Program-made: the position numbers and the translations under genes
Notes under the pieces: model-generated
Database searches by the model: none
Told to the model about the DNA's origin: nothing
What the model saw: the letters and a program-made list of their open reading frames with translations, nothing else
Part shown: positions 1-64,000 of the stretch, piece by piece
Position numbering within the stretch: position 1 is the stretch's first letter
Layout: each line of letters opens with the position of its first letter
NCBI RefSeq assembly: GCF_000518705.1
Contig: NZ_JAEC01000029.1
Span: 1-64,000 of the forward strand
Reading direction: 5' to 3'
Length of the DNA: 64,000 bases
DNA from: Shewanella colwelliana ATCC 39565
GTDB taxonomy: Bacteria; Pseudomonadota; Gammaproteobacteria; Enterobacterales; Shewanellaceae

Positions 1-768
1 CATCTGCATGTGGTGTTAAAGGTTGATGCTGATAAAGCACAAAAATGGTCAGATAAAGAAGTGCTTATACAGTGGCATAAGGGCTTTAAAGGTACGTTAC
101 TCACGCACAAATACCTTAAAGAGGAAGACCTTAACCAGTTTGAACTTCAAACGGTTAATGAATGCATTACCGAATATCGTAAACGCTTAATTGATATCAG
201 TTGGTTTATGCGTTCACTCAGTGAGCCCATCGCCAGAATGGCCAACAAAGAAGATAAATGTACCGGTCGCTTCTGGGAAGGGCGCTTTAAGTCTCAAGCA
301 TTACTTGATGAAGCCGCTGTACTCGCCTGTATGGCTTATGTTGATTTAAACCCCATTCGTGCAAAAATGGCCGCCACCCCCGAAACTTCTGATTACACCA
401 GTATTAAACGACGTATACATTCAGCAATGAAAGGCGAGCAACCAACAGAGCTATTACCGTTTGTAGGTAATGAGCGACTCAATATGCCTAACGGGCTCAT
501 GTTCAGCGTGAAAGACTACATAGTACTGGTTGAAGATACCGGTCGGATTATTCGAGAAGATAAGCGTGGTGCCATTAGCTCAAGCAGCCAGGATATACTG
601 AATAGGCTAAACATCCCCGCAGATAATTGGCTTAAAATCACTACAGAGTTTGGTGCATTATTTAAAGGTGCTGTAGGTGCACTACCTGCCTTAACCGAAT
701 ACTGTGAGCATTTAGACCGAAAACGACGACAAGGCGCGGCAAATTGCCAGCGCTGGCTGTGCGCTTAA
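1..768 (+). CDS. Y1 (HUH) transposase, IS200/REP-associated type, 5' end outside window
   Basis: This is the C-terminal part of a single-strand DNA transposase of the Y1_Tnp/HUH superfamily. The frame is open from base 1, and the first three codons read His-Leu-His, the HUH metal-binding motif that normally follows about 70-80 residues of N-terminus; the true start therefore lies left of the window. The probable catalytic tyrosine sits in the YVDLNPIRA motif (about bases 349-375), the usual place in REP-associated transposases. The protein ends at a TAA at 766-768 after a basic tail (KRRQGAANCQRW). The N-terminal fossils at 2099 and 2999 look like the start of the same protein family. A GTG at 10 is not a credible start because it would remove the HUH motif. 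Confidence 0.85.
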   Translation, partial: HLHVVLKVDADKAQKWSDKEVLIQWHKGFKGTLLTHKYLKEEDLNQFELQTVNECITEYRKRLIDISWFMRSLSEPIARMANKEDKCTGRFWEGRFKSQALLDEAAVLACMAYVDLNPIRAKMAATPETSDYTSIKRRIHSAMKGEQPTELLPFVGNERLNMPNGLMFSVKDYIVLVEDTGRIIREDKRGAISSSSQDILNRLNIPADNWLKITTEFGALFKGAVGALPALTEYCEHLDRKRRQGAANCQRWLCA

Positions 769-846
769 GTCATAATCCCCAATCAAATTACAATTCACCT
801 TATACTTGATTGCTATCAAGTCTTTCTGCTGTGTTGAATATCTTAG

Positions 847-1260
847 ATGACCATAAATCACTCATTTAACGATAATATTTTAGCCACATCGATAAAAATT
901 GATGAGCTGTTCCACATCGATCGTAACCCTCGCCAAAGCCATGAAAACGAGTTATGTTATTTTAAAAAAATGGGTGGCTTAGTTTTTGGTTTTGCATACC
1001 CCGTTCCTAAAGGCGCTGCTGGGCCAACACCTGTTGTGAATCCAGGAGGTAAAACCACCGGAAGTGCATTTACTAACGGTAAAGGTGGGGCAAATGGAAA
1101 AGTGGATACTATGCGTATCATGAACCCAACTCCTCCGCGAGGTAAAAGTCCTGGTTATCCGAACGGTTATATCAAGTATGAAAATAAGTCCGGCCAAGGT
1201 GTAGACCCATATACCGGACGTACTATTTCCAATAAAGATAGCCACTATCCAATAAAATAA
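847..1260 (+). CDS. Orphan polymorphic-toxin C-terminal tip fused to repeat-derived sequence
   Basis: An open frame of 137 codons. Residues from about 48 onward (FGFAYPVPKGAAGPTP, then GYPNGYIKYENKSGQGVDPY, then TG.T and a final HYPIK) look like the C-terminal domain of an Rhs/CDI-type polymorphic toxin; the exact toxin family was not identified. The first ~46 residues come from a repeat that recurs at 2216-2331 and are probably not native toxin sequence. No delivery or pre-toxin region is present. The ATG at 847 follows a stop codon directly and has no clear Shine-Dalgarno, so expression is doubtful. The next gene, 11 bases on, is a likely immunity gene with a good ribosome binding site. I read this as a displaced toxin tip kept with its antidote. 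Confidence 0.55.
   Translation: MTINHSFNDNILATSIKIDELFHIDRNPRQSHENELCYFKKMGGLVFGFAYPVPKGAAGPTPVVNPGGKTTGSAFTNGKGGANGKVDTMRIMNPTPPRGKSPGYPNGYIKYENKSGQGVDPYTGRTISNKDSHYPIK
875..988 (+). repeat. 114-bp accessory repeat, copy 1 (ends in ATGGGTGGCTTAGTTTTT)
   Basis: This segment, which begins with TTTTAGCCA, recurs with scattered differences at 2216-2325. Both copies end in the ATGGGTGGCTTAG motif, which also forms the right end of the transposase derivatives. It overlaps the first third of the orphan toxin frame, showing that the start of that frame is recombined sequence. Confidence 0.65.
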
Positions 1261-1271
1261 GGAGTTAATAT

Positions 1272-1577
1272 ATGGCTTGTCTACAGATTTTGATTGGTCT
1301 TATTGTAAGTAAGATTGAGAAAGTTCATGACTATATTCAGATTGTCTTTTCTGATGGTGCTACGCTAAGTATTTTCAATAGTTATGTATATGACTGTGGC
1401 TCGGTACTAGATATTGAAGGCATGAAAGTTAAGTCTGTAGAAGAGGTTTGTGATGAAGTTTCAATTACCTTTTCTGACGGTAGCTCTATTTCAATCGGTT
1501 TAAAAGATAATGATTACAACGGACCTGAAGCCATGATATTGAAACAGGAAGGGAAGTCTCCGATTGTTTGGAGTTAA
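1272..1577 (+). CDS. Probable immunity protein for the upstream orphan toxin
   Basis: A 101-residue, acidic, cytoplasmic-type protein without signal peptide. It contains two similar units, each with a (F)SDG(A/S).(L/I)SI core (near residues 29-36 and 69-76), then DYNGPEAM and a final PIVW. Small acidic proteins of this make directly behind a toxin tip are typically immunity proteins; the function here is inferred from position and style, not from a named family. GGAG lies 7 bases before the ATG at 1272, a far better translation signal than the toxin frame has, which fits retention of the antidote after decay of the toxin gene. Confidence 0.6.
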   Translation: MACLQILIGLIVSKIEKVHDYIQIVFSDGATLSIFNSYVYDCGSVLDIEGMKVKSVEEVCDEVSITFSDGSSISIGLKDNDYNGPEAMILKQEGKSPIVWS

Positions 1578-1630
1578 TTTAATTTTACGCAGAGCACAAG
1601 TAATGCCTAGAAACCCATAGTTAATGTGTA

Positions 1631-1849
1631 CTAGCTTAGTTCTGATTTAACAGTTTCCTTGCCTTCGCTGCTGGCCTCATTGAATTGGGGCTTTTTCTTG
1701 TCTGAAATTGGGCAATTCGACCAGCAGCCTAGGCAGAGCTTGCCAGTAGAAACGATCAGTGTCTGACAGCAGGACGGGCAGTTTGGGCCAGCGCCGCTAA
1801 CTGGTGGCACTGGCCCAATTGATCGCTTCTGCTGTTCATGAATGATCAC
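1631..1849 (-). CDS. Small hypothetical protein with a CPSC/CLGC zinc-ribbon-like core
   Basis: A 72-codon frame opening with GTG. The only recognisable feature is two Cys pairs, CPSC and CLGC, about 12 residues apart (residues ~24-41), which could bind one zinc ion; the tail is hydrophilic. The frame has no stop for a further ten codons upstream, and there is no clear Shine-Dalgarno. It lies in a repeat-rich accessory region, so it may be a fragment of a longer protein or not a gene at all. Confidence 0.3.
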   Translation of the reverse strand: MIIHEQQKRSIGPVPPVSGAGPNCPSCCQTLIVSTGKLCLGCWSNCPISDKKKPQFNEASSEGKETVKSELS

Positions 1850-2018
1850 TTCTACTGCTTTGAACTGACCAAGCTGCTGTTAGTCGTGGATAGATTTTAA
1901 CAAGTTGCTAAAAAAATACGGTGCTTTAAATCTGTAAGCGTTTTGGGAGGGGGCGTGTGATTAAAGAGAGTATCAATTAGAGGCTGCATTTCTGTGTGAC
2001 ATATTAATTAAGAGGAAT

Positions 2019-2217
2019 AATTAAGACACCCAAGATTCCTGGCTAAATATTGACCGCTTAACTACGCTTTATTTACCCTTTCCAAATGGTAATTGAAGAT
2101 GGCCAGATCAAGACAGACAATCGTTAGCCTGGAAGATACGCCTTACTACCACTGCTGCTCTCGAGTGGTGCGTAAGGCATTCTTGTGTGGTGATTAACTA
2201 TGGGTGGCTTAGTTTTA
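2019..2217 (+). repeat. Internally deleted transposase element, copy A (MITE-like)
   Basis: The unit begins with AATTAAGACACCCA and ends with TGGGTGGCTTAGTTTT. These ends are imperfect inverted repeats of each other (11 of 13 core bases). Between them lie a ~65-bp leader and the first 32 codons of a Y1 transposase (ATG at 2099, MARSRQTIV... to ...FLCGD, then TAA at 2195). Copy B at 2914-3112 is almost identical, including the break point right after the 32nd codon. This indicates a non-autonomous derivative related to the element at the left edge. Confidence 0.6.
2099..2197 (+). pseudogene. 5' remnant of Y1 transposase gene, copy A
   Basis: Thirty-two codons starting MARSRQTIVSLEDTPYYHCC and ending in FLCGD before a TAA. 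This is the N-terminal signature of Y1 transposases; the HUH motif, the catalytic tyrosine and everything between are missing. It is too short to function. Confidence 0.7.
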
Positions 2218-2325
2218 TTTTAGCCATATCGATAAAAATTGATGAGTTGATCACATAGATCGTAACCCTCGCCAAAGCCATGAAAAAAAGTTATGTTCTT
2301 TGTAAGAAATGGGTGGCTTAGTTTT
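2216..2325 (+). repeat. Accessory repeat, copy 2
   Basis: Second copy of the repeat at 875-988. It runs directly out of the right end of transposase derivative A and ends with another ATGGGTGGCTTAGTTTT, so two copies of that end motif bracket it. The reading frame seen in copy 1 is not conserved here. Confidence 0.65.
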
Positions 2326-2352
2326 ATTTAGTTTGCAGACCAAGGTATCGGC

Positions 2353-2673
2353 TTGAGTAAAGTGACCATAGCCAGAAATGGGGCACTGATTGAGGTTACT
2401 GGGCAGTGCTTTCAAGATATTCACTTCCCTGACTTACAAACACTTAAAGTATCGAAGAGTGTGGTAAAAGAAGGCTCAGGGGCAGAAATGACTATTTTTA
2501 GTATGGAATTTCATTACTTTGGCGACAAGAATACTGCCTTATCTGAAAATACTGAATTGCAAGACTGGAGCTTTAGGTTGCTAGTTACAAATGATTTATC
2601 AGGCAAACTGGAAGTGAAAGGTAAGGCTCGCAAGTTATCAATTGAATGTGAAGTAAGTTCCACCAGAGAGTAA
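2353..2673 (+). CDS. Hypothetical protein, possibly a gene fragment
   Basis: A 106-codon frame starting with TTG; the next candidate start is a GTG nine bases on. Neither has a clear ribosome binding site. The frame opens just after a TAG inside the repeat end motif, so the native 5' end may have been lost. The protein is soluble, with alternating polar and hydrophobic stretches and no signal peptide, membrane segment or motif I recognise. Its position next to a toxin-type repeat makes an orphan immunity protein possible, but nothing in the sequence proves it. Confidence 0.4.
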   Translation: MSKVTIARNGALIEVTGQCFQDIHFPDLQTLKVSKSVVKEGSGAEMTIFSMEFHYFGDKNTALSENTELQDWSFRLLVTNDLSGKLEVKGKARKLSIECEVSSTRE

Positions 2674-2770
2674 AAACAGAGAGAAAAACAGGACAGCCAA
2701 ATCTTTTTGATGTTCGATAACCCCTCGACTAGGCTTTGAAGTATCCCCTTCTCACCAGTCGAGGCTCACC

Positions 2771-2833
2771 ATGACCACCGCCAGACGCCAATTGATAAAT
2801 GCTGAATCTACGCCTTTCTATCACGTTAGTTAA
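2771..2833 (+). pseudogene. 5' remnant of a second Y1 transposase family
   Basis: Twenty codons (MTTARRQLINAESTPFYHVS) and a TAA. This N-terminus differs from that of copies A and B but is also typical of REP-associated Y1 transposases. The 50 bp upstream contain a CCTCGACT...AGTCGAGG inverted repeat, which may be the matching REP-like leader. The rest of the gene is replaced by the other element's left end. Confidence 0.6.
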
Positions 2834-2856
2834 TAATTAAGACACCCAATGAAAAA

Positions 2857-2976
2857 ATAATTAAGACACCCAAGATTCTTGGCTAAATATTGGCCGCTTA
2901 ACTACGCTTTATTTAAATAATTAAGACATCCAAGATTCTTGGCTAAATATTGGCCGCTTAACTACGCTTTATTTAC
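2857..2976 (+). repeat. Two tandem 60-bp copies of the transposase element's left end
   Basis: The leader that starts TAATTAAGACA(C/T)CCAAG and ends CGCTTTATTTA is present twice head to tail (2857-2916 and 2917-2976), differing by about one base. Only the second copy runs on into a transposase start. A third partial end (AATTAAGACACCCAATG) lies just upstream at about 2835. Confidence 0.7.
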
Positions 2977-3112
2977 CCTTTCCAAATGGTAATTGAAGAT
3001 GGCCAGACCAAGACAGACAATCGTTAGCCTGGAAGATACGCCTTACTATCACTGCTGCTCTCGAGTGGTGCGTAAGGCATTCTTGTGTGGTGATTAACTA
3101 TGGGTGGCATAG
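2914..3112 (+). repeat. Internally deleted transposase element, copy B
   Basis: It is near-identical to copy A (2019-2217): the same leader, the same 32-codon transposase remnant (2999-3097) and the same break point. The right end reads TGGGTGGCATAGTTTTT and is followed by a further GGTGGCTTAGTTTTT. Two copies sharing one deletion point suggest spread or duplication of an already deleted unit. Confidence 0.6.
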
Positions 3113-3167
3113 TTTTTGGTGGCTTAGTTTTTCGCTCTTATTTTTTTCCTCTGCTTACTTTTTTATT

Positions 3168-3587
3168 CTAAGATTCTCCTTCACTGCGACCACCGCGATA
3201 TTTGGGTAAATCATCGGCGATTTTTAACCAAGCCACCTGATTGTCGGTATAGATATGATACTTGGGTGGTACTCGATTTGGCTCATCTAAGGACGCTATG
3301 GTGAGAGTGTAATAGTTAGGATAATCGGTGCTGCGGTAGCTGATACTGGTGCCGCATTGGTTACAGAAACCACGGCGAATGGTGGTTGATGAAGCATATT
3401 CCGTTGGCGCTCCCTTAAGCCAAGTGATCTGCTCGACGTTAAAATCCATCCAGCTAACGGCGACTGAGCCAGTGCTCTTTTGGCATTGGCTGCAATGACA
3501 GTAATCACTGTCAAACGGCATGGCTGATACTTGATAACGCAGTGCGCCGCAAAGGCAGCCGCCTTGTAATAGGTTGGTTGTTTCCAT
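3168..3587 (-). CDS. GFA/CENP-V family zinc protein
   Basis: A 139-residue protein of the glutathione-dependent formaldehyde-activating enzyme (GFA) family. The zinc-ligand pattern is complete: GGCLCGALRY (residues 9-18), YCHCSQCQKSTG (29-40) and GFCNQCGT further on. Members of this family bind zinc through these Cys residues; most are of unknown substrate, so a formaldehyde role is not assured. I chose the ATG at 3587 because AAGGA precedes it by about 8 bases; a longer frame to 3638 lacks such a site. The upstream minus-strand genes encode envelope proteins and do not hint at a pathway. Confidence 0.85.
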   Translation of the reverse strand: METTNLLQGGCLCGALRYQVSAMPFDSDYCHCSQCQKSTGSVAVSWMDFNVEQITWLKGAPTEYASSTTIRRGFCNQCGTSISYRSTDYPNYYTLTIASLDEPNRVPPKYHIYTDNQVAWLKIADDLPKYRGGRSEGES

Positions 3588-3668
3588 CGTGCTGTCCTTG
3601 ATTGTGATTTCACCATAGGGGGATAGTTCGTTAGTCACTCCTGCACTACCATTCTCGGATAAGTCGCC

Positions 3669-4064
3669 TTAGTTTCGAGGGTAAACCTCAAGAATTGGAA
3701 ATTTACTCTCTCCAAAAGCGATGGTGATAGAAAGCAATTCATTCGCTGAAAACTTTATTTTGAAGGTATGTGGTGTCATTCTTTCACCGTTGGCAAATAG
3801 TCCAAGTAGGTGGTTCTGATTTAAAGTACGCTGCCCTGATGCCAAGTTTTCAACTGTCAAAACTGCCCAGCGCTCCCCAATTTCATTGCTCATCAGTACG
3901 GTGTTTATTACTTTAAAATCGCTGATATCAGGTTGAATGTTATTGTCATTGGGGAAGGATGATTGAAAGCTACCCGACACACTTCTATCAAGGGTCAAAA
4001 TGTCATCAGCCGCTTGCGCTGTGCCAGATAGCAATAGAATCGTTAAAAAAATATGCTTTAGCAT
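3669..4064 (-). CDS. Small secreted hypothetical protein
   Basis: A 131-residue protein with a clear signal peptide (LKHIFLTILLLSGTAQAAD, cleavage probably after AQA), so periplasmic or surface-exposed. The mature part is a small mixed domain without Cys pairs or known motifs. Start choice: TTGGAG precedes the ATG at 4064; a TTG four codons earlier overlaps that ribosome binding site and is unlikely. It is 55 bp downstream of the SIMPL-domain gene on the same strand, so co-transcription is likely. Confidence 0.7.
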   Translation of the reverse strand: MLKHIFLTILLLSGTAQAADDILTLDRSVSGSFQSSFPNDNNIQPDISDFKVINTVLMSNEIGERWAVLTVENLASGQRTLNQNHLLGLFANGERMTPHTFKIKFSANELLSITIAFGESKFPILEVYPRN

Positions 4065-4119
4065 TGTGTTCTCCAATAGGGTTGTAGTGATTTCAGTCAG
4101 GTTGCAACGATGTGAGTGT

Positions 4120-4848
4120 TTACTCGACTTCTAGGTCAAAAACGACCGTAATCGACGCGGAAAAATTGATCGTGGCTTGCAGGTATCGTCCTGGAGCTAG
4201 TTCGTCTGCATCAATCTTTGAGCCAGTCACCTCGATACGTTCAACATTACTGTAGGCGCTATAACCATAACGACTACTACTGTTGCTTGAATTGATACTG
4301 TAAATCTTACCTAAGTTTGCTCCAAAAGCGTTTGCTAATGCTGCGCCTTTTGTCTTTGCATCTTCCACTGCTAATGTTGTCGCTTGATTTTTGAGTGTGG
4401 ATGAGTGGATGGATAATAGTTTGATGTCTTCTATCTCATTAATACCGACACTTAAAGCAAAGTCGATAAACTCATTCATCTGTGCCAGTTCACTGAGCGT
4501 TACTTTCAGGGTTCGGGTAGCAACATAGCCTGCAATGACTTCGAGGCCTTCATCTGTGTAGTTTACATGTGGCTCGGTGAGCAGACTTGAGGCTGAGACG
4601 TTATCGTCATTAACGTTAAATTTATCTAGACCGTTGAGCAAAGCATTGACTCGTTTATCAACCTCTTTTTTTGCTGCTAATGCATCATCTTGGACGCTGC
4701 TGACTTCAAACGTTATTTTTGCCATATCGGGTTTAGTGATAATTTGGCCAGCACCATGAACGACTATATGTCTATGATTGGGTAGGCCCGAGTTTGCCAT
4801 AGCGCACAGCGAGGTGAGGCATAATATTATTAGGCTTATATATTTCAT
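4120..4848 (-). CDS. SIMPL domain (DUF541) periplasmic protein
   Basis: A 242-residue protein with a signal peptide (residues 1-18, ending AMA) followed by one SIMPL/DUF541 domain covering nearly all of the mature protein. Typical features are IVVHGAGQIITKPDMAKITF at 28-47 and the late VERIEVTGSKI...ATINFSASITVVFDLE. Family members (E. coli YggE and relatives) are periplasmic or outer-membrane-associated and often linked to stress tolerance; the exact role is unknown. Neighbours on both sides are also small exported proteins. Confidence 0.88.
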   Translation of the reverse strand: MKYISLIILCLTSLCAMANSGLPNHRHIVVHGAGQIITKPDMAKITFEVSSVQDDALAAKKEVDKRVNALLNGLDKFNVNDDNVSASSLLTEPHVNYTDEGLEVIAGYVATRTLKVTLSELAQMNEFIDFALSVGINEIEDIKLLSIHSSTLKNQATTLAVEDAKTKGAALANAFGANLGKIYSINSSNSSSRYGYSAYSNVERIEVTGSKIDADELAPGRYLQATINFSASITVVFDLEVE

Positions 4849-4870
4849 ATTATAAATCCATGTATTGACG

Positions 4871-5326
4871 TTATTGCATCAAGATGTCTGATGAGAATTT
4901 AATCGAGTGGATCAGCGTCTTGTCGTTTGATGATACTAAGGTTAGAGTCAGGTGAGCGGGCCCGGTATCGAAGGCCATGGGAACAATATAGGTGGCATAG
5001 GTTGCTGAAGCGCTGCCAATATTGGTAGTACTATGCCAATTTTGCAGTTCGGCTTGTTCGAACGACTTTAGTGCTCCCAAGGTTGAAAGCTTTTTGATGT
5101 AAAGATCCCATTGCTCAGGTTTGGCGGTATTGTAAGCGTCTTGAGTCATCAAATCTTTGAAGGTTTGGTGCTCCCATTTTACCAGCTTGGGGACTGTCTC
5201 GGTCAGGTAAGGTTCAAATACCTCGGCTTTATCGACTGAAGTCAGCGCGGCTATCGCTATCATGCCGATAAAAAACGCCACTAGGCTTAATGAGCCAAAC
5301 ACTACAATTTTAAACAAGGTTTTCAC
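4871..5326 (-). CDS. Membrane-anchored hypothetical protein
   Basis: A 151-residue protein with one N-terminal hydrophobic segment (residues ~6-28, IVVFGSLSLVAFFIGMIAIA), which acts as a membrane anchor or uncleaved signal. A small soluble domain of about 115 residues follows; its size and mixed helix-strand pattern could fit an NTF2-like or DUF4019-like fold, but I cannot assign a family. It lies 22 bp upstream of the SIMPL-domain gene, probably in the same transcript. Confidence 0.65.
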   Translation of the reverse strand: MKTLFKIVVFGSLSLVAFFIGMIAIAALTSVDKAEVFEPYLTETVPKLVKWEHQTFKDLMTQDAYNTAKPEQWDLYIKKLSTLGALKSFEQAELQNWHSTTNIGSASATYATYIVPMAFDTGPAHLTLTLVSSNDKTLIHSIKFSSDILMQ

Positions 5327-5589
5327 GTTAATCCTTTAACTCATATTTGTTCTACTCACCGTTGGAATAATAAACGCTTTATCTTCTAGATAAATAGACA
5401 ATACAGTACTTTAGGACAAGGTGTAAATGTTTGGGATTATTTTTAAGCGCTAGGAAAGTAGCGGAAATCGGGAGTTTACTGGTTACACGTCAATGACATG
5501 TTGGTTGGTGATAAATGCTCTTGATTGGTTAATAGCTATTAGTTAAAAGGGGCACAGAAACTTTCTGGCCCCAGTTAACAATTAAGCAA

Positions 5590-7044
5590 CTACTTTGTCT
5601 GTGCTGCCGCATTTGGTCGGCGAGTACGGCGGCGAGCTGGCGCATTACCATCTCTGTGTTCGCTCTTGCCTTGATAGGGACTTTTGCTTTGTCCTTGCCC
5701 TTGACGAGCTTGACTCTGGCCTTCAGCGTTAGGTTTGTTGGCAGTGCCACTACGACGTTTGCTTTGACCTTCGCGGTTGCCTTGTGGCTTATCGTCATTA
5801 CGGTTGTGACCGCCACTATTGCGCGGTGGGCGGTTGCCACTGGGCTTAGCGTTGCGTGGCCCACGGTTTTGTCCGTGACGCTTAGGCGTTAAATCTGTCT
5901 CTGGCAGGCTGTGTGTCGGCTCGAATCCTTCAACCTCAGTACGCGGTAAGTTTTTACCAATAAGGCGTTCAATATCGGCAAGTAATTTGATCTCTTCGCT
6001 GCTGACTAAGGAGATTGCTTTACCATCGGCACCCGCGCGGCCTGTGCGACCGATACGATGCACATAATCCTCTGGCACGTTGGGCAGATCAAAGTTGACC
6101 ACCTGTGGAAGTTGGTCGATATCCAGTCCACGTGCAGCGATATCGGTGGCCACGAGTACGCGTACTTCACCAGTTTTAAAGTTTGCCAGTGCTTTGGTAC
6201 GTGCCCCTTGGCTTTTATTGCCGTGAATCGCCGCCGAGGTGATGCCTTTGCTATCTAAGCTCTTGGCTAAACGGTTAGCCCCATGTTTGGTGCGACTAAA
6301 GACCAATACTTGCTGCCAATCGTTTTGTTTGATCATTTTTACCAGTGCGGCCGACTTTTGTGTCTTATCGACTGGGCAGATAAGCTGCTGCACTGTGTTC
6401 GCAGTGGTGTTACGTGGCGTTACCGAAATCTCAACGGGATTATTCACCAAGCCTTTGGCTAGGGTACGGATCTCGTCGGAGAAGGTTGCTGAAAACATCA
6501 GGTTTTGGCGTTTGGTTGGTAAGATGGCCAAGATCTTTTTGATGTCGTGAATAAAGCCCATATCTAGCATGCGATCGGCTTCGTCGAGCACTAAGACTTC
6601 AAGCTGGCTAAAATTCACCGCGCGTTGATTATAAAGGTCGAGTAAACGGCCAGGGGTGGCAACGAGTATGTCGACTCCGCGATTAAGTTGGCTGATCTGT
6701 GGGCCAATACCTACACCACCAAAGACAACAGCGCTGCGAAGCGGCAGGTATTTACCATAGGTGGTGACGCTTTCTGCGATTTGTGCGGCGAGTTCTCGTG
6801 TTGGTGTTAACACTAAGGCACGCACTTGTTTAGCACGCGCTCGTTCACCTTTGCTCAGAAGTTCTAGCAGTGGCAGGGTGAAGCCTGCCGTCTTGCCCGT
6901 ACCGGTTTGTGCCGCCGCCATCACATCTTTGCCTTCTAACACCGCTGGTATTGCCTGTGCTTGGATAGGGGAAGGTGTTTCATAACCTTTGTGGGCTACA
7001 GCTTTTAAAATTGGGGCGGATAAACCTAGGGAGGTAAAACTCAT
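5590..7044 (-). CDS. rhlE: DEAD-box ATP-dependent RNA helicase RhlE
   Basis: A 484-residue helicase that remodels RNA duplexes, in this family often in ribosome assembly and growth in the cold. The N-terminal [16 protein letters not shown] is typical of RhlE. Motifs: Q motif (TPSPIQAQ, 23-30), Walker [10 protein letters not shown] (44-52), [17 protein letters not shown], and the C-terminal [12 protein letters not shown] and [10 protein letters not shown]. The tail beyond ~380 is rich in Arg, Gly, Asn and Gln, as usual for RhlE. I chose the ATG at 7044; an earlier in-frame ATG at 7077 would add 11 unlikely residues. It is transcribed alone, divergently from the DUF3622 gene. Confidence 0.93.
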
Positions 7045-7456
7045 AGATGGGTCTCTTGGGGCTGCAACGTGCAGCAAAATTCAGGTGCCAGGTACGCTGG
7101 CGGGCGTGCATCTTACAGGATCTGCTTAAAAATCGCTAATGATTCAATAAAACTCGGCGATGAAACGTACAGTGCAAACTTGACCATGTGTCTCTATGGT
7201 GGATAAAAGTATAGGTTAATCGTCTTAAAAGTGTAAAAGCTGGTACCGACAGCCTCTTAGCCGCGTGGAATGGCCAATATTTGCCAAGCGGGTTAAGTAA
7301 AATCAATTTAATGCTATTATTGTGTCGCTCATGATTGAGTTTTGTGCAAAGGAGACTACAATAGCCGCCTTTCTGCTATACATCCTATTTATGTCAGCAG
7401 CACCCAACCCATATTGATAGCGAACTAGACACTCGAAGATCGAATTAGGAAATACA
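7045..7456. other. Divergent promoter region between rhlE and the DUF3622 gene
   Basis: These 412 bp hold no gene. The side near rhlE is a long leader, as is common for DEAD-box helicase genes. A TATTAT element lies at about 7314-7319 on the plus strand upstream of the DUF3622 gene, but no promoter can be fixed with confidence. Confidence 0.5.
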
Positions 7457-7786
7457 ATGACGCAACAAAAGAAATACGGTCTTCGTGTGATCGAAGCCGA
7501 AGGTACATGGACCGCACAAGTTACACGTCGCATGACGGCACGTAAGACGGTTGTCTCTAAATCTCAAAAGGGTTTTGCTACTGAAGCAGAAGCCAATGAG
7601 TGGGGCAATAAGGCACTGCAAGAGATCGTTGAGAACCTAATGGTACGTAACGAACGTCGCGCTAAGCAGCGCACCGAACGTAATGAAGCATTGGCTGCAA
7701 AAGAAGCAGCGGCGCAAGAGTGGCGTGATGCTCATGACGATGGTAGCGATGCCGACGACCAAGATATTTACAGCAAAGAAGACTAA
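7457..7786 (+). CDS. DUF3622 family protein
   Basis: A 109-residue cytoplasmic protein matching the DUF3622 family of marine gammaproteobacteria. It starts MTQQKKYGLRVIEAEGTWTA, has an N-terminal domain to about residue 60 (VTRR.TARKTVVSKSQKGFATEAEANEWGN), then a helical Arg/Glu/Ala-rich stretch and an acidic tail (DDGSDADDQDIY). The function is unknown. A strong terminator follows at 7815-7840, so the gene forms a single unit. Confidence 0.85.
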   Translation: MTQQKKYGLRVIEAEGTWTAQVTRRMTARKTVVSKSQKGFATEAEANEWGNKALQEIVENLMVRNERRAKQRTERNEALAAKEAAAQEWRDAHDDGSDADDQDIYSKED

Positions 7787-7814
7787 TATTTAAGTCTTTA
7801 ATGATGTAGTAAGA

Positions 7815-7840
7815 AGCCAGCACTGAGTGCTGGCTTTTTT
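7815..7840 (+). terminator. Rho-independent terminator after the DUF3622 gene
   Basis: Nine-base-pair stem AGCCAGCAC/GTGCTGGCT with a TGA loop, followed by six T residues. Confidence 0.9.
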
Positions 7841-7852
7841 GATCTAGCTCAA
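7839..7852 (+). promoter_or_regulatory. Candidate FNR/CRP-type site upstream of cydDC
   Basis: TTGATCTAGCTCAA matches the FNR consensus TTGAT-N4-ATCAA at 9 of 10 positions. It lies about 110 bp before the cydD start, where oxygen control would make sense for cytochrome assembly. It overlaps the T-run of the preceding terminator, so chance similarity is possible. Confidence 0.4.
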
Positions 7853-7962
7853 TTTTTGTGAGGTTCCTAGCAAATCCGTTGACCATTGTTTATTCCCTTT
7901 CCATAGCCTGCGATACTTCACCAAAAATGAATATTCCCCCCCTAAGATCGCCTCGGAGCATC

Positions 7963-9756
7963 ATGGATAAAAGCTTAGAAAAAGTCCTTACCCGTTGGTT
8001 AAAACAGCAAAAGTCGGCCTGTGGCTTCTACCTAAACCTGACCGTGCTGTTTGGTGTGTTCACGGGGTTGGCGTTGGTGCTGCAAGCCTATCTGCTTGCG
8101 TCTATGCTGCATGGGTTAATTATCGATGAGCAGCCTATAGAGGCTTTCTCTAACCAACTGTATTTACTGGGTGCCGTTATCGTACTCCGAGCGCTATTGG
8201 CCTACGGCCGAGAGCGAGTGAGCTTTATTGCGGGCATGCGATTACGCCACCAGATCCGCCAGACGGTACTTGATAAAATGACCGAGCTTGGTCCGGTATT
8301 TATCAAAGGGCGTCCAGCGGGAAGCTGGGCCAGCATTGTGCTGGAGCAAGTTGAAGATCTACACGACTTTTACGCAAAATATTTGCCGCAAATGATGCTC
8401 GCTGGCTTTATTCCACTGATGATTCTTGCGGTGGTATTCCCCATCAACTGGGCGGCAGGCATCATCTTATTAGCGACCGCACCGCTTATTCCGCTATTTA
8501 TGATCTTAGTGGGTATGGGCGCCGCCGATGCCAACCGCAAAAACTTTAGTGCGTTGTCGCGTCTAAGTGGCCATTTTATGGATAGGCTCAAAGGGCTTAA
8601 TACCATCAAGTTGTTTAATCGAGCCGACAGTGAAGTGAAAGCGATTGAAACGGCCTCTGAAGCGTTTCGCGAGCGCACCATGGCCGTATTGCGGATGGCA
8701 TTTTTAAGCTCAGCGGTGTTGGAGTTTTTTGCTGCCGTGTCCATTGCAGTGTTAGCCGTCTATTTTGGGTTTAGTTTTTTAGACCATTTAAATTTTGGCC
8801 ATTATGGTGCAGGGCTCACGCTGTTTACTGGCCTGTTTGTATTGATATTGGCACCTGAGTTTTATCAGCCGCTACGAGACATGGGGACTCACTACCATGC
8901 TAAGGCCCAAGCCATTGGTGCAGCAGAAGCCTTAATGGCATTGTTGACCTACCAAGCACCAGATAGCGACAATGATCTCCCCGCAATCAAGCTCCCTTAT
9001 CAAGGCGAACACGCGCCCAGCATAGTGATGAAGGATGTTGTGGTGCAAACCGCTCAAGGTGTTCGCTTGCTCGGGCCGCTTAATTTGTGCCTAACTCATG
9101 GCGAGCATATTGCCGTGGTGGGGCCAAGTGGCGCGGGCAAAACCACTTTGCTTAATCTGCTGCTGGGCTTTTTACCCTATCAAGGCAGTGTACTGGTTAA
9201 CGGCATTGAGCTACGAGAGCTCGACAGAGTCAGTTGGCGTCAGCAGCTGGCTTGGCTTGGCCAAGAGCCACAGTTGTTTCATGGCTCCTTGCGTGAAAAT
9301 GTTGCCATGAGTGACCCGCATATGAGTGATGAAACAATTATGGCTCTGCTTGAAAAAGCCAAAGTCAGACCTTTTGTCGATAGCCTTAAATTGGGATTGT
9401 CTCATCCCATTGGCGAACAGTCTGCAGGGGTATCGGTTGGCCAAGCGCAACGTATCTGTTTGGCGCGCGCACTTGGGCAAAAAGCGGGGCTTTATCTACT
9501 CGATGAACCTAGCGCCAGTTTAGACAGTCATAGTGAACAGGCTGTGCTAGAGGCGTTGACGCAAGCGATGCAGGGGGCTTCTTCTGTGATGGTTACTCAT
9601 AGATTAGACACGCTCAAGGCGATGGACAACATAGTGGTATTGGAGGGGGGCAAGATAGTGCAGCAAGACAGTTATCAGCAATTGCTTGCTCAAGAAGGGT
9701 TATTTGCCGCCATGTGCCATACCCAGGTGTCATCGCTAGATGAGGTACAGTCATGA
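7963..9756 (+). CDS. cydD: Heterodimeric thiol exporter ABC ATPase/permease CydD
   Basis: A 597-residue half-transporter with six membrane segments (about residues 15-320) fused to an ATPase domain. With CydC it exports glutathione/cysteine to the periplasm and is needed to assemble cytochrome bd. Visible motifs: Walker A GPSGAGKTTL, the family's unusual signature VSVGQAQR, Walker B LYLLDEPSASLD and the switch His in VTHRLD. I chose the ATG at 7963 with CGGAG five bases upstream; an upstream in-frame start at 7858 would add 35 residues not seen in the family. It overlaps cydC by four bases (ATGA), so the two are translationally coupled. Confidence 0.93.
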   Translation: MDKSLEKVLTRWLKQQKSACGFYLNLTVLFGVFTGLALVLQAYLLASMLHGLIIDEQPIEAFSNQLYLLGAVIVLRALLAYGRERVSFIAGMRLRHQIRQTVLDKMTELGPVFIKGRPAGSWASIVLEQVEDLHDFYAKYLPQMMLAGFIPLMILAVVFPINWAAGIILLATAPLIPLFMILVGMGAADANRKNFSALSRLSGHFMDRLKGLNTIKLFNRADSEVKAIETASEAFRERTMAVLRMAFLSSAVLEFFAAVSIAVLAVYFGFSFLDHLNFGHYGAGLTLFTGLFVLILAPEFYQPLRDMGTHYHAKAQAIGAAEALMALLTYQAPDSDNDLPAIKLPYQGEHAPSIVMKDVVVQTAQGVRLLGPLNLCLTHGEHIAVVGPSGAGKTTLLNLLLGFLPYQGSVLVNGIELRELDRVSWRQQLAWLGQEPQLFHGSLRENVAMSDPHMSDETIMALLEKAKVRPFVDSLKLGLSHPIGEQSAGVSVGQAQRICLARALGQKAGLYLLDEPSASLDSHSEQAVLEALTQAMQGASSVMVTHRLDTLKAMDNIVVLEGGKIVQQDSYQQLLAQEGLFAAMCHTQVSSLDEVQS

Positions 9757-11540
9757 AGCAGCTAATCCCTTTTTTAAAACTGTTTAAACACCAATGGCTG
9801 ATGATGTTTATCGGCCTATTTTTGAGTATCACCACCTTGATGGCTGGTATCGGTTTGTTATCGCTGTCAGGTTGGTTTTTATCGGCAACGGCCGTTGCGG
9901 GCCTTAGTGTGGCCACCGCGCAAGCCTTTAACTATTTTACTCCCGCCGGTGGGGTGCGGTTTTTATCAATCGCTCGCACCGCAAGTCGCTATGGTGAACG
10001 TCTAGCAACCCATGAAGCCACATTTAAGTTACTGACTCAGCTTCGCAGTTGGGCATGGCGTAAGCTAATTCCGCTGAGTGCCAGCGACCTTAAAGGTGTG
10101 CGAGGAGGCGACCTGCTTAATCGCCTAGTCGCCGATATCGACACCTTAGACCACCTCTATTTACGCCTTGTCACCCCAATGGCTGCGTCACTGTTGATGA
10201 TCGCTGCGCTGTACCTATTTTTAGGCTGGTTCGATAGCAGCTTAGCGGTGACCTTGTGTAGCTTACTATTACTCTTTTGGTTGTTATTGCCGTTGGCTTT
10301 TTATCTGTTGGGTGAGGAGCCAGGCAGGCTGCAGCTTGAGAGTAAGCGTCAGTATCGCGTGTTGTTGCTGGAATATTTGCAAGGGCAGGCGGAACTTACC
10401 CTATTTGGCGCGGTGAAGCGTTATCGGGCAGAGTTGGATCAGGCTCAAGCAGCGTTATTTGCAAGCCAAAGTGCCATGGCCAAAGTCACAGCGCTCAGTC
10501 AAGCCACATTAGTCTTATGTCATGGCGTGGCGGTTGTCGTCCTGTTTTATCTGGCGGCTCACGGTGTGGGTGACAATATCCCTCCTGGCCCGATGTTGGC
10601 GCTGGTGGTCTTTATGACTTTAGCTTGTATCGAAATGCTGATGCCGCTGGCTGGAGCATTTCAGCACCTCTCTGCCTGTGTGTTGGCGGCGGAGCGAGTT
10701 AATGAGGTAGTTGATAAGCAGCCAAGTATTCGCTTCGTTGAACAATCGACGCTTGCCATAACCCAGGGAGATCTGCGCATCAGTCAGGTGCAATTTGGTT
10801 ACCATGCCGGACAAAAGGTACTGGATGGCATCGACTTAACAGTGAAAGCGGGCAGTAAGGTCGCCTTGCTGGGGCAAACAGGTTGCGGCAAGTCGAGTCT
10901 GCTGTCGTTACTTACCCGTGAGTGGCAAGCGCAAAGTGGGGAGATAACGATTGATGGGCATGAGTTGGACCGATACAGCGAAACGGCATTACGCAGTGGA
11001 ATGACAGTGGTAAGTCAGCGCATCTATCTGTTTGCAGGCACCTTACGTGACAACTTGATCCTAGCACAACTGGCACCGGAATTTACCGAGTTGATGACAC
11101 GGGCGGAGCGCAATGCTGCACGTGCAGCCAATGATATCGTATTAATTGAGGTGCTTAATCGAGTGGGGCTTGGAAGCTTAGTGCAGGGAGATAAGCCTTT
11201 GGATACTTGGATAGGTGAAGGCGGACGTCAGCTCTCGGGCGGGGAGCAACGCCGTATCGGTGTGGCGCGTGCGTTATTACGTGAGGCACCATTACTGCTG
11301 CTTGATGAGCCCACTGAAGGGTTGGATCAGCGCACTGAGCGAGAAATATTGGCCATATTGTTTGAATTTGCCAAAGATAAAACCCTATTGATGATTAGCC
11401 ATCGACTCACCGCAATGAGTCAGATGGATCGCATTCATTTAATGGAAAATGGCCAGATTCGTCAAAGTGGCAGTCATCAAACACTGTTACAACAAGACAG
11501 CTATTATGCGAGTTTATATCAGCGTTTGACTGAGGCTTAA
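9753..11540 (+). CDS. cydC: Heterodimeric thiol exporter ABC ATPase/permease CydC
   Basis: A 595-residue partner of CydD: six-helix membrane domain (about residues 15-310) and C-terminal ATPase. Motifs: Walker A GQTGCGKSSL, signature QLSGGEQRR, Walker B LLLLDEPTEGLD and switch region ISHRL. It acts in the inner membrane in thiol export to the periplasm for cytochrome bd and c maturation. Its ATG overlaps the cydD stop. It faces the convergent gene at 11586; no strong terminator is visible in the 45 bp between them. Confidence 0.93.
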   Translation: MKQLIPFLKLFKHQWLMMFIGLFLSITTLMAGIGLLSLSGWFLSATAVAGLSVATAQAFNYFTPAGGVRFLSIARTASRYGERLATHEATFKLLTQLRSWAWRKLIPLSASDLKGVRGGDLLNRLVADIDTLDHLYLRLVTPMAASLLMIAALYLFLGWFDSSLAVTLCSLLLLFWLLLPLAFYLLGEEPGRLQLESKRQYRVLLLEYLQGQAELTLFGAVKRYRAELDQAQAALFASQSAMAKVTALSQATLVLCHGVAVVVLFYLAAHGVGDNIPPGPMLALVVFMTLACIEMLMPLAGAFQHLSACVLAAERVNEVVDKQPSIRFVEQSTLAITQGDLRISQVQFGYHAGQKVLDGIDLTVKAGSKVALLGQTGCGKSSLLSLLTREWQAQSGEITIDGHELDRYSETALRSGMTVVSQRIYLFAGTLRDNLILAQLAPEFTELMTRAERNAARAANDIVLIEVLNRVGLGSLVQGDKPLDTWIGEGGRQLSGGEQRRIGVARALLREAPLLLLDEPTEGLDQRTEREILAILFEFAKDKTLLMISHRLTAMSQMDRIHLMENGQIRQSGSHQTLLQQDSYYASLYQRLTEA

Positions 11541-11585
11541 CGGTTGAAATATGGATACCACGCCGTAGTTAGCTTGACTGCGTGG

Positions 11586-11762
11586 TTACCCTAATCGCTT
11601 AGAAAACTCTAGATAACGCATCACCTCGGCTTCGTTAAATAGATAGTTATCATCTTCGCCGACGTTGGTTAATAGGTTCTCCCGCGCATAACGTTTGATG
11701 GTGGTTGGAGTCTTATTCAAAATTTCACAGACCTGCTCAAGGGTCAGTTGTTTATCACTCAT
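11586..11762 (-). CDS. Small helix-turn-helix (MerR/excisionase-like) DNA-binding protein
   Basis: A 58-residue protein consisting of one winged-helix/MerR-type DNA-binding domain: LTLEQVCEILNKTPTTIKRY (helix-turn-helix, residues 5-24), then ARENLL and a short wing with EAEVMRYLEF. It resembles excisionase-family proteins and solitary MerR N-terminal domains. AGGA seven bases before the ATG at 11762 supports this start over one 12 codons earlier. There is no integrase nearby, so a prophage origin is not supported; its target is unknown. Confidence 0.7.
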   Translation of the reverse strand: MSDKQLTLEQVCEILNKTPTTIKRYARENLLTNVGEDDNYLFNEAEVMRYLEFSKRLG

Positions 11763-11796
11763 TCTATTGTTCCTATTTTTGGTGTTGTGTTGAGTC

Positions 11797-11819
11797 ATAC
11801 CAATCAGTGTAAGTATAGG
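11797..11819 (+). repeat. Short ATACCAATCAGT repeat
   Basis: ATACCAATCAGTGTAAGTAT just upstream of the HTH gene matches the ends of the 260-bp element at 47561-47820 and a similar sequence at 32753. It is probably a solitary end of that element. Confidence 0.45.
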
Positions 11820-11843
11820 AGCAGATTCTTTGGGGAGCGGAAA

Positions 11844-11875
11844 ATAAAAAAGCCAGTGGTGTTACCCACTGGCTT
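11844..11875 (-). terminator. Terminator of putA
   Basis: Stem AGCCAGTGG/CCACTGGCT with a short loop; on the minus strand it is followed by six T residues. It lies 20 bp after the putA stop. Confidence 0.88.
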
Positions 11876-11894
11876 TACTGACAAGTCGCTAAAA

Positions 11895-14800
11895 CTACTC
11901 GTCGCTATCGCCCAATGAAAGTAGGGTCGCGTTACCACCGATAGCGGTGATGTTGTTGGTGCGTGTCTTCTCTGTCACGAAGCGTGTTAGGTAGTGTGGA
12001 CCGCCTGCTTTAGGGCCCGTGCCAGATAGGCCTTGGCCGCCAAACGGCTGTACGCCAACCACTGCGCCAATTTGGTTACGGTTAATGTAGACGTTACCTA
12101 CGTTAACTTTATCAGCCACTTCTAGCGCATGGCCTTCATTACGACTATGGATGCCTAATGTTAAGCCGAAACCTGTGGAGTTGATCTCATCAATAACCTT
12201 AGGTAGATCGGCCGCTTTGTAGCGAATAACGTGCAGGATAGGGCCAAAATGTTCTTTTTCAAGCACCTTGATTGAGTCGATCTCTACCGCCGTTGGGGCA
12301 ACAAAGTGACCATTTTCGCTGCCAGCTGGCAACTCAAGCTGGTTAATCAAACGACCCACTTGCTTGATGTGATCTATGTGCGCATTAAGGTTGGCTTTGG
12401 CGGTGGCATCAATCACTGGGCCGACATCGGTTTTGACGAAACTTGGGTCACCAATGGTCAGTTCGTTCATTGCGCCTTTCATGACATCGATAACGCGGTC
12501 TGCGATATCTTCTTGCAGGAAGAGTACGCGCAGTGCCGAGCAGCGTTGGCCGGCGCTGGTAAACGATGAAGAGACGACATCATTGACCACTTGTTCAGGT
12601 TGTGAGGTTGAATCCACAACCATGGCGTTTTGGCCACCTGTTTCGGCAATTAACGGAATAATTGCACCGTCACGCTGAGCTAGGGTCAGGTTAATGCGTT
12701 TCGCGGTAACCGTTGAACCCGTAAAGCAGACGCCACCAATGCGCTCATCGGCAGTGATGGTTGCGCCAACTGTCGCACCGGTACCTGGTAGGAATTGCAG
12801 CGCTTCTTTAGGGATACCCGCTTGGTGTGCAAGTTGCACGGCGCGATAACCCACGATAGAGGTTTGTTCTGCTGGCTTAGCCACGACTGTATTACCCGCC
12901 GCTAACGCTGCTGCCACTTGGCCCAAGAAGATCGCTAATGGGAAGTTCCATGGGCTAATACAAACAAATACGCCACGACCTTGGAGGAACAGTTCGTTAA
13001 GCTCGCCCGTTGGGCCTGGAAGTAGTTCAGGCTTAGCCATCATCTTCTTCGCTTGCACAGCGTAGTAGCGACAGAAGTCGACCGCTTCGCGCACTTCGTC
13101 TATTCCATCTTGAATGCTCTTACCTGCTTCGCGGGTACATAATGCAATCAGTTCTTCACGGTTTTCTTCTAACAGGTCGGCAAGCTTTTGCAGGGCATTA
13201 GCACGGACCTCAACAGGAGTTGAACACCATGAGCCAAACGCATTGTGAGCGCTGGAAAGTGCCTGTTCTACCGCTTGATTGTTAGCGAAAGCCACCTTAC
13301 CAACCACTTTAGTGGTATCGAATGGGCTAACCACGTCAATCGTTTCGCCACTAAGGGTTTCACCATTGACGATTGGGCCTGCTGACCAGTTGGTGTCTTT
13401 AAATTTATCTAGCGCGGCAAAGAAGGGCGTAGATTCAGAGAGGATGTTCATGTTAAGTCCCTTGGAATTTTTACGCTCATCACCAAAAATGTCGATTGGC
13501 TGAACGATTTTGTTATTTGCTAGGGTTTTGTAGCCTTGTAGGGTTGTCAAAGGATGGACAACCAAAGATTCAATCGGTGTTTTAGGGTCGACGAGCTTGT
13601 GTACAAATGAGGTGTTGGCCCCATTTTCAAGTAAACGACGCACTAAGTAGGGCAGCAGATCTTTGTGAGCGCCAACGGGAGCATAGATACGCACCGTTGA
13701 TACACCGCTTTCTGCCAACAGGGTGTCGTACAACTCTTCACCCATGCCGTGTAAACGTTGGAATTCATACTGGCGATCGCCTGCCATGTCTGAGATAGCG
13801 GCAACCGTTTGAGCATTATGGCTGGCAAACTGCGGATAGATGGCTCCGCGTGTTGCGTCAGACAATAGGTAGCGCGCACAAGCCAGGTATGAGACATCGG
13901 TACCCGCTTTACGGGTATAAAGTGGGTAGCCCCCCTCACCATTGACTTGCCCCCATTTTAACTCACTGTCCCAGTAAGCACCTTTAACCAAGCGCAATGG
14001 AATTTCATCGCCTTGCTCTTTTGACAGGCGTGTTAACCAGCAAAGTACAGGCAGAGCACGTTTAGAGTACGCCTGAACGACGATACCAAGTAGTCCCCAC
14101 CCCTTGGCAGCATCTGAGTTATATAGCTTCTTAAACAGCTTTAGAGAGAGTTCTAGACGATCCATCTCTTCAGCACCAATAGAGACACCAACATTTAAAC
14201 TACGCGCCTGACTAATGAGCTTAATCAAGGTGTCGTATAGCTCAGTCATGGTTCTGTCTTCATTGGCCACCTCATAACGTGGGTGCAAGGCAGATAGTTT
14301 GATAGAGATCGTTGGGCGAGGTGCTTCTTGCTCGTCATAGCTTTCGGCACCGAGTGCAGCGATGGCACTTGAATAATCATCGAAATACTTTTGCGCATCT
14401 TTGCTGGTGAGAGCCGCTTCACCTAGCATATCGTAGCTATGGGTGTAGCCTAACTTGCGCTTATCAACGCTGTTTTTTAATGCTTCTTTTACCGTGCGGC
14501 CAAGGACAAATTGTTTACCCATGATCTTCATGGCGGCAAGCATCGCTTGGCGAATAACGGGTTCGCCCATGCGATTAACTAAACGGTTTAACAGGCTACT
14601 TGGCTTACCGTCAATATCCTTATCTAGATTAACGATTTTACCTGTGAGCATTAAGCCCCAAGTTGACGCGTTAACAAGTGTTGAGTCGCTCTTACTAAGG
14701 TGTTCATCCCATTTGGCACCAGATAACTTGTCTTCAATCAAAGCATCTGCTGTGGCTGCGTCGGGGATGCGCAGTAAGGCTTCAGCCAGACACATCAGAA

Positions 14801-15074
14801 TAATGCCTTCTTGAGTCTCTAGGCTGTATTGCTGTAGGAAGGCATCTATGCCGACCATCAGACCTTTCTTGTCATACTGGCGAACTTTTTTTACTAAGTC
14901 GTGGGCACGCTGGGTGACACGTTGAATCTCATCTTCACTTGCAGGGACAAGCTGAATCAGCTCACCAAGATATTGCTCTTCGTCGACAATATAGTTATTG
15001 GTGATGGCTTCAAAAAGCTCGTTTAGGGTAGCTGAGTCATAACGACCAGTCAGAACTTCACTTGCTTTGAACAT
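11895..15074 (-). CDS. putA: Bifunctional proline dehydrogenase / glutamate-semialdehyde dehydrogenase PutA
   Basis: A 1059-residue enzyme oxidising proline to glutamate in two steps. The FAD-dependent proline dehydrogenase half (about residues 90-480) shows LVKGAYWDSELKWGQ and the late VRRLLENGANTSFVHKLVD. The aldehyde dehydrogenase half (about 550-1020) has FTGSTVTAKR and the catalytic Cys in SAGQRCSALR. It lacks the ~50-residue ribbon-helix-helix DNA-binding domain of E. coli PutA and so cannot repress its own gene the same way. The start at 15074 (MFKASEVL) has GGAAG upstream; a GTG/ATG-type start five codons earlier is less likely. The gene is monocistronic with its own terminator. Confidence 0.95.
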   Translation of the reverse strand: MFKASEVLTGRYDSATLNELFEAITNNYIVDEEQYLGELIQLVPASEDEIQRVTQRAHDLVKKVRQYDKKGLMVGIDAFLQQYSLETQEGIILMCLAEALLRIPDAATADALIEDKLSGAKWDEHLSKSDSTLVNASTWGLMLTGKIVNLDKDIDGKPSSLLNRLVNRMGEPVIRQAMLAAMKIMGKQFVLGRTVKEALKNSVDKRKLGYTHSYDMLGEAALTSKDAQKYFDDYSSAIAALGAESYDEQEAPRPTISIKLSALHPRYEVANEDRTMTELYDTLIKLISQARSLNVGVSIGAEEMDRLELSLKLFKKLYNSDAAKGWGLLGIVVQAYSKRALPVLCWLTRLSKEQGDEIPLRLVKGAYWDSELKWGQVNGEGGYPLYTRKAGTDVSYLACARYLLSDATRGAIYPQFASHNAQTVAAISDMAGDRQYEFQRLHGMGEELYDTLLAESGVSTVRIYAPVGAHKDLLPYLVRRLLENGANTSFVHKLVDPKTPIESLVVHPLTTLQGYKTLANNKIVQPIDIFGDERKNSKGLNMNILSESTPFFAALDKFKDTNWSAGPIVNGETLSGETIDVVSPFDTTKVVGKVAFANNQAVEQALSSAHNAFGSWCSTPVEVRANALQKLADLLEENREELIALCTREAGKSIQDGIDEVREAVDFCRYYAVQAKKMMAKPELLPGPTGELNELFLQGRGVFVCISPWNFPLAIFLGQVAAALAAGNTVVAKPAEQTSIVGYRAVQLAHQAGIPKEALQFLPGTGATVGATITADERIGGVCFTGSTVTAKRINLTLAQRDGAIIPLIAETGGQNAMVVDSTSQPEQVVNDVVSSSFTSAGQRCSALRVLFLQEDIADRVIDVMKGAMNELTIGDPSFVKTDVGPVIDATAKANLNAHIDHIKQVGRLINQLELPAGSENGHFVAPTAVEIDSIKVLEKEHFGPILHVIRYKAADLPKVIDEINSTGFGLTLGIHSRNEGHALEVADKVNVGNVYINRNQIGAVVGVQPFGGQGLSGTGPKAGGPHYLTRFVTEKTRTNNITAIGGNATLLSLGDSDE

Positions 15075-15156
15075 AGTAGTAACTTCCACCTGGACCTAAA
15101 TAAGGGACAGTTTTGGCTTGAACAAAATATTAGTTTTATAAGGCGTTTTATCTTTT

Positions 15157-15166
15157 TTGTATACAA
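15157..15166. promoter_or_regulatory. TTGTATACAA palindrome upstream of putA
   Basis: A perfect 10-bp palindrome in the AT-rich region about 85 bp before putA. TTGTATACAA-like sites are typical of GntR-family repressors. As this PutA has no DNA-binding domain, an external regulator is expected, and this is a possible binding site; the link is inferred from position only. Confidence 0.35.
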
Positions 15167-15304
15167 TCTGACGCCTTGCGCGCGCCGATTATACCTCCAA
15201 AATGTGATGAGGAACACTGTTGCGAAACGATATGTGAGCTTTGTTTGATCTTGTCCGGCCAGAGGGTGCGCTAACGCAGTGTTTTCGAGGGTTTTTGACA
15301 GGCA

Positions 15305-15338
15305 ATAAAAAAGCCAGCGTATGAATAGGCTGGCTTTA
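15305..15338 (-). terminator. Terminator of the ygiM-like gene
   Basis: Stem AAGCCAGC/GGCTGGCTT with a nine-base loop, followed on the minus strand by a T-run; 20 bp after the gene's stop. Confidence 0.85.
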
Positions 15339-15358
15339 TTGAGTGATGCAGTGTCGTT

Positions 15359-15934
15359 TTACCAGCGATTCTTTTGGCGACGACGTGGGCGTGGTAAATA
15401 AACCAAGATAACCCCAAGGATAATGCCTGCACCAGCAATCATGCCGCCTTGCTTTAGCATTTCGTAGCGTTCGTTGTTTTGAATGCTAGCCAATTCTCGT
15501 GTGGCACTGTCACGTTCATTGCTTGCGATCGACAGTGACTCTTCAGCGGTGGCAAGTTGCGAACGTAACTGGCGGATGATCTGAGCGCTGTCATTACTAT
15601 CAGCGGTAACTTGCGATAATTCAGCTTGCACTTGATCCAGTTTTGCCTGCACTTCAGGTAATTGTACTCGGAAGCTTTTCTCGCTGGAGATCAAGTTAGC
15701 ATCGACCCAACCTTCGCGGCCCTTATGATCGACTATTTTGACGTAGTCACCTTGTTTTTCACCAGAGAAGGTGACAGGTTGGCCAGCTTCTACACTACCT
15801 AAAATACGGTACTGCGTACCAGGACCGCCATGAAGGAAGGTGTAGACGTTATCTGAAATATAACGGGTTTGCTCAGCCGCCAAAAGTGAAGGTGACAGCA
15901 ACATCAGTGCAACGAGAGATAGTAGTCTTAACAC
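15359..15934 (-). CDS. ygiM: SH3-domain protein of the YgiM/TIGR04211 family
   Basis: A 191-residue inner-membrane or periplasmic protein. Order: signal peptide (1-19, LLSPSLLAAEQ), bacterial SH3 domain (about 22-85, with FLHGGPGTQYRILGSVEAGQ and GREGWVDANLI), coiled coil (about 90-155, LDQVQAELSQVTADSN and following), one membrane segment (about 165-182), and a basic tail (RPRRRQKNRW). The family is thought to face the periplasm with the tail in the cytoplasm; its role is unknown. In E. coli ygiM lies next to ygiF; here they are separated by the phosphate transport pair. Confidence 0.88.
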   Translation of the reverse strand: MLRLLSLVALMLLSPSLLAAEQTRYISDNVYTFLHGGPGTQYRILGSVEAGQPVTFSGEKQGDYVKIVDHKGREGWVDANLISSEKSFRVQLPEVQAKLDQVQAELSQVTADSNDSAQIIRQLRSQLATAEESLSIASNERDSATRELASIQNNERYEMLKQGGMIAGAGIILGVILVYLPRPRRRQKNRW

Positions 15935-16052
15935 ATTGAGTTCTCTTCAACGAAATATTGCCACATGCTATGGATTTAGGCGGCTTTTTGCAAGAGTTAG
16001 ATTGGTATAATAAGCCGATCAACATTTCGGCTCAAAATTGTGCTGGCAGAAA

Positions 16053-16080
16053 CAAAAAAGGAAGCCCGTGGGCTTCCTTT
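16053..16080 (-). terminator. Terminator of the Pit phosphate transporter operon
   Basis: Stem GGAAGCCC/GGGCTTCC with a two-base loop, followed on the minus strand by a T-run; 20 bp after the stop of the transporter. Confidence 0.9.
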
Positions 16081-16100
16081 TGTCTCTTCTTAGTCATCGT

Positions 16101-17369
16101 TTAGCTAAAGATGCCTTTGATGATATAGAAGAAGATGATTGATAACGCTGCGCCTGCAGGTAGGGTAACCACCCAAGACACGACGATATTACGCACCACA
16201 CCAATATTGATGGCTGCAATACCACGGGCCATACCGACACCTAATACTGCACCAACCAGAGTTTGTGTGGTAGAAATTGGCAGACCAGTACCTGATGCAA
16301 TGACTACCGTCGATGCAGCGGCAAGCTCAGCGGCAAAACCACGGCTAGGGGTAAGGTGAGTAATGTTCTTACCTATGGTTTGCATAACGCGCTTACCAAA
16401 GATAGCTAGACCCATTACGATACCAATTGCACCAAGAGGCAAAATCCACCAAACAAGTGGTGCTTTGCTGCTGATCTCACCACCACTTTGCACTACAGAA
16501 ACCACTGCAGCCAGCGGGCCAATCGCGTTAGCAACATCGTTTGAACCGTGAGCGAAAGCCATACAACATGCCGTTACAACCATTAAGATTGCGAAGACTT
16601 TCTCAACGTTACCAAACTGAGTTTGGCGATCCGCTTTTGCACTCATCTTCAAGCGTTTGATAGCAACCATACCAGCTAGGCCAACAAGTACAGCAATTGC
16701 TGCAGCCAATGCGTAAGCTTCAACATTGCTAAAATGCAAACCTACATGCTTAAGGCCTTTCTTGATGGTAACCAGTGACATAACAAAGCCTGCAAGTCCC
16801 ATATAAAATGGAACATAACGCTTGGCATTTTCAAGTGGGTTTGCCGTATTAAAAATCAGCTTTTGCACACTTTGGAATATCATAAAGGCGATAAAACCAG
16901 AGATAGCAGGTGTGACAACCCAAGATCCTATGATGCCAACAACCTTGCCCCACGCCACAGAATCAACGCTAACACCGACCGCGGCAAAGCCGACAATCAC
17001 ACCAACGATAGAGTGTGTTGTGGAAACTGGCCAGCCGAGTGCTGATGCCAATACTAACCAGATACCCGCAGCTAATAGCGCAGCAATCATGCCGTAAACC
17101 AGCAGTTCTGGTGAGTCAACGAAGTAAGCGGAATCGATGATCCCTTTACGGATCGTGCTTGTTACTTCACCACCAGCAAGGTAAGCGCCGGCAAATTCGA
17201 AGATCATTGCAATAATGATCGCTTGTTTAATGGTTATCGCGTTAGAACCTACAGAGGTTCCCATTGCATTGGCTACATCGTTTGCGCCAATACCCCACGC
17301 CATTAAAAATCCAAATGCGGCCGCAATTGCAATTAGCATTGGGCCATTGGTGACTAATACATCAACCAT
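16101..17369 (-). CDS. PiT family inorganic phosphate transporter
   Basis: A 422-residue inner-membrane protein with 10-11 membrane segments. It carries the two family signature repeats, GANDVANAMGTSVGSNAI near the N-terminus (about residues 28-45) and GSNDVANAIGPLAAV near the middle, the mark of the inverted-repeat PiT fold. Such permeases take up phosphate as a metal-phosphate complex or with cations at low affinity. It follows the DUF47 gene by 24 bp, the usual two-gene arrangement in which the PhoU-like protein regulates the permease. Confidence 0.93.
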   Translation of the reverse strand: MVDVLVTNGPMLIAIAAAFGFLMAWGIGANDVANAMGTSVGSNAITIKQAIIIAMIFEFAGAYLAGGEVTSTIRKGIIDSAYFVDSPELLVYGMIAALLAAGIWLVLASALGWPVSTTHSIVGVIVGFAAVGVSVDSVAWGKVVGIIGSWVVTPAISGFIAFMIFQSVQKLIFNTANPLENAKRYVPFYMGLAGFVMSLVTIKKGLKHVGLHFSNVEAYALAAAIAVLVGLAGMVAIKRLKMSAKADRQTQFGNVEKVFAILMVVTACCMAFAHGSNDVANAIGPLAAVVSVVQSGGEISSKAPLVWWILPLGAIGIVMGLAIFGKRVMQTIGKNITHLTPSRGFAAELAAASTVVIASGTGLPISTTQTLVGAVLGVGMARGIAAINIGVVRNIVVSWVVTLPAGAALSIIFFYIIKGIFS

Positions 17370-17393
17370 GTTGATACCTTGATAACTTGTGTT

Positions 17394-18074
17394 TTAGACG
17401 CGAGCTAACATTAGCTCTAGGCGGGAACCGACGCGCTCAGCAAGATCTGCTAAGTCTCCAACCCACTCAATTATCTTATAGAGGAACATCACATCGATAG
17501 GATTTAGATCGTTTTCGATACTAAATAGCTGGCGACGGATTTTGATTTGTAGATCATCGGTGTCCTCTTCAATCTTATCGAGTTCAACGATCATCTTAGC
17601 GACTAGATCCACTTCACGTCCGCGAAAACCTGTTTCAAGTAGGTCATCGAGTTCGTTGATAGCTTGCTTAGCCTGCGCTACGGCGTCGAGACAACGCTTT
17701 AGGTAGGCAGTAAACGGATCTTGAATAGCTTCTGGGACAAGTAGTTGACGGCCAATGATTCGGCCTGAAATGTCTTTCGCTTTATTAGCGATCTTATCTT
17801 GCTGGGTGAGTAGCTCCAGTAAGTCAGTTCTTTCAACTGGCATAAATAAGCCACCAGGCAGAGTCAGACGGATCTCTCTTTTGAGTTCATCTGCTTCTCT
17901 TTCCGCTTGGCTGATTTGCTTGCGAAGTTGAACAGCTTTGTCCCAGTCACCTGCGACAGTAGCTTCAAAAAATGGCACTAGAATCGACGCACAATCGTGC
18001 ACTTTATCTATGTGTTCTTGTAACGGTTTTATTGGCGATTTTGCAAACACGCCCAAAATAGAGTTTACTGGCAT
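17394..18074 (-). CDS. DUF47/PhoU-like regulator of phosphate transport (TIGR00153)
   Basis: A 226-residue, all-helical cytoplasmic protein of the DUF47 (TIGR00153) family, related to PhoU. Recognisable features include ILGVFAKSPIKPLQEH at the start, the acidic EREADELKREIR region (about 54-65) typical of the metal-binding helices, and the final LADLAERVGSRLELMLARV. These proteins are thought to gate the adjacent Pit permease. It is the first gene of the pair. Confidence 0.9.
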   Translation of the reverse strand: MPVNSILGVFAKSPIKPLQEHIDKVHDCASILVPFFEATVAGDWDKAVQLRKQISQAEREADELKREIRLTLPGGLFMPVERTDLLELLTQQDKIANKAKDISGRIIGRQLLVPEAIQDPFTAYLKRCLDAVAQAKQAINELDDLLETGFRGREVDLVAKMIVELDKIEEDTDDLQIKIRRQLFSIENDLNPIDVMFLYKIIEWVGDLADLAERVGSRLELMLARV

Positions 18075-18147
18075 TGCCGTGTACCTATTTAGGTTATTCC
18101 ACTGTTGGAAAATGCGGGCGCATGTTAACCCAAGCGTCCGCGTATTG

Positions 18148-18179
18148 AAACTGTGTTTTTATATAAAAACTCACAGTTT
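18148..18179. promoter_or_regulatory. Near-perfect 32-bp palindrome between the phosphate operon and ygiF
   Basis: AAACTGTG and CACAGTTT form arms around an AT-rich centre (TTTTTATATAAAAA). It lies 74 bp upstream of the DUF47 gene in the divergent promoter region and could be an operator or an AT-rich hairpin. No Pho box with the usual CTGTCAT repeats could be made out. Confidence 0.35.
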
Positions 18180-18327
18180 TTATTCTAACGAGTTATATAT
18201 AAACTTCAAAGCGTAATCCTAAAGGGCTTTTATTACAGCAATATTACACTATGAAAGTTTGGTTAAATTATAATTAAACTTTCATGACAGATTCTGATTA
18301 GTTAATCAAAAAGTGAGCAATTGGCGA

Positions 18328-19809
18328 ATGGCTGCCGAAATAGAACTAAAACTATTTTTCCCTGAAAATGAACGAGAACGCTTGGTGTCACTGCTTGACA
18401 GTCTACCTCATAGTGACCCAAAAGGAACAAAACATCTTAGCAATTGTTATTACGATACGCCGAAATTAACCCTAAGACATTGGGATATGGGGTTACGAAT
18501 TCGTGGTTGCGATGGTCGCTTCGAACAGACGATTAAGACGGCAGGCACGGTTGTCGGTGGTGTGCACTCACGCCCAGAATACAATATTGATATCGATCAA
18601 CCAAAGGTCAATTTATCGCTTTTTCCACAAAAAATTTGGCCACAAGAGGCTGAATTAGTCCAAGTGCAGCAACAACTGAAACCACTATTTGATACCGATT
18701 TTACCCGTATGACCTGGCATATCTACCTAGATGATAGCCTGGTTGAAGTTGCCCTTGATGTGGGTACGGTAAGTGCTAACGGCATTAATGAACCAATATG
18801 TGAGCTTGAGTTTGAGTTATTGGCGGGTGACACTCAAGCCTTATTGGCTTTAGGCCTACAAGTGACTGCCCAGATCCCAGCACGTTTGGGTCATGACAGT
18901 AAAGCTAAGCGTGGTTATCGACTTGCGGCCATGGCAAGCCCTTTAAGTTTAGAGGCATTAGAGTTTATTGAATTGCCGCAAAAAACGACGCTTAAACAGA
19001 CTTTTATAACTTTATTGAGTACAGGTTTAGAGCGTTGGCAGTTGCTTGAAACTATGCTGCTTGATGCGCCCGATGAGCAGCTACCTGAACTGAGCTATCG
19101 ATTGCGCGCCTGTGTGCGGTTATTACGCTGTACCTTGTCGCAGTTTAATTTGCTCGATGATGAATTAACCCATGGTTTTGATTGCATTGAATCTCACTTA
19201 GCATTTGTCGAAGATGGATTAAGCTACAGTCAGATTTTAGACAGCCAGGCTGCGCTGATTGCCAAACAGCCACGGCAAGCTGACTTAGCACATTGGGTGG
19301 CTCAAGGATTAACTGAGTTGGCGATTCCTAACGCGATAGCACTCATGTTAGCCGACACCTGTTACGGTCATTTGCAGATGCGCTTAGTCTCCTTACTATT
19401 TGACTGCCGCGGTGGGCGAATTCATGTTGAGCCACATCTGGGTGTGCAACAATTTGCCGACAAAATGCAAGAAGCCTCCTGGCAGCGGATTGTGGCGCTA
19501 ATGCCGGCCGAAGTAGATTTGGACAGCGATGATTATCAGTCGTTTGCCAAAGCATTAGATGAAAGTATTTTTGTGGGGGTGGCGTATGGTGAACTTTACC
19601 CCAGCAAAGGGCGTGATCTGTTTCGTGCGCCGTGGCGGGATCTTGCGATGGGCATAAGAACCTTGGCGGCGTATCGACGTTTAAGTCTTATTAGTCAGGC
19701 ACATCAGCTTGATATTCAAGACTGGTTGGATAATAAAGAGCAAAGCTTACTCTTTGCAATGGAGCATTCAAGACGCTCTGCACTTAAATCTCAACCCTAT
19801 TGGCGTTAG
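18328..19809 (+). CDS. ygiF: CYTH-CHAD protein, inorganic triphosphatase YgiF
   Basis: A 493-residue cytoplasmic protein. The N-terminal CYTH domain (about 1-200) shows the ExExK signature EIELK (residues 4-8) and the later LGHDSKAKRGYRL; the C-terminal CHAD domain is helical (about 225-490). E. coli YgiF hydrolyses triphosphate to phosphate and diphosphate. I chose the ATG at 18328, which places ExExK at the normal position; a GTG five codons earlier is possible. Nearby phosphate transport genes fit a phosphate theme. In E. coli ygiF is followed directly by glnE; here a 7-kb opposite-strand block lies between them. Confidence 0.88.
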   Translation: MAAEIELKLFFPENERERLVSLLDSLPHSDPKGTKHLSNCYYDTPKLTLRHWDMGLRIRGCDGRFEQTIKTAGTVVGGVHSRPEYNIDIDQPKVNLSLFPQKIWPQEAELVQVQQQLKPLFDTDFTRMTWHIYLDDSLVEVALDVGTVSANGINEPICELEFELLAGDTQALLALGLQVTAQIPARLGHDSKAKRGYRLAAMASPLSLEALEFIELPQKTTLKQTFITLLSTGLERWQLLETMLLDAPDEQLPELSYRLRACVRLLRCTLSQFNLLDDELTHGFDCIESHLAFVEDGLSYSQILDSQAALIAKQPRQADLAHWVAQGLTELAIPNAIALMLADTCYGHLQMRLVSLLFDCRGGRIHVEPHLGVQQFADKMQEASWQRIVALMPAEVDLDSDDYQSFAKALDESIFVGVAYGELYPSKGRDLFRAPWRDLAMGIRTLAAYRRLSLISQAHQLDIQDWLDNKEQSLLFAMEHSRRSALKSQPYWR

Positions 19810-20597
19810 CGTTTCTGTTGCACTTGCTGCTTGAGGGTTTCAATCTCTTGCAGTAGGTGTTGTTGGTTTAGTTCCATCCTATCAAGGGCCATCTTTAGCT
19901 CGCAGCGTATCTCTTGCCTTTGGCTTTCCATTCTTTCGCTCTCATCGGGAGAGATGAACAGTGATGCCATGTAACCTGAGATCACCCCAAAAAAGCTGAC
20001 ACCACAGATAATGACGACCCCGCCAATAATGTGGCCGACGGTGGTAACGGGGTAATAGTCGCCATAACCAACGGTAGAGATAGTCACTAATGCCCACCAA
20101 ATAGCACTTTCAGCGGTTTGAATATTGGCCCCTGGGACACCTGTTTCGACAATTAGCATGAGTACTGAGGCAAAGGCCAGTATGGTGACCATGGCGACTA
20201 ATAAACTGGCTAACGTGGCCTGGCTACGTTGCTTCATCAGTGGAACTAATATTGATTGAGTCATGCGGATCAGGCGGATGACTCGTAAGATCTGGAAAAG
20301 CCGCGCCATTCGCAGTGGTTCAATGGCAGGGATACTGGCGATCAGATCGACCCAATTGTGTTTGATGTAGAAAAGTTTATCGTTGGCGCGTATAAAATTG
20401 ATTAAGAAGTGGCTAATAAAGATGACGCAGATGCTGGTATCAATCATCAGTAGTAAGCGGCGTGTTTCGCTATCTAATTTCGCAAAGGTCAACACCAGTA
20501 CAATGAACACCGAAACTAAAGAAAGGGCCATCATAGCAAGCTGAAACGGAGTCGGTGCCTGATCGACGGGGAGTAACCAACGTTTCTTATCTGCCAT
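19806..20597 (-). CDS. Voltage-gated-type potassium channel
   Basis: A 263-residue six-helix ion channel. Segments: S1 about 18-40, S2 about 47-68, S3 about 81-92, a positively charged S4 (RMARLFQILRVIRLIRM, 96-112), S5 about 128-150, pore loop with selectivity filter TVGYGD (175-180), S6 about 186-214, then a coiled coil (220-263) that may drive tetramer assembly. The filter is that of a K+ channel. AAGGAG before the ATG fixes the start. It overlaps the convergent ygiF by four bases. It is the last gene of the PspA-containing block, though 55 bp separate it from the next gene upstream. Confidence 0.88.
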   Translation of the reverse strand: MADKKRWLLPVDQAPTPFQLAMMALSLVSVFIVLVLTFAKLDSETRRLLLMIDTSICVIFISHFLINFIRANDKLFYIKHNWVDLIASIPAIEPLRMARLFQILRVIRLIRMTQSILVPLMKQRSQATLASLLVAMVTILAFASVLMLIVETGVPGANIQTAESAIWWALVTISTVGYGDYYPVTTVGHIIGGVVIICGVSFFGVISGYMASLFISPDESERMESQRQEIRCELKMALDRMELNQQHLLQEIETLKQQVQQKR

Positions 20598-20652
20598 GAA
20601 TCAAACTCCTTCCTACAACGCTCGGTAACCTAAAGTCTCTACTCTGCTAATA

Positions 20653-20985
20653 CTATTCGCTTTCAACAACAAAATGAACCAGATCATCGAGTACTCGCTT
20701 TTTTATTTCGAGTTGATCCGTTGCAGATAGGCTATATTTCTCAGCAAGTTGCTCATAGTCATCTTGGCTCAAAGAAACGGTAAGTCTTGGACGTTTGGGG
20801 CGCTTAGTCACGTTAAGGCCGAGGATGGTACGGATTTGATCAGAGGGGCTGACGCCTGAATCTAAGGCTGCTTTTCGGATTGAATACTGAAACTGCTCAT
20901 CCAGATCGAACGCCACTTGGGTTGCTTTGGCGGCTTTTTGGTTTTGTTGCCACTGTTCGGGAAGTGGATGTTTGGTTTTACTCAT
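20653..20985 (-). CDS. Hypothetical protein of the PspA block
   Basis: A 110-residue soluble, charged protein without signal peptide. Two similar halves can be seen, each with a short strand followed by helices: TQVAFDLDEQFQYSIRKAAL (about 22-41) and PRLTVSLSQDDYEQLAEKYS (about 66-85). That layout recalls ribbon-helix-helix folds, but this is only a resemblance. AAGGA about 8 bases before the ATG supports the start. Position between the channel and DUF2491 suggests a role in the same system. Confidence 0.65.
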   Translation of the reverse strand: MSKTKHPLPEQWQQNQKAAKATQVAFDLDEQFQYSIRKAALDSGVSPSDQIRTILGLNVTKRPKRPRLTVSLSQDDYEQLAEKYSLSATDQLEIKKRVLDDLVHFVVESE

Positions 20986-21046
20986 TGACTAATCCTTGCT
21001 TCTTGGCTTTTTCATCTCGATGTCAAAGCCAAGATATTGGTAACGC

Positions 21047-21694
21047 TTAAATTTGGCCGGGCCAGTATTCACGAATATCGCTTAAGGGACGGTATAAGGT
21101 TAACATAACATCGGTTTCACCACCTTCATAGACCTCGATGTCTAGCGCATAACGTTCCTCATCATCGAGCAGCAGATATGACTCGAATGCATCGCCTGTG
21201 GCGCCCTCGGCATCTTGTGGCGGACGTTGGTTGCGGTAATCTTCGCGGTGAAAATAGCCAAACTGGGCAAAATTAATTTGATGGTATTGTTTTCCAAGCC
21301 ACTGTTCAAGTTGCTCAGGTATTGAAGGTTGCACGGTGAGATTTGCCTGCACATCCTCTTCAAAAATATCGCTAAACTGCTCAAGGTCAAAAATTTGCTC
21401 AACCAGATTGCGGGGGATCTTTAGGGAAAAGGCTAAATAGGTTTCATCATCTTCATCTAAAGAGAGAAACAGTGTGTCGTTGCCGTGCCCTTTTAATACC
21501 CATTCGATAAGTTGTTTGCGTTCAAACTCATAGGTATTAACGGCTTCGACTCTTAGCTGTTGTCCGCGAAGTTGTGGCGGCAATGCAAAGCTATCATCAA
21601 GCGAGATCATATCACCTTTAAGCAAATGATTCGGATGAGAAAGTTGCCGTTTAGGCTGCTCTTTTTTACCGAAAAGCCCTTTTAAGAATCCCAT
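21047..21694 (-). CDS. yjfK: DUF2491 family protein (YjfK-like)
   Basis: A 215-residue soluble protein that I assign to the DUF2491 family. It opens with MGFLKGLFGKKEQPKR, a possible amphipathic membrane-binding helix, and continues with a beta-rich acidic domain (NTYEFERKQLIEWVLKGHG, then LLLDDEERYALDIEVYEGGE) and a final REYWPGQI. In E. coli, YjfK is encoded beside the PspA homologue YjfJ, as here. The function is unknown; the setting points to a peripheral membrane protein working with PspA. TAGGAG precedes the ATG. A terminator-like hairpin separates it from pspA upstream. Confidence 0.75.
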   Translation of the reverse strand: MGFLKGLFGKKEQPKRQLSHPNHLLKGDMISLDDSFALPPQLRGQQLRVEAVNTYEFERKQLIEWVLKGHGNDTLFLSLDEDDETYLAFSLKIPRNLVEQIFDLEQFSDIFEEDVQANLTVQPSIPEQLEQWLGKQYHQINFAQFGYFHREDYRNQRPPQDAEGATGDAFESYLLLDDEERYALDIEVYEGGETDVMLTLYRPLSDIREYWPGQI

Positions 21695-21726
21695 GAAATG
21701 CTCCTAACGCGTGATCTTATTTAGCT

Positions 21727-21759
21727 AAAAAGCACCTTTAGGCTTGGCCTAAAGGTGCT
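21727..21759 (-). terminator. Terminator or attenuator between the PspA gene and the DUF2491 gene
   Basis: Perfect 13-bp stem AGCACCTTTAGGC/GCCTAAAGGTGCT with a three-base loop, followed on the minus strand by TTTTTAG. It lies within the gene block, so it would reduce transcription of the three genes downstream of pspA. Confidence 0.85.
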
Positions 21760-21781
21760 GTGAGGGAACTAAAGCAATAGA

Positions 21782-22468
21782 CTATTTACGTGCTTTTAGA
21801 CGATCGAGTACCGCATTGGCATTCGACTTTTGCTCACCAATTCCAGCTTCCGCTAACTTAGCATGCAGAGACTTATCACTGTTCTCTTCGGCCAAGGTTT
21901 CAGACGCCTTTAGACGGTCATCAAACTGCTGCTGACGTGCCTTGATTCGCTCAAGTGAATCTTTAGCATTGAGTAACTTTGAGTTACTGCTTGCGAACGA
22001 GTCTGTGATAGTCGCTGTCGCTTTTTGCACGCTTTCAGTGGTTTTAACCATGCTGAGCTGACGTTGGTAATCAGTGAGTTGACGTTCAGTCTTACGTACC
22101 AGCTCTTTTAGACGGGTCGCATGAGCACTGAAGCTGTCATTGGCCGATTGTTGGTCAGCAAGTTCTTGGTCGAGCTGCGCAATTTTCTCTGCAACTTCTA
22201 ATGCCAAGGTTTCATTTTCTTTCTCAAGCGCTTGAGTTGCGTAACCTTCATGTTCGCTAATAGAGCGTTTAAGGCGATCGATTTCACGGCTCGCTTGCAT
22301 CTCTTTAGCCATCACATCGGTGAGCTCACGCTTAGCTTTGGTGAGGTGCTTTTCAGCATCACGGATCTCTTGTTCAAAGATGCGTGTTGAGTTGGCATCG
22401 ACGATGGTTTGGCCGACTTCATTAGCGCCGCCACGAAATGCGGTTAAAATCTTATTTAGAATGCCCAT
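21782..22468 (-). CDS. yjfJ: PspA/IM30 family membrane-stress protein (YjfJ-like)
   Basis: A 228-residue, nearly all-helical coiled-coil protein of the PspA/Vipp1/IM30 (ESCRT-III-like) superfamily. It begins MGILNKILTAFRGGANEVGQ, the amphipathic membrane-binding helix, followed by long heptad-rich helices (residues 25-215). Such proteins coat and stabilise damaged inner membrane. This one goes with DUF2170, DUF2491 and DUF350 as in E. coli yjfI-yjfL, rather than with PspB/PspC/PspF, so it is the YjfJ-type paralogue. AAAGGAG precedes the ATG. I see no sigma-54 promoter in the 81 bp upstream. Confidence 0.88.
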   Translation of the reverse strand: MGILNKILTAFRGGANEVGQTIVDANSTRIFEQEIRDAEKHLTKAKRELTDVMAKEMQASREIDRLKRSISEHEGYATQALEKENETLALEVAEKIAQLDQELADQQSANDSFSAHATRLKELVRKTERQLTDYQRQLSMVKTTESVQKATATITDSFASSNSKLLNAKDSLERIKARQQQFDDRLKASETLAEENSDKSLHAKLAEAGIGEQKSNANAVLDRLKARK

Positions 22469-22549
22469 AATGTGGCTCCTTTATAAAGTAATGATTCAAG
22501 CGGTTTCAATATTGATAAGCCGCACCACTACATAACTAAAACGGTTGGG

Positions 22550-22963
22550 TTATTTTAAGTAATCGCTCAATTCGTCAATTACTTCTAAACAGTTGTCAGA
22601 CAGTACTGACAACTCTTGTTCAATTTCTAACATGCTCGATTGCACTGACAACGCACCGTAAACTACGTACTTATTGTCAATTTTTGCAAAGGAAGACAGT
22701 GGCATAGGGATGTTGAGTTCTAACATGGTTTCAAACATCTCACTACGACGTTCTTGGTTGACTTCATCTTCACCCCATAGGTAACTGATGCAAAGAATTT
22801 GATTATCAGTGACCGATACAAATACTGGGATCTCTTCACGGCCAACGATATTGACCTGAAGGACTTCGACATCACCATCGATGGGATAGCAGTCAAATTG
22901 AAAGCCGGTGTGGCTATTGTCACAAAGATCATTTAGATGGTTGGCAATGTTGTGAATGTTCAT
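22550..22963 (-). CDS. yjfI: DUF2170 family protein (YjfI-like)
   Basis: A 137-residue acidic soluble protein of the DUF2170 family (MNIHNIANHLNDLCDN at the start, then VEVLQVNIVGREEIPVFVSV, and a C-terminal LSDNCLEVIDELSDYL). DUF2170 proteins are encoded beside YjfJ-type PspA proteins; the role is unknown. I place the start at 22963, where GAGG stands about 8 bases upstream. A longer frame would run through the palindromic operators and overlap the spermidine synthase gene, which is unlikely. A promoter with two operators lies directly upstream, so this gene and the PspA gene can be transcribed on their own. Confidence 0.82.
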   Translation of the reverse strand: MNIHNIANHLNDLCDNSHTGFQFDCYPIDGDVEVLQVNIVGREEIPVFVSVTDNQILCISYLWGEDEVNQERRSEMFETMLELNIPMPLSSFAKIDNKYVVYGALSVQSSMLEIEQELSVLSDNCLEVIDELSDYLK

Positions 22964-22976
22964 ATTTGTCCTCTTT

Positions 22977-22989
22977 GACATATTATGTC
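22977..22989. promoter_or_regulatory. Palindromic operator GACATATTATGTC, copy 1
   Basis: A perfect 13-bp palindrome lying near the expected transcription start of the DUF2170-PspA promoter and 14 bp before the DUF2170 start. Copy 2 is 34 bp away centre to centre; a third identical site is at 26862. Spacing and sequence fit an operator bound by a dimeric repressor that I cannot name. Confidence 0.6.
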
Positions 22990-22997
22990 TGCGGTTA

Positions 22998-23025
22998 AAG
23001 ATAGCACTGAGACATAATATGTCAA
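22998..23025 (-). promoter_or_regulatory. Sigma-70-type promoter for the DUF2170-PspA genes
   Basis: On the minus strand, TTGACA (23020-23025) and TATCTT (22998-23003) are separated by 16 bp. The -35 box is a perfect match and the -10 box matches 4 of 6. The -35 box overlaps operator copy 2, and operator copy 1 lies just past the start point, as expected for repression. Confidence 0.55.
23011..23023. promoter_or_regulatory. Palindromic operator GACATAATATGTC, copy 2
   Basis: The same 13-bp palindrome read from the other strand. It overlaps the TTGACA box of the DUF2170 promoter. Confidence 0.6.
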
Positions 23026-23040
23026 GCGCTATTTTTGTGT

Positions 23041-24768
23041 TCAAAAAAGTGACACGTTTTCATTTTCTAACCAAGCTTGCTGATGGTACTGATACAGCTG
23101 CATTGAGCCTATGGCATTGATCTTCACTTGGCTTGCATCATGGTAATAGTTTCCGGGAAACTCAAAGGCTCCTTTAATCATGCCTGGGGTTAACCAAGCT
23201 TCATCAATGGACAGCTTATTCAAGCCTGCAAGCCTTGCTTGAGCATCTTTGCCTTGAAGGGTTGCAATACTCCATCCCCACTCACCGAAACTAGGGACAT
23301 TATGGTGGTATTGGTTAACCTTAAAGCCTGCACTTGCCAAGGTTTTGCCCACTGAGATAAACGCCTTGGGCGCATGATAGGGCGAAGTCGACTGTACTGT
23401 TAGTGCTCCATCTGCACTTAAGAGTTCCTTAAGTTTGCGATAAAAAAGATCTGAATAGAGTTTATTGAGATCTGGATGGCTCGGATCCGGCAGATCAACA
23501 ATGATCACATCATACTTTTCACCACGCTGAATAAGCTTATCTGTGCCGTTAAAGGCGTCATCGAAGAGCAACTCGACTCGTGGATCATTCAGCGCATCGG
23601 CATTAAGTTTCTTCAGTGCTAGATTTAAGCGTGCAGGCATGGCGTCGCTGCCATCTTTAAATAAGTTGACTAAATCCTTATCCAAATCCATCAACGTGAC
23701 GTGTTTAGGTTGCCATTTGAACACTTGTCTCAGGCCAAGGCCATCCCCGCCGCCGATGATCAGCACCTTGTCATGGCGCGCGCTGGCTTCAAGTGTTGGG
23801 TGTACTAGAAACGAGTGGTAGATATGTTCATCTTGGCTGGAAAACTGCAAACGGCCATTAATATAGAGTGAGTAGACAGGTGAGAGATCGTTGCCCCGCA
23901 GGCGCTCAGTGAAAGTGAGTTGCTGAAAGCGCGTCGCTTTGGCGTAAACCACCTTGTCTTTGTAGAGTAGATTATTAAAGTCTTGTTCCCAGTTTGGACC
24001 ATGCCAAGCGAGTAGCAGTAAGAGACCAGTGGCAAACAGATGGCCAACGAGCAGCAACCTAACGTAACGAATTTTACTCCAGAAACGCCAGATGAAAATA
24101 AAGCCGGCCAAGAGATTAAAACTGGCGGTGAGCGCTGCGGCGAGCTGAATGTCGATGGCAAGCATAAAGCTCACCCAAATGGCGGCACCTATGCCTGCAC
24201 CAATATAGTCGGCACCATAGATAGTGCCTGCGTTATGCATCAAGTGTTCGTCGCAAAGCGATTGTCTTACTCGTGCGATAAGCGGGATCTCCATACCAAT
24301 CATCAAGCCGAGTAACACACCCCAGAAGTAGGGGAGATGTTCGCTTAGCTTTTGCAGCCAGCCAATAGCACCGCCTTGGGGCAGTTGATCGGGCGGTAAG
24401 CCCAAGGTATTAGCAATGATGATAGGTAACTGCTGGCCAAAGCCGATAACGGCGGCAGTAATGAGAATAGCCAGTGCGCCGCATAGGGCGACACACAACT
24501 CTAATACCGCAAAACCAGTATAAGCACAGCGGATTTTCCGTGCGGCAAAGGCGCCCACCCCCATAGAAACAATCATAAGACCTATCATGGTATAGATAGC
24601 GGCTTCTAATGCCCCCAGCACCCGACCGGCATAATGAGAGAGCAGGTATTCATAGATCAGGCCGCAACCGGCCAAGACTGCCATGATCCCCAATAGCAAG
24701 ATATCATCGAACCAAGAGAGTTTTTTCGCGCCAACAGGTGTTGGCGCATTTTCAGTAGGTGACTGCAT
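23041..24768 (-). CDS. Membrane-bound polyamine aminopropyltransferase-like protein (spermidine synthase family)
   Basis: A 575-residue fusion of about seven membrane helices (residues ~20-265) to a cytoplasmic spermidine-synthase-type domain (~280-520). The AdoMet-site motif VLIIGGGDGLGLRQV, the acidic VTLMDLDKDLV strand end and the VDLPDPSHPDLNKLYS active-site region are present. Soluble SpeE enzymes transfer aminopropyl groups from decarboxylated AdoMet to putrescine; here VDLPDP replaces the usual DSSDP-like motif, so the substrate may differ. AAGGA precedes the ATG. It lies between DUF350 (24 bp upstream) and DUF2170. No AdoMet decarboxylase gene is in the block. Confidence 0.85.
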   Translation of the reverse strand: MQSPTENAPTPVGAKKLSWFDDILLLGIMAVLAGCGLIYEYLLSHYAGRVLGALEAAIYTMIGLMIVSMGVGAFAARKIRCAYTGFAVLELCVALCGALAILITAAVIGFGQQLPIIIANTLGLPPDQLPQGGAIGWLQKLSEHLPYFWGVLLGLMIGMEIPLIARVRQSLCDEHLMHNAGTIYGADYIGAGIGAAIWVSFMLAIDIQLAAALTASFNLLAGFIFIWRFWSKIRYVRLLLVGHLFATGLLLLLAWHGPNWEQDFNNLLYKDKVVYAKATRFQQLTFTERLRGNDLSPVYSLYINGRLQFSSQDEHIYHSFLVHPTLEASARHDKVLIIGGGDGLGLRQVFKWQPKHVTLMDLDKDLVNLFKDGSDAMPARLNLALKKLNADALNDPRVELLFDDAFNGTDKLIQRGEKYDVIIVDLPDPSHPDLNKLYSDLFYRKLKELLSADGALTVQSTSPYHAPKAFISVGKTLASAGFKVNQYHHNVPSFGEWGWSIATLQGKDAQARLAGLNKLSIDEAWLTPGMIKGAFEFPGNYYHDASQVKINAIGSMQLYQYHQQAWLENENVSLF

Positions 24769-24792
24769 TAATTCCTTTTAACCCGGCTGAGG

Positions 24793-25692
24793 TTACGCCA
24801 TTAAGCTGGTGAGAATTAACGCAATGGCGACGCTGATAGCAAGCTCTACCGTTGCGATACCAATATTATGCTGTTGTTCAACCTCTTGGGCTAAATCAAT
24901 GTTAGCAAGCACTAACTTTTTCACTAAGGCTTGCAGTAATGATAAACAGATAAGCATGATAACTGAGAACACTAACCAGCCAATAAGGTTGCTGATATAG
25001 GCTTGTGGTTCATAGAGGATAAAATGGCTGGCGGCATTAAAACTCAATGCCATGGCAAGCATATAACCACTGTGACGAATTGCCACTGCTGTGTGACCTT
25101 GTGCTAAAGCCGCTTGCATTGACGCATCTTGATTGCGTTTAGCGTACTGTTTTTCGCGAAAGCGGGTTAACAACACTAACATCAATTGTGAAATCGCGAA
25201 GGCACTAAAAATCGCGATAAAGGTGTCTAAGGTGATATCTTCAGCCCACATCAATACTGAGCGTATGATAATGGCTGTGGCGATAGCTGCAGCGGCATCG
25301 ACAAGGGCGACAGAGATATTGCCTTTGAGGATCATGGCATTTTTATCTATCTCATTGAGGGCGATTTTGTCATGGAGAAAACGACCTAACTTAATCAGCA
25401 ATAGACCAAAAATACCGTAGGCACTCATGCCGATGGCTTCATAAAGAAAAGAGTGTGCGGCTTCACCTGTGATAGCACCCGTTAGCACTATGCCTAAACC
25501 TGCCACAGCGCCAGCGGTACTGATCCCAAAGGCGAAGTTGTCGCGCTCTGAGAGTTCGTGGGTGCTATTTACTTTGAGGTTCCATCCCTGCAGATAACGC
25601 ATGGCTGTGAGTAAGATTACGGCGATAGTGATATCGATGGCGAGTATGCCTATCAGTTCAGATGTGATGCCGAAGTTTTGAAAAAATGTCAT
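24793..25692 (-). CDS. yjfL: DUF350 family membrane protein (YjfL-like)
   Basis: A 299-residue inner-membrane protein with about eight hydrophobic segments. Two tandem DUF350 units are visible (about residues 10-145 and 155-298), each ending in a helix-rich stretch. DUF350 is the family of E. coli YjfL and commonly co-occurs with PspA-like proteins and polyamine- or glutathionylspermidine-type enzymes. AAAGGA precedes the ATG. It is 11 bp behind the lipoprotein gene, in one transcript. Confidence 0.8.
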   Translation of the reverse strand: MTFFQNFGITSELIGILAIDITIAVILLTAMRYLQGWNLKVNSTHELSERDNFAFGISTAGAVAGLGIVLTGAITGEAAHSFLYEAIGMSAYGIFGLLLIKLGRFLHDKIALNEIDKNAMILKGNISVALVDAAAAIATAIIIRSVLMWAEDITLDTFIAIFSAFAISQLMLVLLTRFREKQYAKRNQDASMQAALAQGHTAVAIRHSGYMLAMALSFNAASHFILYEPQAYISNLIGWLVFSVIMLICLSLLQALVKKLVLANIDLAQEVEQQHNIGIATVELAISVAIALILTSLMA

Positions 25693-25703
25693 CGTAATAT
25701 CCT

Positions 25704-26654
25704 TTATTTGCCCCGGCGCACACCACGGGTTGTGCGGTTGCCTGAATTTCTAAAGTTGCTGTTTTTAGAGTAGTTTGAGCGAAATTTACTTTTACTCGTG
25801 CCGGCTGTACTCGCTTTGGGAACGCTACTACTTTGGCGAGACAAGCTGGTGGAGCCAGAGCGAGATTTAGCGTAGGGGCTATCGAATTTTTTGCCCTGCG
25901 AATTAAACTGCTTCTTGGTACGCTGATAGGTCTGGTTTTGCGAGCTGGCCTGCTTTGGCGAAGTGTAGCGATAGCGACCTACATCGTTGTAGTAACTATA
26001 GTTTCGTCGGCTTGACCAGCGGTCGTAACCGATAGGCCCCCGAGTGAAGTTCGAGAACATCGCGTACATGCCATACCATGCCCAAAAAGACATGCCATTA
26101 GAACCCGTTTGCCAGTTGCCGTACGCAGGGTTGCCGACCAATTGGCTGCCTGCGCCAAAATCTTCGGCACCATTGGCGAGCACTGCCGCTTCGCGACTGA
26201 TGGAGTTGACGCGAGCGAGTGCGCCGTCAGACATATCGGCAACCACATTGACGGGGTCGGAGAGCATGTCATTAAACAGGCTAGGATCGGCTGCTTGATA
26301 GAGGTTTTCCGCCTCGTCGAGACGTTGATCGATATGGACAAAGTTATTGTCGTTGCCTAATTCACTCAAGCGCCGTTTTAGCGACGTAAATAATGGACCT
26401 TTACTGGTGCCGTCTTTAGCTAACTCTTGCAATAGTGGAGACAGGTCCGCTTTCTGGCTGGTGACTATGCTAGCGTATTGCTTGAGTAAGTTTGCATTAC
26501 GGATTTCGCCATTATCTAGCATCTGCCCAAGCGCAGCCACACGCGCTTCAGTCAGTCGCTGATAGTTAGCAATTTTTTCTGGCCTATCGTCACCGCACCC
26601 GACTTGGGTTAACAGTAGAGTCAAGGTGAGAACACGAATGAGCATTGCTGCCAT
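25704..26654 (-). CDS. Lipoprotein with a Ser/Arg/Tyr-rich tail, first gene of the PspA block
   Basis: A 316-residue protein with a lipoprotein signal (RVLTLTLLLTQVGCGDD; the lipid-carrying Cys is about residue 20). A helical domain follows (about 25-165), then an aromatic Gly/Trp/Tyr-rich segment (about 175-215, FWAWYGMYAMFSNF) and a strongly basic, low-complexity Ser/Arg/Asn tail to the end. The tail is reminiscent of RNA- or polyanion-binding segments but lies outside the cytoplasm. I do not recognise the family; it occupies the place of the DUF1190 lipoprotein YjfM of E. coli. GGAG precedes the start. Confidence 0.75.
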   Translation of the reverse strand: MAAMLIRVLTLTLLLTQVGCGDDRPEKIANYQRLTEARVAALGQMLDNGEIRNANLLKQYASIVTSQKADLSPLLQELAKDGTSKGPLFTSLKRRLSELGNDNNFVHIDQRLDEAENLYQAADPSLFNDMLSDPVNVVADMSDGALARVNSISREAAVLANGAEDFGAGSQLVGNPAYGNWQTGSNGMSFWAWYGMYAMFSNFTRGPIGYDRWSSRRNYSYYNDVGRYRYTSPKQASSQNQTYQRTKKQFNSQGKKFDSPYAKSRSGSTSLSRQSSSVPKASTAGTSKSKFRSNYSKNSNFRNSGNRTTRGVRRGK

Positions 26655-26861
26655 GGTTTCTCCATTATTGAGTTAGGATTGAGACTGATAATCGATGATC
26701 AGTTCATCACATCTTTGCATAATATAGCTGCTAGTTAGGGTATAGTAACCTTCTGCGAGCCATAATACGTAATCAATTGTCGAATCAATTCAACTTGATG
26801 ACGGCAATGCGTCAACTTGATCACGCCTTGGTTCCAATTGACACATATCTATATCATTCAA

Positions 26862-26874
26862 GACATATTATGTC
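26862..26874. promoter_or_regulatory. Palindromic operator GACATATTATGTC, copy 3
   Basis: A 13-bp palindrome identical to those at 22977 and 23011. It lies 32 bp before the glnE start and 208 bp before the divergent lipoprotein gene. It could serve either the glnE promoter or the long leader of the PspA block. A partial match (CATAATAT) is at about 26718. Confidence 0.55.
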
Positions 26875-26905
26875 GACCGTTTAAATGTTAGGGATTGTTT
26901 GGGCT

Positions 26906-29770
26906 ATGGAAAATATTTGCAATCGAGTGTTACCCCAAGTGGTCATGCAAGCCGCACAATTGAACTGGCAGCGAATTCTCGACGCTTGGCCTGATATATC
27001 TGAACAGTTAACTGAAGCGCAAATTCATGAACTGCAAACCATCATGGGCTTGAGTGATTTTGCCGCAGAGCAACTTTGTCGACATCCCAATTGGGTGTTG
27101 CCACTGTTTGAAGGGCAGCTTGAAAACCTGTCGCGTGATAGTTTTTCCCATGAGCTCGACTCACTGTTGGCAGGCGCTGTTGATGAAGACCAAGCCAAAG
27201 CGATATTGCGTCGTTACCGTAATCGACAAATGGTTCGTCTTGCCTGGCGTGACTTTTTAGGTTACTCCGGCCTGAATGAGTCTCTGCTCGATCTGTCTGC
27301 CTTAGCCGAAGCCCTGATTATTGGTGCTCGTGATTGGCTTTATATTCAGATGTGCCAGCAATATGGTACGCCATGTGATTGTGAGGGTAATCCGCAACCT
27401 TTGATGATATTAGGTATGGGTAAACTCGGTGGTCGAGAGCTTAATTTCTCATCTGATATCGATCTTATCTTTACCTTCCCTGAGCATGGCGAAACCGTTG
27501 GCGGTCGACGTAGCCAAGACAATCAACAGTTTTTTATTCGTATGGGGCAGCGCTTAGTTAACTTGCTGCATCAAGTCACGGTTGATGGGTTTGTGTATCG
27601 CGTGGATATGCGCCTTAGGCCCTATGGCGAAAGTGGCCCGTTAGTGGTCAGTTTTAGTGGTCTAGAAGATTATTATCAAGAGCAGGGGCGAGATTGGGAA
27701 CGCTATGCCATGGTTAAGGCGCGTGCGCTGGGTCCTTGGACTGGATTTTCTGATGAACTGCACGACATGCTGCGTCCCTTTGTATACCGCCGTTATATCG
27801 ATTTTTCTGCCATTGAATCTTTGCGGAAAATGAAGCAGTTGATCACCCAAGAGGTGAGGCGTCGTCAGCTCACCGACAATATTAAACTGGGTGCGGGTGG
27901 CATAAGAGAAGTGGAGTTCGTGGTACAGAGCTTTCAGTTGATTCGTGGCGGTCGAGAGCCTGCGCTGCGCCAGCAAAGCCTGTTTGCTGCTATCGATACC
28001 CTTTACAGTTTAGGGCAATTGGAATACCTCGCAGTCGATGAGCTTAAGCACAGTTATTTGCTGCTCAGACGAGTTGAGAATTTATTGCAGGCCATTGGCG
28101 ATAATCAAACCCAAACGTTACCGCATCATCAACTTGATTGGCAGCGACTCTGTTTTGCAATGGAGATGGCGGGCGAGGCTGAACTGCGTACTCACATTGA
28201 GGATGCGATGAGTAAAATCCATCGCTATTTTAAGGAAACCGTTGGGGGCCAAGAGGGGGAGGAGACCAGCGATCTATGGACGCAACAGTTGTGGAATCTG
28301 CAAGATGATGAAGATGCTGATAGTTTAATGGCGGAGCAAAGTGTTGAAGATCAAGGGCTGTGGCCTGCGGTAAAAAGTTGGCGAGAAACGGTAGTAAAAC
28401 GCACGATTGGCCCAAGAGGGCGAGATACATTAGATAAACTCATGCCGTTGTTATTACAAGAGTTTACACACTTAGCTCAACCGTCAAAAGCCTTTGAACC
28501 CGTGTCCAAGGTATTGGACCAAATTCTCACACGTACTACTTATCTTGAACTGTTATATGAAAACCCAGGAGCAAGGCAGCAACTGGTGAGTCTGTGTTTG
28601 GCCAGCCCATGGATTGCGCAGCAGTTAGCTAAGTTTCCTATGCTGCTCGATGAACTCATCGATCCTTCACAGCTCTATGACACTACCTCTCTGGACGATT
28701 ACCCCAGTGAGTTACGCCAATATCTACTGCGCGTGCCTGAAGAGGACATGGAGCAGCAGATGGAAGCGTTGAGGCAGTTTAAGCTGTCGCAGCAGTTAAA
28801 GATCGCCGCCGCCGATGTCACTGGGGTATTACCTGTGATGCAGGTGAGCGATCACCTTACCTTTTTAGCTGAAGCGATTATTGAACAGGTCGTGGTACAG
28901 GCTTGGCAACAGGTGAGTGCACGTCATGGTACGCCCCCTCATCTGCAAGGCGACGAGAAAGGGTTTGCGGTGATAGGTTATGGCAAAGCGGGCGGCATTG
29001 AGTTGGGCTATGGCTCCGACCTAGACCTGGTGTTTTTGCACGATTACAACCGAGTAAAGTACCCGCAAAGTACTGAAACCAATGGTGATAGACCAATAGA
29101 TATTGGTCACTTTTACCTTAAGTTAGCTCAACGTATTTTACACCTCTTTTCAACCCGAACGACCTCAGGTGAACTCTATGAGGTGGATATGCGTCTGCGT
29201 CCATCGGGTGCATCGGGTTTGTTGGTCAGTGAAATTGAGTATTTCGGACAATATCAGAAAGAAGAAGCCTGGACATGGGAACATCAAGCTCTTGTTAGGG
29301 CAAGATTTTTGTTTGGCGACAATGCGCTAGCCAGTCGCTTTAGCATTTTGAGAGCTGAGGTGCTAGGCAGCCATAGGGATAGAGTACAGCTAGCTAAAGA
29401 CGTTAGAGAGATGCGAATCAAGATGCGCGAACATCTGCTAAAAGTCGACCCAAGCAATTTTGACTTAAAGCAGAGTGCAGGCGGTATCGCTGATATTGAG
29501 TTTATTGCCCAATATCTGGTGCTGGCAAATACCGAACAGCACCCAGAACTCAGTATATGGTCGGATAATGTGCGTATTTTTGAAGTGTTATCAGAGCTCG
29601 AATTACTACCCTATTTAAGTGCCCAGTATTTAACTCAAGCCTACTGTTTTTTGCGTGATGAAAGTCATCGATTAACCCTACAACAGAATGTGGGCCAACT
29701 GCCGGTAGCTTTCGTGGCCGAACATGCCCAGCGAGTGGTTACCATCTATGAGCAAATATTAGGAGAGTGA
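26906..29770 (+). CDS. glnE: Bifunctional glutamine synthetase adenylyltransferase/deadenylase GlnE
   Basis: A 954-residue enzyme that adds AMP to, and removes it from, glutamine synthetase in response to PII and glutamine. Two nucleotidyltransferase domains are visible: the N-terminal deadenylase with [19 protein letters not shown] and the C-terminal adenylyltransferase with [19 protein letters not shown]; a helical linker lies between. Repeated elements REVEFVVQ and ADIEFIAQY follow each. I chose MENICNRVL at 26906, where a family-like N-terminus begins; the ATG at 26885 would add seven residues. The palindromic operator lies just upstream. Confidence 0.94.
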
Positions 29771-29898
29771 GGTGAGCTTTAGCTGGGTCAATGCCATTAT
29801 GTGGGACAGATTGCGCAACATTTCTGACTCAATGCTCAGACAGTGGTGACATCTGCTACACTGAGATTATTCAGTTGTAACTATGCCATTATCTGTCT

Positions 29899-30681
29899 AT
29901 GCCAATTGATCTTTTTCGCCAATTTTGTCTTATCATCATGCTTTGGCTCCCAGCTAGCGTTGGGACATTGGCCATGGCGAATGATCTCTCGCAACTGAGC
30001 TTTTTTACTGAGTCTTATCCCCCCTATAATTATCGCGAGTCCCATGAATTAAAAGGGATCGCCGTCGATCTGCTGTTGGCAGCTGTGAGCAAGGTGGACG
30101 ATCGTCTCGATCCAAATAGTATTCAGCTTGTCCCATGGGCTCGAGGCTACAAATTGACACTGTCGGGCGTTAATACTGTGCTGTTTTCGACAACGAGGAC
30201 ACCCTTTAGGGAGCCGATGTTTGAATGGGTTGGGCCGATAGCGACGACTCGAGTGGTGTTGTTTGCTCCAACGGCCAAGCAATTAAAAATAGCCAATATC
30301 GCAGACATTAAAAAACATATGATTGGCACCATACGCGATGATATTGGGGAGCAAGCGGTATTGAATATGGGAGTGCCGAGAACCCAGATCATGCAGGCTC
30401 ATAATGCACACTCACTGCTGTATATGTTACAGCGTGAGCGCATTGATATGTGGGCTTATGAGGAGTTTGTTGGGCGTTGGCTGATTAAAAGGGCGGCAAT
30501 AAAAATTGATGAATTTGAAGCTGTGTATACCCTAAAAGAGAGTGAACTCTACTATGCATTTAGCCTCGATAGCGATCCCAAATTGCGGGCATTGTTACAG
30601 TTGGGGGTCGATCGGGTTAAGGCTAACATCCAGGAAAATGGACTCAGTGAATATCAAAATATTTTGAGTAAATATCAATAA
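29899..30681 (+). CDS. Periplasmic substrate-binding protein (SBP_bac_3 type)
   Basis: A 260-residue protein with a signal peptide (residues 1-26, WLPASVGTLAMA) followed by a two-lobed solute-binding domain of the amino-acid type (FFTESYPPYNYRE...LKGIAVDLL at the start, typical of this fold). Such stand-alone proteins occur often in Shewanella without permease genes; the ligand cannot be told from sequence. It is monocistronic: no ABC permease or sensor gene is adjacent. Confidence 0.8.
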   Translation: MPIDLFRQFCLIIMLWLPASVGTLAMANDLSQLSFFTESYPPYNYRESHELKGIAVDLLLAAVSKVDDRLDPNSIQLVPWARGYKLTLSGVNTVLFSTTRTPFREPMFEWVGPIATTRVVLFAPTAKQLKIANIADIKKHMIGTIRDDIGEQAVLNMGVPRTQIMQAHNAHSLLYMLQRERIDMWAYEEFVGRWLIKRAAIKIDEFEAVYTLKESELYYAFSLDSDPKLRALLQLGVDRVKANIQENGLSEYQNILSKYQ

Positions 30682-30703
30682 CCCCACCAGTTCAGTAATC
30701 AAA

Positions 30704-31495
30704 TCATCCCCATCGTTTTAATAGCACTCGTCCGCTGGCATTTAATGCCGTGTGAAGGGTTAGAGTTAGGGCTAGGGTTACACTCAAACTCAACATGACA
30801 AAAATGGCTACCAAAATGATCAGTTGATATTTGATGGCGACCATAGGATCGCTCCCTCCTAGAATTTGTCCAGTCATCATTCCCGGCAGCGTCACTAAGC
30901 CTGTGGTTGTCATCGTGGCTAAAATTGGCGCGAGAGATTGCTTCAATGCTGATTGTAAGAAAGGCCATGCGGCTTGTTTGGCGCTAGCGCCTAAGGCGAG
31001 ACGAGCTTCATATTCATGACGTTGCTCTTCAAGCGACGAAAATAACCTTTGTAGCGCAATAATGTTACCGCTGAGGCTGTTGCCAAGTAGCATGCCGGCG
31101 AGTGGGATGAGGTATTGCGCGCTGAATAGCGGCGCTGGCTGCAGTAGCCAAAGCAGTAACAATAGCAGAATGGGGGTTAGCGCTAACACTAAGCTGGCTA
31201 ATATCGGTAACATCAGTGGTCGTCTTGGCAGCTTTGCGCCAGCGATGATCGCGCTGGCACCAATGGCCATCATGGCCGACAGCCAGGCTAGGTTGAGCCA
31301 GAGGCTATTTAAATCGAACAGAAATTGCAGATATAAGCCAACTAATATCAACTGTAAGGTCATACGAGTCACAGCGATGGCGACGTCACGTTTGAGTCCC
31401 AGTTGGAAGTAGCGACTAATGCCTAACGGTATGACTAAAACCAGCATAAACAGACTGACCGAAATCCAGTCGATATCAACCGCTGCTTGTGTCAT
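30704..31495 (-). CDS. fetB: FetB-like ABC permease (UPF0014)
   Basis: A 263-residue protein with about seven membrane helices and the UPF0014/FetB signatures LGNSLSGNIIALQRL (about residue 140) and GLVTLPGMMTGQILGG (about 200). In E. coli FetAB exports iron and helps withstand oxidative stress. The ATPase partner FetA is normally encoded directly upstream; here the upstream gene on the same strand is zapE, 45 bp away, and no fetA is seen in the window. The partner must be elsewhere or the protein acts without it. Confidence 0.85.
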   Translation of the reverse strand: MTQAAVDIDWISVSLFMLVLVIPLGISRYFQLGLKRDVAIAVTRMTLQLILVGLYLQFLFDLNSLWLNLAWLSAMMAIGASAIIAGAKLPRRPLMLPILASLVLALTPILLLLLLWLLQPAPLFSAQYLIPLAGMLLGNSLSGNIIALQRLFSSLEEQRHEYEARLALGASAKQAAWPFLQSALKQSLAPILATMTTTGLVTLPGMMTGQILGGSDPMVAIKYQLIILVAIFVMLSLSVTLALTLTLHTALNASGRVLLKRWG

Positions 31496-31540
31496 TGTTG
31501 ACCCACCTCTGTTTGATATTGCATTGAGATAAGCTCTTTA

Positions 31541-32659
31541 TCATGGTTGATTTTGGCTATGTAGGTATTCGACCGATTGCATCTCAATCAGTCGGCTCAT
31601 GGTGCGCTTAAATTCAAATGCTAAGGCACCCGGAGTGTATAGATGTTCTAATGGCAGTTCACCATGAAGATAGAGGTTAACCTGCTGATCGTAAAGCTCA
31701 TCGACCAAGGCGATAAAGCGTCGCGCTGGATCGTCTTTGGGCGCATAGTGAAGTTGGCGTGCGCCGGCCTCTACTGCGGTTGTGCCATCTTCCGTACCTC
31801 TGGCGCGTATCCAGGATCTGGGGACCCCCCCAAGTGGTGGAATATGACTGATCAACATGCTACTAAACTGACTCGCCAGTTCAATATAGTCGAGTTGAGA
31901 GCGTGGTCCATCGCATAGGGCATCGAAACTGACCCACAGGCAGTTTGTACTGCGTTCAATTACAGGGATCTGCCGTCCGAGTATGGTTAGCGCGGTGGAC
32001 GTTGAGGTTTGTTCTTCCTTAATGGTGTCGAAGAGCTGTTTGAGATTGATCTCATCATGCAGAAAATAGGTTTGCTGGCTGGTGAGTTGTCTTAGTCGAT
32101 GGTCGATATCACCATCAAGATGTATCGATTCTGTTTGGCCTTGTAATAGGCCGATAAAAGGCAGAAACCGGTCACGGGCTAAGCCATTTTCATAGAGTTT
32201 TTCAACAGGGGTATTCGAGGTGGCAACCAGTACAACGCCTAGTTCAAATAGCGCTTCAAATAGCCGCCCTAAAATCATAGCATCACCGATGTCGCTGACA
32301 AAAAACTCATCAAAGCAGATGACTTGATATTGCTTTGCTATCTGTGTGGCCACTATTTTTAATGGATCGCGTTGCCCATTTAACCCTTGCATCTCACTGT
32401 GTACCTTGGCCATAAATCGATGAAAGTGCAGTCTCAAGGTTGTTTGCTGTGGCAAGCTGTTGTAAAAAACATCCATCAACATGGTTTTACCGCGGCCAAC
32501 ATCACCCCATAAATAAAGTCCTTTAATCTGCTGGTCTTTATCGAGAATCTGTTGGTGCAACCTCTGTAATTGCTCGACAACCTTTACCTGGCTTATGTCG
32601 TGGGTGAAGCCTTTTTGGCGCTGCAGTGATTCGAAGTGCTGGCGTGGAGACAGAGGCAT
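31541..32659 (-). CDS. zapE: Cell division ATPase ZapE (AFG1-like)
   Basis: A 372-residue AAA-type ATPase of the AFG1/ZapE family. Motifs: Walker A LWGDVGRGKT (about residues 49-58), Walker B VICFDEFFVSD, sensor ATSNTP and an arginine-finger region RFLPFI. E. coli ZapE interacts with FtsZ during late division, especially under low oxygen or heat. The start MPLSPRQHFESLQ is typical. The genome may hold another zapE copy, so the symbol is given with some reserve. Confidence 0.85.
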   Translation of the reverse strand: MPLSPRQHFESLQRQKGFTHDISQVKVVEQLQRLHQQILDKDQQIKGLYLWGDVGRGKTMLMDVFYNSLPQQTTLRLHFHRFMAKVHSEMQGLNGQRDPLKIVATQIAKQYQVICFDEFFVSDIGDAMILGRLFEALFELGVVLVATSNTPVEKLYENGLARDRFLPFIGLLQGQTESIHLDGDIDHRLRQLTSQQTYFLHDEINLKQLFDTIKEEQTSTSTALTILGRQIPVIERSTNCLWVSFDALCDGPRSQLDYIELASQFSSMLISHIPPLGGVPRSWIRARGTEDGTTAVEAGARQLHYAPKDDPARRFIALVDELYDQQVNLYLHGELPLEHLYTPGALAFEFKRTMSRLIEMQSVEYLHSQNQP

Positions 32660-32720
32660 AGACTTGCAAGGTGATTGGCTGAGAGTACAGCTATGCTAGC
32701 ATATTTGTACTGCAATAGGG

Positions 32721-32742
32721 GCGCCGAACGGGCGTTCGGCGC
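32721..32742. terminator. GC-rich perfect hairpin between zapE and the OmpA-family gene
   Basis: GCGCCGAACG/CGTTCGGCGC with a two-base loop. It lies 26 bp after the stop of the OmpA-family gene (minus strand). There is no T-run, so its role as a terminator is uncertain. Confidence 0.45.
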
Positions 32743-32752
32743 ACATCTAAAA

Positions 32753-32775
32753 TTATACCAATCAGTATTACTTAT
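32753..32775 (+). repeat. Short TTATACCAATCAGTATTA repeat
   Basis: This 18-base sequence matches the right end of the 260-bp element at 47561-47820 (read on the other strand). It overlaps the last bases of the OmpA-family gene, whose stop lies at 32768. Confidence 0.5.
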
Positions 32776-34204
32776 TATCGGAGCGAAGTACCAACTCGAC
32801 GCGGCGATTAAGCTGCTTGCCTGCATCGTTACTATTGTTTGCAACGGGGGCATATTCGCCAATCCCCTTGGCGGTGAGTTGTTGCTTGTTTATGCCGTGC
32901 TGACGTGTCAGTGCTTGCACTACTGCTTTAGCCCGCTTTTCCGATAACACTTGGTTGTAACTCTGCTTACCTTGGTCATCGGTGTGACCGATGACATAAA
33001 AGTCTTGCTTCGGGTGAGCCTTAAGGTAACTTGCGACAATCGTTATCACTTCGGCGGCCTCTGGTAACATTTCATCGCTATCAAACTTAAACAATAGGCC
33101 GTCTAGTGCCACGTGACCTGTTTGTGCAATTTTATCGGTTAGACCTTCTAGATCAATGACTAATCTATCATCTACTAGGCTAGTTTCTTCAACGAGCTTA
33201 AGCTCGCTCCATAGGCCATTCTCGTAACCTATAATGTAGACCATGGCATGCACATTACCCTCGGGGCGAGTTAAGGTATAGAGAGCGTAAAACTGATTTT
33301 CATCCTGTCCTATATGTGCAAATGTCTTGATGCGTGGATGAATTTTTCGTGATTGACCACAATCATTACCTTGGCAGTGAAATCCGCGCACAAAACCGAG
33401 TTTTTCTAACGCCGCCTTGTAATTGGCATTGACCTCATACTCAGAATAACCACGAGGAAGTTTGTAGTTTATATCGGTGATCTTACCTTCAAGGGTTTTG
33501 ATTTTGTGTTGGCCTTTATCGACGCCATCGAGCACTAAGGTTTGGCCAAATCCTTGTTGTAGGTAATCATGAATATAGGCACCGGGTAGTCTGGCTATCA
33601 TGGGGTGATCGCTAGCGCCTTGCGTATCATTATTCGTTCTGTCTTTAAATGACTCTTGTTCTACCGATGTGCCGAGATAGGCTTGATTGGTTGTTAACAG
33701 AGCCAATGGTTCATCGATTTCCTCGATAATATCCAGTTGCAGCCCAGCACCATTGTGCCAATTCGCCGCATAGACTGAGAGGTAAACTTGTTTGTTTTTA
33801 AGGGGGAGCTTAGCGGTGAGTAGCGCCGGAGAGTTTTTAGGAATATCGTGAAGCGGACTAACTTGTTTCGATAGTTTGCTCTTGTTACCACAGGCATCTA
33901 GCTGACACTCAAACAGTATATTGCCTCCTAGCTTTAAAATTTGCGCTTTATAGTTATTAACGGCATGGCTGGGGTCATAGCTGGTGGGCAGTTCATAATA
34001 GATGCGTTTTAGCTGCCCTGCATAAGTTTGAGTTTGATATGACCCCTTATCAATACCTGAGATAAAGGCAAAAGGAATATAATGACGAGTCTGTTTTTTA
34101 TAAACCTTACTCTCGGCAAGCGATGCAAACGGCAGTTGTTCAGCCTCTGCTTGAGCGCTGAGCGTTAAAGTACAACATAGCGCTAATAACAGTTTTTTTA
34201 TCAT
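32768..34204 (-). CDS. OmpA-family protein with two DUF4892-like units
   Basis: A 478-residue exported protein: signal peptide (1-21, LTLSAQAEA), two related units (about 25-190 and 205-350), each with a YIP/YIHDY-like start, GIDKGSYQTQTYAGQLKRI or GVDKGQHKIKTLEGKITDI, and a Cys pair (CQLDACG, CQGNDCG), then a C-terminal OmpA peptidoglycan-binding domain (about 365-475) with FYVIGHTDDQGKQSYN and NRRVELVL. The first part fits DUF4892, here duplicated. The protein probably tethers to peptidoglycan from the outer membrane or periplasm. It is preceded by the hypothetical at 34286, 81 bp upstream. Confidence 0.82.
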   Translation of the reverse strand: MIKKLLLALCCTLTLSAQAEAEQLPFASLAESKVYKKQTRHYIPFAFISGIDKGSYQTQTYAGQLKRIYYELPTSYDPSHAVNNYKAQILKLGGNILFECQLDACGNKSKLSKQVSPLHDIPKNSPALLTAKLPLKNKQVYLSVYAANWHNGAGLQLDIIEEIDEPLALLTTNQAYLGTSVEQESFKDRTNNDTQGASDHPMIARLPGAYIHDYLQQGFGQTLVLDGVDKGQHKIKTLEGKITDINYKLPRGYSEYEVNANYKAALEKLGFVRGFHCQGNDCGQSRKIHPRIKTFAHIGQDENQFYALYTLTRPEGNVHAMVYIIGYENGLWSELKLVEETSLVDDRLVIDLEGLTDKIAQTGHVALDGLLFKFDSDEMLPEAAEVITIVASYLKAHPKQDFYVIGHTDDQGKQSYNQVLSEKRAKAVVQALTRQHGINKQQLTAKGIGEYAPVANNSNDAGKQLNRRVELVLRSDNK

Positions 34205-34285
34205 TGTATTTCCTTTTACAGTTTATTGGCTAAAGGCCATCGACTATCTATGTCGCTTAGTTTCTGTGGCTCAGCTGTTTGGTTA

Positions 34286-35830
34286 TTAGTTTTTAGGGGC
34301 AGGGCAATCCGTTAACACTGTTAGCGATCTGTTGCTCTTGTCTACTTGTTGCATTAACGCCATTATCTCATTGGGGTTAAGCCCTTTATACATTAAGGCG
34401 ACATTAGGCTGGTGTGCTAAAGGGGCTAACCGCGAGCAATCTGTAATGTTCATGATGGAGACCGATGTTGCTTGGCTTTGTGCTAATGCCTGCCAATCTT
34501 GAGTGTCGATATTTGATAGCATCAAGTTGGCAGATAGTCGGCTGATATCGCCAAATTTGGCTATCTGACTCAGCTCTATGTTGAGCATCTCTAATTGCGC
34601 TAAGCTCGATAAGGGGGATAAATCAGTGAGCTTCCCGCCCATTAAACTGACTGTGTGCAGTTGTTTGAATTTTTGCAGGTCGTCAAGATTTACTGTCGAT
34701 GACAGACGGCAGTTAACTTGGGTCAGCTCATTGCTATTACTCAATTGAAGCTGCTTGGCGATAGCTTTTATACAGCTTGCTATTTGTGGGTCGTTAAATG
34801 ACATTGCATCTATGGAATATGACGGCGAGCGGAGCAGTAATATATCTAGGGTGATTCGCTCATTGTCGGTCTCGACAACACCGGTAATACGGGCTTGGTA
34901 TGGCAGGCTTATATCTGCTAATGCTGCATCAGGCAGTTGTAACTGAAGCTGGTCATTAATACGGAGTTGATTGGTCAGCGTAAGTTGCTTGAGTTCAGAG
35001 ATATCGCTGACTTCAAGAGTGCTAAGATCGTTAAAATAAGGGAGGTCATTAGCCGTAAATTCATAGCTTAGCGTCAGTGTTTCAACTGACTTGTTCTGTG
35101 GCTGCTGTGATTGAGGCTCAGGTGCCCTTGTTCGATCCGTTTGCGACGTCGCGTGATCAAATTCATCTATCGCCCCATGTTGTATCAGTTTCTCAACCAG
35201 TTCAGTTTCGACGCTCTGAACGTCTTCAACCAGAGGGGGCAGAGCCTCAGACAGATAGCAGAATTTAGACACCTCAAACATGTCTACCAGCATATTGACC
35301 TGAGTTTGACCAAGGTTGAACGCCATTAATGCCGAGAACGCTTCGGCTTCATCTCGCTTTGTTAGCAGGGAGTCGATGTTATCGACATAGTCTTGTAGTT
35401 CAGTTGTAGTCTGTTGAAATTGCGCTAATTGCTCGGGTTGGTAGCAGTCGCTGTCTTTGTCGATGTTTGCGAGAAAATGCTGATAATGAGGTAAGTACTG
35501 ATTAGCGAGCGCTAACATCTGCTCGGCAGTCTGTGTCATGTCGCCAATGAATTCGCTTTGTAGCACGATTTTAGCGCTTTGAGTTTCGTCCAGCTTTTGT
35601 GATAACAACTCCATTTGCCGAGCATGTTGTTTACTGAGTCGATGAGATTGCTCGACGATAGTGTTGGTATCTTGTTTGAAATTCAGGATGGCATCGCGGG
35701 TCGACATTGCGAGTAGCTTGCTGCTGTATGTCATCGCTGTGATAACAAGCACAATAGATATTGCCGAGCCTAATTGTTTATTTGTGAAGCCGCGGTAGAG
35801 TGTTAGTTTTAATAATCGCTTGATTGCCAT
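34286..35830 (-). CDS. Hypothetical membrane-anchored protein with leucine-rich-like C-terminus
   Basis: A 514-residue protein: a hydrophobic anchor (about 22-42), a long helical/coiled-coil region (about 45-205), a Gln/Ser/Pro linker (about 230-245), and a C-terminal part with leucine-rich-repeat-like lines (LTLTNQLRINDQLQLQLPDA; LHTVSLMGGKLTDLSPLSSL; LEMLNIELSQI). The pattern recalls periplasmic LRR proteins but the repeats are few and irregular. Function unknown. It probably forms a transcription unit with the OmpA-family gene. Confidence 0.65.
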   Translation of the reverse strand: MAIKRLLKLTLYRGFTNKQLGSAISIVLVITAMTYSSKLLAMSTRDAILNFKQDTNTIVEQSHRLSKQHARQMELLSQKLDETQSAKIVLQSEFIGDMTQTAEQMLALANQYLPHYQHFLANIDKDSDCYQPEQLAQFQQTTTELQDYVDNIDSLLTKRDEAEAFSALMAFNLGQTQVNMLVDMFEVSKFCYLSEALPPLVEDVQSVETELVEKLIQHGAIDEFDHATSQTDRTRAPEPQSQQPQNKSVETLTLSYEFTANDLPYFNDLSTLEVSDISELKQLTLTNQLRINDQLQLQLPDAALADISLPYQARITGVVETDNERITLDILLLRSPSYSIDAMSFNDPQIASCIKAIAKQLQLSNSNELTQVNCRLSSTVNLDDLQKFKQLHTVSLMGGKLTDLSPLSSLAQLEMLNIELSQIAKFGDISRLSANLMLSNIDTQDWQALAQSQATSVSIMNITDCSRLAPLAHQPNVALMYKGLNPNEIMALMQQVDKSNRSLTVLTDCPAPKN

Positions 35831-35956
35831 TGACTTCCCTGTTTATACAATCAATCTAACCTTGATTGACGACTCTCCATAAAGGTTGTCCACAAAGCTG
35901 ATTCATAAAACATATGCCACAAAAGATGGGTCATAAAAGATAGGCCATGAGATATT

Positions 35957-35985
35957 AATTCAGGGGGAACGCTGCCCCCTGATTA
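35957..35985 (-). terminator. Possible terminator after the small lipoprotein gene
   Basis: Stem TCAGGGGG/CCCCCTGA with a short loop, flanked by AT-rich bases, 17 bp after the lipoprotein stop on the minus strand; the T-run is poor. Confidence 0.5.
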
Positions 35986-36001
35986 ATCGTTAAGCCGAAA
36001 T

Positions 36002-36403
36002 TTAGAAATATAAGTTATCGACTAACTTTTCATTGACATATAACTCACATTTATCGGCCGTGCTGCTCTTTGAAGACTGCACTACACTTGCGATGGCACC
36101 AAAGGCACCGCCTTGATTACCTAACACCGAACCGAAGTAGCAATGACTGCGTACAGCGAAGTCTTTGTAATTGGCGTTTAAGTTCTGAGTTGGAGTGTAA
36201 GGAGGAAAACGACCTTGCATAATTGGATCGCCGTTTACGGTTAAGATTAAAATATTTTTCTTGTCATGATAGCTGCCGTTAAATTTGAGCACTGTACCAT
36301 CGACTTCGACCGTTTTTTCGAGTGCTATACGAGGGCCTGGGTCTGAAGCACAACCAGTAAGAATAACGGCAAGTGTTAAGGCAGAAAGTGAAGCATATTT
36401 CAT
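36002..36403 (-). CDS. Small lipoprotein of unknown function
   Basis: A 133-residue protein with a clear lipobox (LTLAVILTGCAS, Cys at residue 18), so a membrane-attached lipoprotein. The mature part is a small domain with two Cys (YF.G region and CELY) that could form a disulfide. No family recognised. It stands alone, upstream of the hypothetical gene at 34286. Confidence 0.7.
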   Translation of the reverse strand: MKYASLSALTLAVILTGCASDPGPRIALEKTVEVDGTVLKFNGSYHDKKNILILTVNGDPIMQGRFPPYTPTQNLNANYKDFAVRSHCYFGSVLGNQGGAFGAIASVVQSSKSSTADKCELYVNEKLVDNLYF

Positions 36404-36722
36404 TTAAATAGTCCTTTATATCAAGAGTAAATCGTCCATCAAGGAGTGGATGTTAATCTAGACAAAAAAGCATCACAATGAGATGTAACCTTATTTGCTA
36501 AAAATAAAACTTTAGTTTTACGCACGGATCTTATCTTAAAGTGTTGACCCGCTGTATTATCCATTCGGGTGTATTTTGATTGGAAATTAGACTTGTTAGC
36601 CCTAGATTTATATGAAATGTGTCTTGGGTAGCTCATAAAATGCACTGACGAGCCCGTAGTCTAGGGGCCATTTGCTAATTTTGATAAAAAGTCACTTGTT
36701 TAAAAAAGGTATTAGCCAGCTG
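36404..36722. other. Gene-free stretch left of the IS element
   Basis: No convincing gene. A short minus-strand frame (36439-36645) has no ribosome binding site or recognisable content. The bases next to the IS show no target duplication with the right flank. Confidence 0.5.
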
Positions 36723-37940
36723 CAGGGCGGGATCATACTTTGTTAATAGTAGGGAACTTCTTCGTATCTGCATGATCTGATCGGGCATGTTATTCTACTG
36801 AGCCTAATCCATGTCCTTATTTGAACACTTGAAACTCATCGAAGACCCTCGCTCTCACATCAACCTAAACCATGATTTAGTTGATATTATTTTTCTCGTT
36901 TTAGCCGCTATCGCTTCAGGTTGTGATGGCTGGCAAGCTATCGAATAATTCGGCCAAGAGAACCTATCTTGGCTGCGTAAACATCGAGATTTTGATAACG
37001 GAATCCCTACTCGACATTCCATTGCTCGGATCATTAAAGTGATCGATACCGAAATACTGGTTATGACACTCTTTAGTTGGGCAAATCGCTTAAGAGAAGC
37101 CTCATCCAAGCCATTGATCGCTATTGACGGCAAAACCTTGCGTGGGGCTGTTAATCAACATGGCGCTAACAATGCGCTTCACTTGGTTTCGGCCTTTGAT
37201 ACTGAACAAGGAATTGTGCTGTATCAGCAAGATACACAGACTAAAGACAATGAAATCGCAACGGTTCAGGCGTTATTGCACATGTTAGACATTAAAAACA
37301 CTGTTGTAACCTTTGATGCACTTCACTGCCAGCGGGAAACGCTTCAACAAATCATCAAAGCTAAAGGCGACTATGTTGTTCAGGTAAAAGGCAATCAACC
37401 GCTACTGAGGCAGGCCATAGAGATGCAGTTTCAACCTCACTGGGATAACGACGGCGTCGACATCTTGAGTATCGAAGAGGATGATAAGGGGCATGGCCGT
37501 AAGGAGCGTCGCACGACATTTCAAATTTCAGCAAAGCTGCCGCAGGCGCTCGCGAAAAAGTGGCCGTCAGCAAAGTCGCTCATTGCCGTTGAACGTCAAC
37601 GAACATGCAAAGGCATTACCACCATAAGTACGGATTATTACTTAAGTTCTTTGCCTCTAGACATCAAACTCGCAGCCAAAGCGGTGCGTCAGCATTGGCA
37701 CATCGAGAACCAGCAACACTGGGTGCTTGACGTCACCTTTAGGGAAGATTGTTCAAGGATTGGTGACCATGAAAACGCGAAGAAGATGGCGCTATTTCGG
37801 CGTATCGTGCTGAACCTTTTAGAGCAGCATCCGCTAAAAGCAAGTAAACCAACCAAGATAAGAAAAGCAGCATGGAGTGGCGATTTTAGGAGCGAGATTT
37901 TCTTTGGTTAAATGATTTAACAAAGTTTAATCCCGCCCTG
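36723..37940 (+). mobile_element. Insertion sequence of the ISAs1 family, inactivated
   Basis: A 1218-bp element bounded by inverted repeats that start CAGGGCGGGAT and continue with high similarity (ACTTTGTTAA) for about 25 bp on each side. The length and the transposase fit ISAs1. The 8-10 bases next to the two ends (GCCAGCTG on the left, GGTATTTT on the right) do not match, so the target duplication is lost or the flanks have been rearranged. The transposase gene has an internal stop. Confidence 0.85.
36811..37911 (+). pseudogene. ISAs1 family transposase with an in-frame stop
   Basis: The full frame starts at the ATG at 36811 (MSLFEHLKLIEDPRSHINLN) and ends at 37911. A TAA at 36946-36948 interrupts it after codon 45, in the context GWQAIE-stop-FGQENL, where family members have a Glu or similar residue; a single base change (GAA to TAA) would explain it. 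The rest is intact, with IDGKTLRGA, TFDALHCQ, VKGNQP and the late HWHIENQQHWVLDVTFREDC (DDE-type). A shorter frame from 37039 lacks the N-terminal domain and is unlikely to be active. Confidence 0.88.
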
Positions 37941-38242
37941 GGTATTTTGGTGTGTGAGTATATTTGTTTTTAAGTTGAGCAAGCCCGCAGTACTTCTTAA
38001 AAATTGGATATTTCTAGGGCATCTACTTAGGGTAAATAATTCACCATTATACATTTCACTTCCTTATGAGATTTATAATGTACTACTTTATTACTAGGGT
38101 TGTTTTTGAAACGAATAAATCGTACAACTTTATTATTATGTTAGTTGTATCAAAATGTGTTTACTATTTTATCTATATATCTATTAGACACAACCCTGCA
38201 GATTGTAGGTGTTATAACTTGGCATAAATGAGGTAAGTAAAC
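37941..38242. other. AT-rich gene-free stretch right of the IS element
   Basis: No open frame, repeat or hairpin of note was seen. It is more AT-rich than the coding surroundings and may be leftover sequence from the insertion event. Confidence 0.5.
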
Positions 38243-39754
38243 CTATGGTGTGACTATATGCCAATCTGGTAATTTTTCCTGTAGATCGGGTTTTATTTTA
38301 TCGAGATCGCCACGGATAACCATCACTGGTGGAGCGTGGAACACTTGCTGTGCCGCTTGCTGTAATGTCAACGAATTGAGACGTTGCCATTGAGCTTGCT
38401 GATTCACTATCGCTTGCCAATCCTGCTGCTTACTCAGCAGCTGAATATAGCGCGCCGTGCGATGAGCGGGATCGTCAAACATTAAGTTGAATTGATTTTG
38501 ATAGTAATCTGCGAGCGCTTTTACCTCGTCGTCTTCGGCGAGCTCAGTTTGGGCTAGCTGTAAATGATCTAAAATCCCTTTAATAAAAGCCCCTGTGTGC
38601 TGTAACTGGGTACTACCGTAGTACTTTAGAATTGTCGCCATAGGGTTGTCGAAGCAGCGTCCATAAATTCCATAGGTGAGTCCTCGTCGTTCACGCAGAT
38701 CATAGTAAAGTCTGCCTGAAAAACTTCTTCCGAGCCAACGGCTCAGAAGTTCGCAACTAAAAGTGCTGTCTATCTGGCCACTATCACTGCTGTGAGCCTG
38801 TAATGGTAAATGGTATCCAAGGCGCACTTGGGTTTGTACGCTGCCCGGCGCGTCGATAACGTAGAGGGTTTTACCATAGGGTTTAAAGCTATCTAGCTTT
38901 GGTTCACTGAAACTCGATGGCACAGGCAGGCGTTTCATTTGCGCTGCGATAACCGTTTTTTGCTGCGGCTCAATTGACGCGTCGCGTTCGATGATTAGGT
39001 GCCACTGGCTTTGGATCCCTGCTTGATGAGCAATCTTTTCAAGAGACTGATGTGTTAGCGTTTTTTGCTGTGCTTCATTATTGAGCGCGCCATTATAGGG
39101 ATGGGTTTGTCCCAATATTTTTTCCGCCCACAGCTTCTCTATTTCGTTACCATTAAACGCGTTGATATGTTTATCGAGTGCGAGTTGTCGTCTTAGTTTG
39201 GCGATATCTAGATCGCTAAAACTGCCGGTTGACCATATATCGACTAATAGCGATAAGGCCGTTTCAAGCTGATCATCAGGGCAGGCCAAGGTAAGCGTAA
39301 CGCTATGTAGACTCACTTGTGAGTTAAAGCTTTCTATGCAGTTGAAAGGTGTTTTTGCAGATGGCTTATTTGCCAGCCAAAGCCCTTTTTCAGTAAAGGC
39401 CTTGGCCAAGATATCCGCATCTTGATAAGGCTGGTTTGGGCTAACTGCGACTAAATGAATGCGGTTAAGCGTAGAGAGTCTGCCTGGGAGTATATGCAGG
39501 AGATGAAAGGGGGCTAGCACACTCACTTGCGGCACTAAATGGTGTTCTACTAGGCTCGAACCTGATGATTCAACTATAGGTGCGTTGATTAACGGTTTGA
39601 AGCTAGGGGGCTCGGGGGATTGAACTGGTGTAAAGGTCATTTTGGTCTGCTGACAACCACCGCAAATTAGCAAGATGAGAAAAAAACTGAGTAAGAGGCA
39701 TGAGTTTATACTGCACAGCTTTATACCGCACAGCTTCACAACAAAGGGCCTCAT
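38243..39754 (-). CDS. M16-like peptidase subunit, lipoprotein, no zinc motif
   Basis: A 503-residue protein with a lipobox (LILLICGGCQQ) and two M16-like lobes. It lacks HxxEH, like the non-catalytic subunit of heterodimeric M16 peptidases, but keeps the R/Y region of the C-terminal lobe (LYYDLRERRGLTYGIYGRC), which closes the chamber in this family. The ATG at 39754 overlaps the stop of the partner gene (ATGA), so the two are coupled. It probably forms a periplasmic-side complex with the upstream zinc peptidase. Confidence 0.85.
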   Translation of the reverse strand: MRPFVVKLCGIKLCSINSCLLLSFFLILLICGGCQQTKMTFTPVQSPEPPSFKPLINAPIVESSGSSLVEHHLVPQVSVLAPFHLLHILPGRLSTLNRIHLVAVSPNQPYQDADILAKAFTEKGLWLANKPSAKTPFNCIESFNSQVSLHSVTLTLACPDDQLETALSLLVDIWSTGSFSDLDIAKLRRQLALDKHINAFNGNEIEKLWAEKILGQTHPYNGALNNEAQQKTLTHQSLEKIAHQAGIQSQWHLIIERDASIEPQQKTVIAAQMKRLPVPSSFSEPKLDSFKPYGKTLYVIDAPGSVQTQVRLGYHLPLQAHSSDSGQIDSTFSCELLSRWLGRSFSGRLYYDLRERRGLTYGIYGRCFDNPMATILKYYGSTQLQHTGAFIKGILDHLQLAQTELAEDDEVKALADYYQNQFNLMFDDPAHRTARYIQLLSKQQDWQAIVNQQAQWQRLNSLTLQQAAQQVFHAPPVMVIRGDLDKIKPDLQEKLPDWHIVTP

Positions 39755-41184
39755 AACACTTGCTCCTCTAATGAGTCTGTCCATCCTGTAGGTAGCCATT
39801 CGAGTACCGCTTTACTCCAGCGAATATACCAAGGCGGCAGCAGATCTAAACGGACGACACCAGGCTGTAAATATTGTCGAGTGACTCGAATAATATCGGC
39901 GTTGGTGACTGCGTTGACGCGCTCCCATGGGCCAGATAGTGGAGTTAATCTGTCTTTTTCAAGGGTCGCGCTGAGTGTTGTCGCTAAGCTGATGTCGTTA
40001 TCTAGTTTTGCTAGCTGCTGCTGTAGTGATCGCAGCTTTAACTGCTTAAGTTGTTCGGATGTGAGCCCACCGGCTGCAAAGTCATCGATAATCGCTGTGA
40101 TCTGCTCGGTGAGCTGATCTAAGGAGATGTTGGCTCTTGGCACCATCACAAGGTTCATCACACCAAAATGTTCCATGGTCAATGGCAATGAGTAATACAG
40201 CAACTGTTTAGGTTCTGTGAGGCTGAGTTTAGCTAATACACTAGAGCGGCTTTGTAACAGGTAGGATTCAACTAAACTGATGGCGGCGGCATCTTGATGC
40301 GAACGACCAACGGTGTGCCATGCCAATAGTAAGCCAGGCCAAGGCCCTCGAGCATCGATGATCTCATGATGCACAGACTGCCTGTTAACTTGGAGTGGAT
40401 GAAAGCCTTGGGGTGTGTTATTTGGCATTGGCCAGTCAGCAAAATACGCTTTTACCCAAGTGAGCGTTTGTGGTGGCACTTGCCCGACTATGCTTAGTTG
40501 CAGGGTATCGGGGCGGTAAAATGTTTGATGAAACTGAGTTAGGCTCTCGGTTGTCGCCGCTTCAATATCGGTTTTAGATCCAATCACGGCATGGCCATAA
40601 GGGGTTCCCTGCACTTGCTTGAGCAAAAACTCCATAGCAGGGCGAATATAGGGCTGATTATCTATCGTCGTCGCCATCTCCTCTAGCACTGTCTGTTGCT
40701 GGTTTTTCACTGTGTCTGTTGTCAGTGAGGGACGAATAAAACGATCGGCCTCTAACCAGAGTGCTAACTCAAGGGCATTGCTGGGAAGGTTAAGATAATA
40801 GTTGGTGTAATCGAAAAAGGTACTCGCGTTGAATCGGCCACTGAGTGCACTCATGGTTTGGCTATAACTGTCGCCTGGAGCATTTTGGCTGCCTTTAAAT
40901 AGCATATGTTCAAACAGGTGGGCATAGCCGGTTTGACCTTGTGATTCATTGCGCGAACCGACTGCAAACTGACTGGCAATTGCCACACTTTGTCGTTGCG
41001 CAAGTGGTAATAGCCTCACTTCAAGCCCATTGTCTAAACGGCGATACTCAATGGTTTTTTCTACTTGATAAAGGGGCAATGCCAGCTTAACCAACTCATC
41101 ATTGGCTGCCGCTACGCTAGTCGTTATTGTGGCGGCTATAAATAAGTGCGCCATTATCAAGTGTCGAGAAAGTGTTAAGTTCAA
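39751..41184 (-). CDS. M16 family zinc peptidase
   Basis: A 477-residue exported peptidase with signal peptide (about 10-26, FIAATITTSVAAA) and the inverted zinc motif HLFEH at 89-93; the Glu of TVLEEMATTI is the likely third ligand. The catalytic lobe is followed by a second M16 lobe. It cleaves peptides in the periplasm; substrates are unknown. The start is uncertain: the TTG at 41184 has only a weak AGCGAG upstream, and an ATG at 41154 is the alternative. It is followed by the M16-like lipoprotein with a 4-base overlap. Confidence 0.88.
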   Translation of the reverse strand: MNLTLSRHLIMAHLFIAATITTSVAAANDELVKLALPLYQVEKTIEYRRLDNGLEVRLLPLAQRQSVAIASQFAVGSRNESQGQTGYAHLFEHMLFKGSQNAPGDSYSQTMSALSGRFNASTFFDYTNYYLNLPSNALELALWLEADRFIRPSLTTDTVKNQQQTVLEEMATTIDNQPYIRPAMEFLLKQVQGTPYGHAVIGSKTDIEAATTESLTQFHQTFYRPDTLQLSIVGQVPPQTLTWVKAYFADWPMPNNTPQGFHPLQVNRQSVHHEIIDARGPWPGLLLAWHTVGRSHQDAAAISLVESYLLQSRSSVLAKLSLTEPKQLLYYSLPLTMEHFGVMNLVMVPRANISLDQLTEQITAIIDDFAAGGLTSEQLKQLKLRSLQQQLAKLDNDISLATTLSATLEKDRLTPLSGPWERVNAVTNADIIRVTRQYLQPGVVRLDLLPPWYIRWSKAVLEWLPTGWTDSLEEQVL

Positions 41185-41226
41185 TGTAATTGTCTCGCTT
41201 CTAAAGCCTGATTATGCCGATTGTTT

Positions 41227-42777
41227 TTATTCGTTGTTCGGTTTTAACCCTAGTCGTTTTGCCAATCTGTGTAAATTTCCTGAATCAATTTTCAAGGCGC
41301 GAGCGGTTGCTGCCCAGTTATTTTGGTGTTGCAGCAACATCTGACGAATATAGTTGCTTTGAAATTGCTCTGTAGCCTGCTTAAGATCGCCGCTGACGGC
41401 GAAAGCTGGGGTAGCGATCTCTTGGGTCATTGCGGTTTGGTTTTGCGGTGCAAATTCAAAATGTGTTGGATTTATCAAGGCAATATTGCCGGTCGACTGT
41501 GCTCTTGCCAAGATGGCCGCTCGATAAATACTGTGTTCGAGCTCCCTAACATTACCCGGCCAAGCATATTGGTTGAGCATGGTTATGCTTTGGGGGCTGA
41601 GACGTAGGCTTTGCAGGCCTAATTGCTGGCGACAGCGCTCAACAAAAAAACCACTGAGTAAGGTGATGTCTTGTTCGCGCTCTCTGAGAGGCGGAGCGAG
41701 CAGCGGGAACACGCTAAGTCTATGATACAAATCGGCCCTAAAGCGGCCTGCTAACACTTCATTTTTAAGGTTTTTATTAGTGGCGGCAATGATACGAACG
41801 TCCACCTTTAAACTGCGATCATCACCGATCTTTTGTAGATCACCATATTGCAATACCCGCAGTAACTTCGATTGCAGTGTCAGCGGGAGCTCACCTATCT
41901 CATCTAAAAACAGTGAGCCCTTGTCGGCCATTTCAAACTTACCGCTACGATGGCTAATTGCTCCCGTAAACGCCCCTTTGACATGGCCAAAGAGTTCACT
42001 TTCTGCCACAGATTCTGGTAATGCTGCGCAATTGAGGTATACCAAGGCTTGATTGGCACGTTGGGACTGCTGGTGGATAGCGCTGGCTATAAGCTCTTTA
42101 CCCGTGCCCGTTTCACCAAGAATGAGCACGTTGAGCTCGGTTGGTGCGACGACGGCGATCTCTTGATTGAGATTAAGCATTACTGGAGATTGACCTATGA
42201 TCTCGGTGTCGGCAGCTTGAGCGCGCGTTGTGCTGACTTGTGTGTCATCCCATTTTGATTGTAGTGACTGTTTCTCGAGTTTATCGATGAGTAGCGCGTT
42301 ATTGAGCGAAGCCGAGGCAATGGCGCTGATGGCACGTAATTGCCCATCACTAAAGGAGGTAAATTGATCCGGGTTAAAGCCGTCGATTGTGATAGCGCCG
42401 ATCAGGGCACCATCGGCGATGAGTGGTAAGCCGATACAGGCATGTACAGTTAGGTTGTCGCCTTGATTTGGGATCAGGCCATCATAGGGATCTGGAAGAT
42501 CGCTATCGGCGGGGAAACGCACAATATCACCCGCTCGCGCAATGGCTTCGAGGCGGGGGTGTTCGTGAAGGTTAAAGCGTCGACCAAGCACATCTGGGCT
42601 GAGTCCATCTATGGCTAATGGCGTAAATAGCTGCCCCTTAAATTGTAGTAGTGCTGCGGCATCGCACTGAACGCTAAGTCTGATTGTATTGAGCAGGCGA
42701 GAGAATCTATCGTGGTTGGAGAGCCCTGAGGTGAGATCGAGTGCCATGCGAGTGAGTTCAGTCTGGCTGAGGGCCAT
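41227..42777 (-). CDS. norR: Nitric-oxide-responsive sigma-54 activator NorR
   Basis: A 516-residue regulator: N-terminal GAF domain that senses NO through a non-haem iron (about 15-170, including the family-specific [20 protein letters not shown]), AAA+ domain with Walker A GETGTGKE, the sigma-54 contact loop GAFTGA and Walker [12 protein letters not shown], and a C-terminal Fis-type HTH (about 475-515). GGAG before the ATG at 42777 fixes the start. It lies downstream of norB on the same strand, 268 bp away, and very likely controls it. Confidence 0.93.
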
Positions 42778-42989
42778 AGGGTCTCCAAATGTTAACAAGG
42801 TAATAGGGTTAATATGAGTGGTTATTATGAACGGATATGACCAATAAATCCTAGTGCAATGTCAATTTGATGCTGTCAATTTGACGTGTTTAATTTAGTG
42901 CGTTTGATTGACTATGCCAAATTGAACATGCCAGTTTACATAGATGTCTCGTCTTGTTGACTGAGTGGCCGTAGCGCTGATATCAGACC

Positions 42990-43018
42990 AGAAATAGGGG
43001 CTCGCTGCCCCTATTTCT
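42990..43018 (-). terminator. Hairpin after norB, likely terminator
   Basis: Perfect 11-bp stem AGAAATAGGGG/CCCCTATTTCT with a seven-base loop, 27 bp past the norB stop. The T-run is poor, so it may allow some read-through to norR. Confidence 0.6.
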
Positions 43019-43045
43019 GTACTTCGACCTTAGTGAATCATACGA

Positions 43046-45337
43046 TTATGTAGCGGCTGGTAGTGGCTCCCCTTGTTCTACTTTGCCTTTAGATTTAGCC
43101 AGCGCCTTCTTAATTAAGTCAAACAGGAATACGCCCATAAACAAGCCGCCTGCACCAAATAGAATATCACCAGGCATACGCATCCAGACTAAGGTTTCCA
43201 CGAGTGGACTGTGAATGACTTCTGGTGAACGTGCAAACCAGTAGCCATTTTCAAGTACTGCAAAGAACTGCGTTAACCCTACAGGCAATAGTGACATAAA
43301 TACCATGGCGGCAAGGCCAATGTTAAGGCTCCAAAACGCGCCTTTTAGCCATTTTTCATTCCATTGAATTTGACCACTTAAGCCGCGAAGACAGAACAGC
43401 ATTAATCCCATGCCGAGCATGCCGTAGACTCCCATAAAGGCAGCATGGCCATGGGTGGCAGTGGTGTTTAATCCTTGAATAAAATACAGTGCGATAGGAG
43501 GGTTGATTAAGAAACCTAGAATGCCTGCTCCGACTAAATTCCAAAACGCGGTGGCGACGAAGAACATGATTGCCCACTTATAGCGGATCATCCATGGACT
43601 AGCGTTACGTAAACGGTAGCTTTCAACGGCTTCGAAACCGATTAAGGCGAGCGGAACGACTTCAAGAGCCGAGAATATAGCGCCCCAAGCAATAACCGAC
43701 GTTGGTGTGCCAGTAAAATAGAGGTGGTGTAGGGTACCAATTAGACCACCCGTTAAGAAGATCACAGTGGTAAAGAGCACGGCAGCATTAGCACTGCGAG
43801 CACGAATGAGGCCTAAGCGTACCAACATGAGTGCGATAACTGACGTTGCAAAGGTTTCGAAGAAGCCTTCAACCCATAAATGAACCACCCACCAACGCCA
43901 ATATTCGGCGATGGCAAGGTTGGTGTGTTTGCCCATCATTAGCCCTGCACCGTAGAACAGGCCAATAGCGACACATGATGCATACAATACCCAAATAACT
44001 GGGCGCATCTCACCTTTTACTTTGAGGGCTGGGCGAATTGATGCCGTCACCAGGGCTAACCAAATCAGTAGACCGCCTAGCAGTAGCACTTGCCATACAC
44101 GGCCTAAATCTATGTATTCGTAGCCTTGGTGTCCAAATAGGAAGTTCATATCCAAGTCGAAATACTGTTGAACGCCTATCCATTCACCCGCCATAGAGCC
44201 GAGTACGACGATGACTAACGCAATCCAGAGCACATTCACACCAAGACGCTGGAATTTGGGTTCATATCCAGACAGTGCTGGGGCGATATAAAGGCCCGTA
44301 CCCAGCCATGCGGTCGCGATCCAAAAAACCGCGAGTTGGGTATGCCAAGTACGAGTGACCGAGTAGGGTAAAATTTCAGAGAGTGGTATACCGTAGAAGT
44401 TTTGCCCTTCAACAGCGTAGTGTGCGGTAATACCACCTAGAAAAATTTGTAGTAAAAACAAACCAATGGCAGTGACGAAATACTTGCCTACGGCCTTTTG
44501 TGACGGCGTGGGTTTGGTGAGGAATAAGGGATCTTGTTCTGCAGGCTGAGGTAGACTCTCATGTTTGCCACTTGCATGATGCCAAACTAAGCCGCCAATA
44601 CCGGCAATCAGGGTAATAATACTTAAGATTGACCACACGATGTTATCAGAAGTTGGTGTATTACCGATCTGTGGATCATAAGGCCAGTTATTAGTGTAGG
44701 TGTAGGACTCTCCTTGGCGCTCTGTGACGGCTGCCCAAGCGCCCCAAAATAGGAAGGCATTAAGCTTTTCTCGTCTAGCGAGATCCGGCACAGTGCCCTC
44801 TTTCATTGCATACTGCTCTCTGAGCACTGACAATTTAGGGTCATCACCAAATAATGCCAGATAGTGTTCGACGACCTGACCGATCGCCTGAATACGGGTA
44901 GCTGACAGGGTAATGACACTGTTGCCTTGGGGATCGGTGACGACACTGTTGGCGCGAATATCCTCGCGTAATGCTTGCTCCAGTGCAGCTTGAACTTGAG
45001 AGTTGAGTTCATTGAAGGGCAAGTTGTGGCGTGCTTTAGCTGTGATATCTAACCAAGCTTGTGCTTCTTTATGCAGCCAATCTGCAGTCCAGTCTGGTGC
45101 AACGTAGGAACCGTGTCCCCAAATTGAACCCAACTGATGGCCACCCATTGAACGCCAGACCAGTTGACCTTGTTCAATATCATTTTTGGTGAAGATAGGG
45201 CTGCCTTGTTCATTAACAAAGGCGGTGGGAATCGGGGGCTTTTCTCGATAGATCTCACTGCCAATACTTAGCAGTACCGTGAAGGATGCAATAAGTACCA
45301 CTATCAGTGCTATTGCAGTTAGCCGTTGCTTGCTCAT
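43046..45337 (-). CDS. norB: Quinol-dependent nitric oxide reductase NorB (qNor)
   Basis: A 763-residue single-subunit enzyme that reduces NO to N2O in the inner membrane with electrons from quinol. An N-terminal extension with one helix and a periplasmic domain (about 1-220; KNDIEQGQLVWRSMGG...GSIWGHGSYVAPDWTADW) is fused to a 12-helix haem-copper-oxidase-like core with conserved His (HTQLAVFWIATAWLGTG; WRWWVVHLWVEGFFE; LHHLYFTGTP; THGHAAFMGVYGM). The start is at 45337, with GAGAGG upstream; a longer frame to 45376 would cover the promoter. Its sigma-54 promoter and NorR sites lie directly upstream, so it protects against NO. Confidence 0.95.
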   Translation of the reverse strand: MSKQRLTAIALIVVLIASFTVLLSIGSEIYREKPPIPTAFVNEQGSPIFTKNDIEQGQLVWRSMGGHQLGSIWGHGSYVAPDWTADWLHKEAQAWLDITAKARHNLPFNELNSQVQAALEQALREDIRANSVVTDPQGNSVITLSATRIQAIGQVVEHYLALFGDDPKLSVLREQYAMKEGTVPDLARREKLNAFLFWGAWAAVTERQGESYTYTNNWPYDPQIGNTPTSDNIVWSILSIITLIAGIGGLVWHHASGKHESLPQPAEQDPLFLTKPTPSQKAVGKYFVTAIGLFLLQIFLGGITAHYAVEGQNFYGIPLSEILPYSVTRTWHTQLAVFWIATAWLGTGLYIAPALSGYEPKFQRLGVNVLWIALVIVVLGSMAGEWIGVQQYFDLDMNFLFGHQGYEYIDLGRVWQVLLLGGLLIWLALVTASIRPALKVKGEMRPVIWVLYASCVAIGLFYGAGLMMGKHTNLAIAEYWRWWVVHLWVEGFFETFATSVIALMLVRLGLIRARSANAAVLFTTVIFLTGGLIGTLHHLYFTGTPTSVIAWGAIFSALEVVPLALIGFEAVESYRLRNASPWMIRYKWAIMFFVATAFWNLVGAGILGFLINPPIALYFIQGLNTTATHGHAAFMGVYGMLGMGLMLFCLRGLSGQIQWNEKWLKGAFWSLNIGLAAMVFMSLLPVGLTQFFAVLENGYWFARSPEVIHSPLVETLVWMRMPGDILFGAGGLFMGVFLFDLIKKALAKSKGKVEQGEPLPAAT

Positions 45338-45382
45338 AAAACCTCTCAGCGCAATATATTTTAGTATAAGTTGCACTGATAT

Positions 45383-45399
45383 AGCACTAGCTGTGCCAG
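45383..45399 (-). promoter_or_regulatory. Sigma-54 promoter of norB
   Basis: On the minus strand, TGGCAC-N5-GTGCT with the invariant GG and GC 10 bases apart, 46-60 bp before the norB start. It matches the TGGCAC-N5-TTGCA consensus well and fits control by NorR, a sigma-54 activator. Confidence 0.8.
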
Positions 45400-45453
45400 C
45401 TTTGTATCTTATTGTTTTTATGTGGTTTAGTGTTTTTTATTTACGTCATTACT

Positions 45454-45464
45454 GTCATTATGAC
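45454..45464. promoter_or_regulatory. NorR enhancer site 1
   Basis: GTCATTATGAC, matching the NorR core GT-N7-AC. It is the nearest of three such sites upstream of the norB promoter. Confidence 0.75.
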
Positions 45465-45478
45465 ACTCAGTGTAAGTA

Positions 45479-45489
45479 GTCAATATGAC
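45479..45489. promoter_or_regulatory. NorR enhancer site 2
   Basis: GTCAATATGAC, GT-N7-AC core, 25 bp from site 1 centre to centre. Confidence 0.75.
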
Positions 45490-45497
45490 ATTGAGGT

Positions 45498-45508
45498 GTC
45501 TTAATGAC
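45498..45508. promoter_or_regulatory. NorR enhancer site 3
   Basis: GTCTTAATGAC, GT-N7-AC core, 19 bp from site 2. Three sites are also used at the norVW promoter of E. coli. Confidence 0.75.
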
Positions 45509-45541
45509 AGTGCGCTATATCACTGCCATCGAGTGCAGGGG

Positions 45542-46467
45542 TTACTGATATAAAGAGGGGTCGTCTTTATTTGGTCGAGTTTTGAAACGGCGATGTAACC
45601 ACATATATTGGGCGCGATTACGATCAATGATTGATTCGACGATTTGATTACCACGTTTGGCGTCTTCAAGCTCATTCTCACCGGGGAAATCGTCCAATGG
45701 CGCCTGTATTTCAATGCTGTAGCCGTTATCATCATCGTTGCGGACGACGGCAAAGGGAGCACTTTGGCTTTACCCAGTTTGGCGAGTGTCGTGGCACCGG
45801 TTATCGTGGCGGCATCGGGGACGGCGAAAAAAGGAATAAATACCGCACTCGAGCGGCCAAAGTCTTGGTCTGCGGTATACCAAATTACATCAGGGCTTCT
45901 TAAGCTGCGCACCATTTGACGGATATCGCGTTTAGCGACTAAGCCTTTGTTAGAACGTAAGCGCCCATTGACCTGCAGATACTCCATCAACGGATTATTA
46001 TGGGGCCGATAGACACCAATACCGGGTTGGAATTGGCCAAAAATACGTGCCCCCATCTCAAGAGGAAGACAGTGCACCGCAAATAGGATGACACCTTGGC
46101 CGGCGGCTAAGGTCTGCTCTACATGGGCTTGTCCTTTAATGGTCATGTGCTGCTGTACTTTGCTATCTGGCCACCACCAAGCGTTGGCAATATCGAAAAT
46201 AGCTTTACCCGTTTCTTCAAAGTTTTGGGTGAGCAGTACTGCTTGGTCTGCTGCCGACATCTGTGGAAAACACAATTCAATATTACGCTTGGCCGTGTTA
46301 ACTCTACCTTTGACAAGCTTCATGGCCAATCGGCCAATGGCTTTTCCTAGGCGCATCTGTTGGCGTAAAGGTAACAACTGGCTTAACCGCATAATGGCCA
46401 CGCCTAGCCAGATAAGCCAGTACTTTGGATGATAAAAAGAGGATGAGAAGCTTGCTTTTTCGACCAC
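45542..46467 (-). pseudogene. LpxL-type lipid A acyltransferase with a frameshift
   Basis: The first ~238 residues are a normal lipid A (lauroyl/myristoyl) acyltransferase: N-terminal membrane segment (YWLIWLGVAIMRLSQLLPL), catalytic HX4E in HCLPLE, and GVYRPHNNP. After KAKVLP the frame turns to unrelated Ser/Thr-rich sequence and stops at 45520. The family-like end (FAVVRNDDDNGYSIEIQAP, then ...YMWLHRRFKTRP) lies in the next frame and stops at 45542. One missing T in the run near 45752-45754 explains the shift. It is either a real pseudogene or a sequencing error. GTG start with AGG upstream. Confidence 0.85.
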
Positions 46468-46685
46468 GGAAACCTAAATGTGTTAATCAAAACGAGCCCA
46501 CATTCTACCGCAATTAGTGGAGGGGATTGGTATAATCACTGACAATTTTTTAAAAAGAGTAGCTGGATCATGCTCCAATACCTATCTGCTTCAAAGCGAG
46601 CAGGGGAGGGCCACATTAACTTGCTTGCACGTTTGCGCTATACAGACTCTCATACTCAAGATAATCTGTTACCTAGGGCAAGCAG

Positions 46686-47561
46686 ATGCATATTGAGGTT
46701 GGCTATCGAGTGTTAGCAGAAGCGTTATTTATCGCTAGCGGCTGGTTTTGGGCGCCGATCAGCCAGACGTCGCAGGCCTTAGTTTGCCATACGCCGCAAC
46801 TGGAGTTGTGCTTGGCACAGTTGCCTAGCACTGTAAAACGGCAACTGCCGAGCAATCGCGCTCAGCTTCGCCTACAGATGGGGGGAAGAGGAGCCATGGC
46901 GCGCCCCGTTTCTCATTCATCTATTGCTGGGGTGGTGTTTTTATCAGTTGAAAATATCCCTATGTCCTCTTCAGCACTATGGGGAGGCGAGGTGTATGCG
47001 CTACCTTTAGCGGCATCACAACAGCTCACCTTAATTCATGAGCTAGGTCATCTGGCCACGGCACGTTTGCCTGTCGACTACTGGGGGCAAGAAGGATTAA
47101 CCCCATATCAGCATGAGTGGCTCGCCGACTTTTACCTTGTTTGGCACCTGGCTAAACAAGGAGAGCCAATGGCGTTAGCCTGGCAGCAGTATCATAAACG
47201 TAATTTGGCAGTATTTGAGAGTGTGCAGGCGATGTCTCACTGGACAACGCCAATGCTTTCACAGTTATTAGCGCGTTACACGTGGCAGCAACTGGGTCAA
47301 TTTGAGCGGTTTTCCACGCTGATTGCAGAGGTTTATCCCCATTTGCATCAGTATAAAGCCGATGAGTTGAATGAGTTTTCTAGCCTGCTACAGCAGCTAT
47401 TTGGTGCTAGTAAACTGCATGATTTACCGCAATATATGTTTTGGCGGCGCCCAGCAATGGCGCAATATATTCGACCCACATTAGAACGTATGATGGGGCA
47501 ACAGGCGGCGACAGCGTGGCTGGTTGAACAAGCGATGAATAGCCCTGTGCATGGGGAGTGA
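46686..47561 (+). CDS. Putative exported zinc metallopeptidase-like protein
   Basis: A 291-residue protein with a hydrophobic N-terminus (about 8-33) that may be a signal. It holds HELGH (118-122), the gluzincin-type HExxH zinc motif, and about 22 residues later HEWLADFY, which could supply the third ligand. No other family feature is recognised, so the peptidase activity is inferred from the motif. AGGG lies about 8 bases before the ATG. A TGGTATAAT extended -10 at about 46528-46536 is a possible promoter. A MITE-like repeat begins at its stop codon. Confidence 0.65.
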   Translation: MHIEVGYRVLAEALFIASGWFWAPISQTSQALVCHTPQLELCLAQLPSTVKRQLPSNRAQLRLQMGGRGAMARPVSHSSIAGVVFLSVENIPMSSSALWGGEVYALPLAASQQLTLIHELGHLATARLPVDYWGQEGLTPYQHEWLADFYLVWHLAKQGEPMALAWQQYHKRNLAVFESVQAMSHWTTPMLSQLLARYTWQQLGQFERFSTLIAEVYPHLHQYKADELNEFSSLLQQLFGASKLHDLPQYMFWRRPAMAQYIRPTLERMMGQQAATAWLVEQAMNSPVHGE

Positions 47562-47820
47562 TACCAATCACGATAAGAGTGTGATCAACTCAGTGTGTTT
47601 TACTGCATCCGATGCCGTGTTAACGAACGACTATGTTCCTCATTCATTGCAATCAACAATGACGTTGTGAATGCCCTTGATGCACGACTATATGGATATA
47701 GGAGATAGGGTAACGCACGGATCGGTTACCGAGGATGTTAGAGACGAGGAGCAATTGAGGGCCTTGCTTCAGACGCACTAAACGCTCGCAGAGCGAACAG
47801 ATCTTAATACTGATTGGTAT
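47561..47820. repeat. 260-bp MITE-like element with ATACCAATCA terminal inverted repeats
   Basis: The unit starts with ATACCAATCA and ends with TGATTGGTAT, a perfect 10-bp terminal inverted repeat, and carries no gene; the minus-strand frame 47653-47862 runs through it and is not credible. Short matches to its ends occur at 11797 and 32753, and related ATTGGTATAA sequences at about 16001, 46527 and 57742. It overlaps the final A of the upstream gene's stop codon. No clear target duplication is visible. Confidence 0.6.
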
Positions 47821-47846
47821 AACATGCTGAATGGATAATACCGGCC

Positions 47847-47880
47847 AAAATAAAAGGAGCATAGTGCTCCTTTTATTTTA
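47847..47880. terminator. Bidirectional terminator
   Basis: Perfect stem AAAATAAAAGGAGCA/TGCTCCTTTTATTTT with a three-base loop and A/T runs on both sides, ending 13 bp before the stop of the minus-strand gene at 47893. Confidence 0.85.
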
Positions 47881-47892
47881 ATAATTATTCAT

Positions 47893-48174
47893 TCAGTGAC
47901 GTGGTGGACGACGTTCACGTAGGACGACATCAGGGTTAAAATCGATATCACCTTCATCGTCAATGGTGACGAGCTTGTCGTCTTGTTTAGCCACAGCAGT
48001 GCGAGAGTGAGGTGAGCTCCTAACAAAAAGTAATTGGTAGCCCAGTTTTGCAAGGGTGTAAAAAGCGAATCTTTGAGGTGTAGTAAGGCGATCCCAATGT
48101 TGCTCAACATTGGCTTGGGCAATTCTTCTCTCCTCAAAGGTGAGATAGTTGCTGTCTAAGGCTGACGCTTGCAT
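47893..48174 (-). CDS. Small hypothetical protein
   Basis: A 93-residue soluble protein: helical N-terminal half (ALDSNYLTFEERRIAQANVE and on to RFAFYTLAKLGYQLLFVR) and a polar, acidic-then-basic C-terminus (DDEGDIDFNPDVVLRERRPP). No family assigned. The ATG at 48174 has GAGGA seven bases upstream; an earlier in-frame ATG/TTG is less likely. It is monocistronic with a strong terminator. Confidence 0.65.
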   Translation of the reverse strand: MQASALDSNYLTFEERRIAQANVEQHWDRLTTPQRFAFYTLAKLGYQLLFVRSSPHSRTAVAKQDDKLVTIDDEGDIDFNPDVVLRERRPPRH

Positions 48175-48358
48175 AACACTTTCCTCAATTAACACTCAGA
48201 TTAATTCACTATCGATGATTATATAATCAGATGACTCCTATTTATGCAAGCAATACGCAACGGTTACTTGATCGGATCACTGTTGAACGTCACAAATATG
48301 TTCAGATTTGTTGCCAGAATGATTCTTGGCCACAAACCTGCATAGGCTGGATGGCAGA

Positions 48359-49684
48359 TTAGAAATGCCATTGCAGGTAAATTGTTTGGTAATTACTGCC
48401 GCCTTTAATACGCCCAAATGCTGAGCTGGTTTCAAATATGCCCGATCTATGGTGAATAGCATAGCCTAGCCACATGTTTCGCATGTTGTGGCTGTTGAAT
48501 AGGTCGCCCATGTTGACGTCGAGCGAGAAATCAAGATAGTTAAGTAGCTTTGATGGTTTATAACCTTTCTCCTCAATTTCAGAACCTTCAATATGGGTAA
48601 GGCTGCTGACATAAGAGAGCCCTTCGGCTACGCCTAATCTAAATCTTGGTCCTAGCTCAAAGGTATAGAATGCTTTAATGGCGACGACCGCCTCAGCTAA
48701 ATCATTTTGCACTTCAGAACTGTGATGCCAAGCCAAACCGGGGGTAAAATAAAGTTCAATGGGCAGGGTAAATAGTGTCTCGCTCAAGCGGGTACCGTAA
48801 AACAGCGAGCTCATTTGGTTATTATAGGGATCGGTGCGCGTGTTCCAGTTTAATATTTCATTGAGATTGGAGGGCGTAGCCCAGCCGTGAGAGAGCCGCA
48901 AAAACTCATCACTGTCATCACTATAGGGCACCGAGCGGTAGCTCTTTTTGTTAGGCTCAGGAAAGAAGCCAAATCCAAAAAAGGACTCATATTGGTAGGC
49001 GGTGTCTATGCTTGGCAGATTCGATACACTGTCTTCCAAACGTCCAATGCCAAATTGGCCAAGTAGGTAAAGGTTGCTGACTACATGGTAACGTGCCTCT
49101 ACACCAGCGTTTACTTGAACGCCACCGCCGACGTCATATTGCTCTAATCCATAGTAATACTGGTTAAAGTCGTCGCTCTTCCATTGAAACTCTGCATAGG
49201 GGGTGAGCTTCCAGTCGCCTTGTTGCCAGTGGTATTTAGTTCGCGTGTAAAGGTAGCCGCGTTTGTGCGAATCAGAAAGCAAGGCAACGTCGGCTTCCCA
49301 AGGTCCATGGGTAAATTTGTATTGCAGTCCAAAATCGAAGGCTTGCGCCTGAGATTCATTTTGTAACTCTTTAGGAATATCGACAAAGCGAAAGCGGGTA
49401 TAAGCATTAATTTGATGATCGCCCTGCTGCCATAAATGTACGCCACCTTCCATACCATTGATAAAGGCATAGTCACTTTCAAATTTAAGTAGTGGCAGTA
49501 CGTCATAGACTTCATCGTCTTCAACGGCATAGGGAATATCGCCACGACGGACACCAATAGCAACCCCCCAATCGTCAGTGCGGTAGTTGGCCTGTGGTGT
49601 AGAGGTTTCTTCTGCCATGAGTGATAAGGGCGTTATCAGTGATAACGAGAGTATGAGGGGGCTGAGTGAAATTATCGTTTTCAT
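48359..49684 (-). CDS. MipA/OmpV family outer-membrane protein
   Basis: A 441-residue outer-membrane beta-barrel: signal peptide (1-24, LITPLSLMAEE) followed by the MipA/OmpV-type DWGVAIGVRRGDIPYAVEDD and alternating strands, ending in ..NYQTIYLQWHF with the terminal Phe that the BAM machinery recognises. At 441 residues it is longer than typical MipA/OmpV (about 250-270), with an insertion of about 100 residues in the middle (PEPNKKSYRSVPYSDDSDEF region). Role unknown; family members scaffold murein enzymes or bind small ligands. Confidence 0.75.
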   Translation of the reverse strand: MKTIISLSPLILSLSLITPLSLMAEETSTPQANYRTDDWGVAIGVRRGDIPYAVEDDEVYDVLPLLKFESDYAFINGMEGGVHLWQQGDHQINAYTRFRFVDIPKELQNESQAQAFDFGLQYKFTHGPWEADVALLSDSHKRGYLYTRTKYHWQQGDWKLTPYAEFQWKSDDFNQYYYGLEQYDVGGGVQVNAGVEARYHVVSNLYLLGQFGIGRLEDSVSNLPSIDTAYQYESFFGFGFFPEPNKKSYRSVPYSDDSDEFLRLSHGWATPSNLNEILNWNTRTDPYNNQMSSLFYGTRLSETLFTLPIELYFTPGLAWHHSSEVQNDLAEAVVAIKAFYTFELGPRFRLGVAEGLSYVSSLTHIEGSEIEEKGYKPSKLLNYLDFSLDVNMGDLFNSHNMRNMWLGYAIHHRSGIFETSSAFGRIKGGSNYQTIYLQWHF

Positions 49685-49795
49685 ATTATTAGTTTAGCCA
49701 ATGAGCCGTAGTCATAGGATGCTACAAGGTGGTTAAAAATCAAGCGTTTATTTAGGTTTTCAACAGGTCAAAGTCTAAAAGGGCTAGAAAAATAA

Positions 49796-49817
49796 AAAGA
49801 CCGCATCGCGGTCTTTT
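49796..49817 (-). terminator. Terminator of the pnt operon
   Basis: Stem AAAGACCGC/GCGGTCTTT with an ATC loop, with A/T runs on both sides; 20 bp after the pntB stop. Confidence 0.88.
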
Positions 49818-49836
49818 TAATATGTCAGCGATTAGA

Positions 49837-51219
49837 CTAATCTGCTTCTTTTAGGCTCTGGGTTAAATCCACAATTGCCTTTTTACCGTCGCCAAACAAC
49901 ATTAAAGTGTTGTCTTTGGCAAACAAGGGGTTAGGCAGTCCAGCAAAACCTGGACTCAATGAACGTTTAACCACAACCACGGTGCGCGCTTTGTCTACGT
50001 TAAGAATCGGCATGCCATAGATTGGGCTACCTTTGTCTTCTCGCGCCATAGGGTTGGTTACATCGTTGGCACCAATAACAATAGCCACGTCGGTTTGCTC
50101 AAACTGAGGGTTGATCTCATCCATCTCTATCAACTGCTCATAAGGCACTTCTGCTTCTGCCAGCAGTACGTTCATGTGCCCTGGCATACGCCCTGCAACC
50201 GGATGAATCGCGTACAAGACTTGTGCGCCACGTCCTTCAAGTACTGAGGCCAGTTCACGCACCGCATGTTGAGCTTGGGCCATGGCTAATCCGTAACCAG
50301 GTACAATAACTACGCGCTCTGCGGTTTCTAATAGCATAGCGACTTCTTCAGGCGATGATGAGGTGACTTTACCTGCGTAGACTTCATCGGCATCGATGGT
50401 TTCGCCGCCTTCCGCCATGACGCCAAACAGCACGTTAAATAGCGAACGGTTCATCGCCTTACACATGATTTGTGTCAGAATAATCCCCGACGCACCGACC
50501 AGTGAACCAGACACAATCAGTACCGTGTTACCTGTGATGAAACCTGTGGTCGCCGCCGCAATACCTGAGTATGAGTTAAGCAGTGCAATCACAACAGGCA
50601 TGTCCGCACCACCAATAGGGACGACGAGGAATAGGCCTAGCAGTAATGATACCGCCACTAAAGCATAAATGAGCGCGGTATTACTAGGGTCGAGGACTAT
50701 AGCAATAGAGAGACCAATGGCTGAAATCAATAACACAGCATTGATAAACTTATTACCGGGTACTCTAATTGGATTACCCGAGATCAGCTCTTGGAGTTTC
50801 GCGAAAGCCACAAACGAACCAGAAAGCGTCACCGCACCAATCAGTACAGTTAAACTGATAGAGATAAGCGCCACCAGATGGGTTGCTGATTCGGGATCAA
50901 GGAAGCTCGCCATGGCGATAAATAGCGATGCTCCACCACCAAAACCGTTAAGCAGGGCGACCATCTGTGGCATTGCCGTGACTTGAATCTTGGTGGCCAT
51001 CACAGCACCAATGGTTCCGCCCAGTAATACCCCTGCGATGATCCATTCGTAGCTTAAAATGCTTTTATCAAAAAGGGTTACCACAACAGCTATAAACATA
51101 CCTAAGGCCGATAACTGGTTACCACGTACCGCAGTGCGTGGTTTAGTGAGGCCTTTGATACCTAAAATAAACAGACTCGCAGCCACAAGGTAGGCGAGAT
51201 AAATAATCGTCATACTCAT
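49837..51219 (-). CDS. pntB: NAD(P) transhydrogenase beta subunit PntB
   Basis: A 460-residue subunit of the proton-translocating transhydrogenase, which makes NADPH from NADH using the proton gradient. The first ~260 residues hold about eight membrane helices; the C-terminal NADP-binding domain shows VVIVPGYGLAMAQAQH and AIHPVAGRMPGHMNVLLAEA, typical of PntB, with VIGANDVTNP later. It is the last gene of pntAA-pntAB-pntB, 6 bp behind pntAB. Confidence 0.95.
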   Translation of the reverse strand: MSMTIIYLAYLVAASLFILGIKGLTKPRTAVRGNQLSALGMFIAVVVTLFDKSILSYEWIIAGVLLGGTIGAVMATKIQVTAMPQMVALLNGFGGGASLFIAMASFLDPESATHLVALISISLTVLIGAVTLSGSFVAFAKLQELISGNPIRVPGNKFINAVLLISAIGLSIAIVLDPSNTALIYALVAVSLLLGLFLVVPIGGADMPVVIALLNSYSGIAAATTGFITGNTVLIVSGSLVGASGIILTQIMCKAMNRSLFNVLFGVMAEGGETIDADEVYAGKVTSSSPEEVAMLLETAERVVIVPGYGLAMAQAQHAVRELASVLEGRGAQVLYAIHPVAGRMPGHMNVLLAEAEVPYEQLIEMDEINPQFEQTDVAIVIGANDVTNPMAREDKGSPIYGMPILNVDKARTVVVVKRSLSPGFAGLPNPLFAKDNTLMLFGDGKKAIVDLTQSLKEAD

Positions 51220-51225
51220 GTTAGC

Positions 51226-51501
51226 TTATTTCCTTTTAAACATGGCAAGCATGCGGTTGGTAACCATATAGCCACCAACAACATTAATTGTGGCAAGTAC
51301 CACAGCGATAAAACCTAACACATTGACCCAAATGCCCGCGCCAGAACCGGCCGATAGAAGTGCGCCAACTAATGAGATCCCTGAGATTGCATTTGAACCT
51401 GACATTAATGGTGTATGCAGTGTTGGTGGCACTTTAGTGATCAGTTCGACACCTAAAAATACCGCCACCATAAATAGGGTGAGTAGTAATAGAATTTCCA
51501 T
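51226..51501 (-). CDS. pntAB: NAD(P) transhydrogenase alpha subunit part 2 (membrane)
   Basis: A 91-residue membrane protein with three to four hydrophobic helices, equal to the C-terminal membrane part of a full-length PntA (ELITKVPPTLHTPLMSGSNAISGISLVGAL is the family core at about 20-50). The split alpha subunit is common in marine gammaproteobacteria. The start codon overlaps the pntAA stop by one base. Confidence 0.92.
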   Translation of the reverse strand: MEILLLLTLFMVAVFLGVELITKVPPTLHTPLMSGSNAISGISLVGALLSAGSGAGIWVNVLGFIAVVLATINVVGGYMVTNRMLAMFKRK

Positions 51502-52673
51502 TATTGAGCCTCCTCTGGCGCAGCAATTTCGGGCATGCCCAATAGTGTTCGGATCCGCGCGTTAACCACGTCACCTTGGTGTACGACAACGGTGTCACGT
51601 ACAATCTCGTCGTCAAAGTCTAAGTTAAGCTGGCCTTCTTTATCGATCAGCAGCTTGAGCAAGTTTTCAATATTAGTCCCGTACATCTGGCTGGCATGGG
51701 TGGCTGCCGTACCGGGAATATTGGCTGGGCCAAAAATGGTGACACCATTGTGAACCACAATCTCATCAAGACGAGTTAGCTCACAGTTACCACCCGTTTC
51801 AGCCGCTAAGTCAACAATAATGGTGCCAGGCTTCATGCCATCAACCATCTCTTTGGTAATAAGAACAGGGGCTTTACGGCCTGGAATCGCCGCGGTGGTG
51901 ATCACGATATCTTGCTGGGCCAATACATTGGTCATCGCCTGTTGCTGACGCTTGAGGAAGTCGTCGCTTTGCTCGGTTGCGTAACCACCTTTGGTTTCTG
52001 TGTTCTCGGTTTCAAGATCGAGTTCTACCGGCTTTGCGCCAACCGAGAGGATCTGTTCACGGGCGGCGGGGCGAATATCATAGGCCTCAACCACTGCGCC
52101 GAGTCGTTTCGCGGTCGCACAAGCTTGTAGACTAGCCACACCTACCCCCATGATAAATGCACGTGCCGGTTTTAGTGTGCCCGCTGCAGTCATCATCATG
52201 GGGAAGAGTCGCGGTGCATGATGGGCGGCCAATAGCACTGCTTTATAGCCAGCAATCGTTGCCATGGAAGAGAGAATATCCATGCTTTGCGCACGTGTAA
52301 TACGTGGTACCAGTTCAAGCGCGATAGCCGTTGTGCCCGTTGATGCAAGCATTTTCGCATTGTCCGGATTAGCTAGGGGATCCATCATGCCAATGAATAA
52401 CTGATTTGGCTTAGCGAGTGCTTTGATCTCATCAAATTGCTGACCTTTACAGTTAACTAAGGTGATGATTTCAGCCTCTTGAAATAGCTGCTCACGGCTG
52501 GTGATAGTCGCTCCTGCTTCCTGGTATTCTGAATCGCTAAAACCCGCCGCAAGGCCAGCTCCGCTTTCAACAAGGATTTGGAGGTTCTTTTTGATTAACC
52601 GAGTCACGTTGGCCGGAATTAACGCTACGCGTTTTTCGTCGGCTTGGCTCTCTTTAGGTAGACCTAGTTTCAC
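51501..52673 (-). CDS. pntAA: NAD(P) transhydrogenase alpha subunit part 1 (NAD-binding)
   Basis: A 390-residue NAD-binding subunit of the alanine dehydrogenase/PntA fold. Features: MKLGLPKESQADEKRVALIP at the start, IMGVGVASLQACATAKRLGA (nucleotide-binding Rossmann loop, about 175-195) and VIVDLAAETGGNCE. GTG start at 52673 with AAGAGG upstream. It is the first gene of the pnt operon. Confidence 0.94.
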   Translation of the reverse strand: MKLGLPKESQADEKRVALIPANVTRLIKKNLQILVESGAGLAAGFSDSEYQEAGATITSREQLFQEAEIITLVNCKGQQFDEIKALAKPNQLFIGMMDPLANPDNAKMLASTGTTAIALELVPRITRAQSMDILSSMATIAGYKAVLLAAHHAPRLFPMMMTAAGTLKPARAFIMGVGVASLQACATAKRLGAVVEAYDIRPAAREQILSVGAKPVELDLETENTETKGGYATEQSDDFLKRQQQAMTNVLAQQDIVITTAAIPGRKAPVLITKEMVDGMKPGTIIVDLAAETGGNCELTRLDEIVVHNGVTIFGPANIPGTAATHASQMYGTNIENLLKLLIDKEGQLNLDFDDEIVRDTVVVHQGDVVNARIRTLLGMPEIAAPEEAQ

Positions 52674-53010
52674 TGAGGAAACCTCTTAGTTAGGGACAGA
52701 CGTCGTTATTAATGTTTTGTAGGCTCGTTATTGTGGCGAGTCTGAAATCAGACACAAGCGCGAATTTTTCATATTTAGGTGTTTAGCACTGGTCAGAGCA
52801 ATTTATTTGCGCTAGGCCACAAAATTTCATTTCAAATTCTGTGGTTAACTGCACTCTTTTCGAAAAACTTTATCGCCACCCTCACTTTTGTAGCTCAAAT
52901 AGTAACCTTTGCATATTCCAAAATCGAATTAAAAATTAGATTTTATTCTTTTTTGCTTTTCACGTAAGGGACTAAGCTAGGCTCATTACACTGATATAGG
53001 GCCGTCTTCC
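52674..53010. other. Divergent promoter region between pntAA and cysJ
   Basis: 337 bp without a gene, AT-rich near cysJ. CysB control of cysJIH is expected from known biology, but CysB sites are too loose to call by eye. No hairpin stands out. Confidence 0.5.
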
Positions 53011-54795
53011 ATGTTGTTAAAAGAGCTTTCATCACTGGCTTCTCCACTGTCTCAAGGACAGGTGGATAAGCTGAAGCAACTCACTGCAGAATTAAGTGCT
53101 GTGCAATTGGCATGGGTGGGTGGTTATCTATCTGCGACAGCGCAATTGGGTGCTAGCACAGGAAGTGTTGAAAGCACCCCTGAGCAAACCATTACTATCT
53201 TATATGGTAGTCAGACAGGTAATGGCAGGGGCGTTGCCAGCGAACTTGCTGAGAAGGCACTGGCCCAAGGCTATGCCGTTAATCTGGTTTCGATGGCTGA
53301 TTACAAGGTGCGTCAACTAAAACAGGAGACCTTACTACTGGCTGTGGTCAGCACCCATGGTGAAGGTGAAGCTCCTGATGATGCGATTGAACTGCATAAG
53401 TTCTTGGCGTCGAAACGTGCGCCAAGTTTAGAAAATTTACATTACTCAGTGTTAGCCTTAGGCGACTCAAGTTATGAGTTTTTCTGTCAAACCGGTAAAG
53501 ACTTTGAGCAGCGCCTTGCCGCGCTCGGGGCAAAATCGATTGTGCCGCTAACAGAGTGCGATGTGGATTATGAAGCAGCTGCGAGCACTTGGCAGCAAAA
53601 TGTACTTGAAGCGGTGAAGCCGTTAATCAGTGCCGCGAGTGCCAGTGTAGTGTCTATCTCTTCAGTGACGTCAGCGACCAGCTCAGCTTTCACTAAGCAA
53701 AAGCCTTATAGTGCCGAGTTGCTTGTCAGCCAAAAACTGACGGGGCGAGACTCAGACAGAGACGTTCGTCATGTTGAGATTGACCTAGGTGAATCAGGAC
53801 TGAGCTATCAGGTGGGGGATGCGCTAGGAGTTTGGTTTACTAACTCTGCCGATTTAGTGAATGAGATTATTGAGCAATTATCACTGGATGGCGCAACCCA
53901 AGTAACACTTGGTGATGAAACGCTCAGCTTGAACCAAGCATTAACTGAAAAACGAGAGTTGACTCAGCTCTACCCAGGATTGGTGCAAAACTGGGCACAA
54001 CTAAGCGGTGATGAAGCATTACTAGCACTGAGTGAAGATAGAGAACAGACGCGTCAGTTTGTGCTCAATCATCAGCTAGCAGATCTTGTTGCCCAATATC
54101 CCGTTGATATCACCGCCTTTCAGTTGGTCGAGTTGTTACGTCCAATCACGCCGCGACTCTATTCCATTGCATCGAGTCAAAGTGAAGTGGAATCTGAAGT
54201 ACATCTAACTGTGGCGTTGGTTGAAGATCAGCGTAATGGCACCAGCCGTTTCGGTGGCGCGTCGCAATTTTTAGCGACTGCTGATGAGGGAGCTGAAGTG
54301 AAGGTTTATGTTGAGCCTAACAACCACTTCCGTTTACCCGAGAACCCAGAAACGCCTGTGATCATGATAGGCCCAGGCACAGGTGTAGCGCCTTTCAGAG
54401 CCTTTATGCAGGAGCGTGCCGTGCAAGGTGCGACTGGAGAGAGCTGGTTGTTTTTCGGTAATCCGCACTTTGAACAAGATTTCCTTTACCAAACCGAGTG
54501 GCAGCAATACCTCAATGATGGCAGCCTGACCCGTTTGGATTCAGCTTTCTCACGGGACCAAGCACACAAAATATATGTGCAACATCGTATTACTGAGCGC
54601 GGCGAAGCGTTATGGCAGTGGTTAGAAAACGGGGCACATCTCTATATCTGTGGTGATGCAGAGCGTATGGCCAAAGATGTGCATCAGGCACTTCTTGAGG
54701 TGGTTAAACAGTTTGGCGGTAAAGATGATGAACAGGCGGCAGCGTATTTAGAAGCACTGCGTAGCGATAAGCGTTATCAAAAAGACGTTTACTAA
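53011..54795 (+). CDS. cysJ: Sulfite reductase flavoprotein CysJ (NADPH)
   Basis: A 594-residue diflavin reductase that feeds electrons from NADPH via FAD and FMN to CysI. The FMN flavodoxin domain (about 65-205) has ILYGSQTGNGRGVASEL and STHGEGEAPDD; the FAD/NADPH part (about 230-594) shows RLYSIASS, FGGASQFL, MIGPGTGVAPFRAFMQER and the final KRYQKDVY, typical of CysJ. The ATG at 53011 has a poor ribosome binding site. It is the first gene of cysJIH. Confidence 0.95.
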   Translation: MLLKELSSLASPLSQGQVDKLKQLTAELSAVQLAWVGGYLSATAQLGASTGSVESTPEQTITILYGSQTGNGRGVASELAEKALAQGYAVNLVSMADYKVRQLKQETLLLAVVSTHGEGEAPDDAIELHKFLASKRAPSLENLHYSVLALGDSSYEFFCQTGKDFEQRLAALGAKSIVPLTECDVDYEAAASTWQQNVLEAVKPLISAASASVVSISSVTSATSSAFTKQKPYSAELLVSQKLTGRDSDRDVRHVEIDLGESGLSYQVGDALGVWFTNSADLVNEIIEQLSLDGATQVTLGDETLSLNQALTEKRELTQLYPGLVQNWAQLSGDEALLALSEDREQTRQFVLNHQLADLVAQYPVDITAFQLVELLRPITPRLYSIASSQSEVESEVHLTVALVEDQRNGTSRFGGASQFLATADEGAEVKVYVEPNNHFRLPENPETPVIMIGPGTGVAPFRAFMQERAVQGATGESWLFFGNPHFEQDFLYQTEWQQYLNDGSLTRLDSAFSRDQAHKIYVQHRITERGEALWQWLENGAHLYICGDAERMAKDVHQALLEVVKQFGGKDDEQAAAYLEALRSDKRYQKDVY

Positions 54796-54881
54796 CCCTA
54801 CGTCTTGATACCCGTAGATTTGACTAAAAAGATTAACGAGCAGTGGTGATGCCGCTGCTCGAAAAGGATGAGGCGCTAGCC

Positions 54882-56579
54882 ATGAGTGATCAGAAATTAT
54901 CAGTAAACGAATACCTTAAAACAGACAGTAACTATCTGCGCGGCACCATCGAAGAGGGTTTAGATACCTCATTGACAGGCTCGTTCAGTGAAGGTGACCA
55001 GCAGCTCATCAAATTTCATGGTTTCTATCAACAAGATGACCGCGATCTGCGTAATGAACGTAAAGAGCAAAAACTAGAGCCTTTATATAGCTTTATGTTA
55101 CGTGCTCGTGTGGCTGGTGGTGTGTGTACGCCTAAGCAATGGTTAGGGGTCGATAAAATTGCCACAAACCTTACCAGTTCAAATAGCATTCGTCTTACCA
55201 CACGTCAGACGTTTCAGTATCACGGTATTCCAAAGCGTAACCTGAAGACCTTGATTCAAGATCTCGACAAAGAGGCATTAGATTCAATCGCAGCTTGTGG
55301 TGACGTCAACCGCAACGTGATGTGTAATCCAAACCCCGTTGAGTCTAGATTGCACCAACAAGCCTTTTACTGGGCCAAAAAGCTGTCAGACAATTATTTA
55401 CCACGCACTAAAGCCTACGCTGAAATCTGGCTGGGTGATGACAAAGTTGCTGTCAGTGAAGGTGATGAAGTTGAGCCGGTATACGGTAAGACTTATCTGC
55501 CACGTAAATTTAAGATGGCCGTTGCTGTGCCGCCAGATAATGACGTGGATGTTTATACCAATGACCTTGGTTTCGTCGCGGTGGCTGAAGCGGGTGAGTT
55601 AATTGGCTTTAATATGGTTGCTGGTGGTGGAATGGGATCGACCCATGGTGAAGTCGCTACCTTCCCGCGTCTTGGGGATGATTTTGGTTTTATTCAGGCA
55701 CAAGACTGCCTTAAGTTTGCCGAAGCGGTACTTAAGGTGCAGCGTGACTGGGGCAATCGTTCCGATCGTAAACAGTCTCGTCTTAAATACACCATTGTAA
55801 AACATGGGTTTGAGGCGTTTAAAGCTGAAGTGGAAAAGCGTGCAGGGATAAAGTTTGAGCCTAAACGTGACGTTGTGATCGGCGATCGTGGTGATCGTTA
55901 TGGTTGGATCAAAGGTGTTGATGATCAGTGGCACTTAACCCTATTTATTGAAGGTGGTCGCATTAAAGATCTGCCGGGTCAACCATTGCAAACGGGGTTA
56001 CGCGAGATAGCCTTGGTACACAAAGGTGATTTCCGTATGACCTCTAATCAGAACATCATCATTGCGGGTGTGGCCGAAGCCGACAAAGCACAAATTGAAG
56101 CGATTGCTCGCAGTCATGGCTTGATGGGCAAGTTGATTAGTGAAACGCGTGGCCATTCAATTGCTTGTGTAGCACTACCGACTTGTGCATTGGCGATGGC
56201 AGAGGCGGAACGTTACTTCCCCGACTTCTTAACCAAAGTTGAGGCGCTGCAAGAAAAACATGGCTTTCTCGACCAAGGTATTGTGATCCGCATGACAGGT
56301 TGTCCTAATGGTTGTGCGCGTCCATTTGCGGCTGAAATCGGTTTAGTGGGTAAGGCGCCAGGACGTTACAACCTCTATTTAGGGGCTAGTTTTGAAGGGA
56401 CGCGTTTGAATAAACTCTATCGTGAGAATATTCAAGAAGCAGAGATCTTATCTGAACTTGATGCCCTGTTTGCTCGTTATGTCAGTGAGCGCGAAACAGA
56501 TGAAACCTTTGGTAATTTCACCGTGCGCGTTGGCGTGGTGAAAGCAGTGCTCGATGCTGCTAGGGATTTTCATGGATAA
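54882..56579 (+). CDS. cysI: Sulfite reductase hemoprotein CysI
   Basis: A 565-residue siroheme/[4Fe-4S] enzyme that reduces sulfite to sulfide. Cluster-binding Cys are in [15 protein letters not shown] and [30 protein letters not shown] and [11 protein letters not shown] contribute the siroheme site. I chose the ATG at 54882 ([17 protein letters not shown] upstream); a GTG-type start 13 codons earlier adds non-family residues. It overlaps cysH by eight bases. Confidence 0.95.
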
Positions 56580-57324
56580 TTCAGTGGTGACCGCTGAGGA
56601 ACTATTGGCGCTGTTGTCTGCGCCAAAAGTTGAACAGCAAGCCGTATTAACGCAGGTGAATGAGTTTTTAGCCAAGCTCAGTCCAAGTGAACGTGTGGTG
56701 TGGGGCTTGGCTTACTTGCCAGGGAATCATGCACTGTCATCGAGTTTTGGTATTCAGGCTGCTGTGATGCTGCATCTGGTCAGCCAAGCGCAAAGTGATA
56801 TTCCGGTAATACTCACTGACACGGGATACCTTTTTCCCGAAACCTATCAGTTTATTGACCAGTTAACTGAGCGTTTAAGCTTGAACCTAAAAACCTATCG
56901 AGCGCCACACAGTAGCGCCTGGCAAGAGGCTCGTTATGGACGCTTGTGGGAGCAAGGTTTAGATGGATTGGAGCAGTATAATCGGATCAATAAAGTGATT
57001 CCGATGCAAAATGCACTAAGCGATCTCAATGTGGGAACTTGGTTTGCTGGGTTGCGTCGTTCGCAATCGACCACTCGCGAAGCCTTGCCTATTTTAGCGA
57101 TTCATGGCGATCGCTATAAGCTGTTGCCGATATTAGAGTGGAGCAATAAGGATGTGCATGAGTATCTAACTGCCCATGACCTACCTTATCATCCATTGTG
57201 GGAGCAGGGGTATGTGTCGGTGGGTGATACGCATTCGAGTAAGCCGTTAGAGCTAGGCATGAGCGAAGAGGAAACCCGTTTTAACGGTTTAAAACGTGAG
57301 TGTGGACTGCATTACGAAATCTAG
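56572..57324 (+). CDS. cysH: PAPS reductase CysH
   Basis: A 250-residue phosphoadenosine phosphosulfate reductase (thioredoxin-dependent), making sulfite from PAPS. Features: [15 protein letters not shown] (PP-loop, about 55-69), [26 protein letters not shown], and the C-terminal catalytic Cys in ECGLHYEI. The ATG at 56572 overlaps the end of cysI. It has the single C-terminal Cys of PAPS reductases, not the extra Cys pairs of APS reductases. Confidence 0.94.
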
Positions 57325-57864
57325 GCTTAACGGGATTAGTCGCTGATGTTGAGCGGCTAACCTGTATTTTATGAAATTGAATATTGTTTAAATAATTGAT
57401 TTTTTAATGTTTAGAATTTGGTGCTTAATACTTACTTCTGATTTGTGCACTTTTTTTGCACAAAGTTATGCACAGGTCATTATCTTGATCTATAGTTGTA
57501 AGTTCCCGTAGATGGTTTTGATATCTCGTCTGTATCAGATCTAAATTGGATCACGTAACTTTTCTTCCTCTTTAAAGTTACAGGCAGAGCTGCCGTCGAT
57601 ATTGAAACAAACTCGCTTTGGCGAGAGCTTGATGTTTGATTGGTTTGCTGGCGCACGCTAATTTAATAGCTTTAGGCCCTGGATAGCCCGATGTGGCTAT
57701 CCAGGGATAACTCCAATGATCACAAGCAACTCAGCGACATTGGTATAAATCACATTTCCCTTTCTATTCATCCATATAGTACTATCTGTGCAACAATTTT
57801 TGTTTGCGAGCTTTCGGTTGACTCACAGTCTTGGCTGCTATCGATATTTTAAAGGGAGTTTTTA
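57325..57864. other. 540-bp gene-free stretch after cysH
   Basis: No gene. It holds a strong hairpin (57677-57706), an ATTGGTATAA match to the repeat family (about 57742), and AT-rich sequence just after cysH. The length and hairpin leave room for a small RNA or a long leader of the following gene, but nothing proves either. Confidence 0.5.
57677..57706. other. Perfect 12-bp inverted repeat upstream of the hypothetical gene
   Basis: CCCTGGATAGCC/GGCTATCCAGGG with a six-base loop. There is no T-run, so it is not an ordinary terminator. It lies about 160 bp before the next gene and could be part of a structured RNA or a transcription barrier. Confidence 0.5.
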
Positions 57865-59580
57865 ATGAAGAAGGCATTAGTGGCTGCGGCGGTGATCGCA
57901 ATTGGAGCCGGCGCCTATTGGGCAACGCAAAATGGTACTGAACAGCAGCCTGGCCATGCCGCGCTGGCTTATGTTCCAGCCGATACACCTGTCTTTTCAG
58001 CACAGTTCACCCCGTTTCCACTGAAGGATTATATTGATTCGATTCCTGACGCACAGAAGCAGTATCCGCAAGAATTACAGGCTTTAATGCAAGATGAAAA
58101 CGAACCTCGTGCTAAGTTTTTCTTTGGCCTATTTAATCGTTATATGCAAGGGATGAAAGATGGACAGACGTTTGTCACCACCTTTGGTCTTCCCGAGGAT
58201 CTGACCAGTTATTTTTACACCTTGGGCGCGCTACCCGTGCTTAAGTTAGATATTGCTAATCCAGAAGTGTTTTGGGCATTGTTAGATAGCATAGAGGCTG
58301 AAAGTGGTTTAAACCATGAGATGCGTAAGCTAGCTCAAGTCGATTATCGCGCTTACCCGCTCACAGAGTCTGGTGAAGAAGAGCAAATTGATCTTGTTTT
58401 TGCTATCGACAACGGGATGCTAACGATTACTTTAGCGACCAGTTTTAGCGATCCGGCTTTATTAGAAACGGCGCTGGGTATTAAGCCTGTCACCAATCCT
58501 ATCTCCGAGTCAGGTATTATCGAAGATATATTCGCTAAACATGGCTTCCTTAAAGATGGGGTTAGCTATATCAACCATCAAGAACTGGTCAAAGCTATAA
58601 CGACCCAAGATGGTAATCAGCTCGCCAAACAGTTAACTCATCTGTTCACCATGGTTAATGACGATCCATTTGTTGAACTGAGATCTGAGGTGTGTAATCG
58701 CGAACTCAATGGTATCGCCGCTAATTGGCCACGCACTGTCATGGGATATACCGAGTTTGCGGTAAAAGATAAGCAGACAACCATGGGCTTTAGCACTGTA
58801 ATTGAGAGTAATAATCAGGTGATTATGGGCGCGCTGAGCCAGATCCGTGGTTTTCTGCCTGCTTACACACAAGATGTTAAGGCAAGTGTCTTTTCCATGG
58901 GGCTAGGGGTAGACGTTAATCAATTTGTGCCTGCAATCAGTAAGGTATGGGATGATCTACTAACGCCTCAATATGAGTGTGCGCCCCTGCAACAGATGCA
59001 AGCACAGATGCAAGGCCAAAGTCCTGCGATGTTAGGCATGTTTACCGGCATGGCTAATGGTGTCAAAGGGCTATCGATGTCGTTAATGGACTACGAGTTA
59101 TCTGATGCAACCCAGCAGATTGAGTTAAAAGGGCTTGATGCGATAGTGACACTTTCTGCAGATGACCCCGCAACCCTGTTTAATATGGTTAAGCCTTTTG
59201 CGCCTGAATTGGCAAATGTGCAGTTGCCTAGCGATGGCAGTGCGATCGATTTAAGCGCTGCGTTGGGTCTGCCTCCTACTTTAGGTGTCAGTGCTAAGAT
59301 GGCCGTTAAAGGTAACCATTTAGCCGTTTACAGCGGTGAAAAGAGCCAAGCCATCGCTGAGGCGTTAACCGCTGAACCCCTAACGAGTAATGGTTTAGTC
59401 ACCATGTCTGCTGATTATGGCAAGATGTTCAAGCCTATGATGACTTTGATGGAGATGAGTGGAGAACCTGTTCCTCCTGAGTTTGAGAGCCTTAAAGATT
59501 ACAATATGAAGCTTAAGGTCGATATGGATGTGAACGCGCAAGGTATTGTGATTGATTCATGGGTACAGACTCATCAATAA
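57865..59580 (+). CDS. Conserved hypothetical exported protein
   Basis: A 571-residue protein with an N-terminal hydrophobic segment (KKALVAAAVIAIGAGAYWA), then a large soluble domain probably in the periplasm. PGHAALAYVPADTPVFSAQF starts the mature part, a pattern seen in DUF3352-like proteins of Shewanella, though I am not certain of the family. It contains two Cys (CNREL, ECAPL). A good ribosome binding site (AAAGGGAG) precedes the ATG, and a terminator follows at 59604. Confidence 0.7.
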   Translation: MKKALVAAAVIAIGAGAYWATQNGTEQQPGHAALAYVPADTPVFSAQFTPFPLKDYIDSIPDAQKQYPQELQALMQDENEPRAKFFFGLFNRYMQGMKDGQTFVTTFGLPEDLTSYFYTLGALPVLKLDIANPEVFWALLDSIEAESGLNHEMRKLAQVDYRAYPLTESGEEEQIDLVFAIDNGMLTITLATSFSDPALLETALGIKPVTNPISESGIIEDIFAKHGFLKDGVSYINHQELVKAITTQDGNQLAKQLTHLFTMVNDDPFVELRSEVCNRELNGIAANWPRTVMGYTEFAVKDKQTTMGFSTVIESNNQVIMGALSQIRGFLPAYTQDVKASVFSMGLGVDVNQFVPAISKVWDDLLTPQYECAPLQQMQAQMQGQSPAMLGMFTGMANGVKGLSMSLMDYELSDATQQIELKGLDAIVTLSADDPATLFNMVKPFAPELANVQLPSDGSAIDLSAALGLPPTLGVSAKMAVKGNHLAVYSGEKSQAIAEALTAEPLTSNGLVTMSADYGKMFKPMMTLMEMSGEPVPPEFESLKDYNMKLKVDMDVNAQGIVIDSWVQTHQ

Positions 59581-59603
59581 TCACGGAATTAATTAAGCAC
59601 GCT

Positions 59604-59632
59604 AAGCCCCATCAATGTGATGGGGCTTTTTT
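59604..59632 (+). terminator. Terminator after the exported hypothetical gene
   Basis: Stem AGCCCCATCA/TGATGGGGCT with an ATG loop, followed by six T residues. Confidence 0.92.
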
Positions 59633-59647
59633 CTGGAAGGATAATGG

Positions 59648-60058
59648 ATGATTGCAGGGTTATTTTTAAAGGGTAATGAAGTGCGTATCGTGAGCCTTAA
59701 CGGTACACGTGAGCAGCATGAGTTGGTGGCTGATAAACTCAACAAGATAGCGATTCCTAAAGCACCGACGCAAGCGGATATAGCGATCTTTTGTGAAACG
59801 TTATTAGCCTACTGCGAACGGCATGCCATTGAACAGATAGTGGTCAATCGCCGTGCAACAACGGGACAGGGAGCCGGCGGTGCAGGTACGTTTATTCTGG
59901 AAGGGGTGATGCTTGCTGTGGTTAAGGTTCCGCTGAGTTTTGTTCATCCAGCCACGCTTAGAGCAAGCGACAAAAAGTACAGTGACCTAAAATTAGCGAA
60001 GCCAACAACAGTGGATTTAGGCAAGGCTTATGACCTTGCCTTTGAGGCATTAACTTAA
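59648..60058 (+). CDS. DUF3010 family protein
   Basis: A 136-residue cytoplasmic protein of the DUF3010 family (MIAGLFLKGNEVRIVSLNG at the start, later NRRATTGQGAGGAGTFILEG). The fold looks like RuvC/RNase H-type resolvase relatives, but no activity is known. A GGAAGG lies upstream of the ATG. It ends convergently, four bases from the peroxiredoxin gene. Confidence 0.85.
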   Translation: MIAGLFLKGNEVRIVSLNGTREQHELVADKLNKIAIPKAPTQADIAIFCETLLAYCERHAIEQIVVNRRATTGQGAGGAGTFILEGVMLAVVKVPLSFVHPATLRASDKKYSDLKLAKPTTVDLGKAYDLAFEALT

Positions 60059-60062
60059 TCGG

Positions 60063-60605
60063 TTAGCTCTGTTTTTCAATGCCCAGCTCGGCCAGGGTGG
60101 CGGCAATATCTTCTGCCGCTGTTTCTGGGTTAATGTCGTCATCAATTTTTAAGATGGTGCCATCTTTGCCAATATAGAAGGTCACTCGGCTGGCGACACG
60201 GACTAAATTGAGTACGTCGTAGGCTTTAGCCGTCTCTTTTGTTGGATCGCTTAACATTGGAAAGTCTGCTTTTTGCTCCTTGGCAAACTTTTGGTTGTCC
60301 TCAAGGTCATCGACACTGGCCATCATATAAACCGCATTATACTCGCGAATTAAACTGCCTTTTTGCACTAACGATTTACACTCCAAGGTGCAGCCGCGGG
60401 TGTTGGCCATCGGATACCATGCAAGCACTAATGTCTGCTTACCAAGGTAGTCACTCAGTTGGTAACTATGGCCATCGGTCGCTTGTAGCTTAAAATCAGG
60501 CGCTTTGTCTCCAACTTTTAAGTCTGTGGCCTGTGCGGCGTTATTCCATAGCACGCTAAGCATTAACGTGGTCGAAATAAGTAGGGTTTTTACTAGGGTA
60601 TTCAT
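60063..60605 (-). CDS. Periplasmic peroxiredoxin (AhpC/TSA family, Bcp-like)
   Basis: A 180-residue thiol peroxidase with a signal peptide (1-26, LWNNAAQA), so periplasmic, unlike cytoplasmic Bcp. The peroxidatic Cys is in YPMANTRGCTLEC (Cys72), with a second Cys four residues on (Cys76); Bcp-type enzymes commonly have this second Cys five residues away. The domain starts with VGDKAPDFKLQATDG. It reduces peroxides with an unknown thiol donor. Confidence 0.85.
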   Translation of the reverse strand: MNTLVKTLLISTTLMLSVLWNNAAQATDLKVGDKAPDFKLQATDGHSYQLSDYLGKQTLVLAWYPMANTRGCTLECKSLVQKGSLIREYNAVYMMASVDDLEDNQKFAKEQKADFPMLSDPTKETAKAYDVLNLVRVASRVTFYIGKDGTILKIDDDINPETAAEDIAATLAELGIEKQS

Positions 60606-60653
60606 GGTGTATTCCTATAGTTGTGTTGCCTGCAGGGTTAGTTGTATTTGTCG

Positions 60654-62114
60654 CTACATTTGGATAAGTTCGGCGATTCCTTTCCAGTAGACGGTCTCTT
60701 CGAGTGGTTGTTCAATATCGGGCTGCGTTCCGACGCCTGACAGCTGTTGCCCCATGGCATCAAAGGCTTGAGTACTGGTTACCCTAACATTGATACCGCT
60801 GATGGGAAGTTTAATCCTTTGGTGTTTATCCACATTTCCCAGCGTCGCCTCGCCAATTAATACGGTGTTGGGCCAGCCTTTGGCAAAGTGGGCTATCCAC
60901 TGACACGCGTGTTTACATTGTGGTCCAATGATCAATACCAGTTTACCGGGCGTGGGTTGAGGCAGAATCATTGCTGGGGCAGGCGCGATAGCTAAACGTT
61001 TGCCATGCCATTGACTGAAGAGCTTGTCATCACGGTTAGTCACTAGATTGGTGGCCTGCTGCAGCTCAAGTTGTGCCTGGTTCGACAGCTGATCATAGGG
61101 TGTGTAATGCATTGACTGTAGGTAATCTGCTCGTATATTGGCGTGGCGTTTGTAGCGTGCTACGGCATAGATAGAGCTAGTTTGCCAGTCAGGGGATAAC
61201 AGATCAGTTTGGCGTCCATAGGGCTGATAAGCTTGGTATTGATAACCGTAGTAATGGTTTAAAAAACTTAACAAGTTATCAGAATCACCGTAGCCATAGC
61301 GCAGGTCCAGAATGGTTATAGGCGATAAGATGGCGCGGCGTAGGTTATTCGCCAAGGGACTGTTTGGCTCAAACGCATTAAGGTTGTTCACATTGATGAT
61401 ACCTAACGGCGAGTTTTCAAAGTTATCTTGCTCTCTGCGTGCTTGCAGTATCATGGGTGTTTCAGGGGTTAAAGACAGGATGACCTGGGTTGTCAGCTCG
61501 CCTTTGTCACTCAGTGTTAGTCGTACCTGAGGTTTATCTTCTATGCCTATTTCGGCGCGCAGCACCGAGAGACGTTTTAACCATTGAATCTGTAATGAAG
61601 TGCGTTCTCGCAGCGACGGCGGTAAGAACTGCTGACTGGCGGTGACCCAACGACTGATTGGCAAACCATCGATATGGGTGAGGAAAGCGGCATCCGTATC
61701 AATAGGGTTGCCTTGCTCATCTAAGGCGAGCCAATCACTGTCAATGGCTCTGAGGTTAATGGGTAAAGTAAACCGTGATGAAATTGGCGAGATGGTTGCG
61801 CTAGCGTCATCTAGGTAGGCTAAAGCTTTAGCAATTTGGCTGGCTAGTATCTTAGTCGACATCCCATTTCGGTGCTGGGTGTCAATGAGTTCAAGCTGAC
61901 GACTGAATGCGTCAAATTGTGCCGGGTTTTGTGCGGCAACAGCAGAGAATTGCGTGACGTGTTGACGCAAGGTCTGAAGTTCATGGCGCACTTCACTGTA
62001 GCTCAACTGCTGTTTAGGGGGCTCGCTCTTAATCGCGATGATGGTCAGCTGAATACAGCTGATGAGCATGATTAACCCGAAACCATTAATAATGGTTTGA
62101 TGTCCAAATTTCAT
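60654..62114 (-). CDS. S41 family peptidase-like protein, catalytic Ser replaced
   Basis: A 486-residue protein with an N-terminal membrane anchor (about 8-27, INGFGLIMLISCIQLTIIAI) and a tail-specific-protease-like core: a substrate-lobe ILDLRYGYGDSDNLLSFL and a later KLVLIIGPQCKHACQWIAHF...NTVLIGEATLGNV. In active S41 enzymes the second segment reads like S-A-S-A-x-E; here the catalytic Ser position is Cys (HACQW) and the general base is unclear. It may be inactive or have changed chemistry. AAGGAG precedes ATG 62114; it overlaps pldA by 29 bases. Confidence 0.75.
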   Translation of the reverse strand: MKFGHQTIINGFGLIMLISCIQLTIIAIKSEPPKQQLSYSEVRHELQTLRQHVTQFSAVAAQNPAQFDAFSRQLELIDTQHRNGMSTKILASQIAKALAYLDDASATISPISSRFTLPINLRAIDSDWLALDEQGNPIDTDAAFLTHIDGLPISRWVTASQQFLPPSLRERTSLQIQWLKRLSVLRAEIGIEDKPQVRLTLSDKGELTTQVILSLTPETPMILQARREQDNFENSPLGIINVNNLNAFEPNSPLANNLRRAILSPITILDLRYGYGDSDNLLSFLNHYYGYQYQAYQPYGRQTDLLSPDWQTSSIYAVARYKRHANIRADYLQSMHYTPYDQLSNQAQLELQQATNLVTNRDDKLFSQWHGKRLAIAPAPAMILPQPTPGKLVLIIGPQCKHACQWIAHFAKGWPNTVLIGEATLGNVDKHQRIKLPISGINVRVTSTQAFDAMGQQLSGVGTQPDIEQPLEETVYWKGIAELIQM

Positions 62115-63075
62115 CATGCTCCTTGCTGGTTACGTAATGCTTAACGCACCATAGAATGTCATTTATTGAGACGCCAATACCAAACCTATTCGTGTGTGCA
62201 TTGTAGTCGATAAGGCTCTCACCATAGCCATTAAAGTATTGGGCATAGACTCTGAGGTTACCGATAATGGGGTAACTCCAGGTAAGTTCTACCGCACCAT
62301 AATTTGGCTTTTCTAGATTGTTTCGTAGCATCATGCTGAATCTATGTTCATCAAGACCATAAATAGCCATTAACTCAAAATTGCCCATGTAATCTAGGAT
62401 GTCTGGATTGTCATCACCTTTTGGTGAGGTGGGGGTCTCTTTTTCATCTTCAGGGATCCGCCACCATGCCTTTGCCGCAATGGCAAATGGACCATTGTCA
62501 AAAATCATGGTGCCATAGATACGATTCCAACTGCGGGACAGATCACCTGACTGTCCATTGGATTGATGAACGGCACCAACGCCCCATAGCGAGTTGGTTA
62601 AGGGACCAATTTTCCAGTCATTGTTAAACATCATGAAAATCTCTGGTTCATGATTAGTTTCGCGAAAAGGCGATGAGATCTCTTTATTGTAGACCTGCCA
62701 ATAGGACTGGTTGGTGTAGGCAACAAATAGGTGACCATTGTCACCAAAAACGTTATACATCAATGGAAATTTAAAGCTTATCTGGAATTTGGCTTCAAGG
62801 TTATCTACTTGTGCCCCAGTCTCTTCTATCTCTTCTTTGAACGGGTCCATGTTAGGCGTGGTGTTATAGGTCACAGGTAAGATGTAGTTCACCTTATGCG
62901 GCGTTATAACAAAGGGGAGCTCTGCTGTGGCAAGTTCATCACTTACCCGTTCATCGAGAAGTGAGTCGGGTTTACTGGTTTTGGATGAAGCCTTGTTTTC
63001 GGTGGCATGGGTGTTCGTTGATAGGCCGAGAAAGCTGGCTATCACTAGGCCGTAGATGGCGCTCTTTGTCTTCAT
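62086..63075 (-). CDS. pldA: Outer-membrane phospholipase A (PldA) with extended C-terminus
   Basis: A 329-residue OMPLA: signal peptide (about 1-24, LGLSTNTHATE), then a 12-strand barrel. The catalytic His, Ser and Asn are in VHQSNGQSGDLSRSWNRIYG, as in E. coli PldA. E. coli PldA ends at the last strand with NDLF; here the strand (GESLIDYNAHTNRFGIGVSINDIL) is followed by about 20 extra residues (WCVKHYVTSKEHDEIWTSNH) that run into the next gene. The extension looks like loss of a normal stop codon or a frameshift. The enzyme cleaves phospholipids in a damaged outer membrane. Confidence 0.88.
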   Translation of the reverse strand: MKTKSAIYGLVIASFLGLSTNTHATENKASSKTSKPDSLLDERVSDELATAELPFVITPHKVNYILPVTYNTTPNMDPFKEEIEETGAQVDNLEAKFQISFKFPLMYNVFGDNGHLFVAYTNQSYWQVYNKEISSPFRETNHEPEIFMMFNNDWKIGPLTNSLWGVGAVHQSNGQSGDLSRSWNRIYGTMIFDNGPFAIAAKAWWRIPEDEKETPTSPKGDDNPDILDYMGNFELMAIYGLDEHRFSMMLRNNLEKPNYGAVELTWSYPIIGNLRVYAQYFNGYGESLIDYNAHTNRFGIGVSINDILWCVKHYVTSKEHDEIWTSNHY

Positions 63076-63321
63076 CCTTGTGTCCTTTCATTATCTATTT
63101 TAGTGCCGTCACGGTGGCACGGTTTCATCGCTGTAACATCATAGCGCACAACTTTTCTCTATTCACCCAGATTAAATCACTTTCGTTTCACCCAGTTACC
63201 AAGCAGCGTTTGATGTAAATGCTACTAATAACTAAATGGAATATAATCTAACTCCTATCTATTTTTTATGGAATAAGAATGGCGGTATAGTAACCTTACT
63301 AATATTGTGAGAGATGCGAAT

Positions 63322-64000
63322 ATGGAACTACTAACGATACCTGGGCAACAACAGGGCAAAGTTTGGCTGGTGGGAGCTGGACCAGGTGATGTTGAGCTGT
63401 TAACGCTTAAGGCCTATCGCATCCTCAAAAAGGCCGATGTAGTCTTATATGACGCACTGGTTAGTGATGAGATCATGGCGCTTGTACCTCAGGACGCTGA
63501 GAAAATTGCTGTCGGTAAACGTGCTGGTAAACATAGCGCAGCGCAAGATGAGATCAATCAACTACTGGTGACCAAAGCCTTTACCCGTAAAAATGTGGTG
63601 CGCTTAAAAGGTGGAGACCCTTTTATTTTTGGTCGCGGTGGTGAAGAGCTTGAAACCTTGGTAGATGCTGGTGTTGAGTTTGAAGTGATCCCCGGGATCA
63701 CCGCTGCCAGTGGCACCTCTGCTTATGCAGGTATTCCACTCACTCATAGAGATTATGCCCAAGGGGTAAGTTTCATTACCGGTCATTGCAAGTTGGAAAG
63801 CCGTCCTATGGATTGGGCTGGTTACGCGAATAAGCAAAATACCTTGGTTATCTATATGGGCATTCTCAATGCCAATATTATTCAGGCGGGCTTGATGGGC
63901 GCTGGCCGAGCGGCCGATACGCCTGTGGCTATTGTGTCAAAAGCGACAACCGCATCACAACAATGTTTTATTGGAACCCTTGGTGAGTTAGAACAGCTTG
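63322..64000 (+). CDS. cobA: Uroporphyrinogen-III C-methyltransferase CobA, cut by right edge
   Basis: About 226 residues are visible from MELLTIPGQQQGKVWLVGAG; the gene continues past the window. Motifs: VWLVGAGPGDVELLTLKA (AdoMet site), LYDALVSDEIM, VVRLKGGDPFIFGRGGEE and PGITAASGTSAYAGIPLTHR, all typical of SUMT/CobA. It makes precorrin-2 for siroheme, the cofactor of CysI in this window. A cysDN(C) group often follows it in this genus, but that lies outside the window. Confidence 0.93.
   Translation, partial: MELLTIPGQQQGKVWLVGAGPGDVELLTLKAYRILKKADVVLYDALVSDEIMALVPQDAEKIAVGKRAGKHSAAQDEINQLLVTKAFTRKNVVRLKGGDPFIFGRGGEELETLVDAGVEFEVIPGITAASGTSAYAGIPLTHRDYAQGVSFITGHCKLESRPMDWAGYANKQNTLVIYMGILNANIIQAGLMGAGRAADTPVAIVSKATTASQQCFIGTLGELEQL

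What the first reader, a model, noticed from the sequence alone, without database searches (positions are those of the whole stretch)
19806..26654. An eight-gene PspA-polyamine-ion channel block lacking the usual ligase
Seen: K+ channel, small hypothetical, DUF2491, PspA/IM30, DUF2170, seven-helix spermidine-synthase-like protein, DUF350 and a basic-tailed lipoprotein, all on one strand. Known: E. coli carries a related set yjfI-J-K-L-M-C, in which YjfC is an ATP-grasp ligase of the glutathionylspermidine-synthase type. Here no ATP-grasp and no AdoMet decarboxylase gene is present, but an aminopropyltransferase fused to a membrane domain is. Inference: the block may make or attach a polyamine at the membrane and couple it to PspA-type membrane repair and ion flow.
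Basis: partly seen in the sequence, partly recalled or inferred. Interest (0 to 1): 0.65.

Follow-up and report, generated by a model that had tools for sequence, protein, structure and literature searches.

The report
PspA operon with membrane-stress regulon
A known bacterial membrane-repair gene block carries three copies of a short DNA palindrome that recurs in front of other membrane-care genes, which points to an unreported set of jointly controlled genes and to a small DNA-binding protein in the block as its likely switch.

Summary
The eight genes are real and on one strand, but the block is in print: Ravi et al. 2024 (PMC11237479, passages seen) describe this DUF2170(CesT/Tir)-PspA operon with the 7TM-spermidine-synthase, 8TM DUF350, lipoprotein, DUF4178 and sometimes a ribbon-helix-helix (RHH) gene. 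The polyamine reading is weak: no YjfC-type ligase and no AdoMet decarboxylase over cut-off in the genome.

Not found in print (ten searches): its control. GACATANTATGTC occurs six times in the 4.58-Mb genome: three in the window, on the block's two predicted promoters, and once each ahead of htpX, nfeD-qmcA and a bPH-like membrane gene. Sixty of 60 congeners sampled carry 4-9 copies, 363 against 11 for the reversed control. Among 247 genomes of the order, two or more sites occur in 56 of 77 with the RHH gene and 2 of 170 without; 17 of those 21 exceptions carry a variant site beside the operon. DUF2170 without RHH does not bring sites (1 of 29).

Best reading: the 110-aa tandem-RHH protein represses a membrane-integrity regulon, Psp-like but not PspF-driven at this operon. 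Binding and repression are inferred, not shown.

The parts
25704..26654 (-). lipoprotein-like protein with long basic, Ser-rich tail (first gene of unit 1); matches the place of Ravi's 'Ctha_1186' lipoprotein
   Evidence: ORF; no Pfam family; PMC11237479 passage
24793..25692 (-). tandem DUF350 (YjfL-type) membrane protein
   Evidence: two DUF350 stretches over cut-off
23041..24768 (-). N-terminal membrane domain fused to a spermidine-synthase-like domain
   Evidence: NF002956 662.8 bits; Spermine_synth; alignment to solved spermidine synthases
22550..22963 (-). DUF2170 (YjfI/BacA, CesT/Tir-like chaperone fold); longer in-frame starts exist up to 23044
   Evidence: PF09938; start chosen
21782..22468 (-). 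PspA/IM30 (YjfJ type)
   Evidence: PF04012 140.7 bits
21047..21694 (-). DUF4178-like cytoplasmic protein (not DUF2491)
   Evidence: 23.3 bits, cut-off 25; PMC11237479 names DUF4178 in this operon
20653..20985 (-). 110-aa tandem ribbon-helix-helix protein: proposed repressor
   Evidence: model b-a-a-b-a-a, pLDDT 78; best structural neighbours are single-chain RHH proteins; follows the operator across genomes
19806..20597 (-). voltage-gated-type K+ channel with C-terminal coiled-coil-like tail
   Evidence: Ion_trans, Ion_trans_2; TVGYGD filter read
26862..26874 (.). operator O1, on the predicted promoter P1 of the lipoprotein-DUF350-SpeE unit (also close to the divergent glnE start)
   Evidence: conserved in 74 of 79 named loci that have the lipoprotein
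23011..23023 (.). operator O2, overlapping the -35 hexamer of P2
22977..22989 (.). operator O3, at the predicted start of transcription of P2
22998..23025 (-). promoter P2: TTGACA-16-TATCTT with extended -10 TG
   Evidence: best promoter-like hit in the region; TTGACA kept in 79 of 79 paired loci
26848..26876 (-). promoter P1: TCGACA-17-TATAGA with TG before the -10 (read by eye; not in the list)
   Evidence: sequence; conserved context; TAT 15-18 bp after the hexamer at 63 of 74 sites
21731..21759 (-). terminator-like hairpin between pspA and the DUF4178 gene
   Evidence: 13 pairs then T-rich tail; a hairpin-plus-T in that gap in 23 of 94 related loci, so not general

Best explanation
The block is two adjacent transcription units (lipoprotein-DUF350-SpeE; DUF2170-PspA-DUF4178-RHH-K+ channel) whose last-but-one gene encodes a tandem ribbon-helix-helix protein. 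I propose that this protein binds GACAT-N3-ATGTC. At its own operon it would sit on the -35 and on the start site of a strong sigma-70 promoter and repress it; at the neighbouring unit it would cover the -35; at htpX it would cover the -10. The targets form a membrane-integrity regulon: YjfJ-type PspA, HtpX protease, the NfeD-QmcA (stomatin-like) pair, a bPH-domain membrane protein, and in other genera NhaA, a second SPFH protein, Rce1-like protease and the canonical psp operon. Shown here: the genes, the sites, their conservation, their placement relative to genes, and the co-distribution of sites and RHH gene. Inferred: that the RHH protein is the binder, that it represses, and that envelope damage is the signal. 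Weakest step (about 0.25): damage draws PspA and the DUF2170 chaperone-like protein to the membrane, and one of them releases or takes up the RHH protein. The SpeE/DUF350/channel/lipoprotein genes would be effectors (ion balance, modification of a membrane amine by an AdoMet-derived group).
For: Six exact sites in the own genome, control pattern 0 (GACATAWTATGTC); three are in the window and the other three lie just ahead of htpX, nfeD-qmcA and a bPH-like gene. Genus: 60 of 60 sampled genomes, 4-9 sites each, total 363 against 11 for the reversed pattern; each has one RHH homologue. Operator pair bracketing P2 in 20 of 20 genus loci and 79 of 80 named loci, though flanks vary. Order, 247 genomes: >=2 sites in 56 of 77 RHH+ and 2 of 170 RHH-; by genus 14 of 16 against 1 of 71. 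Of 106 DUF2170+ genomes, 56 of 77 with RHH against 1 of 29 without, and that one (G166) is a contig that ends before the RHH position. Exceptions: all 17 RHH+ f11 genomes carry GACATWWAATGTC within about 2.6 kb of the RHH gene; four f25 genomes have one canonical site each, ahead of htpX in both of the two fetched. Predicted contact residues Q..AF and R.(T/S) are kept in 20 of 20 divergent RHH proteins. Off-operon sites: 48 of 55 fetched loci fall in gene classes seen in at least two genomes. htpX: TTGAnn-16-TATTAT with the -10 inside the operator in 13 of 13. Fold: nearest solved structures are the F-relaxosome chains (TraY, recalled), single-chain Arc and AvtR.
Against: No binding or expression data. 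Part of the co-distribution is built in, because the operators lie in the promoter of the RHH operon itself and are inherited with it; related genomes are not independent (by family 9 of 11 against 1 of 16). G139 has two sites with neither RHH nor DUF2170. G081 (RHH+, 5 sites) has no site ahead of its DUF2170-PspA genes or of its RHH gene. One of 55 off-operon sites lies inside a large ORF (L096). At nfeD-qmcA I found no clear promoter overlap and the position could suit an activator; 5 of 13 RHH+ genomes with a QmcA homologue had no site in the fetched stretch. At canonical psp operons the site is about 72 bp ahead of a sigma-54 promoter, not on it. Foldseek E-values are poor (best 0.19) and VIA Z is 6-7 only; pLDDT is 78. 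The own-genome bPH hit is below the Pfam cut-off (17.7 against 22.5).
Confidence: 0.75

Rival explanations
1. One reading: the block makes or attaches a polyamine at the membrane and couples that to PspA repair and ion flow; regulation is secondary.
For: SpeE-type domain with conserved pocket residues, strongly conserved in the block; Ravi et al. suggest that PspA systems monitor polyamines or aminopropylation (passage).
Against: No AdoMet decarboxylase over cut-off and no YjfC ligase in the genome; no carboxynorspermidine decarboxylase over cut-off (22.4 bits against 409); the core runs without SpeE in the f11 and f12 loci seen.
Confidence: 0.15
2. The palindrome is bound by a different regulator that happens to be inherited with the RHH operon; the RHH protein does something else.
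For: No binding data; sites and RHH operon are linked by descent.
Against: In this set sites fail to appear in 28 of 29 DUF2170+ RHH- genomes; isolated gains agree: among 18 f7 genomes only G177 has the RHH gene and only it has sites; the half-site and the predicted contact residues are kept together.
Confidence: 0.12
3. The RHH protein is an activator, or a repressor at some promoters and an activator or architectural factor at others.
For: At nfeD-qmcA the site seems to lie upstream of a conserved TGATATAGT element; at canonical psp it lies 71-74 bp ahead of TGGCAC-N5-TTG in 6 of 6 cases, where enhancer binding would be expected.
Against: At P2, P1 and htpX the site covers the -35, the -35 and the -10 of good sigma-70 promoters, the usual place of a repressor.
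Confidence: 0.15
4. Only the operon's own sites matter (plain autoregulation); sites elsewhere are chance.
For: Genus f2 has 2-3 sites per genome, in L046 the two at the operon itself; f11 genomes have 1-2.
Against: htpX sites recur in f1, f12 and f25, nfeD-qmcA sites in f1, f6, f12 and f16; 363 against 11 in the genus.
Confidence: 0.04

Closest known systems
Ravi et al. 2024 second CesT/Tir-PspA operon group (example AAN56744-AAN56747; PMC11237479)
   Same: Same genes: DUF2170, PspA, 7TM-spermidine synthase, 8TM DUF350, lipoprotein, DUF4178, sometimes a final RHH gene
   Different: The passages I saw mention no operator, promoter or regulon, and no K+ channel in this group (they name the channel in the third group)
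E. coli yjfIJKLMC and Ravi's third group (ATP-grasp ligase, DUF2491, DUF1190, K+ channel)
   Same: DUF2170-PspA dyad, DUF350; K+ channel in Ravi's third group
   Different: No ATP-grasp ligase and no DUF2491 or DUF1190 hit here; RHH gene and palindrome instead; of the 29 order genomes with DUF2170 but no RHH, 28 have at most one site.
PspF/sigma-54 phage-shock-protein response (E. coli pspABCDE)
   Same: PspA at the centre; membrane integrity as theme; canonical psp operon is itself a target in five f6 genomes
   Different: Here the PspA operon has a sigma-70-like promoter with operators and an RHH protein; no sigma-54 enhancer layout at P2
P. aeruginosa bac cluster (BacA = DUF2170, BacB = PspA; PMC10948618)
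   Same: DUF2170-PspA dyad
   Different: sigma-54-type -24/-12 promoter in the passage seen; no spermidine-synthase-like gene near it
Tandem RHH DNA-binding proteins: TraY (recalled as chains E-G of the relaxosome entries), AvtR, single-chain Arc
   Same: Predicted fold: two ribbon-helix-helix units in one chain
   Different: No detectable sequence relation in PDB; Z of 6-7 and poor Foldseek E-values
CpxR and sigma-32 regulons (recalled)
   Same: htpX and qmcA-type genes as targets
   Different: Palindrome unlike the CpxR box (recalled GTAAA-N5-GTAAA)

Membership tests
Ravi 2024 CesT/Tir-PspA-SpeE operon group | DUF2170-PspA dyad with 7TM-fused spermidine-synthase domain, DUF350, lipoprotein and DUF4178 | tested here: met
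   DUF4178 just under cut-off, 7TM count taken from the paper
E. coli yjfIJKLMC / third group | ATP-grasp (GSP_synth) ligase | tested here: not met
   no PF03738 match in the genome
Canonical Psp system | sigma-54 promoter with PspF enhancer at the pspA operon | tested here: not met
   P2 is TTGACA-16-TATCTT; PspF itself was not searched for
Polyamine aminopropyltransferase | sequence family and pocket residues | tested here: met
   NF002956 over cut-off; GGGDG, DLPDP and Q kept by eye (roles recalled)
Polyamine aminopropyltransferase | AdoMet decarboxylase in the cell to supply the donor | tested here: not met
   PF02675 best 11.7 bits, cut-off 25; other decarboxylase families not searched
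Ribbon-helix-helix transcription factor | b-a-a fold (here twice) | tested here: met
   prediction only: neighbours; no curated RHH family over cut-off
Ribbon-helix-helix transcription factor | binds its operator | not testable with these tools
   co-distribution only

The most novel reading that the evidence does not exclude
A new envelope-stress circuit of marine gammaproteobacteria: a tandem-RHH repressor and the DUF2170 chaperone-like protein form a partner switch that reads the state of PspA, controls YjfJ-type PspA, HtpX, NfeD-QmcA and ion transporters, and in Colwellia/Thalassotalea-like genera also sits at a fixed place in the enhancer region of the canonical PspF/sigma-54 psp operon, wiring two phage-shock systems together.
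Probability: 0.3. Interest if true: 0.85.

Novelty: new variant of a known kind. Interest (0 to 1): 0.6.

Why it matters
How PspA systems outside the PspF type are switched on is largely open, and DUF2170, DUF350 and DUF4178 have no settled function. A named operator, a named candidate regulator and a defined target list turn this into a direct experiment in Shewanella oneidensis MR-1. If right, it is an envelope-stress regulon conserved through several families of Enterobacterales (GTDB sense) that groups HtpX, a stomatin-like pair, Na+/H+ exchange and two kinds of PspA.

Tried and rejected
Polyamine biosynthesis as the main function: searched for YjfC ligase, AdoMet decarboxylase and carboxynorspermidine decarboxylase in the genome, none over cut-off. 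The PF01536-type AdoMet decarboxylase was not searched.

DUF2170 as the thing that brings the sites: rejected by the 29 RHH- genomes. Terminator after pspA as a general feature: only 23 of 94 loci. Sequence relatives of the RHH protein in PDB: none at E up to 10. Test on nfeD-qmcA in chosen genomes (30 handles picked by hand, 20 RHH+ and 10 RHH-): matches in 13 and 6; site present in 8 of 13 and 0 of 6, but the RHH- genomes lack close orthologues, so it is a weak test. Locating the two G139 sites was not possible from the capped list.

Literature: ten searches. The motif search found only an unrelated plant paper. Locus-tag search with guessed S. oneidensis tags found nothing. Two Shewanella/Proteobacteria regulon papers had no hit for htpX, psp or RHH terms (main text only). 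Papers outside the library were not searched.
Full report
Observation. The eight ORFs lie on the minus strand at 19806-26654. Family searches give, in transcription order: lipoprotein-like protein without family, tandem DUF350, membrane-fused spermidine-synthase-like protein (NF002956, 662.8 bits), DUF2170, PspA/IM30, DUF4178 (just under cut-off, not DUF2491), a 110-aa protein without family, and a K+ channel. They sit between glnE and a CYTH-domain gene.

Already known. Passages of PMC11237479 describe this operon: a DUF2170(CesT/Tir)-PspA dyad with a spermine/spermidine-synthase domain fused to 7TM, 8TM DUF350, a lipoprotein, DUF4178, and in some cases a final RHH transcription factor. The ATP-grasp ligase belongs to a separate third group. 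So the 'missing ligase' is a feature of a described group.

Polyamine question. The genome shows no GSP_synth match, no AdoMet decarboxylase over cut-off (best 11.7 bits) and no carboxynorspermidine decarboxylase over cut-off (22.4 against 409). The synthase domain aligns with solved spermidine synthases (25 PDB sequences at E up to 0.001) and by eye keeps GGGDG, both Asp of DLPDP and the Gln of VQSTSPY, with YHE changed to YHS (roles of residues recalled). It is therefore an intact-looking enzyme without an evident aminopropyl donor; AdoMet itself is a possible donor (inference).

The palindrome. Reading the sequence showed GACATAATATGTC/GACATATTATGTC at 22977-22989, 23011-23023 and 26862-26874. 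In the window alone this is unremarkable when two mismatches are allowed (3 found, 1.44 expected; 17 of 100 shuffles reach 3), but all three are exact. In the whole genome the exact pattern occurs six times, reversed control 0 (at up to one mismatch 8 against 2). The three others lie just ahead of htpX (L003), nfeD-qmcA (L004) and a gene for a small membrane protein with a weak bPH match (L005). Of the two one-mismatch sites, one is ahead of yccF (L010), the other inside or at the end of a coding sequence (L009).

Genus. g1 is Shewanella: named Shewanella contigs have the same lengths as fetched G contigs. A sample of 60 genomes gave 4-9 exact sites in each (363 in all against 11 for the reversed pattern) and one RHH homologue in each. 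All 20 genus loci fetched have a pair of sites 33-38 bp apart ahead of DUF2170. Among 80 named loci (mostly Shewanella, with Parashewanella, Paraferrimonas, Thalassotalea and two MAGs) 79 have the pair, spacing 31-38 and 34 in 62; TTGACA in all 79, -10 TATCTT with TG before it in most. The same promoter is the top promoter-like hit of the region. So one site covers the -35 and the other the likely start site. A third site ahead of the lipoprotein gene is kept in 74 of 79.

Order. In one draw of 247 genomes: 77 RHH+ (alignment A1, E up to 0.01). At least two exact sites: 56 of 77 RHH+, 2 of 170 RHH-. Collapsed: genera 14 of 16 against 1 of 71, families 9 of 11 against 1 of 16. DUF2170 is present in 106 genomes, all 77 RHH+ and 29 RHH-; among those 29 one has two or more sites and three have one. 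That one, G166, is cut off in the DUF4178 gene before the RHH position. The other RHH- genome with sites, G139, is unexplained. The 21 RHH+ genomes with fewer than two sites are 17 of f11 and 4 of f25. In f11, 21 of 21 genomes sampled carry GACATWWAATGTC, and for the 17 whose RHH place I have it lies within about 2.6 kb of it. In f25, the two loci fetched have GACTTATTATGTC near DUF2170, and the single exact site elsewhere is ahead of htpX in both of two fetched. In the 20 order loci a pair with intact half-sites lies ahead of DUF2170 in 10; f11 (5) has one intact and one degraded; f25 (2) and L049 one; L045 is cut by the contig; L040 and its separate DUF2170 contig L221 have none.

Caution on the statistics. 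The sites are part of the promoter of the RHH operon, so linkage by descent explains some of the association, and close genomes are not independent. The points that linkage does not explain are the sites at distant genes and the sporadic cases: among f7 only G177 has the RHH gene and only it has sites; in f6 the RHH+ genomes (7) have 2-7 sites and the RHH- ones at most 1.

Regulon. I fetched 55 off-operon site loci from RHH+ genomes chosen by hand from the capped lists (37 + 18). Classes: htpX 12, nfeD-qmcA 11, bPH 5, canonical psp 5, nhaA 4, second SPFH 3, M16 peptidase/SulP 3, a 96-98-aa protein 3, Rce1-like 2, singletons 7 (one, L096, inside a large ORF). Thus 48 of 55 fall in classes seen in two or more genomes. 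Pfam confirmed representatives: NhaA, Band_7, PspA_IM30, M16, Rce1-like, bPH_5 (over cut-off in L106 and L113), sulphate permease. Two control sites from RHH- genomes (L092, L093) were not ahead of such genes.

Promoter placement. htpX: TTGAnn-16-TATTAT, the -10 lying inside the operator, in 13 of 13 (L228 and L234 are near identical). P2 and P1: operator on the -35. nfeD-qmcA: placement unclear, possibly upstream of a TGATATAGT element. Canonical psp operons of five f6 genomes: 6 of 6 sites lie 71-74 bp ahead of TGGCAC-N5-TTG, a sigma-54 signature (recalled) that occurs 21 times in 3.2 Mb of strand-summed held sequence, these included, and within 250 bp of none of 11 other target sites tested. 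PspA there was confirmed by Pfam in three of five genomes and read from ORFs in two.

Regulator. The 110-aa protein is predicted b-a-a-b-a-a (pLDDT 78, pTM 0.68). Best neighbours by VIA-align are F-plasmid relaxosome chains (Z 6.7; TraY by recall), permuted single-chain Arc (6.4) and AvtR (5.7), followed by DndE (5.4); Foldseek E-values are not significant (best 0.19). The ribbons Q.AF(D/E) and R(L/I)(T/S) are kept in 20 of 20 divergent homologues, matching the constancy of the GACAT half-site while the centre varies.

Mechanism proposed. Repressor on GACAT-N3-ATGTC; membrane damage releases it; the operon and the regulon come on; RHH refills the sites. The link from damage to release is unknown. 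RHH never occurs without DUF2170 in the 247 genomes, which makes the chaperone-like DUF2170 protein, with PspA, the first candidate for the relay.

Verdict. The operon is known; the operator, the regulon and the assignment of the RHH gene as its regulator I did not find in ten searches of the held library. New variant of a known kind, with interest in the regulon rather than in polyamines.

Noticed in passing
window 25704-26015: The lipoprotein's C-terminal third is rich in Ser, Arg, Lys and Tyr and nearly free of acidic residues; its partner is unknown.
   Followed up: no
L010 (G000:C2:142651): A one-mismatch palindrome GGCATAATATGTC lies ahead of yccF, a possible weak regulon member.
   Followed up: partly
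L075, L077, L082, L085, L225: In f6 genomes a small secreted protein is encoded ahead of canonical pspA, with the palindrome 71-74 bp before a sigma-54-like promoter; TGGTTAATTTAACC palindromes nearby in L225 and L085 may be enhancer sites.
   Followed up: partly
G139 (f21): Two exact palindromes without RHH or DUF2170 match; their places were not listed.
   Followed up: no
L103 (G020:C63) and G020:C47: The operator pair appears at the ends of two contigs, so G020's count of 7 probably counts one pair twice.
   Followed up: partly
G107:C1:4263697-4264014: The RHH match in G107 has one in-frame TAG stop although the genome keeps two sites.
   Followed up: no
L037, L049: In f25 and one f15 locus the gene between DUF2170 and RHH is a coiled-coil-like protein with no PspA hit in Pfam.
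   Followed up: partly
L090, L230, L232: A 96-98-aa membrane-anchored protein with CxxC-type cysteines follows two palindromes 24 or 38 bp apart in three f12 genomes.
   Followed up: partly
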